Origin: Micromonospora solifontis
GTDB taxonomy: Bacteria > Actinomycetota > Actinomycetes > Mycobacteriales > Micromonosporaceae
DNA: 64,000 bases
Assembly (NCBI RefSeq): GCF_003725545.1
Contig: NZ_RJLN01000028.1
Location: 1-64,000 of the forward strand
Direction of reading: 5' to 3'
The translations under genes and the position numbers were made by a program. Positions 1 to 64,000 of the stretch are shown piece by piece; the first letter of the stretch is position 1; each line of letters opens with the position of its first letter. The notes under the pieces are model-generated. The model was not told where the DNA came from. It made no database searches and saw only the letters and a program-made list of their open reading frames with translations.

Positions 1-1750
1 GGCCGACTCGCGCCGCCGGCTGCGGCTCGGCACGCTGCTGGCCCTGACGCTCTTCGCCGCCATCGGCGTCCGGCTGGTCTTCCTGCAGACCGTCACCACC
101 CCGGCGTACGCCGACGGCGGGCTGCCCAGCCGGCTCGCCACGGTCGAGCTGCCGGCCCCGCGCGGGGCCATCTACGACCGCACCGGCGCCCCGCTGGCGC
201 ACAGCGTGGAGGCCCGGTACGTCTACGCCGACCCGACCCTGGTCAAGGACCGGTTCGCCGCCGCCAAGCTGCTCTCGCCGCTGCTCGGGGTCCCGGTCTC
301 CGAGTTGGCCGACCGGATGAAGCCGCACACCCTGCCCGGCACCAGCACCCCCTTGCAGTTCGCCTACCTGGCGCGGGGTGTCGAGATCGACAAGGCCAAG
401 CAGATCATGGCGCTGGACCTGGCCGGCATCGGCGTGCACCGGGACGAGCGGCGCGAGGTGCCCGGCGGTGACCTGGCCGCCAACCTGATCGGCTTCGTCA
501 GCCAGGACATGGTCGGACTGGAGGGCCTGGAGGCCAAGTACGACGACCTGCTGGAGGGCCAGCCCGGCAAGAAGACGTACGAGGTCGGGCAGGGCGACCT
601 GGCCGCGCCGATCCCGGGCGGCTACAGCCTGACCACCCCGGCCAAGCCCGGCGGGTCGCTGGAGCTGACCATCGACCGTGACCTGCAGTTCATGACCCAG
701 CGGATCCTGTCCAACCAGATGGCCCAGACCAGGGGCAGCGTCGGCGCCGCGGTGATCATCGATGTGCCGACCGGCGAGGTGCTGGCCCAGGCGAGCTACC
801 CCGGCTACAACGCCGCCGACCCGGGCAAGGTCAACTCGCCGAGCGACCGGGAGGACGCCGCCACCAGCTTCATCGTAGACCCCGGCTCGATCCACAAGGC
901 GATCACCTACGGCGCCGCCCTCCAGGAGGGCGTGATCACCCCGGACACGACGTTCCCAGTCCCCAACACGATCGTCAAGGGCGGCGTGCCGTTCCGGGAC
1001 ACCCACCCGGCCAACGGGCGGAAGATGAGCATCCCCGGGATGCTCGCCTTCTCCTCCAACGTGGGGACCATCGAGATCGCCGACAAGCTGGGCCGGGACC
1101 GGCTGATCGATTACCAGAAACGGTTCGGGCTCGGCCAGGCCACCGGCGAGGGGATGCCCGGGGAGGCCCCCGGCCGGCTGCTCCCCGCCGACCAGTGGAG
1201 CGGCTCCTCGTACGGGTCGGTGCCGATCGGGCACAGCGTGGACGCCACCCCGCTGCAGATGGCCGCCGCGTACAACGCGATCGCCAACAACGGCACCTAC
1301 GTCCAGCCGCACCTGATCAAGAGCGTGATCGACGCGAACGGGAAGAAGAAGGCGTCCCCGCCGCCGGTCACCCGCTCGGTGCTCAGCCCGCAGAACGCGG
1401 CGGCGCTGCGCACCATGCTGGAGGCGGTCACCACCGTCGACGGCCCCGACGGGCGGGCCACCGGCCTGGCCGCCGCCGTGCCCGGCTACCGGGTGGCCGG
1501 CAAGACCGGCACCGGCCTGCGGTACGACAACGGCGAGCAGCAGCCCGGCGAGGTCGGCTCGTTCATCGGGATGGCCCCGGCGGAGCACCCCCGGTACGTG
1601 GTGGCGGTCTTCGTGTGGAGCCCCGGCGGCGAGGGCGGCGCGGTGGCCGCGCCGGCCTTCCGGGAGATGATGGGCTTCACCCTCCGGCACTACCGGGTGC
1701 CGCCGTCGGCGACCGACCGGTCCCCGAAGTTCGAGGTCTTTCCGCACTGA
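1..1750 (+). CDS. ftsI: Division-specific peptidoglycan transpeptidase (class B PBP, FtsI), 5' partial
   Basis: This is the septal transpeptidase that cross-links new peptidoglycan at the division site, partnered with FtsW. The reading frame is open from base 2, so the start lies upstream of the window. The visible N-terminus shows one membrane anchor (about bases 23-85) and the PRGAIYDR dimerisation motif. The three penicillin-binding motifs are present: SIHK with the acyl-accepting Ser at 887-889, SSN at 1052-1060, and KTGT with its Lys at 1502. It heads the dcw cluster, and murE follows 91 bp after the stop. The Ser motif context is DPGSIHK rather than the common EPGSTFK, but the SxxK pattern is intact. 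Family identity is very likely; the exact N-terminus is unknown. Confidence 0.95.
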   Translation, partial: ADSRRRLRLGTLLALTLFAAIGVRLVFLQTVTTPAYADGGLPSRLATVELPAPRGAIYDRTGAPLAHSVEARYVYADPTLVKDRFAAAKLLSPLLGVPVSELADRMKPHTLPGTSTPLQFAYLARGVEIDKAKQIMALDLAGIGVHRDERREVPGGDLAANLIGFVSQDMVGLEGLEAKYDDLLEGQPGKKTYEVGQGDLAAPIPGGYSLTTPAKPGGSLELTIDRDLQFMTQRILSNQMAQTRGSVGAAVIIDVPTGEVLAQASYPGYNAADPGKVNSPSDREDAATSFIVDPGSIHKAITYGAALQEGVITPDTTFPVPNTIVKGGVPFRDTHPANGRKMSIPGMLAFSSNVGTIEIADKLGRDRLIDYQKRFGLGQATGEGMPGEAPGRLLPADQWSGSSYGSVPIGHSVDATPLQMAAAYNAIANNGTYVQPHLIKSVIDANGKKKASPPPVTRSVLSPQNAAALRTMLEAVTTVDGPDGRATGLAAAVPGYRVAGKTGTGLRYDNGEQQPGEVGSFIGMAPAEHPRYVVAVFVWSPGGEGGAVAAPAFREMMGFTLRHYRVPPSATDRSPKFEVFPH

Positions 1751-1827
1751 ACGGGGACGGCGGGACATCATCGGTGAGTGGCGACGAACCACCGGGGCGG
1801 CTGTGCGGTCGGAACCGGACGACCGGG

Positions 1828-1833
1828 TAGGGT
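1828..1833 (+). promoter_or_regulatory. Probable -10 box of murE
   Basis: TAGGGT lies 8 nt before the GTG at 1842 and fits the TAnnnT consensus, so the transcript would begin at or next to the start codon (leaderless). No clear -35 is visible. It supports internal initiation of murE despite the preceding ftsI. Confidence 0.5.
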
Positions 1834-1841
1834 CTGACGCC

Positions 1842-3365
1842 GTGCCCGGCAATCCACGTCCCCGAACCGTGAATCCCGTCCGGCTCGGCGACCTCGCCAG
1901 TCGCGTGGCCGTCCCGGCGCCCGACGGTGCCGCCGAGGTGGCCGTCACCGGGGTGACCCACGCCAGCCAGGAGGTCCGCCCCGGCGACCTGTACGCGGCG
2001 CTGCCCGGCGCCCGCCGGCACGGCGCCGAGTTCGCCGCCGGCGCGGCCGAGGCCGGCGCGGTGGCCGTGCTCACCGACCCGGCCGGGGTGGAGCTGGCCG
2101 CCGCGGCGGGCCTGCCCCTGCTGGTGGTGGACGACCCCCGGGCGGTGCTCGGCGAGATCGCCGCCACGGTCTACGGCGACCCCACCGCCGGCCTGCTGGT
2201 GATCGGCGTGACCGGCACCGCCGGCAAGACCTCCACCAGCTACCTGATCGAGTCGGGGCTGCGCGCCGCCGGGCACACCACCGGGCTGATCGGCACGGTG
2301 GAAACCCGCCTCGGCGACCTGGTGATCGACAGCGTGCGGACCACCCCGGAGGCGACCGACCTGCACGCCATGCTCGCCGTGGCCCGGGAGCGCGGGGTCG
2401 ACGCGGTGGTCATGGAGGTGTCCAGCCACGCCCTGGCCATGGGGCGGGTCGGCGGGGTGCGGTTCACCGTGGGCGGCTACACCAACTTCGGCTCCGACCA
2501 CCTGGACTTCCACGCCGACGAGGCGGACTACTTCGCGGCCAAGGCGAAGCTCTTCGACGGTCGCTGCCAGGTCGAGGTGCTCAACCACGACGACCCGGCG
2601 CTGCGGCCGCTGCGCAAGCCGGCCACCGTGACCTACTCGGCGGCCGGCGACCGGGCCGCCACCTGGTGGGCCGACGGGGTCGACGGCGAGGGCTACGCGC
2701 AGCGGTTCACCGTCCACGGCCCGGACGGGGTCAGCCTGGCCACCGGGGTGGCGCTGCCCGGCCGGCACAACGTGGCCAACGCGCTGCTGGCCATCGCGAT
2801 CCTGGTGGCCGCCGGGGTCGACCCGGCCACGGCCGCCGCCGGGGTGGCCGCCTGCGGCGGGGTGCCCGGCCGGCTGGAGCTGGTCAGCGGGGACGCGCCG
2901 GTCCGGGGCGTGGTGGACTACGCGCACAAGGCGAACGCCATCGAGGCGGTCCTGCTGGCGCTGCGCGGCCTGACCGCCGGCCGGCTGATCTGCGTGGTGG
3001 GCGCCGGCGGCGACCGCGACCGGGGCAAGCGGCCGGTCATGGGCGCCACCGCGGCGCAGGGCGCCGACGTGGTCGTGGTGACCGACGACAACCCGCGCAC
3101 CGAGGACCCGGCCGCGATCCGGGCCGAGGTGCTGGCCGGCGCGTACGCGGGGAACACCGCCGCGCGGATCATCGAGGTGCCCGGCCGGCGGGCCGCGATC
3201 GAGGAGGCGGTGCGGGTGGCCGAACCGGGGGACGTGGTGGCGCTGCTGGGCAAGGGGCAGGAACGCGGCCAGGAGATCAACGGCGAGGTGCTGCCCTTCG
3301 ACGACCGGGTGGAGCTGGCGGCGGCGCTGCGCGCCCGCTTCGGTGACCTGGTGGGGCAGCGATGA
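1842..3365 (+). CDS. murE: UDP-MurNAc-tripeptide synthetase MurE
   Basis: A cytoplasmic ATP-dependent ligase that adds the third amino acid to UDP-MurNAc-dipeptide. The ATP P-loop TGTAGKTS is near residues 125-131. The motif DNPR at residues 416-419 of 507 is the family's signature for meso-diaminopimelate rather than lysine. That fits the DAP-type wall of Micromonosporaceae. I chose the GTG at 1842, placed 8 nt after a -10-like TAGGGT. An in-frame GTG at 1803 would add 13 unconvincing residues, and a GTG at 1869 is also possible. Its stop overlaps the murF start by 4 bp (ATGA), indicating translational coupling. Confidence 0.95.
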   Translation: MPGNPRPRTVNPVRLGDLASRVAVPAPDGAAEVAVTGVTHASQEVRPGDLYAALPGARRHGAEFAAGAAEAGAVAVLTDPAGVELAAAAGLPLLVVDDPRAVLGEIAATVYGDPTAGLLVIGVTGTAGKTSTSYLIESGLRAAGHTTGLIGTVETRLGDLVIDSVRTTPEATDLHAMLAVARERGVDAVVMEVSSHALAMGRVGGVRFTVGGYTNFGSDHLDFHADEADYFAAKAKLFDGRCQVEVLNHDDPALRPLRKPATVTYSAAGDRAATWWADGVDGEGYAQRFTVHGPDGVSLATGVALPGRHNVANALLAIAILVAAGVDPATAAAGVAACGGVPGRLELVSGDAPVRGVVDYAHKANAIEAVLLALRGLTAGRLICVVGAGGDRDRGKRPVMGATAAQGADVVVVTDDNPRTEDPAAIRAEVLAGAYAGNTAARIIEVPGRRAAIEEAVRVAEPGDVVALLGKGQERGQEINGEVLPFDDRVELAAALRARFGDLVGQR

Positions 3366-4759
3366 TCGCGCTGAGCCTGGCCGAGGTCGCGGCGGCCGTC
3401 GGCGGGCGGCTGGTGGCCGCCGACCCGGACGCCCGGGTCACCGGCACCGTGGAGTTCGACTCCCGCAAGGTCACCCCGAGCGGCCTATTCGTCGCCTTCC
3501 CCGGCGAGAAGGTGGACGGGCACGACTACGCCGCCGGCGCGGTGTCCGCGGGCGCGGTGGCCGTGCTCGGCACCCGCGAGGTGCCCGGCGTGCCGATGGT
3601 GCTGGTCGCCGACGCGCTCGACGCGATGGGCCGGCTGGCGCGCGCGGTGGTCGACCGGCTGCCCGGGCTGACCGTGATCGGGCTGACCGGTTCCTCCGGC
3701 AAGACCACCACCAAGGACCTGATCGCCCAGCTCGCCGTCCGGCTCGGCCCGACGGTGGCGCCGCCCGGCTCGTTCAACAACGAGCTGGGCCACCCGTACA
3801 CCGCGCTGCAGGCCGGCCCGGAGACCCGCTACCTGGTGATGGAGAAGGGCGCCCGGGGGGTGGGCCACATCCGCTACCTGTGCGACGTGGTGCCGCCGCG
3901 GATCTCCGTGGTGCTCAACGTCGGGGTGGCGCACATCGGCGAGTTCGGCTCGGTGGAGACCATCGCCCTGGCGAAGGGGGAGCTGGTCGAGGCGCTGCCC
4001 GCGGACGGGCTGGCCGTGCTCAACGCCGACGACCCGCTGGTCGACGCGATGGCGGCGCGGACGCGGGCCCGGGTGGTCCGCTACGGCGAGTCGGAGCGGG
4101 CCGACGTGCGGGCGGTCGAGGTGACGGTCGACGGGCGGGGGCGCCCGTCGTACACCCTGGTCACGCCGGAGGGGAGCGCGCCGGTGCGGCTCGGGCTGAC
4201 CGGGCGGCACCAGGTCTCCAACTCGCTCGCCGCCGCGGCGGTCGCCCGCGAGCTCGGGATGCCGCTGGCCGACCTGGCCGCCGCGCTGGGCGAGCTGGGC
4301 CTGGTCTCCACCCGCCGGATGGACGTGTTCGAACGCGCCGACGGGGTCACGGTGATCGACGACTCGTACAACGCCAACCCGGCGTCGACGGCGGTCGCGC
4401 TGCGGGCGCTGGCGAGCATGCGCGGCACGGGGCGTACCGTCGCGGTGCTCGGCTACATGGCCGAGTTGGGCGACTTCGAGACGGAGGGACACCAGCAGGT
4501 CGGCCGGCTCGCGGCCGAGCTGGGTGTCGACCGGCTGCTCGTGGTGGGTGAGCCGGCGGCGCCGATCCACCAGGGCGCGACAGCGGTAGGTAGTTGGGGA
4601 GGAGAGTCGGTGCTGCTCACCGATCAGGCGGCGGCCGTCGAGGTGCTGCGCAGGGAGCTACGTCCGGGGGACGTGGTGCTGGTGAAGGGCTCCCGGTACC
4701 GCACCTGGGAGGTGGCCGACGCGCTGCGCGCGGAGGCTGACAAGGACGGCGCTGCATGA
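3362..4759 (+). CDS. murF: UDP-MurNAc-pentapeptide synthetase MurF
   Basis: Adds D-Ala-D-Ala to the UDP-MurNAc-tripeptide, completing the cytoplasmic precursor. It is 465 aa, normal for MurF. The Mur-ligase P-loop [10 protein letters not shown] is around residues 109-117 and the central-domain pattern SFNNELGHP follows near residue 138. The C-terminal ligase domain contains DDSYNANP. Its start ATG overlaps the murE stop and its stop overlaps the mraY start, each as ATGA, so murE-murF-mraY are translationally coupled. No anomalies seen. Confidence 0.96.
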
Positions 4760-5880
4760 GGGCGGTCATCGTCGCCATCGGGGTGGCCTTCCTGATCTCG
4801 CTGTTCTGCACCCCGATCGCGATCAAGGTGTTCACCCGGCTCAAGGCCGGCCAGCCGATCCGGGCCGAGGGCCCGGCCATGCACCAGGGCAAGAAGGGCA
4901 CGCCGACGATGGGCGGCGTGGTCTTCATCCTGGCCACGGTGATCGCGTACGTCGCCGGCCACCTGGCGCTGACCACCCTGCCGGACGCGCAGATCGCCCA
5001 GGTCGAGCCGACCATCACCGCGCTGGTGCTGCTGGGGCTGATGGTGTTCTCCGGCGCGGTCGGCTTCATCGACGACTTCCTGAAGGTCCGCAAGCGGCAC
5101 AGCGGTGGTCTGAACAAGCGGGGCAAGCTCGCCGGCCAGATCCTGGTCGGTGCGATCTTCGGCGTCGTGGCGCTCTACTTCCCGAGCAGCATGACCGACG
5201 TCCGCGGCAACGCGACCAACACCGAGACGGTGGGCAGCACCACGCTGAGCTTCATCCGGGACATCCCGGCGCTGGAGATCGGCAAGATCGGCGCGATCAT
5301 CGTGATCATCATGGTGGTGATGGCGGCGACCAACGGGGTGAACCTCACCGACGGCCTGGACGGCCTGGCCACCGGCGCCTCGGTGATGGTGCTGGCCGCG
5401 TACGGCCTGATCGCCTTCTGGCAGTACCGGCACTGGTGCGCCGACCCGAACTACACCGAGGCGTACTGCTACACCGTCCGGGACCCGCTGGAGATCGCGC
5501 TGATCGCCGGGGCCGCGGCCGGCGCCTGCGTCGGCTTCCTCTGGTGGAACACCTCGCCGGCCCGGATCTTCATGGGCGACACCGGCGCGCTGGGCCTGGG
5601 CGGCCTGATCGCCGGCATGGCGATGTCCACCCGGACCATCCTGCTGCTGCCGATCCTGGGCGGGCTGTTCGTGATCATCACGATGTCCGTGGTGATCCAG
5701 ATCATCTCGTTCCGGACCACCGGCAAGCGGGTGTTCCGGATGTCGCCGCTGCAGCACCACTTCGAGCTGGCCGGCTGGAGCGAGGTCAACATCGTGGTCC
5801 GGTTCTGGATCATCGCCGGCATCGGCGTGGCCATCGGGCTCGGCCTGTTCTACAGCGAGTTCCTCGCCGCCGTCACCTGA
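4756..5880 (+). CDS. mraY: Phospho-MurNAc-pentapeptide transferase MraY
   Basis: An integral membrane enzyme that transfers phospho-MurNAc-pentapeptide to undecaprenyl phosphate, giving lipid I. It is 374 aa with about ten hydrophobic segments. Conserved catalytic and Mg-binding motifs are visible: the DD pair at residues 106-107 in [17 protein letters not shown] at 196-205, and the late LQHHFE motif near residue 334. It overlaps murF by 4 bp. In most actinobacteria murD follows directly. Here the next features are a 50-bp perfect palindrome and then ftsW. Confidence 0.96.
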
Positions 5881-5885
5881 GATGC

Positions 5886-5935
5886 AAGGAGGGGCCCCTT
5901 TTTAACAGACGTCTGTTAAAAAGGGGCCCCTCCTT
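5886..5935. repeat. 50-bp perfect palindrome between mraY and ftsW
   Basis: Two 25-nt arms match perfectly with no spacer; the centre is CAGAC|GTCTG at 5910/5911. Each arm carries the self-complementary GGGGCCCC plus a T5 or A5 run. As RNA it would fold into a very long hairpin ending in CTCCTTT, so it may stop transcription after mraY. It lacks the classical trailing U-tract. It occupies the position where murD is normally found. Confidence 0.9.
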
Positions 5936-6002
5936 TCGCTTCCGACACGCCGAGCGGGCGGTTGCGCCACGGACGGGCGGGCTCAGCCAGCATGATGGGC
6001 AC

Positions 6003-7535
6003 GTGGGGGAGGGACGCGACACCGAGGGCACGACCGACACGCCGGCCCGGCGGCCGCCCGCCGCGACGCGGCCGGCCGACCCGCCGGGCCCGCTGCTCGG
6101 GCTGGACGCCGCCGGCGGGCTGGCCGCGCTGCGCGGCCTGCTGGCCCGCCCGCTGGCCTCCTACTACCTGCTGCTCTCCAGCGCCGGCCTGCTGCTGCTC
6201 ATCGGCCTGACCATGGTCTTCTCGGCCACCAGCGTCCGGGACTTCGCGCAGGACGGCGACGCCGCGGCGTCGCTGACCAAACAGACCGTCTTCGCGGTGA
6301 TCGGCATCGGGGCGTTCTGGGCCTGCCAGCGGCTGCCCGCCCGCACCTTCCGCGCCGTCAGCCGGCCGTTCCTGGGCGTGGCCGTGGTGCTGCTGCTGGT
6401 CCTCAACCTGCTGGTCGCGCTGGAGGCGCTGTTCCGGGTGAAGGCGATCGGCCCGCTCAAGGCCCAACTGCTCTGGCTCTACCTCGGCCCGATCTCGGTG
6501 CAGCCGGTGGAGGTGGCCAAGTTCGCGCTGGTGTTGTGGGGCGCGCACGTGCTGGCCCGCAAGGGCGCCGCGCTGGGCTGGTGGAAGGAGCTGGCCACCC
6601 CGCTGTTCCCGGTGGTCGGCCTGCTCTTCGTGCTGGTCGGCTACAACGACCTGGGCAGCATGCTCTGCCTGCTGGCGCTGGTGGTCGGGATGCTCTGGGC
6701 GGCCGGGGTCCGGCTGCAGGTGTTCGCCGCGCTCTCCGCGGTCGGCCTGGCCGGCGTCGGCCTGCTGGTCGCCGCCGCCTCGCTGGGCGCCGGCTCCGGC
6801 TCCCGGGACGCCGACAACTATCGGCTGACCCGGCTCACCTCGTTCCTCGACCCGCCCGACCCGAAGACCTGCTTCCAGGAAAAGCTGGAGGGCTGCTACC
6901 AGCTCGTGCAGGCGCGGTACGCGGTGCAGCACGGCGGCTGGTTCGGGGTCGGGCTCGGCAAGAGCACCCTGAAGTGGAACTGGCTGCCCGAGGCGCACAA
7001 CGACTTCATCTTCGCGATCATCGCCGAGGAGTTGGGCGTGGTCGGCTGCACCGTGATCCTGGTGCTCTTCGCCGTGCTGGCGTACAGCGGGCTACGGATC
7101 GCCCGGCGGGTCGAGGACCCGTTCCGCCGGCTCGCCGCCGCCGGGGTCACCGCCTGGCTGGTCGGCCAGGCCGTGATCAACATCGGCGGGGTGACCGGGC
7201 TGCTGCCGCTGACCGGCGTACCGCTGCCGTTCATCTCCGACGGCGGCAGCGCCCTGGTGGTGACCCTGGCCGCGGTCGGGATGCTCGCTTCCTTCGCCCG
7301 CGCCGAGCCGGACGCGGCCCGAGCCCTGCATGCCCGTCCGCCGGCCCGATGGGTCCGACTAGTCTGGGCCCCGTTGCCGCCGCTTCCCGGCCGGCGTCGC
7401 CGACCGGCGTCGCCCGGGGCGGACCGCGGGTCCGTACCCCGGTCCCGGTCGCGGCGGGAGGACGACCAGGCCGCGACCCGCGGCGCCCGGCCCGGCCGGA
7501 CGCGCGTCGGCACGGCGAGCGAGAGGAGGCGCTGA
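6003..7535 (+). CDS. ftsW: SEDS-family peptidoglycan polymerase FtsW
   Basis: A polytopic division protein of the SEDS family that polymerises lipid II at the septum with FtsI as its partner. From GTG 6003 it is 510 aa, with a disordered 45-residue Pro/Arg N-terminus and about ten transmembrane helices. Conserved SEDS signatures are HNDFIFAIIAEELG (Asn at 333) and PFISDGGSALV (from about 409). A basic 75-residue tail follows the last helix. The GTG is chosen because CATGAT lies 6 nt upstream and the frame further upstream is a shadow of mraY. The stop overlaps the murG start (TGATG). Confidence 0.93.
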   Translation: MGEGRDTEGTTDTPARRPPAATRPADPPGPLLGLDAAGGLAALRGLLARPLASYYLLLSSAGLLLLIGLTMVFSATSVRDFAQDGDAAASLTKQTVFAVIGIGAFWACQRLPARTFRAVSRPFLGVAVVLLLVLNLLVALEALFRVKAIGPLKAQLLWLYLGPISVQPVEVAKFALVLWGAHVLARKGAALGWWKELATPLFPVVGLLFVLVGYNDLGSMLCLLALVVGMLWAAGVRLQVFAALSAVGLAGVGLLVAAASLGAGSGSRDADNYRLTRLTSFLDPPDPKTCFQEKLEGCYQLVQARYAVQHGGWFGVGLGKSTLKWNWLPEAHNDFIFAIIAEELGVVGCTVILVLFAVLAYSGLRIARRVEDPFRRLAAAGVTAWLVGQAVINIGGVTGLLPLTGVPLPFISDGGSALVVTLAAVGMLASFARAEPDAARALHARPPARWVRLVWAPLPPLPGRRRRPASPGADRGSVPRSRSRREDDQAATRGARPGRTRVGTASERRR

Positions 7536-8641
7536 TGGGTCCGCTGCGTTCGGTGGTGCTCTGCGGAGGGGGTACGGGTGGGCACATCTACCCGTTGCTG
7601 GCCTTCGCCGACTGCCTGCGCCGACACGACCCCAGCGTCCGGATCACCTGCCTGGGCACACCCAAGGGCCTGGAGAACGAGCTGATCCCGCCGGCCGGCT
7701 ACGACCTGCGGCAGATCCCCGCCTACCAGCTGCCCCGCTCGGTCAACATGAGTCTGGTCCGCACCCCGGACCGGATGTGGAAGGCGGCCCGCGCGGCTGG
7801 CAAGGTGATCGACGAGGTGCAGGCCGACGTGGTGGTCGGCTTCGGCGGGTACGTCTCCGTCCCCGGCTACCTGGCCGCCTGGCGGCGGGAACTGCCGATC
7901 GTCATCCACGAGGTGAACGTGCCGCCGGGCGTGGCCAACCGGCTCGGGATGAAGTTCACCAAGCATGTCGCGGTGGGCTTCCCGCACCAGCCGGCGCAGG
8001 CCGAGGCGCTGCGCGACGCCCGGGTGGTCGGCGTGCCGCTGCGCCGGGGCATCGCCGGCCTGGACCGGGCCGCCATGCGCGACGCCGCCCGGGCCCACTT
8101 CGGACTCCGCCCCGACCTGCCGGTGCTCTTCGTCGCCGGCGGCTCGCAGGGCGCCCGCTCGATCAACCTGGCGGTCTCCGGGGCGGCCAAGGAGCTGGCC
8201 CGCAACGGCGTACAGGTGCTGCACGTGATCGGCGCCCGGAACGAGCCCATCTCCGTCCCCACCGACCTGCCGGTGCCGTACGTGACCCTGCCCTACCTGT
8301 CCGAGATGGAGCTGGGGTACGCCGCGGCCGACCTGATGCTGGGCCGGGGCGGCGCGATGACCTGCGCCGAGGTGGCCGCGATCGGGCTGCCCACCATCTA
8401 CGTGCCGTACCCGCACAGCAACCAGGAGCAGAAGCGCAACGCGCTGCCCGTGGTGGAGGCCGGCGGCGGGTTGCTCGTCGACGACGCCGAGATGACCCCG
8501 GACTGGCTGGAGCGCACGGTGATCCCGCTGATCCGGGACCCGCAGCGGCTCGCCGCGATGGGCGCCGCCGCGGCCGCGTACGGCCGGCGGGACGGTGACG
8601 TCGCCCTGCTGAACTTCGTCTACGAGGCGGTGAGCCACTGA
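7535..8641 (+). CDS. murG: UDP-GlcNAc:lipid I transferase MurG
   Basis: A peripheral membrane GT-B glycosyltransferase that adds GlcNAc to lipid I, giving lipid II. It is 368 aa. The N-terminal GGGTGGH loop is at residues 11-17 and the UDP-binding region GGAMTCAEVAAIGLP lies near residue 275. A strong ribosome site GAGAGGAGG precedes the ATG, which overlaps the ftsW stop by one base. The acceptor-side motif reads HEVNVPPGVAN, where the family usually has HEQN or HEAN. His, Glu and Asn are kept, so activity is expected. Confidence 0.95.
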   Translation: MGPLRSVVLCGGGTGGHIYPLLAFADCLRRHDPSVRITCLGTPKGLENELIPPAGYDLRQIPAYQLPRSVNMSLVRTPDRMWKAARAAGKVIDEVQADVVVGFGGYVSVPGYLAAWRRELPIVIHEVNVPPGVANRLGMKFTKHVAVGFPHQPAQAEALRDARVVGVPLRRGIAGLDRAAMRDAARAHFGLRPDLPVLFVAGGSQGARSINLAVSGAAKELARNGVQVLHVIGARNEPISVPTDLPVPYVTLPYLSEMELGYAAADLMLGRGGAMTCAEVAAIGLPTIYVPYPHSNQEQKRNALPVVEAGGGLLVDDAEMTPDWLERTVIPLIRDPQRLAAMGAAAAAYGRRDGDVALLNFVYEAVSH

Positions 8642-8672
8642 TGTCGGCGGCCGCGAACGGAAGGTACCGCTC

Positions 8673-10163
8673 ATGAACACCGCGCAGTTCACCCCCGCCG
8701 GCACGACGACCGCGGAGGACCTGGGCCGGATCCACCTGATCGGGGTGGGCGGCGTCGGCATGAGCGGCCTGGCCCGGCTCTTCCTCACCCGGGGCCTGCC
8801 GGTCTCCGGCAGCGAGCTGCGGGAGTGGCCGTCGCTCGCCGGCCTGCGGGCGCTGGGCGGCACCATCCACATGACCCACGAGGCGTCCAACCTCGACGGG
8901 GTGGACACGGTGGTCTATTCCTCGGCCATCCCGCAGGACCACCTCGAGATGGTCGAGGCGCGCCGGCGCGGCCTGCGCCTGCTGCACCGCTCCGAGGCCC
9001 TGGCCGCGGCGATGACCGGCCGGCGGACGGTGGCGGTCGCCGGCACGCACGGCAAGACCACCACCACCTCGATGGTCACCATGGTGCTCCAGCAGGCCGG
9101 CACCGACCCGTCCTTCGTGATCGGCGGGGAGATCTCCGAGGTCGGCTCGGGCGCACACCACGGCACGGGTGAGTACTTCGTGGTCGAGGCGGACGAGAGC
9201 GACCGCTCGTTCCTCATCTACCGCCCGTTCGTGTCGGTCATCACCAACATCGAGGCGGACCACCTCAACACCTACGGGGACCTGGCCAGCCTGGAGGCCG
9301 CCTTCGCCGACTTCGCCCGGCTCACCGACCCCGAGGGCTTCATCATCACCTGCGCCGACGACCCGGGCGGCCGGCGGCTGGCCGAGACGCTGCGCGCCGA
9401 GGGGCGCCGGGTCTGGACGTACGGCGAGTCGGCCGACGCCGACCTGCGGCTGAGCGACATGGCGTCCTCCGCGCAGGGGGTGCGCTACCTGGCCACGATC
9501 GAGGGCCGGTCGCTGGGCGAGATCCGGATGCCCGTGCCGGGGCGGCACATGGCGCTCAACAGCGCGGTCGCGGTGCTCACCGCGTACCTGCTGGGGCTGC
9601 CGGTGACGGCGGCCGAGGCGGCGCTCGGCGCGTTCCCCGGGGTGCGGCGGCGCTTCGAGCGCAAGGGCGTGGCCGACGGCGTGCTGGTCTACGACGAGTA
9701 CGCGTACCACCCGACCTCGATGACCCTGGCCCTGCAGACGCTGCGCGAGGTGGCCGGCGAGGGCCGGCTGATCGTGGTCTTCCAGCCCTACCGGCTCTAC
9801 CGCACCCGGGACCTGCAGGCGGAGATCGCCGCCGCCCTGGCCATCGCCGACGAGCTGGTGCTGCTGGAGGTCTTCGGGCCGGGCGAGCTGCGCCAGCCTG
9901 GCGAGGGCGCGGCGGCGCTGATCGCGGCGGTGCCGCTGCCCGCCGAGCGGAAGGTCTTCGTCGAGGCGTGGGACGACGTGCCGGCCGAGGTGGCCCGCCG
10001 GGCCCGGCCCGGCGACGTGGTGGTGACCATGGGCGCGCCGCCGATCTCGCTGATGGGCGACCAGCTGCTCGACGCCCTGCTGGCCCGAACCGGCGAGCCG
10101 GGCGGCGCGGCGGCGATCGGCACCGGTGTCGGCCCGGACGGCGCGGCGGCCGCGGCCGGATGA
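8673..10163 (+). CDS. murC: UDP-MurNAc amino acid ligase MurC
   Basis: The first Mur ligase, joining an amino acid to UDP-MurNAc. It is 496 aa with the N-terminal Rossmann motif GVGGVGMSG and the P-loop AGTHGKTTTT around residues 122-131. GGAAGG lies 8 nt before the ATG. It sits between murG and ftsQ, as in mycobacteria but unlike Streptomyces, where murC lies elsewhere. Micromonosporaceae walls are known to carry glycine at peptide position 1, so this MurC may accept glycine; that is inference. The stop overlaps the ftsQ start (ATGA). Confidence 0.95.
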   Translation: MNTAQFTPAGTTTAEDLGRIHLIGVGGVGMSGLARLFLTRGLPVSGSELREWPSLAGLRALGGTIHMTHEASNLDGVDTVVYSSAIPQDHLEMVEARRRGLRLLHRSEALAAAMTGRRTVAVAGTHGKTTTTSMVTMVLQQAGTDPSFVIGGEISEVGSGAHHGTGEYFVVEADESDRSFLIYRPFVSVITNIEADHLNTYGDLASLEAAFADFARLTDPEGFIITCADDPGGRRLAETLRAEGRRVWTYGESADADLRLSDMASSAQGVRYLATIEGRSLGEIRMPVPGRHMALNSAVAVLTAYLLGLPVTAAEAALGAFPGVRRRFERKGVADGVLVYDEYAYHPTSMTLALQTLREVAGEGRLIVVFQPYRLYRTRDLQAEIAAALAIADELVLLEVFGPGELRQPGEGAAALIAAVPLPAERKVFVEAWDDVPAEVARRARPGDVVVTMGAPPISLMGDQLLDALLARTGEPGGAAAIGTGVGPDGAAAAAG

Positions 10164-10978
10164 GTCCCGGCCCGGCCCGTGGCCGGACCCGCGGCCAGGA
10201 CGGCGGGGCCGGCCGGCGCAACCCGGTACGGCAGTGGCAGCTGGTCCGGGCGGGCGCGGACGCCGTTCCGCCGTCCACCCGGCGGTTCATGGCCCGGGCC
10301 CGGCAGCGCCGGATGCGCGCGGCCCTGCCCTGGGCGGTGGCCGCCGGCGTGCTGGCGCTCGCCGGGCTGATCGCCTGGACCGTGCTCGGCACCGGCCTGT
10401 TCGGCGTCCGCGAGGTGCGGGTGGTCGGCGCGAAGCTGGTCACTCCCGTCGAGGTCCGGGAGGCCGCGGCGGTGGTGGACGATGCCCCGCTGGCCCGGGT
10501 GGACCTCGCCGCGACCGCCCGTCGGGTCGGCAGGCTCGCCCCGGTCGAGCGGGCCACCGTGGCGCGGGACTGGCCGGGAACGCTGGTGATCCGGGTGGTG
10601 GAGCGGACCCCGGTGGCCGTGGTGCCGCAGGGGGACCGGTTCGCCGTGGTCGACCGCGCCGGCGTGGTCTTCCAGGACGTGCCCCGCGCTCCCGACGGGT
10701 TGCCGGTGATCCGGGTGGGCCGGCCCGCCCCGGACGACCCGGGCACCCGGGCCGGCCTGGCGGTGCTCGCCGCGCTCAGCCCCCGGTTGCGGGCGGAGTT
10801 GGTCGCCGTGGACGTGGCCGGGCTGGCCCGGATCACCCTGCGGCTGCGCGGCGACCGGACGGTGTTCTGGGGCGACGCGACCCAGGGGCCGAAGAAGTCC
10901 GAAGTGGCCACCGCGCTGCTCGGTCGGAAGGCCGACACGATCGACGTCAGCGCCCCGGACGTGGTCACCTACCAGTGA
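10160..10978 (+). CDS. ftsQ: Divisome protein FtsQ/DivIB
   Basis: A bitopic division protein that connects early and late divisome proteins. It is 272 aa: a basic cytoplasmic N-terminus, a single membrane helix at about residues 55-77, then a POTRA domain from about residue 80 (VREVRVVGAKLVTPVEV) and a beta domain. The ATG is chosen because it overlaps the murC stop as ATGA; the longer open frame upstream lies inside murC. The 240-bp gap before ftsZ carries the ftsZ promoter region. Confidence 0.92.
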   Translation: MSPGPARGRTRGQDGGAGRRNPVRQWQLVRAGADAVPPSTRRFMARARQRRMRAALPWAVAAGVLALAGLIAWTVLGTGLFGVREVRVVGAKLVTPVEVREAAAVVDDAPLARVDLAATARRVGRLAPVERATVARDWPGTLVIRVVERTPVAVVPQGDRFAVVDRAGVVFQDVPRAPDGLPVIRVGRPAPDDPGTRAGLAVLAALSPRLRAELVAVDVAGLARITLRLRGDRTVFWGDATQGPKKSEVATALLGRKADTIDVSAPDVVTYQ

Positions 10979-11086
10979 TCCGCCGGTCAGTGGGACGTGA
11001 CCCGGCCCGCTCCGGCCGGCGACACGCCGGAAAGGTCCTTGGCTCATCGCGCGGCGGCGCATACGTTGCCCCGAAGAGATCAGTGG

Positions 11087-11115
11087 TTGACATCGCCCTA
11101 AGCCTCTAGTAGAGG
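11087..11115 (+). promoter_or_regulatory. Candidate ftsZ promoter
   Basis: A perfect -35 TTGACA (11087-11092) is followed after 17 nt by TAGAGG (11110-11115), giving a leader of about 100 nt before ftsZ. ftsZ of Streptomyces is known to have its own regulated promoters between ftsQ and ftsZ, so the position fits. Confidence 0.55.
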
Positions 11116-11218
11116 GTGAGGGTTTCGGCAGTGGGACCCGCCGGGAAATGCTCCGCCGCTGGTCTGGCCAAGCCGTGTGGGGTCGGCCCATGCCAATCTC
11201 GAAGGGAAAGGACCGGAG

Positions 11219-12334
11219 ATGACACCTCCGCACAACTACCTGGCGGTCATCAAGGTCGTCGGCATCGGGGGCGGCGGCGTCAACGCCGTCAACCGGATGA
11301 TCGAGGTTGGGCTCAAGGGCGTCGAGTTCATCGCGATCAACACCGATGCGCAGGCGCTGCTGATGAGCGACGCCGACGTCAAGCTCGACGTCGGCCGCGA
11401 GCTGACCCGGGGGCTGGGCGCGGGGGCCAACCCGGACGTCGGCAAGAACGCCGCCGAGGACCACCGCGACGAGATCGAGGAGGTGCTCAAGGGCGCCGAC
11501 ATGGTCTTCGTGACCTGCGGCGAGGGCGGCGGCACCGGCACCGGCGGGGCGCCGGTGGTGGCGAACATCGCCCGCAAGCTCGGCGCGCTCACCATCGGTG
11601 TGGTCACCCGGCCGTTCTCGTTCGAGGGCAAGCGCCGCCAGGTGCAGGCCGAGTCCGGCATCGAGGAGCTGCGCAACCAGTGCGACACGCTCATCGTGAT
11701 CCCCAACGACCGGCTGCTCGCCCTCGGCGACCGCAACATCTCCATGATGGACGCCTTCCGGACCGCCGACCAGGTGCTCCTCTCCGGTGTCCAGGGCATC
11801 ACCGACCTGATCACCACGCCGGGTCTGATCAACCTGGACTTCGCCGACGTCAAGAGCGTGATGAGCGGCGCCGGCAGCGCGCTGATGGGCATCGGCAGCG
11901 CCCGCGGCGAGAACCGTGCGGTCGAGGCGGCCGAGGCGGCCATCTCCAGCCCGCTGCTGGAGCAGAGCATGGACGGCGCGCGCGGCGTGCTGCTCTCCAT
12001 CGCCGGCGGCTCCGACCTCGGCCTGTTCGAGATCAACGACGCCGCGCAGCTGGTCACCGACGCCGCCCACCCGGACGCCAACATCATCTTCGGCGCGGTC
12101 ATCGACGACGCGCTCGGCGACGAGGTGCGGGTGACGGTGATCGCGGCCGGGTTCGACGGGGGCGCGCCCGCGTACAAGGCGGTGGAGCCGGCCCGCAAGA
12201 GCAACCAGAACCAGCCGGCCCAGGCCACCGCGCCGGTCACCCCGCCGGCCACCATGCCGCCCCCGCAGCAGTCGCCGCGTCGGGTGCTCTTCGACGACGT
12301 CGACGTGCCCGACTTCCTCAAGAACGGGTCCTGA
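11219..12334 (+). CDS. ftsZ: Cell division GTPase FtsZ
   Basis: The tubulin-like GTPase that forms the Z-ring. It is 371 aa. The GTP-binding signature [12 protein letters not shown] is around residues 101-112, the T7 loop region with NLDFADV follows near residue 206, and the variable linker is short and Pro/Gln-rich. The conserved C-terminal tail DVDVPDFLK binds partners such as SepF. The ATG at 11219 has GGGAAAGG upstream and gives the standard N-terminus [20 protein letters not shown]. An in-frame GTG at 11177 is rejected as an untypical extension. Confidence 0.98.
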
Positions 12335-12343
12335 GCCGCGCCG

Positions 12344-13090
12344 ATGACCGACACTTCCGCCACGGTGCGACCGGATCGTCGCGCCGAGCTCGCGGCCGGG
12401 CTCGCCCGGGTGCGCGCCCGGATCGCCGACGCCTGCACGGCGGCCGGCCGGGACCGGGGCGAGGTCACCCTGGTCGCGGTGACCAAGACCTACCCGGCCG
12501 GCGACGTGGTGGCCCTCGCCGGGCTCGGGGTCACCGACGTCGGGGAGAACCGTGACCAGGAGGCGGCCCCGAAGGCCGCCGAGGCGGCCGCGGCCGGGGC
12601 GACGCCGCGCTGGCACTTCATCGGTCAGCTGCAGCGCAACAAGTGCCGTTCGGTGGTCCGGTACGCCGACGTGGTCCAGTCGGTCGACAGCGTCCGGCTG
12701 GCCGGGGCCCTGGACGCCGCGGCGGCGGCCGGCCGGGACCGGCCGCTGGACGTGCTGGTGCAGGTGAGCATCGACGGCGACCCGGCGCGCGGTGGGGCGC
12801 TGCCGGGGTCGGCCGACCCGGATCGCGGGCTCGACCCGGTGGCCGAGGCGGTGGCCGGGGCCGGGGCGCTGCGGCTGGCCGGCCTGATGGCGGTGGCGCC
12901 GCTGGGCTGGGAGCCGGAACGGGCCTTCGCCCGGCTGGCCGAGGTGACCCGGCGGTTCCGGGACGGGTTCCCGGAGGCGACCGTGCTCTCCGCCGGAATG
13001 AGCGGGGATCTGGAAATCGCGATCGGGTACGGCGCGACACATGTCCGCGTCGGCAGCGCGTTGCTCGGAATGCGCCCCACGCTGCGGTAG
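12344..13090 (+). CDS. YggS/PROSC family PLP-homeostasis protein
   Basis: A PLP-binding alanine-racemase-fold protein that buffers free pyridoxal phosphate in the cytosol. It is 248 aa, with the cofactor Lys48 in VAVTKTYP and the downstream motif WHFIGQLQRNK. The C-terminal SAGMSGDLEIAIGYGATHVRVGSALLG is typical of the family. It follows ftsZ by only 9 bp. In Streptomyces a laccase-like ylmD gene intervenes; it is absent here. Confidence 0.93.
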   Translation: MTDTSATVRPDRRAELAAGLARVRARIADACTAAGRDRGEVTLVAVTKTYPAGDVVALAGLGVTDVGENRDQEAAPKAAEAAAAGATPRWHFIGQLQRNKCRSVVRYADVVQSVDSVRLAGALDAAAAAGRDRPLDVLVQVSIDGDPARGGALPGSADPDRGLDPVAEAVAGAGALRLAGLMAVAPLGWEPERAFARLAEVTRRFRDGFPEATVLSAGMSGDLEIAIGYGATHVRVGSALLGMRPTLR

Positions 13091-13285
13091 CCTGACCGCG
13101 AAAGAAGCAAATTACATCAGTGTTGTTCAGGAACGGCGTTCCCGTAGCCGGGGGCCGTGGCGAGCGGACCGCGAATCGCTCGCCAGGGGATTGCCGATCC
13201 GGTCCGGTGGGCATTCGTTGTCCACTCGTGATCAAGCGACACGGCACGGGGGCGCGTGCCGCACGGCGGACGGAAGGGCGCGGGG

Positions 13286-13981
13286 ATGGGTGCACTGCGC
13301 AAGGCGGGGGTCTGGCTCGGACTCGTCGAGGAGGATGACGAGCGGGCGTACGAGGACGGTGGCTACGACAAGGGTGGCTACCGGGACTCGCGCTACCGGT
13401 CGAGCCGGTACTCGGAGGAGTTCGCCGACGAGGACGACGAGGAGTCCGAGGAGCCGCCCGCGAGCCGTACCCGGGTCGGCGACCGGGGGCGGCTGAGCGA
13501 GCGCGCGTCGAGCCGGCTCGCCGAGACCGAGCGGGCCGAGGTGGAGCGTCCGGAGCGGGCCGAGCGGTCCAGTGTGCGCTCGATCACCCGGTCCGGGGCC
13601 GGCGAGACCTCCGGCGCGCTGACCTACCACACCCGGGACAACCTCGCCCTGGCCCCGCAGGTGCAGCCGCGGGAGCGGGCGGTGGCCGCCGAGGACGAGC
13701 AGCGCTACCAGATCACCACCCTGCACCCGACGACCTACCGCGAGGCGCGCACCATCGGCGAGCACTTCCGCGACGGGGTGCCGGTGATCATCAACCTCAC
13801 CGAGATGGACGAGGCGGACGCCCGCCGGCTGGTGGACTTCGCCGCCGGGCTCGCGTTCGGTCTGCGCGGTACGATCGAGCGCGTGACCAACCGGGTGTTC
13901 CTGCTCTCACCGGCCAACGTCCAGGTCACCGCGGAGGACAAGGCCAAGATCGCTGAGGGCGGCTTTTTCAGCCTGAGCTAG
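13286..13981 (+). CDS. sepF: Z-ring membrane anchor SepF
   Basis: Bundles FtsZ filaments and tethers them to the membrane. It is 231 aa. The first residues (MGALRKAGVWLGL) form the amphipathic membrane-targeting helix, followed by an acidic, Arg/Tyr/Asp-rich disordered linker. The folded SepF domain covers the last 90 residues (ITTLHPTTYREARTIGEHFR onward). The ATG at 13286 is chosen over one ten codons upstream because it starts the conserved amphipathic helix and has GGAAGGG upstream. The 195-bp gap before it probably holds a promoter; I could not assign one. Confidence 0.93.
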   Translation: MGALRKAGVWLGLVEEDDERAYEDGGYDKGGYRDSRYRSSRYSEEFADEDDEESEEPPASRTRVGDRGRLSERASSRLAETERAEVERPERAERSSVRSITRSGAGETSGALTYHTRDNLALAPQVQPRERAVAAEDEQRYQITTLHPTTYREARTIGEHFRDGVPVIINLTEMDEADARRLVDFAAGLAFGLRGTIERVTNRVFLLSPANVQVTAEDKAKIAEGGFFSLS

Positions 13982-14009
13982 CCCGCTCGACCGAGGGACG
14001 TCGCCTGCC

Positions 14010-14315
14010 GTGTTGTCGATCGTGTTCCAGGTGCTCTACCTGGTCGTGTTCCTGTTCCTGATTGTGTTGTTGGCCCGATTTGTCCTCGGTGCGGTTCTGG
14101 CCTATGGTCGCCGCTGGCAACCGGGACGCGGGGCATCGGCCGCATTGGAATCCGTGTGGAGCGTCACTGATCCGCCCCTGCGCGCGTTGAGGCGTGTGAT
14201 CCCACCACTGCGAATTGGTAGCGTGAGCGTCGACCTGGCCTCTCTTGTGCTCCTGGTTATCCTGTTCGTGCTGATGAGGTTTGTGTTAACGCCGCTGATC
14301 TTGGCTTTTGCCTGA
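14010..14315 (+). CDS. YggT family membrane protein
   Basis: A 101-aa protein with two hydrophobic helices (about residues 4-30 and 74-98) flanking a basic loop with [17 protein letters not shown], diagnostic of the YggT family. The family lies between sepF and divIVA in many Gram-positive dcw clusters; its function is unclear and probably division- or envelope-related. The start is GTG. Base use is visibly richer in T than in neighbouring genes (many TTG, TGT and ATT codons). Confidence 0.88.
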
Positions 14316-14356
14316 CCAGCGCGCTTTCGCGGCCGCAACTGACCCGAGGAGTTTCG

Positions 14357-15160
14357 ATGCCGCTGACCCCGGCCGACGTGCACAACGTCGCCTTCAAAAA
14401 GCCGCCGATCGGTAAGCGGGGGTATGACGAGGAGGAGGTCGACGCCTTCCTGGACGAGGTCGAGCGCGAGCTCGCCCGTCTGATCGAGGAGAACAACGAG
14501 CTGCGCGCCCAGGTGGAGCGGGGTGGCCGTGGGGGCGCCCCCGCCGGCCCCGGTGGCGACGCCCGCCTCGCGGCGGAGCTCAACGACGTCAAGGCCCAGC
14601 TCGACCGGGTGCAGCGCGACAAGGCGGCCGCCGAGCAGGCGGCCCGCGCGATGCAGGCCGAGCTGGAGCAGGTTCGCGCCCAGGGTGGCCCGGCCACCGG
14701 CGCCGACGGCGAGCAGCAGGCGCTGCGGGTGCTGATGATGGCCCAGCGGACCGCCGACGACCACGTGTCGGACGCCCGCCGGGAGGCCGACCAGCTCCTG
14801 TCCGAGGCCCGGTCGAAGGCCGAGGAGGTCACCCGCGAGGCCCGCGCCAAGGCCGACGCCCTCGAGCGGGACGCCCGCCAGCGGCACCAGGAGGCCATGG
14901 GCGGCCTGGACGCCAAGCGCACCGCGCTGCAGAAGCACATCGAGGAGCTCAAGCAGTTCGAGCGCGAGTACCGCACCCGCCTCAAGGCCTACCTGGAGAG
15001 CCAGCTGCGCGACCTCGACGGCCGCGGCCAGGGCCTGGAGGCCGAGATGACCCGGGTCGAGGGCAACCGCTCCGGCGGGGGCAGCAACGGCCTGGCCGCC
15101 GCCGGCCTCGCCGGTTCCTACGGAGGCGGCCGCTCGAACTCGCTCGAGTCCGGTCGCTGA
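14357..15160 (+). CDS. divIVA: Polar growth scaffold DivIVA/Wag31
   Basis: A coiled-coil scaffold that marks curved poles and directs apical growth in actinobacteria. It is 267 aa. The DivIVA lipid-binding N-domain covers about residues 1-60 ([20 protein letters not shown]). A Gly/Ala-rich spacer and a long coiled coil with Ala/Glu/Arg heptads follow at about residues 125-235. The Gly/Ser/Asn-rich end is probably disordered. A GAGGAG ribosome site lies 7 nt upstream. The 'Antigen 84' (Wag31) name is used for the same protein in mycobacteria. Confidence 0.94.
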
Positions 15161-15170
15161 TCCCGCCGTC

Positions 15171-15193
15171 GGCGGTCGTCCCGGACGGCCGCC
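15171..15193 (+). terminator. Possible stem-loop after divIVA
   Basis: GGCGGTCGTCC and GGACGGCCGCC, separated by one base, form an 11-bp stem with one wobble position, 10 bp after the divIVA stop. No U-tract follows. It may mark the end of the dcw transcript. Confidence 0.35.
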
Positions 15194-15230
15194 GGCGACG
15201 CTGACCCACACGACGCGGCGGGGGTGAGCC

Positions 15231-15887
15231 GTGATAGTCGCCAGCATCCTGCTCATCCTCGTCGCGGTCGTGCTCCTGGTGGCCGGGCTGGCCGGTGGCT
15301 CCAGCCCGCTGCTGATCACCTCCATCGCGGCCAGCCTGCTGGCTGCCGTGGCCCTCGTCGCGGGCGCCCGCCAGGCGGCCTCGACCCGGAACGCGGCGGA
15401 CCGGGGCGACCGGCCGCGGGACCGCACCGCACCGGGTGACCCGCCGTACGGCGTCCCGCCCGGTGAGCCGGAGATCCCGGTCCAGCACATCCCGACGACG
15501 GACGGCGCCGGCGTACCCGGGTGGCGGCAACCACCCGGGTCGCCGGCGGCCGACCCGCTCTCCCCGGCGGCGTTCCCCGACGGGGTCGATCCGCGGGCCG
15601 ACGCCCCCGCGCCCACCTCGCCGGCCGCCGACGGCCCGTTCGACGGCGACCCGCCCGCCCAGCCGCTGTCGGCGGCGGAGCTGGCCCGGTTGGCGGGGCT
15701 GGACGACGAGGTGCGGGTGGTCGACGGCCACCCCCGGTTCCACCTGCCCGACTGCCCCCACCTGGTGGGCCGGGCCGACGAGCCGCTGCCCGTCGCCGAG
15801 GCGGTCGACCTCGGCTTCACCCCGTGCGCCGGCTGCGCGCCGGCCACCGCCCTGCTCGCCGACCCGCCCCTGGGCCGATCATGGTGA
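15231..15887 (+). CDS. Membrane protein with C-terminal Ada-like Cys motif
   Basis: Unrecognised family, 218 aa. Two adjacent hydrophobic helices (about residues 1-22 and 27-46) are followed by a long Pro/Asp-rich disordered stretch. A compact C-terminal module runs from about residue 160 to 208. It has the spacing RFHLPDC ... GFTPCAGC, resembling the Cys-rich modules with a PCxxC end seen in Ada N-domains and some secreted nucleases. It could bind a metal; that is inference. GTG start. The last codons overlap the DUF167 start. Confidence 0.7.
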   Translation: MIVASILLILVAVVLLVAGLAGGSSPLLITSIAASLLAAVALVAGARQAASTRNAADRGDRPRDRTAPGDPPYGVPPGEPEIPVQHIPTTDGAGVPGWRQPPGSPAADPLSPAAFPDGVDPRADAPAPTSPAADGPFDGDPPAQPLSAAELARLAGLDDEVRVVDGHPRFHLPDCPHLVGRADEPLPVAEAVDLGFTPCAGCAPATALLADPPLGRSW

Positions 15888-16189
15888 CCATGGACGACAC
15901 GCTCACCGTCGCCGTACGGGTGAAGCCCGGCGTCTCGCGGGCCCGGGTCGGCGGCCGCTTCGACGGTCCGCACGGGCCGGCCCTGGTGATCGCCGTGACC
16001 GCGCCCGCGGTGGACGGGCGCGCCACCGAGGCGGCCCGCCGCGCCCTGGCCGACGCCCTCGGGGTCCGGCCGGCGGCGGTCTCGCTGCGCGCCGGCGCGG
16101 CCAGCCGGGACAAGCTCTTCCTGGTCGATCGCCCGGCCGCCGGCCTGGCCGACGTGCTGCGCCGGCTGCGTGACGGATCGGCCGAGTGA
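15881..16189 (+). CDS. DUF167/YggU family protein
   Basis: A small protein of 102 aa (99 if the ATG at 15890 is used). It has the DUF167 pattern VRVKPGVSRARVGG, then VTAPAVDGRATEAARRALADALGV, then SLRAGAASRDKLFLV. Family function is unknown. It is often found near yggS, yggT and sepF, as here. The start overlaps the previous gene's stop, so the two are probably translated together. Confidence 0.85.
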   Translation: MVTMDDTLTVAVRVKPGVSRARVGGRFDGPHGPALVIAVTAPAVDGRATEAARRALADALGVRPAAVSLRAGAASRDKLFLVDRPAAGLADVLRRLRDGSAE

Positions 16190-16211
16190 GGACCGCGCGG
16201 GCCGGTAGCGG

Positions 16212-17714
16212 ATGACCCCTGGGCTGGATCTCGCGCTGTTGCTCGGCGCGGCCGTCCTGCTCGTGGCGGTGGGCGCGGTGCGCTTCTCCACCCGGCTCGG
16301 CGTGCCGAGTCTCCTGGTCTACCTGGCGCTCGGGGTGGCGATCGGCGAGGCGGGGCTGGGCATCCGCTTCGACGACGTCGAGCTGACCCGGGTGCTGGGC
16401 TTCTGCGCGCTCATCGTGATCATCGCCGAGGGTGGGTTGAGCGCGCGGTGGAGCACCCTGCGCCCGGTGCTCGGGATGGCCGCCGCGCTCTCCACGGTCG
16501 GCGTGGTGGTCAGCATCGCGGTGGTCGGCCTCGTCGTGCACCTGGCGCTCGGCCTCGACTGGCGGCTGGCCCTGCTCTACGGCGCGGTGCTCTCCTCCAC
16601 CGACGCGGCGGCCGTCTTCGCCACCCTGCGCCGGCTGCGCCTGCCCCCGCGCCTGGTGGCCACCCTGGAGGCGGAGTCCGGCATGAACGACGCCCCGGCG
16701 GTGATCGTGGTGGTGCTGCTCTCCCGCAGCACGGAACTCGCCCACCCGTGGTGGTTCGAGGTGCTCCTGGTCGGCTACGAGCTGGGCGTCGGGGCGGCCG
16801 TCGGGGTGGCCGCCGGCATCACCGGCCGGTACGCCCTGCGTCGGGCCGCGCTGCCCTCCGCCGGCCTCTACCCGATCGCGGTGGTCGGCTTCACGGTGCT
16901 GGCGTACGCGGCCGGCTCGGTGCTGCACGCCTCCGGCTTCCTCGCCGTCTACGTCGCCGGGGTGCTGCTCGGCAACGCCCGGCTGCCGCACCGGCAGGCG
17001 ATCCTCGGGTTCGCCGACGGCCTGGCCTGGCTGGCCCAGATCGGCCTGTTCGTCCTGCTGGGCCTGCTGGTGTCGCCGGGCCGGCTGCCGGCCGCGGTGC
17101 TGCCGGCCGTGGTGACCGGGCTGGCCCTGCTGCTGCTCGCCCGGCCGCTGTCGGTGGCGGTTTCCGCGCTGCCGTTCCGCTTCCCCCGCCGGGAGCAGCT
17201 CTTCCTCTCCTGGGCGGGGCTGCGCGGGGCGGTGCCGATCGTGCTGGCCACCATTCCGCTCTCGCTGCGGGTGCCCGGCGCGGACCGGCTCTTCGACGCG
17301 GTCTTCGTGCTGGTGGTGATCTTCACCCTGCTCCAGGCCGGGACGCTCGCCCCGGCGGCCCGGCGGCTCGGGGTGACCGCGCCGGCCGAGGCGGCCGAGG
17401 TGCGGGTCGAGACGGCCCCGCTGGAACGGATGCGGGCCGACCTGCTCCAGTTGGAGGTGCCGCCCGGGTCCCGGCTCAGCGGGGTGCACGTGGACGAGCT
17501 GCGGCTGCCGGTGGGGGCGTCGGTGACCTTGGTGCTGCGCGACGGCGCGGGCTTCGTACCCGGCCCGGACACCCGGCTCAAGGTCGGCGACAGCCTGCTC
17601 ATCGTGGCCACCGCCGAGACGCGGGACGAGGCCGAGCGCCGGCTGCGTGCGGTCAGCCGGCGGGGTCGGTTGGCCCGGTGGTTTGGCGAGTACGGCGAGG
17701 ACCGGGGCGATTGA
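16212..17714 (+). CDS. CPA1-type cation/proton antiporter with RCK-C domain
   Basis: A 500-aa inner-membrane antiporter exchanging K+ or Na+ for protons. About 12 transmembrane helices cover residues 1-385. The transport-site motifs are STDAAAVF (Asp131) and ESGMNDAPAV (Asp160). A cytosolic TrkA-C-like domain covers about residues 395-480 (LPVGASVTLVLRDG ... DSLLIVAT), as in the NhaP2/CvrA subgroup, which favours K+/H+ exchange. The ribosome site is weak. It is followed by a 221-bp promoter region. Confidence 0.88.
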   Translation: MTPGLDLALLLGAAVLLVAVGAVRFSTRLGVPSLLVYLALGVAIGEAGLGIRFDDVELTRVLGFCALIVIIAEGGLSARWSTLRPVLGMAAALSTVGVVVSIAVVGLVVHLALGLDWRLALLYGAVLSSTDAAAVFATLRRLRLPPRLVATLEAESGMNDAPAVIVVVLLSRSTELAHPWWFEVLLVGYELGVGAAVGVAAGITGRYALRRAALPSAGLYPIAVVGFTVLAYAAGSVLHASGFLAVYVAGVLLGNARLPHRQAILGFADGLAWLAQIGLFVLLGLLVSPGRLPAAVLPAVVTGLALLLLARPLSVAVSALPFRFPRREQLFLSWAGLRGAVPIVLATIPLSLRVPGADRLFDAVFVLVVIFTLLQAGTLAPAARRLGVTAPAEAAEVRVETAPLERMRADLLQLEVPPGSRLSGVHVDELRLPVGASVTLVLRDGAGFVPGPDTRLKVGDSLLIVATAETRDEAERRLRAVSRRGRLARWFGEYGEDRGD

Positions 17715-17784
17715 TCTGCTAACGTTCCCTTTGCCCCAATTGGTGGCTATTCGTGGCTGAATCGCGGTGCGACGGTGCGGCACG

Positions 17785-17813
17785 TTGTCGGACGCCTGTA
17801 CGTTCCGTATTCT
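17785..17813 (+). promoter_or_regulatory. Promoter upstream of the DksA/TraR-like gene
   Basis: TTGTCG (17785-17790) and TATTCT (17808-17813) are separated by exactly 17 nt, a good match to a housekeeping-sigma promoter. The leader would be about 115 nt. A nearby GGTACCGATACC dyad (17867-17878) may be an operator. Confidence 0.6.
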
Positions 17814-17935
17814 TGCCACCCTCCGGAGTGCGCGGTCGTGCTGGCCGCGCGCCCGTTTCGTACCTGGGGTACCGATACCGGTGACCCTGCCCAGGGACCG
17901 TCGACCGCCGCGGTACGCGGCTGAGGGAGCTGACG

Positions 17936-18355
17936 ATGGCGAAGCCAGCCGACACCAGGACCGCCGGCCGCAAGCCGGTGGCGAAGGCCACCCGCAGCGC
18001 GGCGGAGACCGAGAAGATCCGGGCCGCGCTGGCGGCGCGGCGGGACGAACTGAATGCCGAGTACGATCAGACGCTGAGCGAGATCACCGAGCTGCAGCGC
18101 GACCGGCTGACCGACTCGGCCGGGGATGACCAGGCCGACACCGGCACCAAGACGTTCGAGCGCGAGCAGGAGATCTCCCTCGCCAACAGCATCAAAGAGC
18201 GGATCACGCAGGTCGAGCGCGCCCTGGAGCGGCTCGACGAGGGCGGGTACGGCTGGTGCGAGCGGTGCGGCAACCCGATCCCGGTGGAGCGGCTCGCCGC
18301 GTTCCCGTCGGCCACCCTCTGCGTGACCTGCAAGCAGCTGGAGGAGCGGCGCTGA
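17936..18355 (+). CDS. TraR/DksA C4-type zinc-finger protein
   Basis: A 139-aa protein. Its basic N-terminus is followed by a long helical region (about 30-95) and a four-Cys zinc finger: Cys108, Cys111, Cys129 and Cys132 (CERCGNPIPVERL ... CVTC). DksA/TraR proteins act on RNA polymerase through the secondary channel. Actinobacterial members of this type keep the zinc finger, but their targets are poorly known. GAGGGAG lies 6 nt before the ATG. It sits just before lspA, as in other actinobacteria. Confidence 0.88.
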   Translation: MAKPADTRTAGRKPVAKATRSAAETEKIRAALAARRDELNAEYDQTLSEITELQRDRLTDSAGDDQADTGTKTFEREQEISLANSIKERITQVERALERLDEGGYGWCERCGNPIPVERLAAFPSATLCVTCKQLEERR

Positions 18356-18421
18356 GACCGCTCCCCGGCGGCCTTGGTCGGACGGCGCGCCAGCGCCGTC
18401 GGGAGCGTCGATGGGGAGCAG

Positions 18422-19024
18422 ATGACCGCAGCACCGCCCGCCGGGTCCGGCACCGCTGAGTCGACCGGCGGCACGCCCCGCCGTAAGGCCGTCGGGGTTC
18501 TCCTCGGCGTCGCCGTGGCCGCCCTCGTCGCCGACCTGGTGACCAAGCAGCTGGCCCTGTCGTCCCTCACCGGCCGGGGCCCGGTGTCGCTGCTCGGCGG
18601 CGCCGTCTACCTCACCCTGACCCGCAACAGCGGCGCGGCCTGGAGCATCGGCTCCGACCACACCTGGGTCTTCCCGCTGATCACCGTCGCCGTGATCGGC
18701 TGGATCGCCTGGATGGCGCTGCGGCTGCGCTCGTTGCCCTGGGCCGTCTCGCTCGGCCTGGTGCTCGGCGGCGCCCTGGGCAACCTGACCGACCGGGTCT
18801 TCCGGGCGCCCGGGCACTTCGTCGGCCACGTGGTCGACATGGTCAGCCTCTTCGACCCGTACGGGCAGGTCTGGCCGGTGTTCAACCTGGCCGACAGCTC
18901 GCTGGTCTGCGGGGTGGTGCTGGCGGTGTTCCTGGAACTCACCGGCCGGCAGCGGGACGGCTCCCGGGCCACCGCCGAGCGGTCCGGTGACGCGCTGCCC
19001 GCCGACCAGCGGGAGCGGGCGTGA
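18422..19024 (+). CDS. lspA: Signal peptidase II LspA
   Basis: A membrane aspartyl protease that removes signal peptides from prolipoproteins after Lgt (encoded at 56.4 kb) has lipidated them. It is 200 aa with four helices. The catalytic pair is Asp139 (VVDMV) and Asp158 (FNLAD), and the family motif TRNSGAAW is near residue 69. The ATG at 18422 follows GGGGAG; a longer in-frame start at 18374 is less likely. Its stop overlaps the rluD GTG by 4 bp. Confidence 0.94.
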
Positions 19025-19965
19025 CCTCCGTCTTCGCCGCCGGCGGCGACCACCGCTCCCTGCCCGTCCCGGACGGCCTCGACGGCATGCGCCTCGACCA
19101 GGCGGTGTCCCGGCTCTTCGGGCTCTCCCGGACCGCCGCGGCGGCGCTGGTCGACGCCGGGGACGCGCTGGTGGACGGCGCGGCCCGGCCCAACTCGCAC
19201 AAGGTCAAGGCGGGCTCCTGGCTGGAGGTCACGCTGCCCGCGCCGGCCGCCCCGCCGACCGTGGTGCCGCAGGCGGTGCCGGGCCTGACCGTGGTCTACG
19301 CCGACGACGACATCGTGGTGGTGGACAAGCCGGTCGGCGTGGCCGCCCATCCCAGCCCCGGCTGGACCGGCCCGACGGTGATCGGCGGGCTGGCCGCGAT
19401 CGGCCACCGGATCTCCACCAGCGGCGCGGCCGAGCGGCAGGGCGTCGTGCACCGGCTCGATGTGGGCACCACCGGCATCATGGTGGTGGCCAAGAGCGAG
19501 CAGGCGTACACCGCGTTGAAGCGGGCGTTCAAGTACCGCGAGGTGGAGAAGCGCTACCACGCCGTGGTGCAGGGCCACCCGGATCCGCTGCGCGGCACCA
19601 TCGACGCGCCGATCGACCGGCACCCGCACCACGACTACCGCTGGGCCGTGGTCTCCGGCGGCAAGCCGAGCATCACCCACTACGACACAATCGAGGCGTT
19701 CCCGGCGGCGAGCCTGCTCGACGTGCGGCTGGAGACCGGGCGTACCCACCAGATCCGGGTGCACTTCTCCAGCCTGCGCCACCCCTGCGTGGGCGACCTG
19801 ACCTACGGCGCCGACCCGACCCTCGCGGCCCGGCTCGGGCTGGCCCGGCAGTGGCTGCACGCCCGGTCGTTGAGCTTCCTGCACCCGCGCACCGGCGAGG
19901 AGGTCACGTTCGTCAGCGAGTACCCGGACGACCTGGCCCGGGCGCTGGAGATCCTCGGCGCCTGA
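19021..19965 (+). CDS. rluD: RluA/RluD family rRNA pseudouridine synthase
   Basis: Converts specific uridines in 23S rRNA to pseudouridine. It is 314 aa with an N-terminal S4 RNA-binding domain (about residues 20-75). The catalytic core carries HRLDVGTTG with catalytic Asp147. The late motif [11 protein letters not shown] is also present. GTG start overlapping lspA; the lspA-rluD pair is widely conserved. Naming it RluD rather than another RluA-family member is inference. Confidence 0.9.
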
Positions 19966-20001
19966 ACCGCCCCACCGACCGTCCGACGAGGGATGACAAG
20001 C

Positions 20002-20853
20002 GTGCCCGCCGCCCGTTCCGCGCGAGCTCTCAGCTGGATCGCGCTCGCCTGCGCGGCGGTGGTGCTGGTGGTCGCCGTGGCGCAGCGGCGGGACGAGCCG
20101 GTGGGGGACCGGACGGTCGGGGAGGTCACCCGGGTCGGCGTGGCCGACGGCGACGACATCCCGGCCTACCTGCGCACCGCCGCCGGCGAGCTGGCCGGGC
20201 TCGCCGCCCCGGCGCCCGGCGCCTGGGCCCTGGTGTCGTTCGACGCGTACCTGACCCCCGCGCAGGCGGCCGCCGCGCTCGGTGGCACGCCGGTCTCGGC
20301 GGTGGTCGCCCGGGTGCCCCTGCCCGGGCGGCAGACCGAGATCGTCCGGCTCGCCGCGTTGCGGTTGCCCGACGACGTGGTCGCCGGGATGGCCGAGGTG
20401 GCCGCCCGCAAGGACCGGGAGGCCGCCGACTACCGGGCGCGCGCCGCCGCCCTGGCGGCCACCGCCGAACCCGGGCTGCGCCGGGTGTACGACACCGGTG
20501 CCGCGGTCGCGGCCCGGGAGGCGGCCGCCTACCGGGCGGCCTGCGCCTGCGTGTACGCCGCGGTGGTGCGGGACGCCCCGGACGCGCTGCGGGCCCTGGC
20601 CGCCCGTCCCGGCGTACGCGGGGTGGACCCCGCGCCGGAGGTGGGCCGCCTGGACCGCACGGTGTTCACTCCGCCGCTGCCCGAGCAGCGGGACGTGGCC
20701 CGGCCGCCGGCCGACAACGGACTGGCCGCTCCGACCCCGGGTCCCGGTATGGGCGATTCGTCGGAAGCCGCACCGACGGTGAGCGGATCCTCACCGCCCG
20801 GTGACCGGCCGCCGGCGGCCGCCCGGCCGCCCAATCCCGCTCCCACCTCCTGA
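20002..20853 (+). CDS. Membrane-anchored protein of unknown function
   Basis: Not recognised. It is 283 aa with one N-terminal hydrophobic helix (about residues 10-30) that could be an anchor or an uncleaved signal. A globular Ala-rich region (about 45-225) and a Pro/Gly-rich disordered tail follow. Two Cys residues close together (ACAC near residue 178) may form a disulphide. I prefer the GTG at 20002, which has GAGGG 9 nt upstream; the ATG at 19993 touches that site directly. It follows rluD by 36 bp. Confidence 0.7.
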   Translation: MPAARSARALSWIALACAAVVLVVAVAQRRDEPVGDRTVGEVTRVGVADGDDIPAYLRTAAGELAGLAAPAPGAWALVSFDAYLTPAQAAAALGGTPVSAVVARVPLPGRQTEIVRLAALRLPDDVVAGMAEVAARKDREAADYRARAAALAATAEPGLRRVYDTGAAVAAREAAAYRAACACVYAAVVRDAPDALRALAARPGVRGVDPAPEVGRLDRTVFTPPLPEQRDVARPPADNGLAAPTPGPGMGDSSEAAPTVSGSSPPGDRPPAAARPPNPAPTS

Positions 20854-20993
20854 GACACGCCCGGTGACGACCCCCGACCGGACCCGGCCGTGAGGAGACC
20901 CACCAGGGGATGTGCGAACCGGGGTGTGGTCCGAATAGGGTTTCGTTCGTAGCCTGTCAGGCGGAGATCGATGGGCTGGGGGAGGGCGAAGCC

Positions 20994-22469
20994 TTGGACG
21001 GCAGCGAGACCGGCTGGGGTCGGCAGGTTGAGCCGGCACCACGGTGGCGGGCGCTGCTCGACCGGGCGCGGCTCGGCGGACGCGGCGGAGAGCAGACTGA
21101 GGCGGACCGCCGGGCGGAGGAACGCCGGCCGCCGGCCGCCGAGCCGTTGCCCCGGCGCGCCGCCGGCACCGGCTGGACCGGTCGGGCGCAGCCGCCCGGG
21201 CAGCCGGTCGAGCCGGCGTACGGCGCCGAGCAGTCCTACCGGGTCGAGGCGACCTACCGGGTGGAGCCGGCCTACCGGCTCGAACCCGGGTACGGCGAAC
21301 CCGCCTACCGGGCGGAGCCCGCGTACCGCGCCGAGCCGGAGCCGCGCGCCGAGCCGGCGTGGCGGGCCGAGCCGGCCTACCCGCAGGACCATCCGGAGCC
21401 CGAGGTGCGTGGCCGGGGCACCGCGGCCGTCGACTCGCGGTACGCGCTGCTCGACAACGGCTACCGGCCCGAGCCGCCTCCGGCGGAGTCCCGGTACGCG
21501 CTGCTGGAACGCGGCCGCTACCGGCCGGACACCCACCCGGCGCCCGAGCCGGCCTACCCGGAGCCGATCGTGCCCGGCCCGGCGTACCCGGCGGCGGCCG
21601 AGGGCTATCCGGCCCGGGTGGAGCCGGCCCGGGTCGAGTGGCGCGCCCCGGAACCGGAGAGCGAACTCGAGCGGGCCGCCGGGGTGCTCCGGCGGGAGCT
21701 GGGCAGCCCGCGGGTGCTCGCGTTCGCCAACCCGAAGGGTGGGGTGCACAAGACCACCGCCACCGTGCTCGCCGCCGCCACCGTGGGCAGCGTCCGCGGC
21801 CGCGGGGTGCTCGCCTGGGACGACAACGAGCTGCGCGGCACGCTCGGCCTGCGCGCCGGCAGTGCCCGGCACGCCCGCACCATCCGGCACCTGGTCCACG
21901 ACCTCGCGCAGATCGAGATCCTGGAGGGCAACACGCTGCTGGAGCACCTCGACGACTACCTGCGGCACGCCTCGGACGGCTCGTACGACGTGCTCGCCGG
22001 CGAGGAGAGCCCCCGCTTCGCCCAGCGGCTGGACCAGTTCACCGTCAAGCGGGTGCTGGAGCTGCTGCGGCGGACCCACGACGTGGTCTGCGTGGACACC
22101 GGCAACAACGTGGAGAGCCCGAACTGGCGGACCGTCATGCAGGCCGCCGACCAGCTCGTGGTGACCACCGTGCCGCGCGAGGACGCCGCGTTCAGCGCGG
22201 ACTGGATGCTCGACCTGCTGCACGAGGTGGGCATGGGCGAGCTGGCCGACAACGCGGTCACCCTGATCTCGTGCCCGACACCGGGGCGCAGCTCGCTCCA
22301 GGACGACCTGGAGCGGCACTTCGCCACCCGCACCCGCGCGGTGGCGGTGGTGCCGTACGACCCGGCCCTGGAGACCGGTTCCTCGATCGAGTACCACCAG
22401 CTCCAGGCGGAGACCCGGCAGGCGTGGCTCAAGGCCGCCGCGGTGATGCTGGAACCGTTCGCGCACTGA
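20994..22469 (+). CDS. ParA/MinD-like ATPase with repetitive N-terminus
   Basis: A P-loop ATPase of the ParA/MinD class, 491 aa from TTG 20994, which has GGAGGG 7 nt upstream. Residues about 60-220 are a low-complexity region rich in Glu-Pro-Ala-Tyr-Arg repeats. The ATPase domain begins near residue 240. Its deviant Walker A reads PKGGVHKTT (247-255), with His252 where the family has Gly; both signature Lys residues (248 and 253) remain. VCVDTGNN is the Walker B region. No parB lies nearby, so it is probably not the chromosome-partition ParA. It may position a membrane or secretion complex; partners are unknown. Confidence 0.78.
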   Translation: MDGSETGWGRQVEPAPRWRALLDRARLGGRGGEQTEADRRAEERRPPAAEPLPRRAAGTGWTGRAQPPGQPVEPAYGAEQSYRVEATYRVEPAYRLEPGYGEPAYRAEPAYRAEPEPRAEPAWRAEPAYPQDHPEPEVRGRGTAAVDSRYALLDNGYRPEPPPAESRYALLERGRYRPDTHPAPEPAYPEPIVPGPAYPAAAEGYPARVEPARVEWRAPEPESELERAAGVLRRELGSPRVLAFANPKGGVHKTTATVLAAATVGSVRGRGVLAWDDNELRGTLGLRAGSARHARTIRHLVHDLAQIEILEGNTLLEHLDDYLRHASDGSYDVLAGEESPRFAQRLDQFTVKRVLELLRRTHDVVCVDTGNNVESPNWRTVMQAADQLVVTTVPREDAAFSADWMLDLLHEVGMGELADNAVTLISCPTPGRSSLQDDLERHFATRTRAVAVVPYDPALETGSSIEYHQLQAETRQAWLKAAAVMLEPFAH

Positions 22470-22517
22470 CCGCCACCGCCGCCCCCGCGGCGGCCCGCCG
22501 CCTGAGAGGATCACCGG

Positions 22518-23486
22518 GTGAGTCCGGACACCCCTGATCCCGAGCGTGCCGCCGACCGCCCGTCCGGCCGGCCGGAGACCTCCGCCCGCCCCCCGTCCGG
22601 TCCCGACCGGCCGTCTCGTGACGCCCCGGCCGGCTCCGGTGGGACGAGCGCCGGGCCGGCCGACGGCCCGACCCGGGCCGGGACCGCCGGCGCCGCCGGG
22701 GTCGACGGACCGGCCGAGGGCTTCGCGCCGCTCGACGCCGGGCACCCGCCGGGCGCGGACCCCCTCGCCGGATACCCGGGCCTGGTCGGCGGGGCAGCCG
22801 GCTGGCCGCCCGCCACCGACCGGCCCACCGACCGGCTCCGCGCGGTCGGCCTCACCCTGGCCGTCGCGCTGCTGGTGAGCGTGCTGGGCGCGCCGCTGGG
22901 CGTGCTCTGGGCGGCCGTGGCACCGGGCACCCCGGTGCGGAAGACCGCCGAGGGTGCGATCTACGCCACCCCGCAGCCGGAACAGCCGGTCGCCGCCGAC
23001 GGCTGGTTCAGCCTGCTCGGGCTCGGCTTCGGGTTGCTCGTCGCGATCGCGCTCTGGGTGCTGCTGCGCCGCCGGCGCGGGCCGGTCGGCCTGCTCGCCG
23101 GGGTGCTCGGCGGGATCGGCGCGGCGGTGGCGGCCTGGCAGGTGGGCCGCCGGATCGGGCTCGGCACGTACCACCGGCTGCTGGCCACCGCGCCGGACGG
23201 GACGGCCTTCACCAAGCCGGCCGACCTGCGGGCCGGCGGGATCGACTGGTACGCGCTGCTGCCCGTGCCGCACGGCAACCTGCTGCTGCCCGCGTTCGGC
23301 GCGGCCGTGATGTACACCCTGCTGGCCGGCTGGTCGCGGTGGCCGTCGCTGCGCCCGGAGCCGGAACTCGGCGCCGGCTGGCCCGGTCCGGGACCCGACG
23401 GCGGCTGGCCCGGTCCGGGGCCCGACGGCGGCTGGCCGCCCGGGCCGGGGATCAGTTCGGCGCCGGGGGACCAGCCAGCTCGTTGA
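22518..23486 (+). CDS. DUF2567-type actinobacterial membrane protein
   Basis: A 322-aa protein with a 110-residue disordered Pro/Gly/Ala N-terminus. About four transmembrane helices follow (near residues 114-136, 160-178, 186-206 and 255-275). The tail is Gly/Pro/Trp-rich and built of a 9-residue repeat. The loop GTYHRLLATAPDGTAFTKPADLRAGG faces the outside in this type. GTG start with GAGAGGA 7 nt upstream. Its 3' end overlaps the convergent LON-domain gene by 35 bp. Function unknown. Confidence 0.72.
   Translation: MSPDTPDPERAADRPSGRPETSARPPSGPDRPSRDAPAGSGGTSAGPADGPTRAGTAGAAGVDGPAEGFAPLDAGHPPGADPLAGYPGLVGGAAGWPPATDRPTDRLRAVGLTLAVALLVSVLGAPLGVLWAAVAPGTPVRKTAEGAIYATPQPEQPVAADGWFSLLGLGFGLLVAIALWVLLRRRRGPVGLLAGVLGGIGAAVAAWQVGRRIGLGTYHRLLATAPDGTAFTKPADLRAGGIDWYALLPVPHGNLLLPAFGAAVMYTLLAGWSRWPSLRPEPELGAGWPGPGPDGGWPGPGPDGGWPPGPGISSAPGDQPAR
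23376..23429 (+). repeat. 27-bp tandem repeat, two full copies
   Basis: Two in-frame 27-bp units starting GGCTGGCCCGGTCCGGG (23376-23402 and 23403-23429) differ at one base. A partial third copy follows. They encode the GWPGPGPDG repeats at the end of the preceding membrane protein. Confidence 0.9.
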
Positions 23487-24156
23487 GCGGGACCGGGACG
23501 GCCCGGACCTGGCGCAGCAGGGCCGCCTCCCGGTTGAGCAGCCGCAGCTCGGCGCGGAGCCGGGCGGCGGTGTCGTCGATGGCGAGCAGCCGCTGCCGGT
23601 CGGCGACGGTCAGCGCGGCGGTCGCGGCGACCAGGTGCGACAGCACGGTCGGGTCCTCCGGCAGCTGCTCGGAGATCTCCTGCGGGTCCGGCCGGATCAG
23701 GCTCAGGTACTGCCGGAACACCGAGATCACCCGGGCCGCCAGCAGGCCGGCCATCTCGTCCGGGCCGGCCGGCTCGGGCAGCCACTCCACCTCGGCGGTC
23801 AGGTACGGCGCGGTGCCGGAGTCGACCTCGGCGATGCGGAACCGGCGCCGGCCCACGGTCACGATGTCGAACCCGCCGTCGGCCAGCTCGGTGACCTGCC
23901 GCAGCTCGGCGGTGCAGCCCACCTCGTGCAGCGTGACCTCCCCGCCGCCCAGGCTCGGCCGGCCCGGCGGCCCGCCCGGGGCGACCTCCCAGCCCGCCTG
24001 GATCGCCACCACCCCGAACTCGCGGGGCGCCCCCTCGGGCAGCCCGACGAGGTGGCGCACCAGCGCCCGGTAGCGCTCCTCGAAGATGTGCAGCGGGAGG
24101 ACCAGCCCGGGGAAGAGGACCGTCCCCAGCGGGAACACCGGCAGCCGTGCGGTCAC
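23452..24156 (-). CDS. LON substrate-binding domain protein
   Basis: A 234-aa protein that is essentially a stand-alone Lon N-terminal (PUA-like) domain without ATPase or protease. The N-terminus [26 protein letters not shown] is diagnostic. A helical part follows at about 140-225. Stand-alone LON proteins are widespread; their role is uncertain. The GTG at 24156 is chosen because TACGCT lies 7 nt upstream and the conserved domain begins there. It is divergent from hisD, with 107 bp between. Confidence 0.88.
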
Positions 24157-24163
24157 GGGTCCG

Positions 24164-24169
24164 AGCGTA
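24164..24169 (-). promoter_or_regulatory. Probable -10 box of the LON-domain gene
   Basis: TACGCT on the minus strand ends 7 nt before the GTG at 24156, consistent with a leaderless transcript. Confidence 0.5.
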
Positions 24170-24250
24170 TCCCGATCTCGGTCGGGCGGCGTGTCCCGGC
24201 TCACCGTCCCGGCGTACGGGCGGCGCGGGCCGGCTCGCGGGCCGGCCGCC

Positions 24251-24256
24251 TAGACT
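24251..24256 (+). promoter_or_regulatory. Probable -10 box of the his operon
   Basis: TAGACT lies 7 nt upstream of the hisD GTG (24264), implying a leaderless his mRNA. There is therefore no room for a histidine leader peptide or attenuator. Confidence 0.6.
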
Positions 24257-24263
24257 CGCAAGG

Positions 24264-26653
<2,390 letters not shown>

Positions 26654-26708
26654 TGGGAGCGCGGGGAGTGAGCGTGCGAGCCCCGCAGTCGCGACCGAAA
26701 GGCGAGCA
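26654..26708 (+). repeat. Recurrent operon-junction element, copy A
   Basis: A 55-bp spacer between hisC and hisB with GAGCGCGGGGAGTGAGC and, 5 bases later, GAGCCCCGCAGTCGCGA, ending in AAAGGCGAG, which can serve as the hisB ribosome site. Two other copies lie at 27321-27378 and 45876-45929. Confidence 0.85.
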
Positions 26709-27320
26709 ATGAGCCGGACCGCCCGGGTGGAGCGGATCACCAAGGAGACCAAGGTCCTCGTCGAGATCGACCTCGACGGCACCGGCAAGGCCGACATCGA
26801 GACCGGGGTCGGCTTCTATGACCACATGCTGCACCAGATCGCCCGGCACGGCGGCTTCGACCTGACCGTGCACACCGTCGGCGACCTGGAGATCGACGCC
26901 CACCACACCATGGAGGACACCGCGCTCGCCCTGGGCGCCGCGTTCGACCAGGCGCTGGGGGACAAGGCCGGCATCCGCCGGTACGGCTCGGCCACCGTCC
27001 CGATGGACGAGGTGCTGGTCCGGGCCGCGGTCGACCTCTCCGGGCGGCCGTACGTGGTGCACGACGAGCCGCCGCTCGCGCCGTACATCGGGCCGGTCTA
27101 CCCGACCAGCATGACCCGGCACATCTGGGAGTCCTTCGGCCAGGCGGCCCGGATCACGCTGCACGTGGACGTGTTGCGAGCGGCCCGTCCGGGCGGCCAC
27201 CCGGACGCCCACCACGTGGTCGAGGCGCAGTTCAAGGCCGTCTCCCGCGCGCTGCGCGAGGCCGTCGGGATCGACCCGCGCAGCGCCGGCGTGGTGCCGA
27301 GCACCAAGGGCGCGCTCTGA
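26709..27320 (+). CDS. hisB: Imidazoleglycerol-phosphate dehydratase HisB
   Basis: A Mn-dependent dehydratase of step 6 in histidine synthesis, monofunctional as in other actinobacteria. It is 203 aa. Metal-binding motifs DHMLHQIARHGGFDL and DAHHTMED are present, with the mirrored C-terminal set GGHPDAHHVVEAQFKA. The end, SAGVVPSTKGAL, is standard. ATG with a ribosome site from the recurrent element upstream. Confidence 0.96.
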   Translation: MSRTARVERITKETKVLVEIDLDGTGKADIETGVGFYDHMLHQIARHGGFDLTVHTVGDLEIDAHHTMEDTALALGAAFDQALGDKAGIRRYGSATVPMDEVLVRAAVDLSGRPYVVHDEPPLAPYIGPVYPTSMTRHIWESFGQAARITLHVDVLRAARPGGHPDAHHVVEAQFKAVSRALREAVGIDPRSAGVVPSTKGAL

Positions 27321-27378
27321 TGAGCGCGAGGAGTGCAGCGAAGCGGAGCCCCGCAGTCGCGAATGGAAGGGGGCTCTG
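27321..27378 (+). repeat. Recurrent operon-junction element, copy B
   Basis: The spacer between hisB and the 56-aa membrane protein gene contains GAGCGCGAGGAGTGCAGCG, then the invariant core GAGCCCCGCAGTCGCGA, and ends with GGAAGGGGG as the next ribosome site. Confidence 0.85.
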
Positions 27379-27549
27379 ATGGGGGCGGCGCTGCCCACGC
27401 TGCTGCTGATCCTGGCCGGCGTGCTGGTCGGGGGGACGTGGTCGCTGCACAAGCAGGGCGCCCCGCGGGCCGCGGTGGTGATCACCGGCCTGCTGGCCGT
27501 GCTGGCCACCGTCGGCGGGCTGCTCCGGCTGCTACCCGGGGAGGGATGA
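27379..27549 (+). CDS. 56-aa membrane protein inside the his operon
   Basis: A small gene encoding two hydrophobic helices (about residues 4-22 and 32-52) joined by a short loop SLHKQGAPRAA. It is supported by GGAAGGGGG about 6 nt before the ATG. Its TGA overlaps the hisH start, so hisH translation is probably coupled to it. No family recognised. It could be a regulatory or membrane-tethering protein, or simply a bystander. Confidence 0.75.
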   Translation: MGAALPTLLLILAGVLVGGTWSLHKQGAPRAAVVITGLLAVLATVGGLLRLLPGEG

Positions 27550-28175
27550 TGGGCAAGCGGGTCGTGGTGCTCGACTACGGTTCGGGCAACCTGCGCTCGG
27601 CCGAGCGGGCCCTGGAGCGGGCCGGCGCCGATGTCACGGTGACCGACGACCTGGCCGCCGCCGCCGAGGCCGACGGCCTGGTGGTGCCGGGGGTGGGCGC
27701 GTTCGCCGCCTGCATGGCCGGGATCGAGGCGCTCGGCGCCGGTCCGGTCATCGCCGAGCGGGTCGCCGCGGGCCGCCCGGTGCTCGGCATCTGCGTCGGC
27801 ATGCAGGTGCTCTTCGAGCACGGCGACGAGCACGGCGTGGTGACCAAGGGGCTGGGCCTGCTGCCCGGCGGGGTGACGCGGCTGCCCGCGCGGCGGCTGC
27901 CGCACATGGGCTGGAACACCGTGCAGGCCCCGGCGGGCTCGGTGCTCTTCGCCGGCCTGCCGGCGGATGCCCGGTTCTACTTCGTCCACTCCTACGGGGT
28001 GACCGACCTGACGGGGCTGGCCGCCGCGGGCGCGGCGGTGACGACCGCCGAGCACGGGACGGGCTTCGTCGCGGCGGTGGAGCGGGGTCCGCTCTCCGCG
28101 GCCCAGTTCCACCCCGAGAAGTCGGCCGACACCGGCGCCGCGCTGCTGCGCAACTGGCTGGGCACGCTTGAGTAA
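27549..28175 (+). CDS. hisH: Imidazole glycerol phosphate synthase, glutaminase subunit HisH
   Basis: A class I glutamine amidotransferase supplying ammonia to HisF. It is 208 aa. The catalytic triad is Cys82 (GICVGMQ), His188 and Glu190 (QFHPEKS). The N-terminus is VVLDYGSGNLRS. Two adjacent ATGs (27546 and 27549) are possible; the second leaves a better gap from GGGAGGG. The partner hisF is not adjacent but 3.5 kb downstream. Confidence 0.95.
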   Translation: MGKRVVVLDYGSGNLRSAERALERAGADVTVTDDLAAAAEADGLVVPGVGAFAACMAGIEALGAGPVIAERVAAGRPVLGICVGMQVLFEHGDEHGVVTKGLGLLPGGVTRLPARRLPHMGWNTVQAPAGSVLFAGLPADARFYFVHSYGVTDLTGLAAAGAAVTTAEHGTGFVAAVERGPLSAAQFHPEKSADTGAALLRNWLGTLE

Positions 28176-28491
28176 GGACCGGGCCCGCCGCCGGGCGGCC
28201 CGCGAGGCCCGGCTGGCGGCGGAGCGCGCCGTGCGGCTGCGCCGGGTGGCCCGCCGGGAGCGGCGCCGCGCCGTGGTACGCCGGCTGACCCCGAAGCTGC
28301 GCCGGGGACGAACCGGCCGGTTGAGCCGGCACACCCGGGGCGAGCGCACGGCGATCGTGCTGCTCACCGGGGTGGCGCTGGCCGGCATCTGGAGTTTCGT
28401 CGACGATCTGGCGCTGCGGCTGGCGCTGGTCGTGCTGTTGCTGCTGGTCCTGCCGGCGATCGTGGTGATCGCCCTGGACCGTCGGACCTGA
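28168..28491 (+). CDS. Small Arg-rich two-helix membrane protein
   Basis: Unrecognised, 107 aa. The first 60 residues are strongly basic (many Arg, predicted helix). Two hydrophobic segments follow (about 64-80 and 82-102). TTG start overlapping the last 8 bases of hisH, so expression is coupled to it. It precedes hisA by 16 bp and is clearly part of the operon. The basic stretch could bind nucleic acid or phospholipid; that is inference. Confidence 0.72.
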
Positions 28492-28507
28492 ACCGAGGAG
28501 AAGAGCG

Positions 28508-29236
28508 TTGAGCCTCACCCTGTTGCCCGCCGTGGACGTCGCCGACGGCCAGGCCGTCCGGCTCGTGCAGGGCGCCGCCGGCAGCGAGACCGCGTACGGC
28601 GACCCGATCGAGGCGGCCCTCGCCTGGCAGTCCGACGGCGCGGAGTGGATCCACCTGGTCGACCTGGACGCCGCGTTCGGCCGCGGCTCGAACGCCCACC
28701 TGCTCGCCGAGGTGGTCCGGCAACTCGACGTGAAGGTCGAACTCTCCGGTGGGATCCGGGACGACGAGTCGTTGCAGGCCGCGCTGGGCACCGGGGCGGC
28801 CCGGGTGAACATCGGCACCGCCGCGCTGGAGAACCCGCAGTGGTGCGACCGGGTCTGCGGCGAGTACGGCGACCGGGTGGCGATCGGGCTGGACGTGCGG
28901 GGCCGTACCCTCTCCGCGCGCGGCTGGACCCGCGACGGCGGCGACCTGTACGAGGTGCTGGAGCGGCTGGACAAGGCCGGTGCCGCCCGGTACGTCGTCA
29001 CCGACATCACCAAGGACGGCACCATGCGCGGGCCGAACCTGGACCTGCTCCGCGAGGTCTGCGCGCGCACCGACGCGCCGGTGATCGCCTCGGGCGGTGT
29101 CTCCACGCTGGACGACCTGCGTGCCCTGGCGACCCTGGAGGCGGTCGGCGTGGAGGGCGTGATCGCCGGCAAGGCGCTCTACGCGGGCGCGTTCACCGTC
29201 GCGGAGGCGCTGGCCACCCTGCGGGACGCGGCGTGA
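28508..29236 (+). CDS. priA: Phosphoribosyl isomerase HisA, probably bifunctional PriA
   Basis: A (beta/alpha)8-barrel that isomerises ProFAR to PRFAR in histidine synthesis. It is 242 aa, with catalytic Asp10 (AVDVADG) and Asp166 (TDITKDGT) and the phosphate-binding loops SGGIRDD and ASGGVS. In actinobacteria lacking trpF, PriA also performs the TrpF reaction. The trp cluster in this window has no trpF, which supports the dual role. TTG start with GAGGAGAAG upstream; the stop overlaps the ridA-like gene. Confidence 0.92.
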
Positions 29237-29646
29237 CCACCCTCGCGGGTGACGGCGGGGCCGTCACCCGCCTCGGCTCGGGCGGCCCCTGGGAGGCCGT
29301 GTACGGCTACTCGCGGGTGGTCCGGGTCGGGCCCCTGGCGATGACCGCCGGCTGCACCTCCACGGTCGACGGGCGGGTGGCGCACGTCGGGGACGCGGCG
29401 GCGCAGACCGCCCAGGCGCTGCGGATCGGCCTCGACGCGCTCGCCGAGGTGGGTGCGGAGCCGGCCGACGTGATCCGGACCCGGATGTACGTGACCGACC
29501 GGATGTACGCCGACGAGGTGGGCCGGGCGCACAACGCGGTGTTCGGCGCGGTCCGCCCGGTGGCGACCATGGTGGTGGTGGCCGGCCTGCTCGACCCCGA
29601 CCACCTGGTGGAGGTCGAGTTGGAGGCGTGGCTCCCCGAGCGCTGA
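29233..29646 (+). CDS. RidA/YjgF family protein
   Basis: A 137-aa member of the RidA family, which hydrolyses reactive enamine/imine intermediates from PLP enzymes. The core shows [24 protein letters not shown] with Arg84 and the closing [14 protein letters not shown] start overlapping the hisA stop (GTGA). Placement at the end of the his run, after PLP enzyme HisC, suits a damage-control role. The exact subgroup is uncertain. Confidence 0.87.
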
Positions 29647-29692
29647 CCCGCGTTCCGGAGCGTGTGGGTGGTCACGCCACGGAGCAGATAGA

Positions 29693-29721
29693 TTGTGCAC
29701 AACTTAATTGGGCGCTACGGT
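29693..29721 (+). promoter_or_regulatory. ohrR promoter and palindromic operator
   Basis: A -35-like TTGTGC (29693-29698) and a -10 TACGGT (29716-29721) are 17 nt apart, and GTG 29728 follows 6 nt later. The perfect palindrome TTGTGCACAA (29693-29702), followed by CTTAATTG, overlaps the -35. It is a likely OhrR self-repression site. Confidence 0.6.
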
Positions 29722-29727
29722 TCAGGA

Positions 29728-30174
29728 GTGACCGATGACCTGGTGCTGCGCCGGCAGGTGTGCTTCGCCCTCTACGCGGCGTCGCGCGCCCTCACCGACG
29801 TCTACCGGCCCATCCTCGACGAGCACGGCCTGACCTACCCGCAGTACCTGGTGCTGCTGGTGCTCTGGGAGCGCGGCGACGACGCACCCACCGTCTCCGA
29901 GCTCGGCGCCCGGCTCCGGCTCGACTCCGGCACGCTCTCCCCGCTGCTCAAGCGGCTGGAGGCGGCCGGCTTCGTGCGGCGTACCCGCGCCGCCCGGGAC
30001 GAGCGCCGGGTCGAGGTGGGCCTCACCGCACAGGGCCGGGCCCTGCGGGAGCGGATGGACGAGGTGCCGCTGCGGGTGGCCCGCGCCACCGGCCTCACCG
30101 AGGCCGAGCTGGTCGCCCTGCGCGACACCCTCACCCGGGTCACCGAGACGATCCACCGACAGAAGGAGCAGTGA
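29728..30174 (+). CDS. ohrR: Organic-peroxide-sensing MarR regulator OhrR
   Basis: A MarR-family repressor of ohr that is inactivated when organic peroxide oxidises a reactive Cys. It is 148 aa. Cys12 in [11 protein letters not shown] matches the one-Cys sensor of OhrR, and [13 protein letters not shown] carries the conserved Tyr partners. The winged helix-turn-helix covers about residues 45-95 ([24 protein letters not shown]). The GTG at 29728 is chosen from the promoter spacing and the typical N-terminus; a GTG at 29695 lies in the operator. ohr follows immediately. Confidence 0.92.
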
Positions 30175-30179
30175 CCCCC

Positions 30180-30605
30180 ATGCAGGTGCTCTACACCGCG
30201 TCCGCGCGGGCCACCGGGGACGGCCGGGACGGCCACGTCCGCACCTCGGACGGCACCCTCGACCTGGACCTGGCCATCCCGAAGGAGATGGGTGGCGCCG
30301 GCGCCGCGGCCAACCCGGAGCAGCTCTTCGCCGCCGGCTACGCGGCCTGCTTCCACTCCGCGCTGCGGCTGGTCGCCCGCCGGGCGAAGGCCGACGTCTC
30401 CGGCTCGGTCGTCGAGGCCGAGGTGGGCATCGGCCCGGACGGCACCGGCGGCTTCGGCCTGACCGTCACCCTGGTGGTGGACCTGCCCGCCGTCGAGCGG
30501 ACCGCCGCCGAGCAGCTCGTCGAGGCAGCCCACCAGGTCTGCCCGTACTCCAACGCGACCCGGCGCAACATCGAGGTCGCGCTCACCGTCCGGGAGGCGC
30601 AGTGA
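30180..30605 (+). CDS. ohr: Organic hydroperoxide resistance protein Ohr
   Basis: A thiol peroxidase reducing organic hydroperoxides. It is 141 aa. The catalytic Cys57 lies in AACFHSAL and the resolving Cys121 in CPYSNATRRN, the Ohr (not OsmC) pattern. The ATG at 30180 has AAGGAG 11 nt upstream; a GTG at 30171 overlapping the ohrR stop is an alternative. Co-transcribed with ohrR; its stop overlaps the next gene. Confidence 0.95.
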   Translation: MQVLYTASARATGDGRDGHVRTSDGTLDLDLAIPKEMGGAGAAANPEQLFAAGYAACFHSALRLVARRAKADVSGSVVEAEVGIGPDGTGGFGLTVTLVVDLPAVERTAAEQLVEAAHQVCPYSNATRRNIEVALTVREAQ

Positions 30606-31600
30606 CCGTCAATCGTGAGATCCACCTGGCCTCCCGCCCGCAGGGCTGGCCGACCGCGGACAACTTCCGCCTGGTCACCACCGACGTGCCCACCCCGGGG
30701 CCGGGCCAGATCGTGGTCCGCAACCGGTTCATCTCGGTCGACCCGTACATGCGGGGCCGGATGAACGACGTGAAGTCGTACGTGCCGCCGTTCCAGCTCG
30801 ACGCCCCGCTCGACGGCGGCGCGGTCGGCGAGGTGGTGGCGAGCGAGGCGGACGGCTTCAAGCCCGGCGACACGGTCCTGCACGGCCTCGGCTGGCGCGA
30901 GTACGCGCTGGTGGACGCCAAGGGGGCCCGTACGGTCGACCCGAACCTGGCGCCGGTGAGCGCGTACCTGAGCGTGCTCGGCATGACCGGGCTCACCGCG
31001 TACGCCGGCCTGCTGGACGTGGCGGCCATGAAGTCGGGCGAGACGGTCTTCGTCTCCGGCGCGGCCGGCGCGGTGGGCAGCATGGTCGGCCAGATCGCCA
31101 AGCTGCGCGGCGCGGCCCGGGTGGTGGGCAGCGCCGGGTCCGCCGCCAAGGTCGAGCGGCTCCGCGCCCTCGGCTTCGACGCCGCCTTCGACTACCACGA
31201 CGGCCCGGTGCGGGACGCGCTGAAGGCGGCCGCCCCGGACGGGATCGACGTGTACTTCGACAACGTCGGCGGCGAGCACCTGGAGGCCGCCATCGGCGCG
31301 ATGAACCTGCACGGCCGGGCCGCCATCTGCGGCATGATCGCGCAGTACAACGCCACCGAGCCGCCGGCCGCGCCGCGCAATCTGGCGCTGCTGATCGGCA
31401 AGCGGCTCACCCTGCGCGGTTTCCTGGTCGGCGACCACGGCCACCTGCGCGAGCAGTTCGTCCAGGAGATGGCCGGCTGGCTGCGCGACGGGAAGCTCTC
31501 GTACGACGAGACGGTGGTCGACGGCATCGAGAACGCCCCGGAGGCGTTCCTCGGCATGCTGCGCGGCGAGAACCTGGGCAAGATGCTCGTCCGGGTGTGA
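30602..31600 (+). CDS. Zinc-independent MDR NADPH:enone oxidoreductase
   Basis: A medium-chain dehydrogenase/reductase lacking zinc ligands, of the leukotriene/CurA-like alkenal reductase group, 332 aa. The catalytic domain begins VNREIHLASRPQGWP, with SVDPYMRGRM as family signature. The NADPH-binding Rossmann motif is SGAAGAVGSMVGQIAK near residue 155. GTG start overlapping the ohr stop, so it belongs to the peroxide-defence operon and may clear reactive enals from lipid peroxidation. Substrate is inferred. Confidence 0.87.
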   Translation: MTVNREIHLASRPQGWPTADNFRLVTTDVPTPGPGQIVVRNRFISVDPYMRGRMNDVKSYVPPFQLDAPLDGGAVGEVVASEADGFKPGDTVLHGLGWREYALVDAKGARTVDPNLAPVSAYLSVLGMTGLTAYAGLLDVAAMKSGETVFVSGAAGAVGSMVGQIAKLRGAARVVGSAGSAAKVERLRALGFDAAFDYHDGPVRDALKAAAPDGIDVYFDNVGGEHLEAAIGAMNLHGRAAICGMIAQYNATEPPAAPRNLALLIGKRLTLRGFLVGDHGHLREQFVQEMAGWLRDGKLSYDETVVDGIENAPEAFLGMLRGENLGKMLVRV

Positions 31601-31614
31601 CCCCGGACACCGTT

Positions 31615-31646
31615 CCCGGCGGCCGGCCCTCGGGCCGGCCGCCGGG
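31615..31646 (+). terminator. GC-rich stem-loop before hisF
   Basis: A perfect 15-bp stem (31615-31629 with 31632-31646) with a 2-nt loop, 14 bp after the reductase stop. No U-tract. Probable transcription end of the ohrR operon, isolating hisF with its own promoter. Confidence 0.6.
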
Positions 31647-31660
31647 CCCGCCGGGTTGGA

Positions 31661-31666
31661 TAGGCT
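31661..31666 (+). promoter_or_regulatory. Probable -10 box of hisF
   Basis: TAGGCT lies 6 nt upstream of the hisF ATG, so a leaderless hisF transcript is expected. Confidence 0.55.
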
Positions 31667-31672
31667 CGCGGC

Positions 31673-32440
31673 ATGACGGTGGCGGTACGGGTGATCCCGT
31701 GTCTGGACGTGGACGCCGGGCGGGTGGTCAAGGGGGTCAACTTCCTCGACCTGCGCGACGCCGGTGACCCGGTCGAGCTGGCCGCGGCGTACGACCGGGC
31801 CGGCGCGGACGAGCTGACCTTCCTCGACGTCACCGCCTCCGTCAGCGACCGGGGGACCATGCTCGACGTGGTCCGCCGCACCGCGGAGTCGGTCTTCATC
31901 CCGCTCACCGTCGGTGGCGGCGTCCGCCAGGTGGCCGACGTCGACACGCTGCTGCGGGCCGGCGCGGACAAGGTCGGGGTGAACACGGCCGCGATCGCCC
32001 GCCCCGAGCTGATCGCCGAGATCGCCGACCGGTTCGGCCGTCAGGTGCTGGTCCTCTCCCTGGATGTGCGGCGGGCCCCGGCCGGCGCCACGCCCAGCGG
32101 CTTCGAGGTGACCACCCACGGCGGGCGCCGGGGCACCGGCCTCGACGCGGTGGAGTGGGCGGCACGCGGCGCCGAGCTGGGCGCGGGGGAGATCCTGCTC
32201 AACTCCATGGACGCCGACGGCACCAAGACCGGCTTCGACCTGCCGTTGATCGAGGCCGTCCGGCGGGTCGTGGACGTGCCTGTGATCGCCAGCGGCGGCG
32301 CCGGCGAGGTGGCGCACTTCCCGCCGGCCATCGGCGCGGGCGCCGACGCGGTGCTCGCGGCCAGCGTGTTCCACTTCGGTGAGCTGACCGTCGGCGAGGT
32401 CAAGGACGCCCTGCGCGGCGCCGGTCACCCGGTCCGCTGA
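31673..32440 (+). CDS. hisF: Imidazole glycerol phosphate synthase, cyclase subunit HisF
   Basis: A (beta/alpha)8-barrel that uses ammonia from HisH to cyclise PRFAR to IGP and AICAR. It is 255 aa. Catalytic Asp12 (IPCLDVD) and Asp131 (LSLDV) are present, with phosphate loops GGGVR and SGGAGE. It is separated from the other his genes by the ohrR-ohr-reductase unit, and its own leaderless promoter compensates. Confidence 0.96.
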
Positions 32441-32479
32441 CCCGACCCCTGCTCGCTCCCGCCCCGGGGGGCCGGCGGG

Positions 32480-32941
32480 TCAGGGGCGGCCGGAGTGGCC
32501 CTCGGGGGCGCGGCGCGGCATGGGGATCGAGCGGACCACGTACTCCTGCACCGCGGCGGCGTGGTCGTCCTCGGCCAGGCTCCAGTCGGACTCACCGGGC
32601 ACGTGCTGCCGGCTGAGCACGCCCTGCAGGGTTTCCACCATGGTCCCCACCCCGGCGCTGGGCCGGCTACGCCAGAGCCGCTCGCCGTCCGGTGTGATCC
32701 GGAACCAGCCGTCGGAGACGCTGACCAGGCCGGCGCCGACCAGCCGGCGGACCGCCGTCTCCAGCTCCTGCCGCTCCGGAATGGCCCGGTTGAGGTGGTC
32801 GGCGGTGGAGAGGACGTCGGCCAGGCGTACGCCCTCCGGCCGGCGCGTGGAGGCCGACCGGCGGTGCCGGCCGGCACCGCTGGCGATCACCAGCGAGACG
32901 AAGATCCAGGCGTCGGTCCAGCGCCATCCGTTCTCCCCCAT
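32480..32941 (-). CDS. Hypothetical protein with a winged-helix-like segment
   Basis: A 153-aa protein with no clear family. Its N-terminus, WRWTDAWIFVSLVIASG, is hydrophobic and could be a short membrane helix. Residues about 38-90 look like a winged-helix fold (LADVLSTADHLNRAIPERQELETAVRRLVGAGLVSVSDGWFRIT). Converges on hisF with 39 bp between. No strong ribosome site is visible before the ATG, so the start is uncertain. Confidence 0.6.
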   Translation of the reverse strand: MGENGWRWTDAWIFVSLVIASGAGRHRRSASTRRPEGVRLADVLSTADHLNRAIPERQELETAVRRLVGAGLVSVSDGWFRITPDGERLWRSRPSAGVGTMVETLQGVLSRQHVPGESDWSLAEDDHAAAVQEYVVRSIPMPRRAPEGHSGRP

Positions 32942-33125
32942 GCAGGAATGATGCCCGGCGTCGACCGTGGAGAAAACACCCGGTTTCGCCCCAGGCCGTC
33001 GTCGCAGCTCAGCGCGGTGCGGCCCGTCCCATCCCGTGGCGGTGGGCTGCCCCGACGGTGACGCTGCGTGCCGGAAGACCGCTGTCGGCGGCGGATCCCC
33101 TCGACGAGGGTGGAGTCCTGAGCGG

Positions 33126-33196
33126 CTACGAACTTGATGACGTGGATGACTCGGCGTGGAGTTGATCGCGATCCGTTCACGTCATCAAGTTCGTAG
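33126..33196. repeat. 19-bp perfect inverted repeat with 33-nt spacer
   Basis: CTACGAACTTGATGACGTG (33126-33144) and its exact complement (33178-33196) flank 33 nt. It lies in the 304-bp gene-free stretch 32942-33245, between the small hypothetical gene and the end of the YczE gene, both on the minus strand. It could be a terminator for the YczE gene or a decayed mobile-element end. Nothing else was recognised in this gap. Confidence 0.85.
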
Positions 33197-33245
33197 TGTG
33201 CCGCAAGTCCGGTGGGAGTTGCTCGGGCCAGCGGGGGAGCCCTGG

Positions 33246-33908
33246 TCAGGCGGCCTCGCCGGTCGGGCGCGGGACACCGGCCACGATCGGCTCGGCCGGC
33301 CGCGCCGGCACCGCGAAGAGCGGGATGAACAGCTGCGCGAGCGGTCCGATGGCCAGCGCGTACGCGACGGTGCCGACGCCGACGGTGCCGCCGAGCAGCC
33401 AGCCGAGGGCCAGCACCGTCACCTCGATGGCGGTCCGGACCAGCCGGATCGAGCGCCCGGGTCGACGGGCGACGTACCCGGTCATCAGGCCGTCGCGCGG
33501 ACCGGGGCCGAGCGCGGCACCCAGATAGAGGCCGGTGGCGGCGCCGTTGGCGACGATCCCGACCACCAGCAGGCAGACCCGGACCGGCAGCCCGCCCCCG
33601 TCCGGCAGCAGGGCCAGGGTGGCGTCCACCACCAGGCCGATCACCACGACGTTGCTGACCGTGCCGAGACCGGGCCGCTGCCGCAGCGGGATCCAGAGCA
33701 GCAGGACCAGGGCGCCCACGGCGATGGTGACCGTGCCGATGGTGAGCCCGGTCTGCCGGGCCACGCCCTGGTGGAAGACGTCCCACGGGTCGAGGCCCAG
33801 CCCGGACCGGACCATCAGCGCCATGCTGACGCCGTAGAGGGTGAGCCCGGCGTAGAGCTGGGTCAGCCGTCGGGCGGGCCGGTACCAGAGATTGCCAATC
33901 GGTGCCAT
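33246..33908 (-). CDS. YczE/YyaS/YitT-family membrane protein
   Basis: A 220-aa integral membrane protein with about five helices and the family motif LGLDPWDVFHQGVARQTGLTIGTV near residue 40. GPRDGLMTG follows near residue 130. Transport function is suspected for the family but unproven. It is divergent from a MocR-type regulator with 58 bp between; this pairing is common, so the regulator probably controls it. The ATG at 33908 is chosen at the conserved N-terminus. Confidence 0.82.
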   Translation of the reverse strand: MAPIGNLWYRPARRLTQLYAGLTLYGVSMALMVRSGLGLDPWDVFHQGVARQTGLTIGTVTIAVGALVLLLWIPLRQRPGLGTVSNVVVIGLVVDATLALLPDGGGLPVRVCLLVVGIVANGAATGLYLGAALGPGPRDGLMTGYVARRPGRSIRLVRTAIEVTVLALGWLLGGTVGVGTVAYALAIGPLAQLFIPLFAVPARPAEPIVAGVPRPTGEAA

Positions 33909-33923
33909 GCATGCCACTCTAGG

Positions 33924-33951
33924 AGCCAATCTCGACCGGGACAGAGCCAAT
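33924..33951. promoter_or_regulatory. AGCCAAT direct repeats between YczE and MocR genes
   Basis: AGCCAAT occurs at 33924-33930 and 33945-33951, 21 bp apart (two helical turns). An inverted TTGGCT follows at 33994-33999, inside the regulator gene. MocR-type regulators such as PdxR bind direct repeats, so this is a likely operator. Confidence 0.55.
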
Positions 33952-33966
33952 TTAGGAGGGGTGGCC

Positions 33967-35424
33967 ATGACGAGCCAGGTACGTGGCGTCCAATTGGCTC
34001 GGCTCCTCGGTCAGTGGCACGCCCTCCCCGGCCGCCGGCGCAGCCCCGACTACGCCGCGCTCGCCGGCGCGGTCCGCGGCCTGCTCGCCGACGGGCGGCT
34101 GCCGCTCGGCGTACGCCTGCCGGCCGAGCGGGAGCTGGCGGAGGCGTTGCGGATCAGCCGGACCACGGTCACCGCCGCCTACCGGGAGCTGCGCGAGACC
34201 GGCCACCTGGCCAGCCGGCGGGGCGCCGGCAGTTGGACCATGCTCCCGGGCACCCACCGGGTGGCCAGCACCGGCCTCTGGACCCCGCTGGACGACCGGG
34301 ACATGATCGACCTCGGGGTGGCCGCGCTCGCCGCACCACCGCAGCTGGTGCCGGCGGCCCGGGCGGCCACCGAGGACCTGCCGCGCTACCTGGGCGGGGC
34401 CGGATACCACCCGACCGGCATCATCGAGCTGCGCGAGGCGGTGGCCCGCTCGTACACCGAGCGCGGCCTGCCGACCAGTCCGGAACAGATCATGGTCACC
34501 AGCGGCACCCAGCACGCGTTGGACCTGGTGCTGCGGCTGGCCCTGTCGCCGGGCGGCGGGGTGTTGGTCGAGTCGCCCACGTACCCCAACGCGCTCGCCG
34601 CGCTGGCCGCCCGCCGGGCCCGGATCACCACCCACGGCCTCGCCGCCGACGGCGTGGGCTGGGACGCGGACCTGCTGCTGGGCAGCATCCGGCAGGGCCG
34701 GCCCAAGCTGGCGTACCTGATCCCGGAGTTCCAGAACCCCACCGGCCACCTGATGGCGGCCGAGCTGCGCGAGCGGCTGGTCGGCGCCGCCCACGCGGCC
34801 GGCACCGACCTGGTCATCGACGAGTCCTTCGTGGACCTGCCGCTGGACGGCACCGAGCTGCCGCCGCCGGTCGCGACCTTCGACCGGCACTCCCGGGTGA
34901 TCAGCATCGGCGGGATGAGCAAGCCGTACTGGGGTGGGTTGCGGATCGGCTGGGTGCGCGCGTCCGCGCCGCAGGTGCAGCGGCTGGCCGCCGCCCGGGT
35001 GGGCGTCGACATGGCCAGCCCGGTGCTGGACCAGCTCGTCGCGGTGCACCTGCTCGCCGACGCGCCGGCCATCGTGGCGGCCCGTCGCACGCAGCTCGCC
35101 GCTCAGCGGGACGCCCTGGTCGGCGCCCTGGCCGAGCGGCTGCCGGACTGGCGGGTCACCGCGCCGCGCGGCGGCGTCACGCTCTGGGCGGAGCTGGACG
35201 GCCCGGTCTCCAGCGCCCTCGCGCGGGCCGCCGAGGAGGTCGGCGTACGCCTGGCGCCCGGACCCCGGTTCGGCCTGGACGGCACCCTGGAGCGGTTCCT
35301 CCGACTGCCCTTCACCCTGCCCGCCGCGGACCTGGTGGAAGCCGTCGGGCGCCTCGCCGCCGTCCGCTACGACCTGGACCGGGCCGGTCGCCCGCAGTGG
35401 CGGGAGCCGTCGGTCATCGCCTGA
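33967..35424 (+). CDS. MocR/PdxR-type GntR regulator with aminotransferase domain
   Basis: A 485-aa fusion of a GntR winged helix-turn-helix (about residues 30-100, RLPAERELAEALRISRTTVTAAYREL) and a fold-type I aminotransferase-like domain (about 115-480). PLP would bind Lys319 in GGMSKPYWGGLRIGW. Such proteins sense PLP or an amino acid-PLP adduct and control a divergent gene, here the YczE-type membrane protein. GGAGGGG precedes the ATG at 33967; earlier in-frame starts overlap the operator. Confidence 0.9.
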   Translation: MTSQVRGVQLARLLGQWHALPGRRRSPDYAALAGAVRGLLADGRLPLGVRLPAERELAEALRISRTTVTAAYRELRETGHLASRRGAGSWTMLPGTHRVASTGLWTPLDDRDMIDLGVAALAAPPQLVPAARAATEDLPRYLGGAGYHPTGIIELREAVARSYTERGLPTSPEQIMVTSGTQHALDLVLRLALSPGGGVLVESPTYPNALAALAARRARITTHGLAADGVGWDADLLLGSIRQGRPKLAYLIPEFQNPTGHLMAAELRERLVGAAHAAGTDLVIDESFVDLPLDGTELPPPVATFDRHSRVISIGGMSKPYWGGLRIGWVRASAPQVQRLAAARVGVDMASPVLDQLVAVHLLADAPAIVAARRTQLAAQRDALVGALAERLPDWRVTAPRGGVTLWAELDGPVSSALARAAEEVGVRLAPGPRFGLDGTLERFLRLPFTLPAADLVEAVGRLAAVRYDLDRAGRPQWREPSVIA

Positions 35425-35474
35425 CCTGCGCCGATCCCCCTCGGGACCGGCCCGGCGGCTGACAGACTGCCCGG

Positions 35475-36788
35475 GTGGGGAACGGTGCCGGGGGCCGCTG
35501 GTCGAACCTGGTCCAGCGCGGCGCGCCGGGCTCCCGGACCACCCGGCTGGAACTCTTCTTCGACCTGGTCTTCGTCTTCGCGTTCATCAACGTCACCAGC
35601 CTGACCGCCACCACGCCCACCCCGCTGAACCTGTACCGCTGTCTGCTGGTGCTGGCGCTGCTCTGGTGGTGCTGGACCGGCTTCGCCCGGGTCGGCAACG
35701 CGGTCCGCACCGATCAGGGCCTGCTGCCGGTGCTCGGCTTCGTCACCGTCGCCGCGATCTTCCTGCTGGTGTTGAGCATCCCCGGGGCGTTCGTCGACCG
35801 TCCGGGCGGGCTGGACGGGCCGCTGGTCTTCGCCGGCTGCTATTTCCTGATCCGGGGCGTCCAGCTCGCCATCTTCATCTCGGTGGAGCGCGGCAACCCG
35901 GCCCGGCGCCGTTCGCTGCTGCCACGGCTGATGGTGCCGATGACCGCCACGGCGCTGCTGGTGGTGGCCGGCACGGTGCCGCAGCGGGTGGCCAGCGGGA
36001 CGCCGGCCGCCCTGCTCCAGCTCGCCCTCTGGACGATGGCACTGCTGGTCGAGTACGTGGCCGGGGTGATCCTGGCCCGGATCTGGTGGGTGGTGGTGTC
36101 GGCCGGGCACTGGGCGGAACGGCACGCGTTGATGGTGCTGATCGCGCTCGGCGAGACGATCATCGCGCTCGGCCTGGGCGCGCGGTTCTTCACCGACCTG
36201 CCGCTGACCCTGCCGGTGGCCGTGGCCGCCGTGCTCGGCATCGTGGTCACCGCCATGCTCTGGTGGGCGTACTTCGACACCCTCGCGTTCGCCCTCGAGC
36301 AGGCGCTGCACCACGCCCGCGACCCGGCCACCCGGCTGCACCTGGCCCGGGACGCGTACACCTTCCTGCACCTGCCGATGATCGCCGGGATCATCTTCTT
36401 CGCCCTCGCCCTCAAGGACCTGCTCGCCGAGGCGGCCGAGCCGGGCAGCCCGCCGTGGGGCGTGCCGCTGGGCGGCTTCTGGATCAGCGTCTTCTACGGC
36501 GGGGTGGCCCTGCACCTGCTCAGCGTCGCCGCCTGCGCGTACCTGGCGCTGCGGACGGTGCGCTGGCCGTTGCTGCTGGCGGTCGTGGTGCTGGTCGGCG
36601 TCGCCCCGCTGGCCGCCCGGCTGCCCGAGTTGGCCGCGCTCGCCGTGCTGGCGGTCCTCACCGTCGCCGCCATCACCGCCGAGACGCTCAGCGAGAACGG
36701 CCGGCGGCGGCAGGTCCGGCAGCTCGCGCTGGAGGAGCAGCTCGACGTCGAGGAGGAGCAGAGCCGGTGGCGCCGGGAGCACCTGTGA
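35475..36788 (+). CDS. ltrA: LtrA-family low-temperature-requirement protein
   Basis: A 437-aa polytopic membrane protein with the LtrA signature RLELFFDLVFVFAFINVT at about residues 24-41. LGETIIALGLG follows near residue 225. Roughly 11-12 helices are visible, with a charged coiled-coil-like tail (about 405-437). In Listeria, LtrA is needed for growth at low temperature; the molecular function is not established. The GTG at 35475 lies 6 nt after CAGACT, a leaderless arrangement. Confidence 0.87.
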   Translation: MGNGAGGRWSNLVQRGAPGSRTTRLELFFDLVFVFAFINVTSLTATTPTPLNLYRCLLVLALLWWCWTGFARVGNAVRTDQGLLPVLGFVTVAAIFLLVLSIPGAFVDRPGGLDGPLVFAGCYFLIRGVQLAIFISVERGNPARRRSLLPRLMVPMTATALLVVAGTVPQRVASGTPAALLQLALWTMALLVEYVAGVILARIWWVVVSAGHWAERHALMVLIALGETIIALGLGARFFTDLPLTLPVAVAAVLGIVVTAMLWWAYFDTLAFALEQALHHARDPATRLHLARDAYTFLHLPMIAGIIFFALALKDLLAEAAEPGSPPWGVPLGGFWISVFYGGVALHLLSVAACAYLALRTVRWPLLLAVVVLVGVAPLAARLPELAALAVLAVLTVAAITAETLSENGRRRQVRQLALEEQLDVEEEQSRWRREHL

Positions 36789-36820
36789 CCGGCAGGGCGG
36801 CCGGCGGTCCGGTACGCGCT

Positions 36821-36856
36821 GGCGGCCGTGCCCCGGGACGGTGGGGCACGGCCGCC
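36821..36856. terminator. Bidirectional stem-loop between convergent genes
   Basis: GGCGGCCGTGCCCC (36821-36834) pairs perfectly with 36843-36856 across an 8-nt loop. It lies between ltrA and the acyl-CoA synthetase gene, which converge. A likely factor-assisted terminator for both strands. Confidence 0.65.
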
Positions 36857-36866
36857 GGGCGGACCG

Positions 36867-38693
36867 CTACAGCTCGGCGAGGGTGCCCGCGTACATCTCC
36901 TCGATCTCGGCGGCGAAGTTGCTCTCCACGCTCCGGCGCTTGATCTTCAGCGACGGGGTGATCTCGCCGTCCTCGATGGTGAGGTCGCGCGGAAGGATGG
37001 CCACCTTCTTGATCGTCTCCCAGCGGTTGAGCTTGGCGTTGAGCTCCGCCACGTAGCCCTCCACCATCTCCCGCGCCTCCGGCGAGCTGACGATGTCGGC
37101 GTAGTCCCGGCCCTCCAGCGGGCCGCCGGCGGCCCAGCCCTTGATCGCGTCCGGGTCCAGGGTGACCAGCATGGTGCAGTAGTTGCGGGCCTGCCCGACC
37201 ACCACCGCCTGCGAGGTGTACGGGCAGATGGCCTTGAACATGCCCTCGATGTGCGACGGCGCGATGTACTTGCCGCCCGAGGTCTTGACCAGGTCCTTCT
37301 TCCGGTCGGTGATGCGCAGGTAGCCGTCGTCGTCGAGGCTGCCGATGTCCCCGGTCCGGAAGAAGCCGTCCTCGGTGAACGCGGCGGCGGTCTCCTCCGG
37401 CAGGTTGTGGTAGCCGCGCATGACCGGGCGGCCGCGGACCAGGATCTCGCCGTCGCTGTCGATCCGGCACTCCAGGTCGCCCATCGCCTTGCCGACCGTG
37501 CCGATGCGCAGCCCGTCGGGCGGGTTGACGAAGTTGCCCGCGCTGGTCTCGGTGAGGCCGTACCCCTCGGAGATGGGCAGGTTCGCGGCGGCGAAGAAGG
37601 TGGCGATCTCCTTGCTCAGCGGCGCCGCCCCGGAGACCAGCACCCGGATCCGGCCGCCGAGCCGGGACTGCAGCTTGCTGAAGACCAGCTTCTCGGCCAC
37701 CGAGTACTTCAGCCGCAGCCCGGCCGGTACCGGCTTGCCGGCCTGCTCCAGCGCGACCTTCTCCTTGCCCACGGCGACCCCCCAGGCGAAGATCTTCGCC
37801 TTCGCGCCACCGGCGTCCTGGGCCGTGGTGACCGCCTTGTTGTAGACCTTCTCGAAGACCCGGGGAGCGCCGCACATCAGCGTCGGCCGGACCACCCCGA
37901 GCAGGTCGACCAGCTTGTCCACCCGGCCGTCGACGTACGTGGGCAGCCCGACGTGGGTGGCGCCGCAGAGCAGCGTCTTGCCGAAGGAGTGGGACAGCGG
38001 CAGCCAGAGGTACTGCAGGTCGTCGGCGTGCAGCAGGCCCAGTTCGGCCTGCGCCACCCCCTCCCAGCACCAGCCGCCGTGCAGCAGCTCGACGCCCTTG
38101 GGCCGGCCGGTGGTGCCGGAGGTGTAGATCAGCGTGGCCAGGTGGTCCGGGCCGATGCCGGCGACCAGCATGTCGATCAGGTCCGGCTCGTTCGCCAGCG
38201 CCCGAGTGCCCCGCTCCTCCAGCTCGGCGAGGGTCAGCTGCGGGACGGCGGCGGCCGGGTCGGGCTCGCCGTCGAAGAGCACCACGTGGGTCAGCGCCGG
38301 CAGGGTGGCGCCGGCGATCTTCGCCGCCTGGGTCGGGTTCTCCGCGAAGAGCACCGTCGACCCGGAGTCGGCGATGATGTACGTCGCGTCCTCCGGCTCG
38401 GTGGTCGGGTAGACGGTGGTGGTCGCCCCGCCGGCGCACATGATGCCGAAGTCCGCGATCACCCAGTCCAGCCGGGTGTTCGCCAGGATCGCCACCGGAT
38501 CCTCCAGGCCGACGCCGAGGCCGTGCAGCCCGGCCGCGACCGCCTTGGCGCGCCGCCCGACCTGCTCCCAGCTCAGCCAGACCGGTCCCGAGTCGTCCGG
38601 GGCGGGGTGGGCGAACGCGGGCCGGTCGGGGGTCTCCGCCACGCGCTTGAGGAACATGTCGGGGATGGAACGGTATGGTACATCGAGAGCCAT
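36867..38693 (-). CDS. Long-chain fatty-acid-CoA ligase (AMP-forming)
   Basis: An ANL-superfamily enzyme activating long-chain fatty acids to acyl-CoA via an acyl-AMP. It is 608 aa. The AMP-binding P-loop YTSGTTGRPKG starts at residue 190. LVSGAAPLSKE and EGYGLTETSAG follow. The adenylate-binding GDIG and the hinge ITDRKKDLVKTSGGKYIAP are also present. It is of the FadD15-like long-chain type. The ATG at 38693 has GAAGG upstream; a TTG six codons earlier does not. A 16-bp dyad lies upstream. Confidence 0.9.
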   Translation of the reverse strand: MALDVPYRSIPDMFLKRVAETPDRPAFAHPAPDDSGPVWLSWEQVGRRAKAVAAGLHGLGVGLEDPVAILANTRLDWVIADFGIMCAGGATTTVYPTTEPEDATYIIADSGSTVLFAENPTQAAKIAGATLPALTHVVLFDGEPDPAAAVPQLTLAELEERGTRALANEPDLIDMLVAGIGPDHLATLIYTSGTTGRPKGVELLHGGWCWEGVAQAELGLLHADDLQYLWLPLSHSFGKTLLCGATHVGLPTYVDGRVDKLVDLLGVVRPTLMCGAPRVFEKVYNKAVTTAQDAGGAKAKIFAWGVAVGKEKVALEQAGKPVPAGLRLKYSVAEKLVFSKLQSRLGGRIRVLVSGAAPLSKEIATFFAAANLPISEGYGLTETSAGNFVNPPDGLRIGTVGKAMGDLECRIDSDGEILVRGRPVMRGYHNLPEETAAAFTEDGFFRTGDIGSLDDDGYLRITDRKKDLVKTSGGKYIAPSHIEGMFKAICPYTSQAVVVGQARNYCTMLVTLDPDAIKGWAAGGPLEGRDYADIVSSPEAREMVEGYVAELNAKLNRWETIKKVAILPRDLTIEDGEITPSLKIKRRSVESNFAAEIEEMYAGTLAEL

Positions 38694-38722
38694 CGTTGCA
38701 GCCGCCTTCAACGGTGGGGGAA

Positions 38723-38738
38723 CGTGACGGGGGTCACG
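38723..38738. promoter_or_regulatory. Dyad upstream of the acyl-CoA ligase gene
   Basis: CGTGAC and GTCACG are separated by four G residues, 30 bp before the ligase start. A candidate operator for a fatty-acid-responsive repressor; the regulator is not identified here. Confidence 0.4.
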
Positions 38739-38813
38739 GCTTTTTGCGGTTACCGAAGAGTATTGCCTGCACCCGGGGAGCGGCTAGCCCTCACTGTGCC
38801 GGGATCGGGCAGG

Positions 38814-39764
38814 TCAGGCGTATCTGGTTGCCTGGAGCGACCAGTCGTAGGTGGCCCGGATCCAGTTGCGCCGGGTGGTCAGGAAGGCGCGGACCCCCTC
38901 GTCACCCGTCGCGGCGAACTCCGCCTCCCGCTGCGCGTACGCGGCCAGGCCGTCGTTGAACCGCGCGGCCGCCGCCCGCAGCGCGGCCTCCTCGTCCGGC
39001 CCGCCCTCGCCCATGAGCGTGGCGACCAGGTTGTGCGCGTCCGGCGCGCGGTCCCGCTCCTTGCCGTAGGAGAAGAGGTCGTTGCACCAGCAGACCAGGT
39101 CGGCGGCGAGGGCGTCCAGGGCGGCCAGCGCCGGCTCCGCCCGCCGGCCCGCCCCCGGCAGCCCGTCGTACGCCAGGTCGGTCAGGGTGAAGCTGGGCCG
39201 CACCCCGCCGGTGTGCCGGCGCATCTGCACGTACTCGGCCACCCCGGGCACCCGGCCGTGCTCCCGGTTGGCCGCCTCCCAGAGCAGCGCCAGCAGATAC
39301 TCCCGGAGTTGGCTGACCAGGCGCAGCAGCAGGGTCGGTCGCTGCCGGGCGCGGACCCGCCGGCAGAGGTCGTCCAGCGCGACGCCGAGCGGTCCGGCGT
39401 CGGCCGGCACCGGGACGTCCGGGTCGCCGTGCCGGTCGAGCACGTCCAGCAGGCGCGCCACCGTGGGCGCGAGCCGGGTCGGGCTGGCGCCCAGCCCGTC
39501 CTCGTCGCAGGCGTCGTCCATCACGAACAGCCAGGAGATCAGGTCGGCGAGCAGGCGCAGCCGCTCCACCGGCGCGTCCGGGCAGGCCCGGGCGGCGAGT
39601 TCGGCCGGGTTGGCGCCGCTCAGCCGGCGCAGCGCGGCCGGGGTGTCGAGCAGGCGCAGTCCCCGTACCCAACCGGCGCTCTCGGTGGCGACCAGGTCGG
39701 CGGCGGCGTGCCGGCGCGCCGGGAAGGGGGGTTCGCGCAGTGCCGAGACGGCGAAGCTCCGCAT
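38814..39764 (-). CDS. Class I terpene synthase (terpene cyclase)
   Basis: Ionises a prenyl diphosphate and cyclises it to a terpene hydrocarbon or alcohol. It is 316 aa, single alpha domain. The Mg-binding acidic motif is DDACDE (83-88) and the NSE triad is N228, S232 and E236 in NDLFSYGKE. The pyrophosphate-sensor Arg lies near residue 182 (MRRHTGG) and the terminal RY pair is at 314-315. All active-site elements are intact, so an active enzyme is expected. AGGGAG precedes the ATG. Product unknown; size and motif suit a bacterial sesquiterpene synthase. No prenyltransferase or P450 lies beside it. Confidence 0.9.
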   Translation of the reverse strand: MRSFAVSALREPPFPARRHAAADLVATESAGWVRGLRLLDTPAALRRLSGANPAELAARACPDAPVERLRLLADLISWLFVMDDACDEDGLGASPTRLAPTVARLLDVLDRHGDPDVPVPADAGPLGVALDDLCRRVRARQRPTLLLRLVSQLREYLLALLWEAANREHGRVPGVAEYVQMRRHTGGVRPSFTLTDLAYDGLPGAGRRAEPALAALDALAADLVCWCNDLFSYGKERDRAPDAHNLVATLMGEGGPDEEAALRAAAARFNDGLAAYAQREAEFAATGDEGVRAFLTTRRNWIRATYDWSLQATRYA

Positions 39765-39805
39765 CGTGCTCCCTGTCCGCCGCCCGAGGTGTGGCGGCGG
39801 GCAGG

Positions 39806-39811
39806 AGCGTA
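39806..39811 (-). promoter_or_regulatory. Possible -10 of the terpene synthase gene
   Basis: TACGCT on the minus strand, 41 nt before the ATG. Further upstream, GTGAA and TTCAC (39841-39856) form a short dyad that could bind a regulator. Confidence 0.35.
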
Positions 39812-39887
39812 CGGCACCAGCGATCGGCTGCCGTCGCTGGGTGAATCCCGTTTCACATCCCCGGCGTGACCGATTCCGCACACTCGG

Positions 39888-40517
39888 TCAGAAGCCCAGG
39901 TCGGCCGTCCGCAACCGCTCGGCGGGCGCGGCCGCCCCGTCCACCTGCGCCCGGGCCACCCGCTGCCGGCCGGAAAGGAACAGAGTCAGCTCTCCGGGCG
40001 CGCCGACCAGCCGCAGCCGTTCGCCGCCCCGGCCGACGGCGAGTTCGCCGAACCCGGGGGCCTGCACCAGCAGGGCGGCCGGGAAGCGGCGCAGCGCCAG
40101 CCGGGCCAGCAGCGCGGTCCGCTTCCACAGCACCGCCTGCAGCCCGGCCGGCAGGTCGCGCGGCAGCCAGCCCGATCGGGCGCGGCGCACGTCCTCGTGG
40201 TGGATGAAGAACTCCACGGTGTTGGCCAGCTCGTCGGTGAGCGGGTTGCTCAGCGGGCTCCACAGCGGCGGGCGGCGGACCCGGGCCACCAGCTCCGCGT
40301 ACGGCCCGGCGGCCACCCGGCGGCGGACCCCCTCGGCGTAGCGGCGCAGCGGTGGCAGCAGGATGCCGCCCGCGGCGTCCGGCCGGCGCTCCCGCACCAG
40401 CAGGTGTGCCGCCAGGTCCCGGGTGGTCCACCCCTCGTTGACCGTCGGCGCGTCCGGTCCCAGTTCCAGCAGCAGGTCGGCGAGCGCCTCGCGCTCCGAT
40501 CGGGCGTACCGCGGCAT
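39888..40517 (-). CDS. TIGR03085-type DinB-like metal-binding protein
   Basis: A 209-aa protein of the mycothiol-dependent maleylpyruvate-isomerase/DinB four-helix superfamily, TIGR03085 type. The N-terminus is ALADLLLELGPDAPTVNEGWTTRDLAAHLLVRERRPDA. Metal ligands are suggested by DLAAHLLVRE and EFFIHHEDVRRA. It may use mycothiol, the actinobacterial thiol; the substrate is unknown. The ATG at 40517 is supported by TACCAT 6 nt upstream. Confidence 0.85.
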   Translation of the reverse strand: MPRYARSEREALADLLLELGPDAPTVNEGWTTRDLAAHLLVRERRPDAAGGILLPPLRRYAEGVRRRVAAGPYAELVARVRRPPLWSPLSNPLTDELANTVEFFIHHEDVRRARSGWLPRDLPAGLQAVLWKRTALLARLALRRFPAALLVQAPGFGELAVGRGGERLRLVGAPGELTLFLSGRQRVARAQVDGAAAPAERLRTADLGF

Positions 40518-40523
40518 CAGTCG

Positions 40524-40529
40524 ATGGTA
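40524..40529 (-). promoter_or_regulatory. Probable -10 box of the DinB-like gene
   Basis: TACCAT on the minus strand ends 6 nt before the ATG at 40517, indicating a leaderless transcript. Confidence 0.5.
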
Positions 40530-40631
40530 GGCCGCGGACGTGACGCTGGACATATCCCGGGCGGGTCGGCAGAGCTGGCGCCGAGCGGTAAGGATGAGGG
40601 AGAAAAATGCGGCTTACGGCGGGGGAGTGCG

Positions 40632-42506
40632 TTGGCGAGCGGGACAAGTCGGGACGTCCTCGGCAGGGGGCTGCGGGTGCTCGGCCGGGCCATCCGGGAA
40701 CAGCCGAGGATCTTCGCGGTCGCGGTGACCGGCAGCGTGCTCTTCGGCCTCATGGTGATCGCCAGCGCGTTCGTCGTCGGCCGGGTGGTCGGCAAGGTGG
40801 TGGTCCCCGCCGTCGCCCGCGGCTCGGTGGCCACCGGCACGCTCGCGCTCGCCGCCGCCGCGCTGTTCGGGATCAGCGTGCTGCGGGTGGTCGGCATCTT
40901 CGGCCGCCGGCTCGGCGCCGGCTACATGCAGTACCGGCTCCAGGCCGCCTACCGCCGCCGGGTCACCCGCCGCTACCTCGACCTGCCGCTGGCCTGGCAC
41001 CACCGCAACGCCACCGGCACCCTGCTCTCCAACGCCAACTCCGACGTGGAGGCCGCCTGGTACCCGATCGCCCCGCTGCCCTTCGCGGTCGGCACGGTGG
41101 TGATGCTGGTCGGCGCGGTGGTCTCGCTCTTCCTCACCGACTGGGCGCTCGCCCTGGTCGGCCTGGCGGTCTTCCCGGCGCTGTTCGCGCTCAACGTGGT
41201 CTACTCCCGGCGGATGGCCCCCCGCCAGGCCCGCGCGCAGCGGCTGCGGGCCGAGGTCAGCGGCATCGCCCACGAGAGCTTCGACGGTGCGCTGGTGGTC
41301 AAGACGATGGGCCGCGAGGCGCAGGAGACCGCCCGCTTCGCCGCCCGCGCCGGCGAGCTGCGCGACGCGCTGATCTCCGTCGGCAAGCTGCGCGGCGTCT
41401 TCGACCCGATGCTGGAGACCCTGCCCAGCCTGGGCACCCTGGCCGTGCTGGTGGTCGGCGCGCTCCGGCTGCGCCAGGGCGCGATCGACGTGACCGAGCT
41501 GGTCAGCGTCGCCTTCCTCTTCACCGTGCTGGCCTTCCCGGTGCGCGCGATCGGCTGGGTGCTCGCCGAGCTGCCGCGCAGCGTAGCCGGCTGGGACCGG
41601 GTGCGCCGGGTCCTCGACGCCACCGGCGAGATGCCGTACGGGAACACCACCCTCGACCCGGCCACCCCGACGCCGGCCACCCTCGCCTTCCACGACGTCC
41701 ACTTCGGGTACGAGCCGGCCGAGGCGCACCTGCCCGGCACGGAGGTGCTCGGCGAGGTGACCTTCACGGTGCCCGCCGGGAAGACGGTCGCCCTGGTCGG
41801 GCCGACCGGCGCCGGCAAGTCCACCATCGCCTCCCTGGCCGTACGCCTGGTCGACCCGCACTCCGGCGCGGTCACCGTGGACGGCGTCGACGTCCGGGAG
41901 CTGGCCGCCGCCTCGCTCGCCTCGACCGTGGCACTGGTCGCCCAGGTGCCGTTCGTCTTCGACGACACCGTCCGGGCCAACATCGCCCTGGACCGGCCCG
42001 GCATCGGCGACGAGGAGGTCTGGGCGGCGCTGCGGCTGGCCGAGGCGGACGGCTTCGTCGCCGCCCTCCCCGACGGGCTGGACACCGTGGTCGGCGAGCG
42101 GGGCACCTCGCTCTCCGGCGGGCAGCGGCAGCGGCTCACCCTGGCCCGGGCGCTCGCCGGCCGGCCCCGGCTGCTGGTGCTCGACGACGCCACCAGCGCC
42201 GTCGACCCGCGCGTCGAGGCGGCCATCCTGGCCGGGCTGCGCGCCCCGGATGACGGGGTGGCGCCCGCGTCGATCCTGGTGGTCGCGTACCGGCGGGCCA
42301 CCATCGCGCTCGCCGACGAGGTCATCTACGTCGAGCACGGCCGGGTGGTGGCCCGCGGCACCCACCCCGAGCTGCTCGCCACCGTGCCCGGCTACGCCGA
42401 CCTGGTGACCGCGTACGAACAGGCCGAGCAGGAGCGCGAGCAGACCCGCACGTACGACGAGGTCACCCCGCTGACCTCCGGCCTGGAAGTCGAGGTTGAC
42501 CGGTGA
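40632..42506 (+). CDS. ABC exporter subunit with degenerate ATP site
   Basis: One half of a heterodimeric type IV ABC exporter, 624 aa: six transmembrane helices (about 30-335) and a nucleotide-binding domain (about 365-610). Walker A is GPTGAGKST (Lys396) and the signature LSGGQ is perfect (494-498). The catalytic Glu after Walker B is Asp519 (LVLDDATS), and the H-loop His is Tyr553 (VAYRRAT). Its own ATP site should therefore be non-hydrolytic. TTG start with GGGGGAG upstream. It overlaps its partner by 4 bp. Confidence 0.9.
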   Translation: MASGTSRDVLGRGLRVLGRAIREQPRIFAVAVTGSVLFGLMVIASAFVVGRVVGKVVVPAVARGSVATGTLALAAAALFGISVLRVVGIFGRRLGAGYMQYRLQAAYRRRVTRRYLDLPLAWHHRNATGTLLSNANSDVEAAWYPIAPLPFAVGTVVMLVGAVVSLFLTDWALALVGLAVFPALFALNVVYSRRMAPRQARAQRLRAEVSGIAHESFDGALVVKTMGREAQETARFAARAGELRDALISVGKLRGVFDPMLETLPSLGTLAVLVVGALRLRQGAIDVTELVSVAFLFTVLAFPVRAIGWVLAELPRSVAGWDRVRRVLDATGEMPYGNTTLDPATPTPATLAFHDVHFGYEPAEAHLPGTEVLGEVTFTVPAGKTVALVGPTGAGKSTIASLAVRLVDPHSGAVTVDGVDVRELAAASLASTVALVAQVPFVFDDTVRANIALDRPGIGDEEVWAALRLAEADGFVAALPDGLDTVVGERGTSLSGGQRQRLTLARALAGRPRLLVLDDATSAVDPRVEAAILAGLRAPDDGVAPASILVVAYRRATIALADEVIYVEHGRVVARGTHPELLATVPGYADLVTAYEQAEQEREQTRTYDEVTPLTSGLEVEVDR

Positions 42507-44290
42507 GCGCGAGTGTGGAGGCCGCCCCGCCGGCCGAGGCGACCGAGTCGACCTGGCGGACACTGCGCCGCGGGCTGGCGCTCTCGCCGGAGCTGAGGAC
42601 CGGGCTGGCCGGCACGGTGGCGCTGGCGCTGGTCTACATGGTCGGCCGGGTCGCCGTGCCGGTGGCCGTGCAGCGCGGCATCGACCACGGCATCGTCGGC
42701 GGCCTCGACCTGGACGTGGTCTCGCTGACCGTGGTGGTCACCGCCGCCGTGCTGGTGGTCACCACCACCTGCGGCTACCTGATGATGCGCCGGCTCTTCA
42801 CGGTCAGCGAGACGGCCCTCGCCGGGGTACGCACCCGGGCGTTCCGGCACGTGCACGACCTGTCGATGCTGCACCAGCAGTCCGAGCGGCGCGGCTCGCT
42901 GGTCTCCCGGGTCACCAGCGACGTCGACCAGATCACCCAGTTCCTCCAGTGGGGCGGCGTGATCCTCATCGTCAACCTGGGCCAGCTCGTGGTCACCACC
43001 GCGGTGATGCTCGCGTACTCGTGGCAGCTCACCCTGGTGGTGCTCGTCGCGTTCGCCCCGGCGGTGCTGGTCATCCGGCTGCTCCAGCGCCGGCTGGCCG
43101 GCGCGTACGGGCTGGTCCGGCAGCGGATGGGCACCCTGCTCGGCACCATCGGCGAGAGCGTGGTGGGCGCGCCGGTGATCCGGGCGTACGGGATCGCCGG
43201 GCGGACCGCCCGGCGGCTGGACGCGGCGATCGAGGGGCAGCGGCAGGCCCAGCAGAAGGCCATCCGGATCAGCATCATGGGCAGCTCGGTCGGGGAGTTG
43301 GCCGCCGGCCTGGCCCTGGCCGGCGTGGTCGTGGTCGGGGTCAACCTCGGCGTGGACCGCACCCTGTCCATCGGCCAGCTCACCGCGTTCCTGTTCCTGG
43401 TGACGCTGTTCATCCAGCCGGTGCAGATCGCCACCGAGGTGCTCAACGAGGCGCAGAACGCGATCGCCGGCTGGCGGCGGGTGCTGGACGTGCTGGATGT
43501 CGCGCCGGACGTGGCCGACCCGGGGGAGCAGGGGCGGGAGCTGCCGCCCGGTCCGCTGGACATCCGGTTCGCCGGGGTGACCTTCGCCTACCCGGGCGGG
43601 CCGCCGGTGCTGCACGGCGTGACCCTGGACATCCCGGCGAAGAGCCGGGTGGCGGTGGTCGGTGAGACGGGCAGCGGCAAGACCACCTTCGCCAAGCTGC
43701 TCACCCGGCTGATGGACCCCACCGAGGGCGAGGTGCTGCTCTCCGGCGTGTCCCTGCGGCAGGTGCGGTTCGACTCGCTGCGCTCCCGCGTGGTGATGGT
43801 GCCGCAGGACGGCTTCCTCTTCGACACCACGGTGGGGGAGAACGTCCGCTTCGCCCGACCGGAGCTGACCGACGCGCAGCTCACCGCCGCCTTCGTCGAG
43901 CTGGGCCTGGCCGACTGGCTGGACGGGCTGCCGGCCGGGCTGGACACCCCGGTCGGGGAGCGCGGCGAGGCGCTCAGCGTGGGCGAGCGGCAGCTCGTGG
44001 CGCTGGCCCGGGCGTACGTCGCCGACCCCGACCTGCTGGTGCTCGACGAGGCGACCAGCGCCGTCGACCCGGCCACCGAGGTACGCCTGCAGCGCACCCT
44101 GGACGCGGTGACCCGGGGCCGGACCACCCTCGCCATCGCCCACCGGCTCTCCACCGCCCAGGCGGCCGACGAGGTGATCGTGGTGGACCGGGGCCGGATC
44201 GTCCAGCGCGGCCCGCACGACGAGCTGCTCCGCGACCCGGACTCCGTCTACGCCCTGCTGTACGCCTCCTGGCTCGAGCAGACCCGCTGA
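42503..44290 (+). CDS. ABC exporter subunit with catalytic ATP site
   Basis: The second half of the heterodimer, 595 aa: transmembrane domain (about 30-330) and nucleotide-binding domain (about 350-590). Walker A is GETGSGKTT (Lys393). The catalytic Glu516 (LVLDEATS) and H-loop His547 (AHRLST) are canonical. Its signature is LSVGE (491-495) instead of LSGGQ. It therefore contributes Walker motifs to the active site and a poor signature to the degenerate site, mirroring its partner. GTG start overlapping the first subunit's stop. Substrate unknown; homologous heterodimers export drugs or peptides. Confidence 0.92.
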   Translation: MSASVEAAPPAEATESTWRTLRRGLALSPELRTGLAGTVALALVYMVGRVAVPVAVQRGIDHGIVGGLDLDVVSLTVVVTAAVLVVTTTCGYLMMRRLFTVSETALAGVRTRAFRHVHDLSMLHQQSERRGSLVSRVTSDVDQITQFLQWGGVILIVNLGQLVVTTAVMLAYSWQLTLVVLVAFAPAVLVIRLLQRRLAGAYGLVRQRMGTLLGTIGESVVGAPVIRAYGIAGRTARRLDAAIEGQRQAQQKAIRISIMGSSVGELAAGLALAGVVVVGVNLGVDRTLSIGQLTAFLFLVTLFIQPVQIATEVLNEAQNAIAGWRRVLDVLDVAPDVADPGEQGRELPPGPLDIRFAGVTFAYPGGPPVLHGVTLDIPAKSRVAVVGETGSGKTTFAKLLTRLMDPTEGEVLLSGVSLRQVRFDSLRSRVVMVPQDGFLFDTTVGENVRFARPELTDAQLTAAFVELGLADWLDGLPAGLDTPVGERGEALSVGERQLVALARAYVADPDLLVLDEATSAVDPATEVRLQRTLDAVTRGRTTLAIAHRLSTAQAADEVIVVDRGRIVQRGPHDELLRDPDSVYALLYASWLEQTR

Positions 44291-44397
44291 CGCACCCCGC
44301 CGCTCCCGGCCCGCCCCGGCGCCGCGGGCGGCGGGTGCCAGCGGATTCCCGCCGGCCCGTCGCCGACACGGGCGGGAGTTGTCTGCTGTCCGCCTTT

Positions 44398-44475
44398 GGA
44401 GTTGACGTCAGAAACGACTCACGCCGGGCGCGGGCAGCCGACGCGGCCCCGCGAGTCGTTGGTGAGGTCAGCTCG
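44398..44475. repeat. Paired GAGTCGT elements in inverted orientation
   Basis: Copy 1 (44398-44423, minus) and copy 2 (44451-44475, plus) share GAGTCGTT and GTCA blocks, matching at 19 of 25 positions, so they form an imperfect inverted repeat with a 27-nt spacer. They lie in the 222-bp gap between the convergent ABC exporter and TetR genes. Two related copies lie at 55454-55477 and 55534-55558. Confidence 0.8.
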
Positions 44476-44512
44476 ACGGGCGGCACGGTGGGACCGCCCG
44501 CCGCCAGGGACC

Positions 44513-45112
44513 TCAGCCCGCGTCGAGCGGGCCGGTGAGGTAGCGCTGGATGGTGGGGCCGATCGTGGCGGCCAGGGTGTCCGGGGAAGCGGTGGCGACC
44601 GGTTCGAGGCGGATCACGTACCGCATCATGGCCAGGCCGGCGATCTGGGTGGCCACCAGCGCGCCCCGCAGCGGCACCTCGGCCGGGTCGAGGTCGAGCT
44701 GGTCGACGACCCGGCGCAGGACCTGGGTGACCAGGAACTCGCGCAGCAGGCGCGCGGTCCACTGGTTGCTCACCGCCGAGCGGAGCAGGGCCACCGCGGC
44801 GGTGCCGACCGGGGAGTCCCACACCGCCAGGAAGGTGCGGACCAGCCGCTCGCCGACCTCGTCCCGGCCCCCGGCCAGCACCCCCGGCACCAGCTCGGCC
44901 GGGTCGACGGGGATCGACACGGTGGCCCGGAACAGCTCCTCCTTGGTGCCGAAGTAGTGGTGCACCAGCGCCGGATCCACCCCGGCGGCGGCGGCGATCG
45001 CCCGGATCGAGGCGGCGTCGAAGCCGCGCTCGGCGAACGTCGCCCGCGCCGCCGCGAGGATGGCTTCGCGGGTGTCCGGGTTGCCGGGCCGCCGGCCGGT
45101 GCGCCGCGCCAT
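44513..45112 (-). CDS. TetR-family regulator
   Basis: A 199-aa TetR repressor. The N-terminal helix-turn-helix is typical (TREAILAAARATFAERGFDAASIRAIAAAAGVDPALVHHYFGTKEELF). The C-terminal ligand domain is of the TetR_C type with Ala/Leu-rich helices. Its ATG overlaps the stop of the ABC-2 permease (TGATG), so it is the last gene of the efflux operon and probably represses it, sensing the exported compound. Confidence 0.9.
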   Translation of the reverse strand: MARRTGRRPGNPDTREAILAAARATFAERGFDAASIRAIAAAAGVDPALVHHYFGTKEELFRATVSIPVDPAELVPGVLAGGRDEVGERLVRTFLAVWDSPVGTAAVALLRSAVSNQWTARLLREFLVTQVLRRVVDQLDLDPAEVPLRGALVATQIAGLAMMRYVIRLEPVATASPDTLAATIGPTIQRYLTGPLDAG

Positions 45113-45867
45113 CACCCGCTGCGCCGGCGCAGCGTCGCCGCGGCGAGCACCAGCGCCGCCACCGCCGCCCCGCCGACGATCGCCACGTCCCGCCACATCG
45201 TCCCGGTCGGGTCGGCGTGCGCGCCGACCTCCTGCAGCGCCTCGACGGCGTACGACAGGGGCAGCACGTCGCTGATCGCCTGGAGCCAGCCGGCCATCTC
45301 GCCCCGCGGCACGAACAGCCCGCAGAGCAGCAGCTGCGGCAGCACCACCACCGGCATGAACTGCACGGCCTGGAACTCGGTCCGGGCGAACGCCGAGCAG
45401 AACAGGCCGAGCGCCACCGCCAGCACCGCGTTCACCCCGGCGATCATGACGACCAGCCAGAGGCTGCCGGCGGTGTCCAACCCGAACACCCGGTACGCCA
45501 CCAGCGACGCGATCGTGGACTGGAGCACGCCGGCCAGGCCGAACGCGATGCCGTAGCCGAAGAGCAGGTCGAGTTTGCCCAGCGGGGTGGTGAGCAGCCG
45601 TTCCAGCGTGCCGGTGGTGCGCTCGCGCAGCATGGCGATGCTGGTCACCAGGAACATGATGATGAACGGGAAGAAGCCCAGCATGATCAGGGCCACCTGG
45701 TCGAAGACGCTGGGCCGTCCCGGCGGCGTGGGCTGGTCGACGTACATGAAGTAGACCAGGGTGAGCAGCACGGTCGGGACCACGACGAGCAGCGCCACGG
45801 TCCGCTTGTCGTGCCGCAGCTGACGCAGGATCCGCCCGGTGGTGGCGGCCAGGATGCGGGGGTTCAC
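45112..45867 (-). CDS. ABC-2 type transporter permease
   Basis: A 251-aa membrane subunit with six helices and the ABC-2 signature: an amphipathic N-terminus, LRERTTGTLERLLTTPLGKLDLLFGYGIAF near residue 80, and PLSYAVEALQEV near the last loop. It works with the ATPase encoded just upstream as a drug or lipid efflux system. GTG start with AAGGAGAG 6 nt upstream, which is part of the recurrent junction element. Confidence 0.9.
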   Translation of the reverse strand: MNPRILAATTGRILRQLRHDKRTVALLVVVPTVLLTLVYFMYVDQPTPPGRPSVFDQVALIMLGFFPFIIMFLVTSIAMLRERTTGTLERLLTTPLGKLDLLFGYGIAFGLAGVLQSTIASLVAYRVFGLDTAGSLWLVVMIAGVNAVLAVALGLFCSAFARTEFQAVQFMPVVVLPQLLLCGLFVPRGEMAGWLQAISDVLPLSYAVEALQEVGAHADPTGTMWRDVAIVGGAAVAALVLAAATLRRRSG

Positions 45868-45875
45868 GCTGGTCT

Positions 45876-45929
45876 CTCCTTCGTTCGCGACTGCGGGGCT
45901 CGCAACCCCGGCTCACTCCTCGCGCTCAC
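45876..45929 (-). repeat. Recurrent operon-junction element, copy C
   Basis: On the minus strand it reads GAGCGCGAGGAGTGAGC, 8 bases, then GAGCCCCGCAGTCGCGA, ending AACGAAGGAG. It encodes the last codons and stop of the ATPase gene (Glu-Arg-Glu-Glu-stop) and supplies the permease ribosome site. Same core as copies A and B in the his operon. Confidence 0.88.
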
Positions 45930-46650
45930 CGGCGCCCTCCTGCTCGCTCGCCCGGATCAGCCGGAGGAAGGCCTCCTCCAGGTCGTCGACGCCGGTGGTG
46001 GCGCGGACCGCGTCCGGGGTGTCGTCGGCGACCAGCCGGCCGTCCCGGATCAGCAGCAGCCGGTCGCAGCGCGCCGCCTCGTCCATCACGTGGCTGGACA
46101 CCAGCAAGGTGGTGCCGGTGGCGGCCATCGCGTGGAACCGGGCCCACAGGTCGGCGCGGAGCACCGGGTCCTGACCGACGGTGGGTTCGTCGAGGATGAC
46201 CAGCTCGGGCTCGCCGACCAGGGCGCAGGCCAGCGAGGCGCGGCTGCGCTGCCCGCCGGAGAGGGTGCCGACGAGCTGGTCGGCGGCCTTCGCCAGGCCG
46301 ACGTCGGACACCGCGCGGTCCGCGTCGGCCCGACCCCGGCCCTGCAGCACGGCGAAGTAGCGCGCGTTCTCCCGGACCGTCAGGTCGGCGTACACGCTGG
46401 GCGCCTGGGTGAGGTAGCCGACCCGGTGGCGCAGCTCGGCGGCGCCGGCCGGCCGGCCGAGCACCGTGACCGTGCCCGAGGAGACCGTCTGCACCCCGAC
46501 GATGGCCCGCATCAGCGTGGTCTTGCCGCTGCCGCTGGGCCCGAGCAGCCCGGTGACCGCGCCGCGCGGCACCACGCAGGAAATGCCCTGGAGCACCCGC
46601 TGCCGGCCCCGGTCGACCACCAGGTCACGGACCGACACCGCGTCGTCCAT
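45913..46650 (-). CDS. ABC transporter ATP-binding subunit
   Basis: The 245-aa ATPase partner of the ABC-2 permease. Walker A is GPSGSGKTT, the Q-loop YLTQAPSVYADLT, the signature LSGGQ, Walker B LVILDEPTVGQDP, and the H-loop His lies in SSHVMDE. All catalytic residues are present. The ATG at 46650 is preceded by GGGAGGTGGGGC. First gene of the ATPase-permease-TetR operon, transcribed away from merR. Confidence 0.93.
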   Translation of the reverse strand: MDDAVSVRDLVVDRGRQRVLQGISCVVPRGAVTGLLGPSGSGKTTLMRAIVGVQTVSSGTVTVLGRPAGAAELRHRVGYLTQAPSVYADLTVRENARYFAVLQGRGRADADRAVSDVGLAKAADQLVGTLSGGQRSRASLACALVGEPELVILDEPTVGQDPVLRADLWARFHAMAATGTTLLVSSHVMDEAARCDRLLLIRDGRLVADDTPDAVRATTGVDDLEEAFLRLIRASEQEGAGEREE

Positions 46651-46672
46651 GCCCCACCTCCCGGAAAACTCA

Positions 46673-46702
46673 TCAACTGTTGAACTCAACGGTAGTTGAG
46701 TT
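46673..46702. promoter_or_regulatory. Overlapping palindromes, likely TetR operator
   Basis: TCAACTGTTGA (46673-46683) and AACTCAAC-GGTA-GTTGAGTT (46683-46702) overlap and reuse GTTGA half-sites. They lie 23-52 bp before the ATPase start, where a repressor of the efflux operon would bind. Confidence 0.6.
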
Positions 46703-46721
46703 ACCGCCCCGCGGGCAATGG

Positions 46722-46752
46722 TTGACTTCGAGTGCGCTCGAACTGGAAGCCT
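46722..46752 (+). promoter_or_regulatory. MerR-type promoter with 19-nt spacer
   Basis: TTGACT (-35, 46722-46727) and AAGCCT (-10, 46747-46752) are 19 nt apart. The perfect dyad TTCGAG-TGCG-CTCGAA (46727-46742) fills the spacer. This is the classical arrangement that MerR proteins activate by distorting DNA. Confidence 0.75.
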
Positions 46753-46759
46753 GGGGGAC

Positions 46760-47152
46760 GTGGACATCAGCACGCGGGAGATGAGCCTCACCGTCGGTGA
46801 GGCGGCGGAACGGGTCGGCCTGACCACCTACACGCTGCGCTGGTACGAGCAGGAGGGTCTGGTCGCCCCGGTCGGGCGGGACTCCTCGGGTCGCCGGCGC
46901 TACACCGAGTCCGACGTCAACTGGCTGTTCCTGCTCACCCGGCTGCGCCGTACCGGCATGCCGGTACGGGACATGCGCCGCTACGCCGAACTGGCCCGCC
47001 AGGGCGACCGGACGCTCGGCGCGCGACGGGCGCTCTTCGAGGCGCACCGCGCCCGGGTGCTGGCCCGGATGGCCGAGCTGGAGGAGGACCTCAAGGTGCT
47101 CGACTACAAGATCGACGCGTACCGCAGGGCGGAGGAGGAGGAGCTTCGATGA
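46760..47152 (+). CDS. MerR-family regulator
   Basis: A 130-aa regulator with the N-terminal MerR winged helix ([26 protein letters not shown], about 9-35) and wing. A dimerising coiled coil follows (about 85-125). No Cys cluster is present, so it senses an organic or electrophilic signal rather than a metal. The GTG at 46760 lies 7 nt after the -10 and inside a typical leaderless setting; an ATG at 46718 precedes the promoter and is rejected. It is coupled to the aldo-keto reductase gene. Confidence 0.88.
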
Positions 47153-48153
47153 TCAAGCGACGCGTGGGCGCGACCGGCCCGGCGGTCTCGGCGATCGGCC
47201 TGGGCTGCATGGGCATGAGCTTCGCGTACGGCGGCGCCGACGACGCCGAGTCGACGCGGACCCTGCACCGGGCCCTCGACCTCGGGGTCGACCACCTCGA
47301 CACCGCCGACATGTACGGCTTCGGCGCGAACGAACGGCTGCTCGCCCCCGTGGTGCGGGCGCGGCGGGACGAGGTCTTCCTCGCCACGAAGTTCGGCAAC
47401 CGCACCCGCGGCGACAGCTTCGGCGGCACCGGCAGCCCGGGCGCGTACGTGGACAGCAGCGCGGCCTGGGCCCGCGAGGCCTGCGACGCCTCGCTGGGCC
47501 GGCTCGGGGTGGAGACGATCGACCTGTACTACCTGCACCGGCGCGACCCGGCCACCCCGATCGAGGAGACCGTCGGCGCGATGGCCGACCTGGTCCGGGC
47601 CGGCAAGGTGCGGCTGCTCGGCCTCTCCGAGGTCAGCCCGCGGACCCTGCGCGCGGCCCACGCCGTGCACCCGATCTCGGCGGTGCAGATGGAGTACTCG
47701 CTGTTCAGCCGGGACGTCGAGGGGGAGATGCTGGCCACCTGCCGGGAGCTGGGGGTGTCCCTGGTGGCGTACTCGCCGATCGGGCGGGGACTGCTCACCG
47801 GCGCGATCACCAGCCGGGAACAGCTCGCCGACGACGACTGGCGGCGCACCGTGCCGCGCTTCGCCGAGGGCAACCTCGACGCCAACCTCAAGCTGGTCGA
47901 GGCGGTCCGCGAGGTGGCCGCCGAGATCGGCTGCACCCCGGCCCAGGCGGCGCTGGCCTGGGTGCTGGACCAGGGGGAGGACGTGCTGGTCATCCCCGGC
48001 ACGAAGCGGGTCCGCTACCTGGCGGAGAACGTGGCCGCCGGCGAGGTCCGGCTGACCCCCGAGCAGCAGCGCCGGCTGCGCGAGGCGGTGCCGGCGGGGG
48101 CGGTCGCCGGGGAAAGGTATACCGAGGCAGGAATGCGAACCGTCGGGCACTAG
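47149..48153 (+). CDS. Aldo/keto reductase
   Basis: A 334-aa (beta/alpha)8 NADPH-dependent carbonyl reductase. The N-terminal [12 protein letters not shown] and the catalytic residues DTADMYG (Asp and Tyr), TKFGNR (Lys) and YLHRRD (His) are present. The cofactor motif [16 protein letters not shown] is near the end. Its ATG overlaps the merR stop, and the MerR-type promoter probably controls both, giving an electrophile- or aldehyde-responsive detoxification unit. Confidence 0.93.
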
Positions 48154-48215
48154 GCGGACACCGGGTCCGGCAACGGTCATTGCCACACTCATGGGACGTC
48201 CGGCACGATGACGCA

Positions 48216-49613
48216 GTGGATCACGCTCCGCTGCCGGAGGACGCCTTCCTGGAGGAGTGGGCCGCCCGCCTGCGGCAGGCCGCCGACCGGCCCGTCGTCG
48301 GCATCATGCTCCGGGGCAGTCACGCCCGACGGGCCGCCACCGAGCACAGCGACGTCGACGTCGACGTGCTGCTCGCGACCGAGGAGCAGCATCCGGCCGC
48401 CGGATCGGGCGGGCCCGCCGCGTCGCCGCCCGGCCCGGCGGGTCCTCCCGACGCCGGCCGCGAGCGGGTGGCCGGCGGCCCGTACGCGACCCGGCGGGCC
48501 TACCTCGCGGAGTTCGCCGGCCGGCTGGTGCACGTCTCCGTGGCCGCCCGGGACATCCGGTCCTGGGTGCGCCGGCTCGGGCAGCCGGCGGACTGGGCGT
48601 TCGGGCTGCCGGTCACCGCGCCGGCCCGGTTGATCTGGGCGGTGCCCGAGTGGCGGCGCCGGATCGACCTGCCGGTGCTCTGCCAGCCCGCCGACGAACC
48701 CCGGCTGGAGGAGCTGATCGCCACCCTCGGCAAGGTCGCCGGCGCCCGATGGGCCCGCGACACCGTGGGCGTCCGGCTGGCCGCCGCCGACCTGGCCCGG
48801 CTCTGCCCGTCGGTGCTGCGGCTGGCCAACCCGTCGGTCCGGGTGGCCTCCCGGCGGGCCGCGCTGGCCGCCGCGCTGGAGCTGCCGGTCGCCCCACCCG
48901 GATACCGCGACGACATGCTGCTCTGCCTCGGGCTGCGGCCCGGCGTCACCGCCGAGGTGGCGGCCGCCGCCGGCCGGCTGGTCGGCGGGACCGTCCCGCT
49001 GATCCGGCCGTACGCCGAGGAGATCGCCGCGGTGGCCGGCGCGGACCTGGCGGACGCGCTGCTGGACGGCCGGTTGGGTCGCTACCTGGCGCAGTTGACC
49101 CGGGCGCTGGAGGCCCCCGGGCCCGTCTCCCGGGACGCGGCGGCGGTGCCGGTGCCCCGTGCGGGAGAATGGGCAACCGTGCCCGCCTCTGACGCGCCGG
49201 TGACCGGCGCCTCCGCCAGCCCCGGCGGCGCCGTGGCCTCCGGCCCGGCCCGCCCCTCCCGCCTCGACCCCGAGATCGCCGCCCGGCTGCGCCGTACCCC
49301 CGACGGCCTGGTCGCCGCGGTCGTCCGCCAGCACGACTCGGGCGAGGTGCTGATGGTCGCCTGGATGGACGACGAGGCGCTGCACCGCACGCTGACCACG
49401 GGCCGGGCCACCTACTGGTCGCGCAGCCGCCAGGAATACTGGGTCAAGGGCGCCACCTCGGGCCACCACCAGTACGTCCGCTCGGTGGCCCTGGACTGCG
49501 ACGGGGACGCGCTGCTGGTCAGCGTCGACCAGGTCGGCGCCGCCTGCCACACCGGGCACCACACCTGCTTCTTCACCGAGCTGCCGGTCAGCTCCCCGGA
49601 GGCCACCTCATGA
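48216..49613 (+). CDS. hisI: Nucleotidyltransferase domain fused to HisI
   Basis: A single open frame with two domains, 465 aa from GTG 48216. Residues about 1-310 hold a polymerase-beta-type nucleotidyltransferase head ([20 protein letters not shown] near residue 36) and a helical part. A low-complexity linker follows (about 310-350). The C-terminal 115 residues are phosphoribosyl-AMP cyclohydrolase: [39 protein letters not shown], and metal Cys in [10 protein letters not shown]. An internal in-frame GTG at 49179, 8 nt after GAGAAT, could start a separate HisI. It overlaps trpE by 4 bp. Confidence 0.8.
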
Positions 49614-51163
49614 CGGACGGCACGGTCAGCCCGGACCAGGACACCTTCGCCGACCTGGCGGCCCGCTGGCGGGTCGTGCCGGTCACCCGCCGGTTGCTCG
49701 CCGACGCGGAGACCCCGGTCGGGGTCTACCGCAAGCTCGCCGGCGGCCCCGGCACCTTCCTGCTGGAGTCGGCCGAGCAGGGCGTCGGCTCGGCCGGGAT
49801 GGCCTGGTCCCGCTACTCGTTCATCGGCGTCCGCAGCGCCGCCACGCTCACCGAGCGGGACGGCACGGCGGTCTGGGCCGGCGCGCCGCCGGCCGGGGTA
49901 CCGGCCACCGGCGATCCGGTGGCGGTGCTGCGGGAGACCGTCGCCGCCCTGGCCGGCCCGGCCTGGGACCCGGCCAGCGGGATGCCGCCGCTGACCGGGG
50001 GCATGGTCGGCTACCTGGGCTACGACCTGGTCCGCCGCTTCGAGCGGCTGCCGGAGCTGACCGAGGACGAGCTGAACGTGCCCGAGCTGGGCATGATGCT
50101 CGCCACCGACCTGGTGGTGCTCGACCACTACGACGGCTCGGCGATCCTGGTCGCCAACGCGGTCCTGCCCCCGCTCGACGCGCCCGACCGGGCGGAGCTG
50201 GTCGCGGCGGCGTACCACCACGCGGTGGGGCGGCTGGACGCGATGACCACCGCGCTGTCCCGACCGATTCCGCCCATGATCTCCACGGTCGCCCGGCCCG
50301 GCGTCGGCGAGGTCGTCAGCCGGACCGAGGAGGGCGGCTATCCGAAGGCGGTGGAGGCGGCCAAGGAGGCGATCCGGGCCGGCGAGTGCTTCCAGATCGT
50401 GCTCAGCCAGCGCTTCGAGCGGGCCACCCACGCCGATCCGCTCGACGTCTACCGGGTGCTGCGCACCACCAACCCCAGCCCGTACATGTACCTGCTGCGG
50501 TTCGACGGGTTCGACATCGTAGGCTCCTCGCCGGAGGCGCACCTCAAGGTGAGCGCCGGCGCGGACGGGCAGCGGCGGGCGCTGCTGCACCCGATCGCCG
50601 GCACCCGGCCGCGCGGCGGCTCCCCGGAGGCCGACGCCCGGCTCGCCGCCGAGCTGCTCGCCGACCCCAAGGAGCGCGCCGAGCACGTCATGCTGGTCGA
50701 CCTGGGCCGCAACGACCTGGGGCGGGTCTGCCGTCCGGGCACGGTCGAGGTGCCGGAGTTCGCCACCATCGAGCGGTACAGCCACGTCATGCACATCGTC
50801 TCCACCGTGGTCGGGGAGCTGCGCGAGGACCGCACCGCCTTCGACGCGCTGGCCGCGACCTTCCCCGCCGGCACCCTCTCCGGGGCGCCCAAGGTGCGGG
50901 CCATGGAGATCATCGAGGAACTGGAGCCGGTCCGGCGCGGCCTCTACGGCGGCACCGTCGGCTACTTCGGCTTCGGCGGTGACCTGGACATGGCCATCGC
51001 CATCCGGACCGCGCTGATCCGCGACGGCCGGGCCTACGTCCAGGCCGGGGCCGGTGTCGTGGCCGATTCCGATCCCGCCGCCGAGGACCAGGAGACCCGG
51101 AACAAGGCCGCCGCGGTGCTCGCCGCCATCGCCGCCGCCGAGACCCTGCGGCCGGCCCGATGA
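49610..51163 (+). CDS. trpE: Anthranilate synthase component I TrpE
   Basis: Converts chorismate to anthranilate using ammonia from TrpG, which is not in this window. It is 517 aa. The Trp-feedback motif LLES is near residue 47. The chorismate-binding core shows [38 protein letters not shown] and [12 protein letters not shown]. Start overlaps the hisI stop (ATGA), so it is co-translated with the upstream gene. No tryptophan leader peptide is visible. Confidence 0.95.
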
Positions 51164-51714
51164 CCGGGTCACCGCCCGCACGGGGGCGGCGCGAGCTGAC
51201 GTACGCGTTGCTGCTCTGCCTGGCCGGCGCGGGCCTGGCCCTCTGGGCGGTCACCCGAACCTGGTCGGTCGAACTGACCGCCCGGGGATCGCTGCCCCCG
51301 ACGCGGCATTCCCGCACCGGCGCGGACCTGCTCCCGTGGGTCTCCGCGCTGGCGCTGGTCGGGCTGGCCGGCGGCGGTGCGGTGCTGGCCACCCGGGGCC
51401 GGGTCCGGCGGCTGCTCGGCGGCCTGCTCACCCTGGTCGGCCTGGCCGTGGCGGCCGGCGGCGGCTACGGCCTGACCGAGGCGGGGGTGAGCCGGCAGTG
51501 GCCGGCGCTGGTGCTGGCCGGCGGCCTGCTCGCGGCGGCCGGCGGGGCGTTCACCGGGTGGCGTGGCGGCGGCTGGCCGGCGATGGGGGCCCGGTACGAC
51601 CGGCCGGCGGCCCGCTCGGCGGAGCCGGCCGGCCCGGCCCGGCCCGCGGTGGAGCGGGGCACCCGGGACGCCTGGGAGGCGCTGGACCGGGGCGAGGACC
51701 CGACGGTCAGCTGA
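51160..51714 (+). CDS. Trp-region conserved membrane protein (TIGR02234 type)
   Basis: A 184-aa protein with about four helices. It is the hypothetical membrane protein that accompanies trp genes in actinobacteria (the TIGR02234 family). Notable is the outside loop after helix 1, [18 protein letters not shown]. It overlaps trpE (ATGA) and converges on a short minus-strand gene with an 8-bp overlap. Function unknown; conserved linkage suggests Trp or aromatic transport. Confidence 0.85.
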
Positions 51715-51994
51715 CCGGCTGGGTGTCCCGCGTGTCGCGCCGCTCGCGGACGGCGGCCCCGGCCGCCGCGCGGGCGGCGGCCAGCTCGGCCACCAGGCGG
51801 TCCAGTTCGCGGCGCTGCGCGGCTCGGGCCCGGTCGGCGCAGACCGCCTCCCAGGCGTTGCCCTGGGCGGTCCGCAGCCGGCCGTCGCCGGCCATGGCGC
51901 GTTCGAGGGTCTCCACCACGCCGACGGCGAGCGACGCGACCGTCCGGGAGATGGTGGTGAGTCCGATGGTCTGGTGCGGCCCGTTGGTGCTCAT
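51707..51994 (-). CDS. Small Ala/Arg-rich hypothetical protein
   Basis: A 95-aa protein, not recognised, predicted mostly helical with a charged amphipathic C-terminal half (RARAAQRRELDRLVAELAAARAAAG). GGGGTGA precedes the ATG. It converges on and overlaps the preceding gene by 8 bp. The frame stays open upstream to about 52174, but that part does not look protein-like. It interrupts the trp run on the opposite strand. Confidence 0.5.
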   Translation of the reverse strand: MSTNGPHQTIGLTTISRTVASLAVGVVETLERAMAGDGRLRTAQGNAWEAVCADRARAAQRRELDRLVAELAAARAAAGAAVRERRDTRDTQPVS

Positions 51995-52351
51995 GGTCAC
52001 CCCGTACGAGATCGTTGGCGACGGTTGGCAGGCGCCTCGTCGAGTCTGCCCGAGGAGAATGCTTCCCGACTCGCGTTTCGCCGCCGTGACGTACGGGTCA
52101 ACTGTGCGGCAGCGGACCCGACCTGGGCAGGGCCGTTCGTCCTTGAGCTTGGTCACAGCATCGAGAGCCATCGCGGTCCTGCGCGGCCGGGGCGGCCGTG
52201 ATGAGATAGGGCATGCGCGGCGATCGATGGGAGCGGTGGCGCTGCGTGACACCGCGTTCACCAGAAGTCCGCCATGATGCCACAGCCCATTTCGTGAGGA
52301 GCGCCATACCCCCGGGACTTGTCGCCAGGTGGCGCCACCTAGCATCGGCCC
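51995..52351. other. 357-bp gene-free stretch before trpC
   Basis: Lies between the small minus-strand gene and trpC. It holds the trpC -10 box at its right end and presumably the promoter of the minus-strand gene at its left. TTGTCG (52319-52324) may be a -35 for trpC, though only 15 nt from the -10. I see no terminator, leader peptide with Trp codons, or RNA gene. Confidence 0.5.
52340..52345 (+). promoter_or_regulatory. Probable -10 box of trpC
   Basis: TAGCAT lies 6 nt before the ATG at 52352, matching the leaderless pattern seen elsewhere in this window. Confidence 0.5.
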
Positions 52352-53242
52352 ATGACACCCGGAGAGGGGAGTCCGTTGGTGACTGCTGAGCATGCGCACG
52401 CGGAGGGGGACGACGCCGGATCGGCGGCGTCCGCAAGCGTGCTCGACGAGATCCTGGCCGGCGTCCGCGAGGACGTGGCACGGCGACAGGAGCAGGTTCC
52501 GCTGGAGCGGATCCGGGAGCTGGCCGCCGCCGCGCCGCCGCCGATGGACGCGTACGCGGCCCTGCGCCGGCCCGGCGTGGCCGTGATCGCCGAGGTCAAG
52601 CGCTCCTCGCCGTCCAAGGGGCGGCTGGCCGAGATCGCCGACCCGGCCGACCTGGCCGGTGAGTACGCCGCCGGGGGCGCCCGGGCGATCAGCGTGCTCA
52701 CCGAGGGGCGCTGGTTCGGCGGGTCGCTGGACGACCTGGCCGCCGTCCGGGCCGCGGTGCGGATCCCGGTGCTGCGCAAGGACTTCGTGGTCTCCAGCTA
52801 CCAGGTGCACGAGGCGCGGGCGCACGGCGCCGACCTGGTGCTGCTGATCGTCGCCGCGCTGGAGCAGAACGCCCTGATGGGGCTGCTGGAGCGGATCGAG
52901 TCGCTCGGGATGACCGCGCTGGTCGAGGTGCACACCGAGGAGGAGGCCGACCGGGCCCTGGCGGCCGGCGCGCAGGTGATCGGGGTCAACGCCCGTGACC
53001 TGCGTACCCTGGAGGTCGACCGCTCGGTGTTCGAGCGGATCGCGCCCGGCCTGCCGAGCAGCGTCGTCAAGATCGCCGAGTCCGGGGTGCGCGGCCCGCA
53101 CGACCTGATCCGGTACGCCTCGGCCGGCGCCGACGCGGTGCTGGTGGGCGAGGGCCTGGTCACCCAGAAGAGCCCCCGCGAGGCGGTCGCCGAACTGGTC
53201 AACGCCGGCAACCACCCGGCCACGCCCCGCCCGGTGCGCTGA
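52352..53242 (+). CDS. trpC: Indole-3-glycerol phosphate synthase TrpC
   Basis: Catalyses ring closure of CdRP to indole-3-glycerol phosphate. It is 296 aa, (beta/alpha)8 barrel. Catalytic motifs are [21 protein letters not shown] and [14 protein letters not shown]-like [15 protein letters not shown] closes the phosphate site. The usual N-terminus ([13 protein letters not shown]) begins about 29 residues in. The start may therefore be the GTG at 52379, which has GGAGAGGGG upstream, or even 52439. I keep ATG 52352 on promoter spacing. Confidence 0.92.
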
Positions 53243-53279
53243 CGGCCGGGTCCCGACACCTCTGGAGAGGACACCCGCG

Positions 53280-54515
53280 ATGAGCGCAGACGCCGCGGCC
53301 CCCGCCGGTCGGCTCCCCGACGCCGCCGGGCACTTCGGCCGGTTCGGCGGCCGGTTCGTCCCCGAGGCGCTGGTCGCCGCGCTGGACGAGCTGGACGTGG
53401 CCTACCGCAAGGCGATGACCGACGAGGACTTCCTCGCCGAGTTCGACGCCCTGCTGCGCGACTACGCCGGCACCCCGTCGCTGCTCTACGAGGCCCGGCG
53501 GTTCTCCGCCCGGGCCGGCGCGCGGATCCTGCTCAAGCGGGAGGACCTGAACCACACCGGCGCGCACAAGGTGCGCAACGTGCTGGGCCAGGCCCTGCTC
53601 ACCAAGCGGATGGGCAAGCGGCGGGTGATCGCCGAGACCGGGGCGGGCCAGCACGGCGTCGCCACCGCCACCGCGGCCGCCCTGTTCGACCTCGAGTGCG
53701 TGGTCTACATGGGCGAGGTGGACACCGAGCGGCAGGCGCTCAACGTGGCCCGGATGCGGATGCTCGGCGCCACCGTGGTCCCGGTCACCACCGGCTCGCG
53801 GACCCTCAAGGACGCGATGAACGAGGCCATGCGGGACTGGGTGGCCAACGTCGACACCACCCACTACCTGATCGGCACCGCCGCCGGCCCGCACCCGTTC
53901 CCCGAGCTGGTCCGGGACTTCGTCCGGGGCATCGGCGAGGAGGCCCGCCGGCAGTGCCTCGACCTGACCGGCGCCCTGCCGGACGCGGTCGCGGCCTGCG
54001 TGGGCGGCGGCTCGAACGCCCTCGGCATCTTCCACGCCTTCGTCCCCGACACCGGGGTGCGGCTGTACGGCTTCGAGGCCGGCGGCGAGGGTGTGGAGAC
54101 CGGCCGGCACGCGGCCAGCATCACCGGCGGCCGGGCGGGCGTGCTGCACGGCACGCGGACGTACGTGCTGCAGGACGAAGACGGCCAGACGATCGAGTCG
54201 CACTCGATCTCGGCCGGCCTGGACTACCCGGGCGTCGGGCCGGAGCACGCCTGGCTGCACGACAGCGGCCGGGCGACGTACCTGCCGGTCGACGACGACG
54301 AGGCGATGGCCGCGTTCGAGCTGCTCTGCCGCACCGAGGGGATCATCCCGGCGATCGAGAGCGCGCACGCCCTCGCCGGGGCGCTGAAGATCGCCCCGCG
54401 GCTCGCCGCCGAGCTGGGCCGGGAACCGGTCATCGTGGTCAACCTCTCCGGCCGGGGCGACAAGGACGTGCACACCGCCGGCGGATACTTCGGCATCCTC
54501 GACAAGGAGCAGTGA
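53280..54515 (+). CDS. trpB: Tryptophan synthase beta chain TrpB
   Basis: PLP enzyme joining indole and serine to make tryptophan. It is 411 aa. The PLP Lys97 lies in [10 protein letters not shown], and the phosphate-binding loop is [19 protein letters not shown] precedes. ESAHALAGA is also intact. GGAGAGG lies 9 nt before the ATG. It follows trpC by 37 bp and precedes trpA by 4 bp, so it forms an operon with them and the alpha2beta2 complex. Confidence 0.97.
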
Positions 54516-54519
54516 GATC

Positions 54520-55323
54520 GTGAGCCGGATCGGGGTCGCCTTCGACAAGGCCCGCGCCGACGGGCGGGCCGTGCTGGTCGGCTGCATGCCGGCCGGGTTC
54601 CCCACCGTCGAGGGCAGCATCGCCGCCATGAAGGCGATGGTCGACGAGGGCGTGGACGTCATCGAGGTGGAGATCCCGTACTCCGATCCGGTGATGGACG
54701 GCCCGGTCATTCAGAAGGCCAGCGACATCGCCCTGGCCGGCGGCGTACGGACCGCCGACACGCTGCGGGTCATCGAGGCGGTCGCGGCGACCGGCGCCCA
54801 GGTGGTCACCATGACCTACTGGAACCCGATCGAGCAGTACGGCGTGGACGCCTTCGCCCGCGACCTGGCCGCCGCCGGCGGCACCGGCCTGATCACCCCG
54901 GACCTGATCCCCGACGAGGCCGACGAGTGGCTGGCCGCCTCCGAGGCGTACGGCCTGGACCGGACGTTCCTGGTCTCCCCGTCGTCGACGGACGCGCGGT
55001 TGCGGATGACCGTCGAGCACTGCCGCGGCTTCGTCTACGCCACCGCGATCATGGGCGTCACCGGGGCCCGGGCGCAGACCTCCGCGGCGGCCCCGGTCCT
55101 GGTCTCCCGCGTGCGTGAGGTCACCGACCTGCCGGTCGGCGTCGGCCTCGGCGTGGGCACCGGCGCCCAGGCCGGCACCGTCGCCGGCTACGCCGACGGC
55201 GTCATCGTCGGCAGCGCGCTGGTCCGCTGCGTGCTGGACGCCCCGGACCAGGCCGCCGGCCTGGCCGCTCTGCGCGCGCTGAGCGCCGAACTCGCCGAGG
55301 GCGTCCGCAACCCGGCCCGCTGA
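54520..55323 (+). CDS. trpA: Tryptophan synthase alpha chain TrpA
   Basis: Cleaves indole-3-glycerol phosphate and channels indole to TrpB. It is 267 aa. Catalytic Glu49 and Asp60 (EVEIPYSDPVMD) fall at the same numbers as in the Salmonella enzyme. The phosphate loops GVGLGVGTGAQ and VIVGSALV are present. GTG start with AAGGAG 10 nt upstream, within trpB's end. Last gene of the trp run; the next 352 bp carry no gene but several repeats. Confidence 0.96.
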   Translation: MSRIGVAFDKARADGRAVLVGCMPAGFPTVEGSIAAMKAMVDEGVDVIEVEIPYSDPVMDGPVIQKASDIALAGGVRTADTLRVIEAVAATGAQVVTMTYWNPIEQYGVDAFARDLAAAGGTGLITPDLIPDEADEWLAASEAYGLDRTFLVSPSSTDARLRMTVEHCRGFVYATAIMGVTGARAQTSAAAPVLVSRVREVTDLPVGVGLGVGTGAQAGTVAGYADGVIVGSALVRCVLDAPDQAAGLAALRALSAELAEGVRNPAR

Positions 55324-55328
55324 CCTGC

Positions 55329-55379
55329 CCCGGCCGCTGTCCCGCCCCGGCCGTTGTCCCGCCCCGGCCGCTGTCCCGC
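55329..55379 (+). repeat. 17-bp tandem repeat, three copies
   Basis: Three units of CCCGGCCGCTGTCCCGC (55329-55345, 55346-55362, 55363-55379); the middle copy has one C-to-T change. It begins 6 bp after the trpA stop, in the 352-bp gene-free region 55324-55675. Confidence 0.92.
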
Positions 55380-55440
55380 CCGGCTGCGTGTGCCGGCGGA
55401 TGTCCGTCGAGGCGCCGTCCCGGCACCCACCTTGCTGCTG

Positions 55441-55567
55441 AGCGCCTGTCGAGCTGAGTCGTCTGCGACATCAGCCCGGGTGGCCCCGGCGACCGTCCGC
55501 CTGTCACCCGCGCCGGACAACGGCACGGCCGGCGTGAGTCGTTCACGACATCAGCTCCACAGGCGCT
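55441..55567. repeat. Element with 17-bp terminal inverted repeats and two GAGTCGT copies
   Basis: The ends AGCGCCTGTCGAGCTGA (55441-55457) and the complement of 55551-55567 match at 16 of 17 positions. Inside are GAGTCGT copy 3 (55454-55477) and copy 4 (55534-55558) in direct orientation, 80 bp apart. It lies between convergent trpA and NUDIX genes. It could be a small non-autonomous mobile element or a compound terminator. No target duplication is seen. Confidence 0.75.
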
Positions 55568-55675
55568 CTCCGGTCATCCTCCCGTCCCGTGGACGGCTGT
55601 TTCGGGCCGGGCGTCGCGGCGCGGGCGATGCGTCGGGGCGATGTTCGACAACGGGCCCGCACCGCCCGACCCGGG

Positions 55676-56311
55676 TCACCGCCGGCTGATGCCCCGCTCA
55701 GCGGCCCGCTCGCCAGCGGCCTGCTCGCCACCGGCGCGCTCGCCAGCGGCCCGCTGGCCGGGCGGCGTGCCGGTGCCCAGCGCCTCCGTCCCACCGGCCG
55801 GTTCCGTCCCGCCGACCGGTTCCGCCCCGGCCATCGGCGCTGTTCCGGCGGCCGGTAGCCGCGCCGCCGCCGCGCGCAGCACGCCGGACCGGCCGGCGAG
55901 GGCGTCGGCGAGGGCGGCCCGGGTGGTCGGGGTCTGCGCCGCCGGCAGCGCGTCCGGTGGATGCCAGTCGAGGTGGCAGCCGACCGCGGGGCCGGTGACC
56001 GGGGCGTCGGCGCGGACCCGGGCGCGGAAGACGTGGACCAGCACGTCCGGCAGCACGCCGCAGCGGCCGGCCGGGGGCGGGGGCGCGTCGGGCACGCCGA
56101 GCCGGTAGAGCCCGACCAGGTCGAGCAGGTCCACCTCCCAGCCGGTCTCCGCGCGGATCTCGCGGACGGCCGCCTCCGCCGGGCTCTCGTCGTGGCGCAG
56201 CCGCCCGCCCGGCAGCGCCCACCGCCGGCCCGCCCCGGCCTGCCGGCAGAGCAGCACCCGGCCGGCCTGGTCGACGACGACCGCGGCGACCGCCCAGCGC
56301 AACGCCCTCAT
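55676..56311 (-). CDS. NUDIX hydrolase with altered NUDIX box
   Basis: A 211-aa protein with an N-terminal NUDIX fold (about 1-135) and a repetitive Ala/Gly/Glu tail (about 155-211). The NUDIX box runs from Gly36 to Trp58 (GRLRHDE ... REIRAETGW). The first Glu of the usual EExG is Ala54, although Glu51 and Glu55 remain. Metal binding may be weakened, or the enzyme may use other ligands. Substrate unknown (nucleoside diphosphate derivative). The ATG at 56311 has TACGCT 8 nt upstream. Divergent from lgt. Confidence 0.83.
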   Translation of the reverse strand: MRALRWAVAAVVVDQAGRVLLCRQAGAGRRWALPGGRLRHDESPAEAAVREIRAETGWEVDLLDLVGLYRLGVPDAPPPPAGRCGVLPDVLVHVFRARVRADAPVTGPAVGCHLDWHPPDALPAAQTPTTRAALADALAGRSGVLRAAAARLPAAGTAPMAGAEPVGGTEPAGGTEALGTGTPPGQRAAGERAGGEQAAGERAAERGISRR

Positions 56312-56319
56312 GGACAAAG

Positions 56320-56325
56320 AGCGTA
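56320..56325 (-). promoter_or_regulatory. Probable -10 box of the NUDIX gene
   Basis: TACGCT on the minus strand ends 8 nt before the ATG at 56311, indicating a leaderless transcript. Confidence 0.5.
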
Positions 56326-56400
56326 CGACGGTGCAAACCGAGTGTCATTCCGGCGGCGATCCCGACCGGACCGGGGTGCCGCCGGCACGGTCCGCACAGG

Positions 56401-56406
56401 TACCGT
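56401..56406 (+). promoter_or_regulatory. Probable -10 box of lgt
   Basis: TACCGT lies 8 nt before the GTG at 56415 and supports that start over earlier in-frame codons. Confidence 0.5.
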
Positions 56407-56414
56407 GTGCACCC

Positions 56415-57560
56415 GTGACCCTCGCCCCGATGACCCCACTGGCGACCCTGCCCAGCCCCAGCACCGCCGTCTGGCAGCTCGGACCGGTTCCGATCCGGGC
56501 GTACGCGCTCTGCATCATCGTCGGCATCGTGCTGGCCAGCGTGGTGACCGAGCACCGGCTCCGGCAGCGCGGCGTCGCCCCCGGCGCGGTGCTCGACATC
56601 GCGGTCTGGGCGGTGCCGGCCGGCATCGTCGGCGCGCGGATCTACCACGTGATCACCTCGCCGGAGAAGTACTTCGGCGCGCACGGCGACTGGACCAAGG
56701 TGTTCTACATCTGGGAGGGCGGCCTGGGCATCTGGGGCGCCGTCGCCGGCGGCGCGCTCGGCGCCTGGGTCGCGGCCCGGCAACTCGGCATCCCGCTCAC
56801 CGCGGTGGCCGACGCGCTGGCCCCCGGCCTGCCGCTGGCCCAGGCGGTCGGCCGCCTCGGCAACTGGTTCAACAACGAGCTGTACGGCGGCCGCACCGAC
56901 CTGCCGTGGGGCCTGCAGGTGCACGTGATGGACCCGGACAACCCCGGGCACGCGCTGCGCGACGACGCCGGCAACCCCGTCCTGCAGCCCGGGCTCTACC
57001 ACCCGACCTTCCTCTACGAGCTGCTGTGGAACGTCGGCGTCGCCGTTCTGGTCTACGTCGTCGACCGCCGGCTGCGCCTGGGCCGCGGGCGCGCCTTCGC
57101 GCTCTACGTGATGGGCTACACCGCGGGCCGGTTCTGGATCGAGCTGATGCGCACCGACGAGGCCAACCACATCCTCGGCCTGCGCCTCAACGTGTGGACC
57201 GCGCTGCTGGTCTTCCTCGGCGCGCTGGTCTACTTCGTGCGGGTCCGCGGGCCCCGGGAATACCTGGTTCCGGTCGGGACGCCGGCCGCCCCGGTCCCGC
57301 CCGCCGGCGGTGACCTCTCGCAGGTCGACCTCGCCGCCGGGGAGGCCGGCCCGCAGGCGGTCGCCCCGGAGGGCTACCGGGTGGTGACTGAGGAGCAGTT
57401 CCGCGCGTACCGGGAGACCGGGTTGGTCCCCGACGAGGAGCCGGCGCCCACCGAGGGCGCCGAAGCTCCGACGGACGCGGCCGGCACGCCGACCGAGGCG
57501 GACTCCGAGGCGGGTGCGGCCGACGGCGACCGTGCGCCGGCCGCCGACCGGGACAGCTGA
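56415..57560 (+). CDS. lgt: Prolipoprotein diacylglyceryl transferase Lgt
   Basis: Membrane enzyme that attaches diacylglycerol to the lipobox Cys of prolipoproteins; LspA (18.4 kb) acts next. It is 381 aa with seven helices. The signature GRLGNWFNNELYG is near residue 153, and GARIYH and YELLWN are also present. A 100-residue acidic, disordered C-terminal extension (Glu/Ala/Pro-rich) follows the last helix, as in other actinobacterial Lgt. GTG chosen from the -10 spacing and the conserved N-terminus. Confidence 0.94.
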   Translation: MTLAPMTPLATLPSPSTAVWQLGPVPIRAYALCIIVGIVLASVVTEHRLRQRGVAPGAVLDIAVWAVPAGIVGARIYHVITSPEKYFGAHGDWTKVFYIWEGGLGIWGAVAGGALGAWVAARQLGIPLTAVADALAPGLPLAQAVGRLGNWFNNELYGGRTDLPWGLQVHVMDPDNPGHALRDDAGNPVLQPGLYHPTFLYELLWNVGVAVLVYVVDRRLRLGRGRAFALYVMGYTAGRFWIELMRTDEANHILGLRLNVWTALLVFLGALVYFVRVRGPREYLVPVGTPAAPVPPAGGDLSQVDLAAGEAGPQAVAPEGYRVVTEEQFRAYRETGLVPDEEPAPTEGAEAPTDAAGTPTEADSEAGAADGDRAPAADRDS

Positions 57561-57571
57561 GCGGGGGAGCC

Positions 57572-58759
57572 ATGCGTACCGCGGTGGTGGTCGGCGCCGG
57601 ACTCGGCGGGCTGGCGGTGGCCGGGGTGCTGGCCCGCTCCGGCTGGCGGGTCACCCTCCTGGAACGGGCCGACCGGGTCCGTCCGGACCCGACCGCCGTC
57701 GTGCTCTGGCCCAACGGGGTACGCGCGCTGCGCGCCCTGGGGCTCGGCGCCGGGCTGGACGCCATCGCCACGCCGCTGACCGACGGCGGGGTACGCCGCC
57801 CGGACGGGCACTGGCTGGTGCAGCCCCGCCCGGCCCCGGCCGACCGGATGCCGGTCGTGGTGCACCGGGAGGACCTGCACGACGCGCTCATCGCCGGGCT
57901 GGGCGACCAGGTCGAGTTGCGTACCGGGGTGACCGTGCGGACCGCGCGGGCGGCCCCCGGGGAGCGCCCGACGGTCGGCGACGGCCGGCGCACCGTCGAG
58001 GCGGACCTGGTGGTCGCCGCCGACGGCATCGACAGCGAGATCCGGCGGCAGCTCGCCCCCGAGGCTCAGGTGGTCAGCTCCGGATGTGCCGCCTGGCGGG
58101 CGGTGATCCCCTGGTACCGGGTGCCCCGGCTCGCCGCCGAGCAGCAGGTGGGCGGCGAGATCCTCGGCGCCGGCTACCGCTTCGTGGCCGCCTCGCTGGG
58201 GGAGCGGGGCGCGGCCGGCGGGTCCAGCCGGGGCGGTGTCTACTGGGTGGCCACCGCGGCCGGTGCGCCCCGCCCGGAGCCGCCGGAGACCCAGCTGGCC
58301 CTGCTCAAGCGCTGGTACGCGGACTGGCCCGCACCGATCGCCGAGCTGCTCGACGCCACCGATCCGACGGCCCTGGTGCAGCAGGAGATCCGCGAGCTGC
58401 GACCACTGCCCCGCTCGTACGGCTTCCCGGCCGGCCCCGGCGGGGTGGTGCTGCTCGGCGACGCCGCGCATGCCATGCCGCCGCACCTCGGCCAGGGGGC
58501 GTGCCTCGCCTTCGAGGACGCGGCCACCCTGGCCGCGCTGCTCCGCGAGTCCCGGCTCCCCGACGCGGTGGCCGCGTACGACCGGCTGCGCCGGCCCCGC
58601 GCGGCGACGATGGTGCGGCAGACCCGCCGGATGTCCGCGGTGCTGCAGACCCGGGGCCGGCTCGCGCTGCGCGCCCGGGACGCCGCCCTCGGCACGATCA
58701 GCCCCCGGCTGCGCAGCACCGCGGCGGCGGCCGCCGCCTCCTGGCAGCCGCCGTCCTGA
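57572..58759 (+). CDS. FAD-dependent monooxygenase (PHBH type)
   Basis: A class A flavoprotein monooxygenase, 395 aa. The dinucleotide-binding GAGLGGLAVAG lies at residues 8-18, the DG motif in VVAADGIDSEIRR, and the FAD-ribityl GD motif in LLGDAAHAMPPHLGQGACLAFEDA. Related enzymes hydroxylate aromatic or polyketide substrates. GGGGGAG lies upstream of the ATG; lgt is only 11 bp away, so it is probably co-transcribed with it. The substrate cannot be told from sequence. Confidence 0.88.
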   Translation: MRTAVVVGAGLGGLAVAGVLARSGWRVTLLERADRVRPDPTAVVLWPNGVRALRALGLGAGLDAIATPLTDGGVRRPDGHWLVQPRPAPADRMPVVVHREDLHDALIAGLGDQVELRTGVTVRTARAAPGERPTVGDGRRTVEADLVVAADGIDSEIRRQLAPEAQVVSSGCAAWRAVIPWYRVPRLAAEQQVGGEILGAGYRFVAASLGERGAAGGSSRGGVYWVATAAGAPRPEPPETQLALLKRWYADWPAPIAELLDATDPTALVQQEIRELRPLPRSYGFPAGPGGVVLLGDAAHAMPPHLGQGACLAFEDAATLAALLRESRLPDAVAAYDRLRRPRAATMVRQTRRMSAVLQTRGRLALRARDAALGTISPRLRSTAAAAAASWQPPS

Positions 58760-58766
58760 CCCGAGG

Positions 58767-59609
58767 TCAGATCACGGCGGCGGGCTCGGCGATGCAGGCC
58801 GTGCCCACCCGGCGGAAGCCGACCCGCAGGTAGACCCGGGCGATCTCCTCGCTGCCGGCGGACAGGAAGATCAGGTCGGTGCCGGCGGCGCGCAGTTCGT
58901 GGGCGAGGGTGGCGGTCACCGCCGCGCCCAGGCCCCGGTGCCGGGCCGCCGGCAGGGTGGCCACCCCGGCGATCTCCGCGACGTCGTCGACCCGCATCGC
59001 CATCCCGCTGGCCAGCGCCCCGTCCGCGGGCGTGCCGGCGAGCACCGAGATGCGCCGGCCGTCGGCGATCCGGGCGGCCTCCTCCTCCAGCGCCACCACG
59101 TCCAGCCGGGCGACCGCCGCGTCCCGCTCGGCCGGACCGGCCTCGCCCCGCGCCGTGCCGCCGTGGGAGAAACCGACCGAGGCGACGGCCCGGCGGACCG
59201 CCACGTCGGCCGCGAAGCCGGGATCCGCCGGGTCGAGGACCCGCACCGGTGCGTCGCTGAGCGTCGCCGGGTCGGGCAGCCGCTCCGGGTCCAGCACCAT
59301 CAGCGGCGCCTCGAGCACGGACAGCCCCGCCGAGCGCGCCACGGCGAGCAGGTCCGGGGCGATCTCGTGCACCCACTCGAACGTCTCCGGCAGGCCCAGC
59401 TCCCGTTGCCGGGTCCGGACCGCGGTCACGTCGGCCAGCGAGGCCGGCTCGGTGGCGTCCGGAAGGGGGCGGGCGTAGAACGGCCAACCGGCACCGTCCC
59501 GGACGAAGAGCACCAGCGAGCCGTATTCCTCCGCACGGGCCGCATCCCTGGGCACCGCGTCGTAGAACCGTTCCAACCGGTCGAGCACGTCAGCGCGTAC
59601 GACATCCAC
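58767..59609 (-). CDS. GNAT-family N-acetyltransferase
   Basis: A 280-aa protein whose C-terminal half (about 125-270) is a GNAT fold. The acetyl-CoA-binding loop is AARHRGLGAAV, and LSAGSEEIARVYLRVGFRRVG covers the last strands. The N-terminal half looks like a second, degenerate GNAT-like domain, as in other two-domain actinobacterial members. Converges on the monooxygenase gene with 7 bp between. GTG start 6 nt after TAGTCT. Substrate unknown. Confidence 0.85.
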   Translation of the reverse strand: MDVVRADVLDRLERFYDAVPRDAARAEEYGSLVLFVRDGAGWPFYARPLPDATEPASLADVTAVRTRQRELGLPETFEWVHEIAPDLLAVARSAGLSVLEAPLMVLDPERLPDPATLSDAPVRVLDPADPGFAADVAVRRAVASVGFSHGGTARGEAGPAERDAAVARLDVVALEEEAARIADGRRISVLAGTPADGALASGMAMRVDDVAEIAGVATLPAARHRGLGAAVTATLAHELRAAGTDLIFLSAGSEEIARVYLRVGFRRVGTACIAEPAAVI

Positions 59610-59615
59610 CGCGCG

Positions 59616-59621
59616 AGACTA
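59616..59621 (-). promoter_or_regulatory. Probable -10 box of the GNAT gene
   Basis: TAGTCT on the minus strand ends 6 nt before the GTG at 59609, indicating a leaderless transcript. Confidence 0.55.
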
Positions 59622-59682
59622 CACGTCCCAGATTCTGGAAGTGTGATCAATCTGAACTGGCCTTGCGCCCGACGCCCTAACG

Positions 59683-59688
59683 TAGACT
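59683..59688 (+). promoter_or_regulatory. Possible -10 box of gltB
   Basis: TAGACT in a locally AT-richer stretch, 68 nt before the gltB GTG. TTGCGC (59663-59668) is a possible but closely spaced -35 (14 nt). Unlike its neighbours, gltB therefore has a leader and a ribosome site. Confidence 0.4.
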
Positions 59689-59756
59689 CAATAAAACCCA
59701 CGTAGGGCCGACGTCGTCCCGACCATGATCCAACCTGAGTGACGACAGGAGGCCCG

Positions 59757-64000
<4,244 letters not shown>

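Follow-up and report, generated by a model that had tools for sequence, protein, structure and literature searches.

A conserved element before ftsW in murD-less Micromonosporaceae lies inside murD in related genomes and may be a retained ftsW promoter

The mraY-ftsW gap and the glutamate ligase of Micromonospora solifontis

The window analysed is a 64,000-nucleotide stretch of the Micromonospora solifontis genome, corresponding to contig C149 of a 5.9-Mb assembly that is 93% complete. In this window mraY (4756..5880, plus strand; TIGR00445, 290 bits) ends with a stop codon at 5880, which opens a gap of 122 bp (5881-6002) without a murD gene. The gap is closed by ftsW (6003..7535, plus strand), which begins with a GTG codon and scores 290 bits with PF01098 and 325 bits with TIGR02614, slightly below the cut-off of 337.5. 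Profile matches and coordinates therefore bear out the gene order and spacing given in the initial annotation. It had also claimed that no MurD-like frame occurs elsewhere in the window, and a MurD profile found nothing above cut-off there, with cross-matches below cut-off confined to murC, murE and murF. No Rfam model matched the window at gathering thresholds.

Three features can be recognised within the gap. A perfect 50-nt palindrome (5886..5935, no strand assigned), with arms of 25 nt and no loop, forms a terminator-like hairpin and belongs to a family dispersed in Micromonospora. It is followed by a GACACGC box (5944..5950, plus strand), which starts 59 nt before the GTG of ftsW and includes a WhiA-type GACAC (5944-5948). 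A candidate -10 hexamer, CATGAT (5991..5996, plus strand), spans -12 to -7 relative to the start codon and overlaps a conserved ATGATG (5992-5997), with the GTG of ftsW positioned 5 nt past the latter. The initial annotation was concerned with the palindrome and overlooked that the likely murD-derived remnant in the gap is GACACGC...ATGATG (5944-5997).

The initial annotation had further proposed that the D-glutamate ligase must lie elsewhere or be replaced, possibly by the MurD2/MurL route. The sole protein of the genome above the MurD cut-off (TIGR01087, 282 bits) is encoded on another contig (C163:23930-25231, minus strand). It is adjoined in divergent orientation by a MurL homologue (C163:25368-26687; NF041275, 406 bits, E 1e-121, 440 of 447 positions), the score of which falls below a cut-off of 700 that was set for Xanthomonadales. 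A search for glutamate racemase (MurI) yielded no TIGR00067 match at E 0.001 in this 93%-complete assembly. A second MurD-like frame on contig C170 was rejected, as it corresponds to MurT. A search for a solved structure related to MurL gave no significant match (best E 0.51).

Alignment to E. coli MurD places E203 and R371 of the C163 protein (numbered on the translated stretch L007:13310-11916) at the two stereospecificity positions, the MurD2 residues Glu197 and Arg358 having been reported to switch specificity (PMC8788868). Across 50 MurL genomes, Glu and Arg are each found in 49; the Glu exception is Longispora albida, with Asp, while the Arg exception is a broken copy in G057. The canonical MurDs carry Asp and Lys at these positions in 17/17 correctly extracted sequences, three wrong-frame rows out of 20 having been set aside. 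At the position of E. coli Lys319, all 50 MurD2s have Leu or Ile and the 17 canonical sequences have Lys; a Lys to Thr change at this residue is reported to let E. coli MurD take L-Glu (PMC8788868). These residues, together with the neighbouring gene, suggest that the MurD-family ligase of this genome is MurD2-like and the partner of MurL, and the route proposed in the initial annotation appears correct. It is also already known, because PMC8788868 lists it for Micromonospora and confirms it in vitro with enzymes from Micromonospora sp. and Salinispora tropica. The Glu and Arg residues of MurD2, the adjacent MurL and the failure to find MurI here are features shared with the Xanthomonas oryzae XOO_1320/XOO_1319 pair and its counterparts in Micromonospora, Salinispora, Actinoplanes and Verrucosispora, from which the present enzymes show no difference at sequence level.

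In several genera (G010, G048, G020, G032, G058, G067, G079, G105 and others) MurD2 and MurL are encoded apart, and MurD2 there has 54-64% identity to the MurD2 of the window organism; other g34 members keep the linkage. Two copies appear damaged, either by sequencing error or by decay: the murL of G091 (L054) has a TAG stop inside the MurL match, and the murD2 of G057 (L058) has a truncation or frameshift that affects the C-terminal part.

Exchange of the two routes across the family

MurL is encoded in 79 of 150 family genomes and MurI is above cut-off in 70; no genome has both. Weak MurI-like fragments below cut-off are present in five MurL genomes, and neither protein was found in G063, a 77%-complete assembly. 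The mraY-ftsW junction was inspected in 40 of the 79 MurL genomes (41 with G005) and in 20 of the 70 MurI genomes, picked for genus spread and not at random; L125, a second MraY paralogue of G001 with no ftsW beside it, and G123 were left out. A murD gene lies between mraY and ftsW in 20/20 MurI genomes, and an intact canonical murD is found at this junction in 0/41 MurL genomes. On a tree of MraY, FtsW and MurG from 61 genomes, calculated by a quick method, the starred branches force four changes of state, located at the main clade, g44, G005 and G040. Parsimony on this tree gives the number of switches, not their direction (gain or loss).

Two of these switches have left unusual arrangements. 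The order in G005 is murF-mraY-murL-murD2, about 1.9 kb of unidentified frames, then ftsW-murG-murC (L306, G005:C164), such that murL-murD2 occupies the dcw position of murD itself. G040 (Longispora albida DSM 44784) has a 161-codon open frame between mraY and ftsW, 2 nt past mraY (L115), that resembles the middle domain of canonical MurD (44% identical to the MurI sister G062 across 194 columns). The frame is devoid of both outer domains and has an altered P-loop; its composition is of coding type (GC3 0.96), and it could represent either a shrunken murD with retained function or young decay. The murL-murD2 pair of G040 is located elsewhere in the genome, in tandem. When the 40 MurL gaps were searched in six frames with a profile built from 20 canonical MurDs (including three wrong-frame sequences), a murD remnant was detected in G040 (E 4e-32), all other matches having E > 0.2. 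Apparent tblastn matches to L134 residues 470-494 were rejected as murD remnants and judged to be ftsW sequence absorbed into the query ORF.

To the known MurD2/MurL picture this adds the four switches on the family tree, the in-place murL-murD2 of G005 and the shrunken murD of Longispora albida. The family amounts to a natural experiment: one essential step of cell-wall synthesis was exchanged at four points of the tree, with the outcomes preserved as replacement in place, a shrunken gene or clean deletion.

A dispersed palindrome at gene ends

The initial annotation had suggested that the palindrome may be a scar of murD loss. The palindrome itself is real and beyond chance: RNA from 5878-5960 is predicted to fold with -53.4 kcal/mol (z -8.8), and 0/200 shuffles fold as well. 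The stem is directly followed by a short T run (TTTCGC) and no long T tract, and the site is flagged by a simple terminator scan. The exact 50-mer recurs at three other intergenic places in the genome, each between convergent genes, as placed using the 30 of 40 half-site places that were available as loci.

The half-site TTAA-N0-6-GGGGCCCCT is found 40 times in the M. solifontis genome, compared with 0 for the reversed pattern. Copy number within the genus ranges from 0 to 237 per genome, with 0 in 6/16 genomes; outside the genus, 6/134 genomes contain 1-4 copies and 128/134 none. The 237 half-sites of the GGGGCCCC palindrome family occur in one Micromonospora and none in its close relatives, and longer asymmetric arrays also exist (G000 and other g1 genomes). 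A replichore polarity of the half-sites was considered and rejected, given mixed strands among the 101 of 156 places covered in a single genome.

Gaps of 50-400 nt that contain the palindrome core are convergent in 30/61 cases and divergent in 4/61, compared with 115/526 and 150/526 for gaps without the core. Genes were predicted here by a simple composition rule, and another 79 loci from Micromonosporaceae were added to these loci to form the background. Of 15 Micromonospora, all without murD between mraY and ftsW, five have the family palindrome at this junction (one copy being imperfect); in most of the others its position is taken by an unrelated hairpin. Folding with z < -2 is seen in 13/15 Micromonospora, in 10/25 MurL junctions outside the genus and in 3/20 mraY-murD junctions of MurI genomes. 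These data point to a transcription end after mraY, the hairpin sequence of which is exchangeable, at least in Micromonospora, and not to a scar. The hairpin would separate mraY from ftsW by ending the mraY transcript.

Dispersed intergenic palindromes and bidirectional intrinsic terminators share with this family the dispersed copies, the GC-rich hairpin and the preference for convergent gene ends. The present palindrome differs in being a perfect 50-nt repeat without a long T tract that is nearly confined to part of one genus, and the copy studied here lies between co-directional genes, unlike bidirectional terminators at convergent ends. Searches of open-access papers showed no description of this palindrome family.

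The GACACGC...ATGATG element before ftsW and within murD

All 14 aligned Micromonospora keep CGACACGCC past the hairpin and ATGATG just before the ftsW start. More widely, the composite GACACGC-N28/46-ATGATG is found at 39/40 MurL junctions, where dinucleotide shuffles lead to an expectation of 0.01; the exception is G040. G005 also has GACACGC...ATGATG, bringing the count to 40/41 MurL genomes. Even in G028 (L105), a MurL genome in which other frames take up about 3.5 kb of the mraY-ftsW interval, the element is located beside ftsW. The start codon follows exactly 5 nt past ATGATG in 34/39 MurL genomes and 6 nt past it in three (G028, G064, G106), neither register applying to the remaining two (G079, G092). 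The weight of the element lies in this fixed place and not in rarity: a bare GACACGC-N32/44-GATGATG occurs somewhere in 129/150 family genomes, also outside murD and ftsW, with fewer matches to a reversed-pattern control, and the window itself (CATGATG) escapes this stricter pattern. In the CATGAT of the window, A occupies -11 and T occupies -7, as would be expected for the -10 hexamer of a leaderless ftsW mRNA, a role that CATGAT may fulfil. Visual inspection showed no -35 hexamer, and a scan for the sigma-70 consensus across window positions 1-14000 returned no promoter anywhere.

What is new is that this conserved element, which makes up the rest of the gap, lies inside murD in the MurI relatives. 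There, GACACGC is located 32 codons upstream of GDTVLL and specifies an Arg-His pair. All 16 MurI genomes with this pair use CGA for its Arg, compared with 34/600 of the remaining Arg codons of the 20 murD genes; the other four murDs have Lys (three) or Tyr (one) at that site. At a distance of 35 nt downstream, 13/14 Asp-Asp pairs are written GAT GAT, GAT accounting for 67/616 of the other Asp codons. The encoded peptide is DDGAM, and its Met codon lies 5 nt past ATGATG, as does the ftsW start in MurL genomes. The codons that follow are alike in several genera, reading ATGGGGGAG or ATGGCGGAG in murD and GTGGGGGAG or ATGGCGGAG in ftsW. The distance from box to ATGATG is fixed at 35 nt in MurI murDs and is 35-43 nt in MurL gaps. 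The element is not indispensable, as the strict composite is present in 13/20 MurI murDs and absent from the other 7/20 as well as from G040.

The box extends to other families of the class. Among the best-scoring 30 murDs, from 117 matching genomes of 118 searched, 27 contain an in-frame CGACACGC, and wherever Arg-His was recognised its Arg codon is CGA (23/23, compared with 43/956 of the other Arg codons). The downstream hexamer is more variable (GACACT, GACAAT, GATGCT and similar), with A2 and T6 kept in 25/27 by eye; the exceptions are two f15 loci. A codon scan of the last 400 murD codons, in which the site was not named, ranked the Arg codon top in the family, class and combined sets. 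Top columns in the 20 MurI loci reach -log10 P of 7.6 for mraY, 4.2 for murG and 11.2 for ftsW, against 17.2 and 12.1 for murD; MurL genomes also display strong codon columns, in murG (28.3, Gly) and mraY (16.5, Ser). The P values take no account of relatedness among the genomes and were used for ranking only. An N-terminal Leu CTA column that came up as top codon signal was discarded as out-of-frame mraY sequence in stop-to-stop ORFs.

The GACAC motif corresponds to that of WhiA (PMC3781837). For S. venezuelae, a ChIP peak of WhiA lying 269 bp before the start of ftsW and a footprint are reported (PMC3781837), and the murD-embedded box of nine f16 (g62) loci lies 239-341 nt upstream of ftsW. 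The WhiA/WhiB-dependent ftsW promoter of S. venezuelae (PMC3781837, PMC4850268) thus has in common with the murD-bearing genomes a GACAC upstream of ftsW at comparable distance. The main texts of these two papers do not mention murD; here, unlike in the S. venezuelae reports, the box is seen in murD codons across actinobacterial families and is kept in genomes without murD. Searches of open-access papers, including mycobacterial ones, showed no statement that an ftsW promoter lies inside murD. A WhiA domain (PF02650) is encoded in the M. solifontis genome (C157, 73 bits) and in G082, G040 and G062; none was found in G005, which has the element and is assembled to 69% completeness. Motif and position together suggest that the box is a WhiA site.

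We propose that the 3' part of murD in MurD-bearing actinobacteria carries an ftsW-specific promoter inside the coding sequence. It would consist of a GACAC box of WhiA type followed, about 35 nt further on, by a hexamer resembling a -10 element, both held by rare codons. In M. solifontis, murD would have become dispensable at the dcw locus and been lost because the organism uses the MurD2/MurL route for the D-Glu position. The loss would have kept the promoter, with ftsW now beginning right behind it at a codon matching the internal Met of murD, and the ftsW transcript is probably leaderless. The gap at 5881-6002 is hence most likely a transcription boundary, in which a hairpin probably ends the mraY message and is followed by an ftsW promoter that relatives write inside murD; hairpin and promoter account concretely for the gap. 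We assign a probability of roughly three in four (0.76) to this reading as a whole, in which MurD2/MurL made murD dispensable, the embedded ftsW promoter was kept and the hairpin ends the mraY message. The presence of MurD2 and MurL, the failure to find MurI, the loss of canonical murD from the junction, the conservation of the element in both settings, the codon constraint, and the hairpin family with its preference for 3' ends are read directly from the genomes. WhiA binding, a -10 role for the hexamer, a leaderless mRNA, termination at the hairpin and descent of the element from murD are predictions from those patterns. We further consider it fairly likely that the ftsW promoter has resided in murD since early in the actinobacterial class and was kept in three of the four switches, with the old murD Met as the ftsW start. 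Longispora albida would be the fourth switch, in which the promoter part was lost and a coding fragment kept.

Other explanations were weighed against the same observations. Plain relocation of murD with an unchanged pathway, leaving a meaningless spacer, would be compatible with a MurD-family protein above the TIGR01087 cut-off on another contig; that protein, however, has MurD2 residues and adjoins MurL in a genome in which MurI was not found, and the gap holds an element common to 39/40 MurL junctions, which makes relocation highly improbable. We give equally little credence to the palindrome as an excision scar of murD, be it a transposon end, a recombination site or a deletion footprint. 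It does sit where murD was lost, but three exact copies occupy unrelated intergenic sites of the same genome, just 5 of 15 Micromonospora junctions have it although all are murD-less, and the half-site is missing from 6/16 genomes of the genus and 128/134 outside it.

More weight is due to readings that accept the element. It may not stem from murD and may instead have arisen anew in front of ftsW once murD had gone, as the differing spacing (35 compared with 35-43 nt) and the shortness of the flanking similarity could indicate; yet box, hexamer, the 5-nt spacing to the start and the following codons all match in several genera, and we regard re-evolution as unlikely. A somewhat less unlikely, though still doubtful, alternative is that GACACGC...ATGATG is a real DNA-level signal other than a WhiA promoter of ftsW, serving another regulator or acting as an RNA signal. 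GACAC is short, WhiA binding is predicted here from the motif, what else besides GACAC directs WhiA is not known according to PMC3781837, and the spacing is variable in MurL genomes. Against this, the place relative to ftsW fits the S. venezuelae WhiA ChIP and footprint data, and in 34/39 MurL genomes the last base of the hexamer lies 7 nt ahead of the start codon.

If an embedded promoter is indeed retained, a clean deletion of murD may prove difficult, since some of its sequence looks regulatory for cell division. Manipulation of murD in Streptomyces and other actinobacteria is predicted to disturb ftsW, and synonymous changes at the two codon sites would be expected to do so without touching MurD. 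Separately, the murG of MurL genomes contains two Gly columns on rare codons (GGA in 28/37 and GGT in 31/33), which possibly reflect another embedded signal and possibly the relatedness of the genomes.
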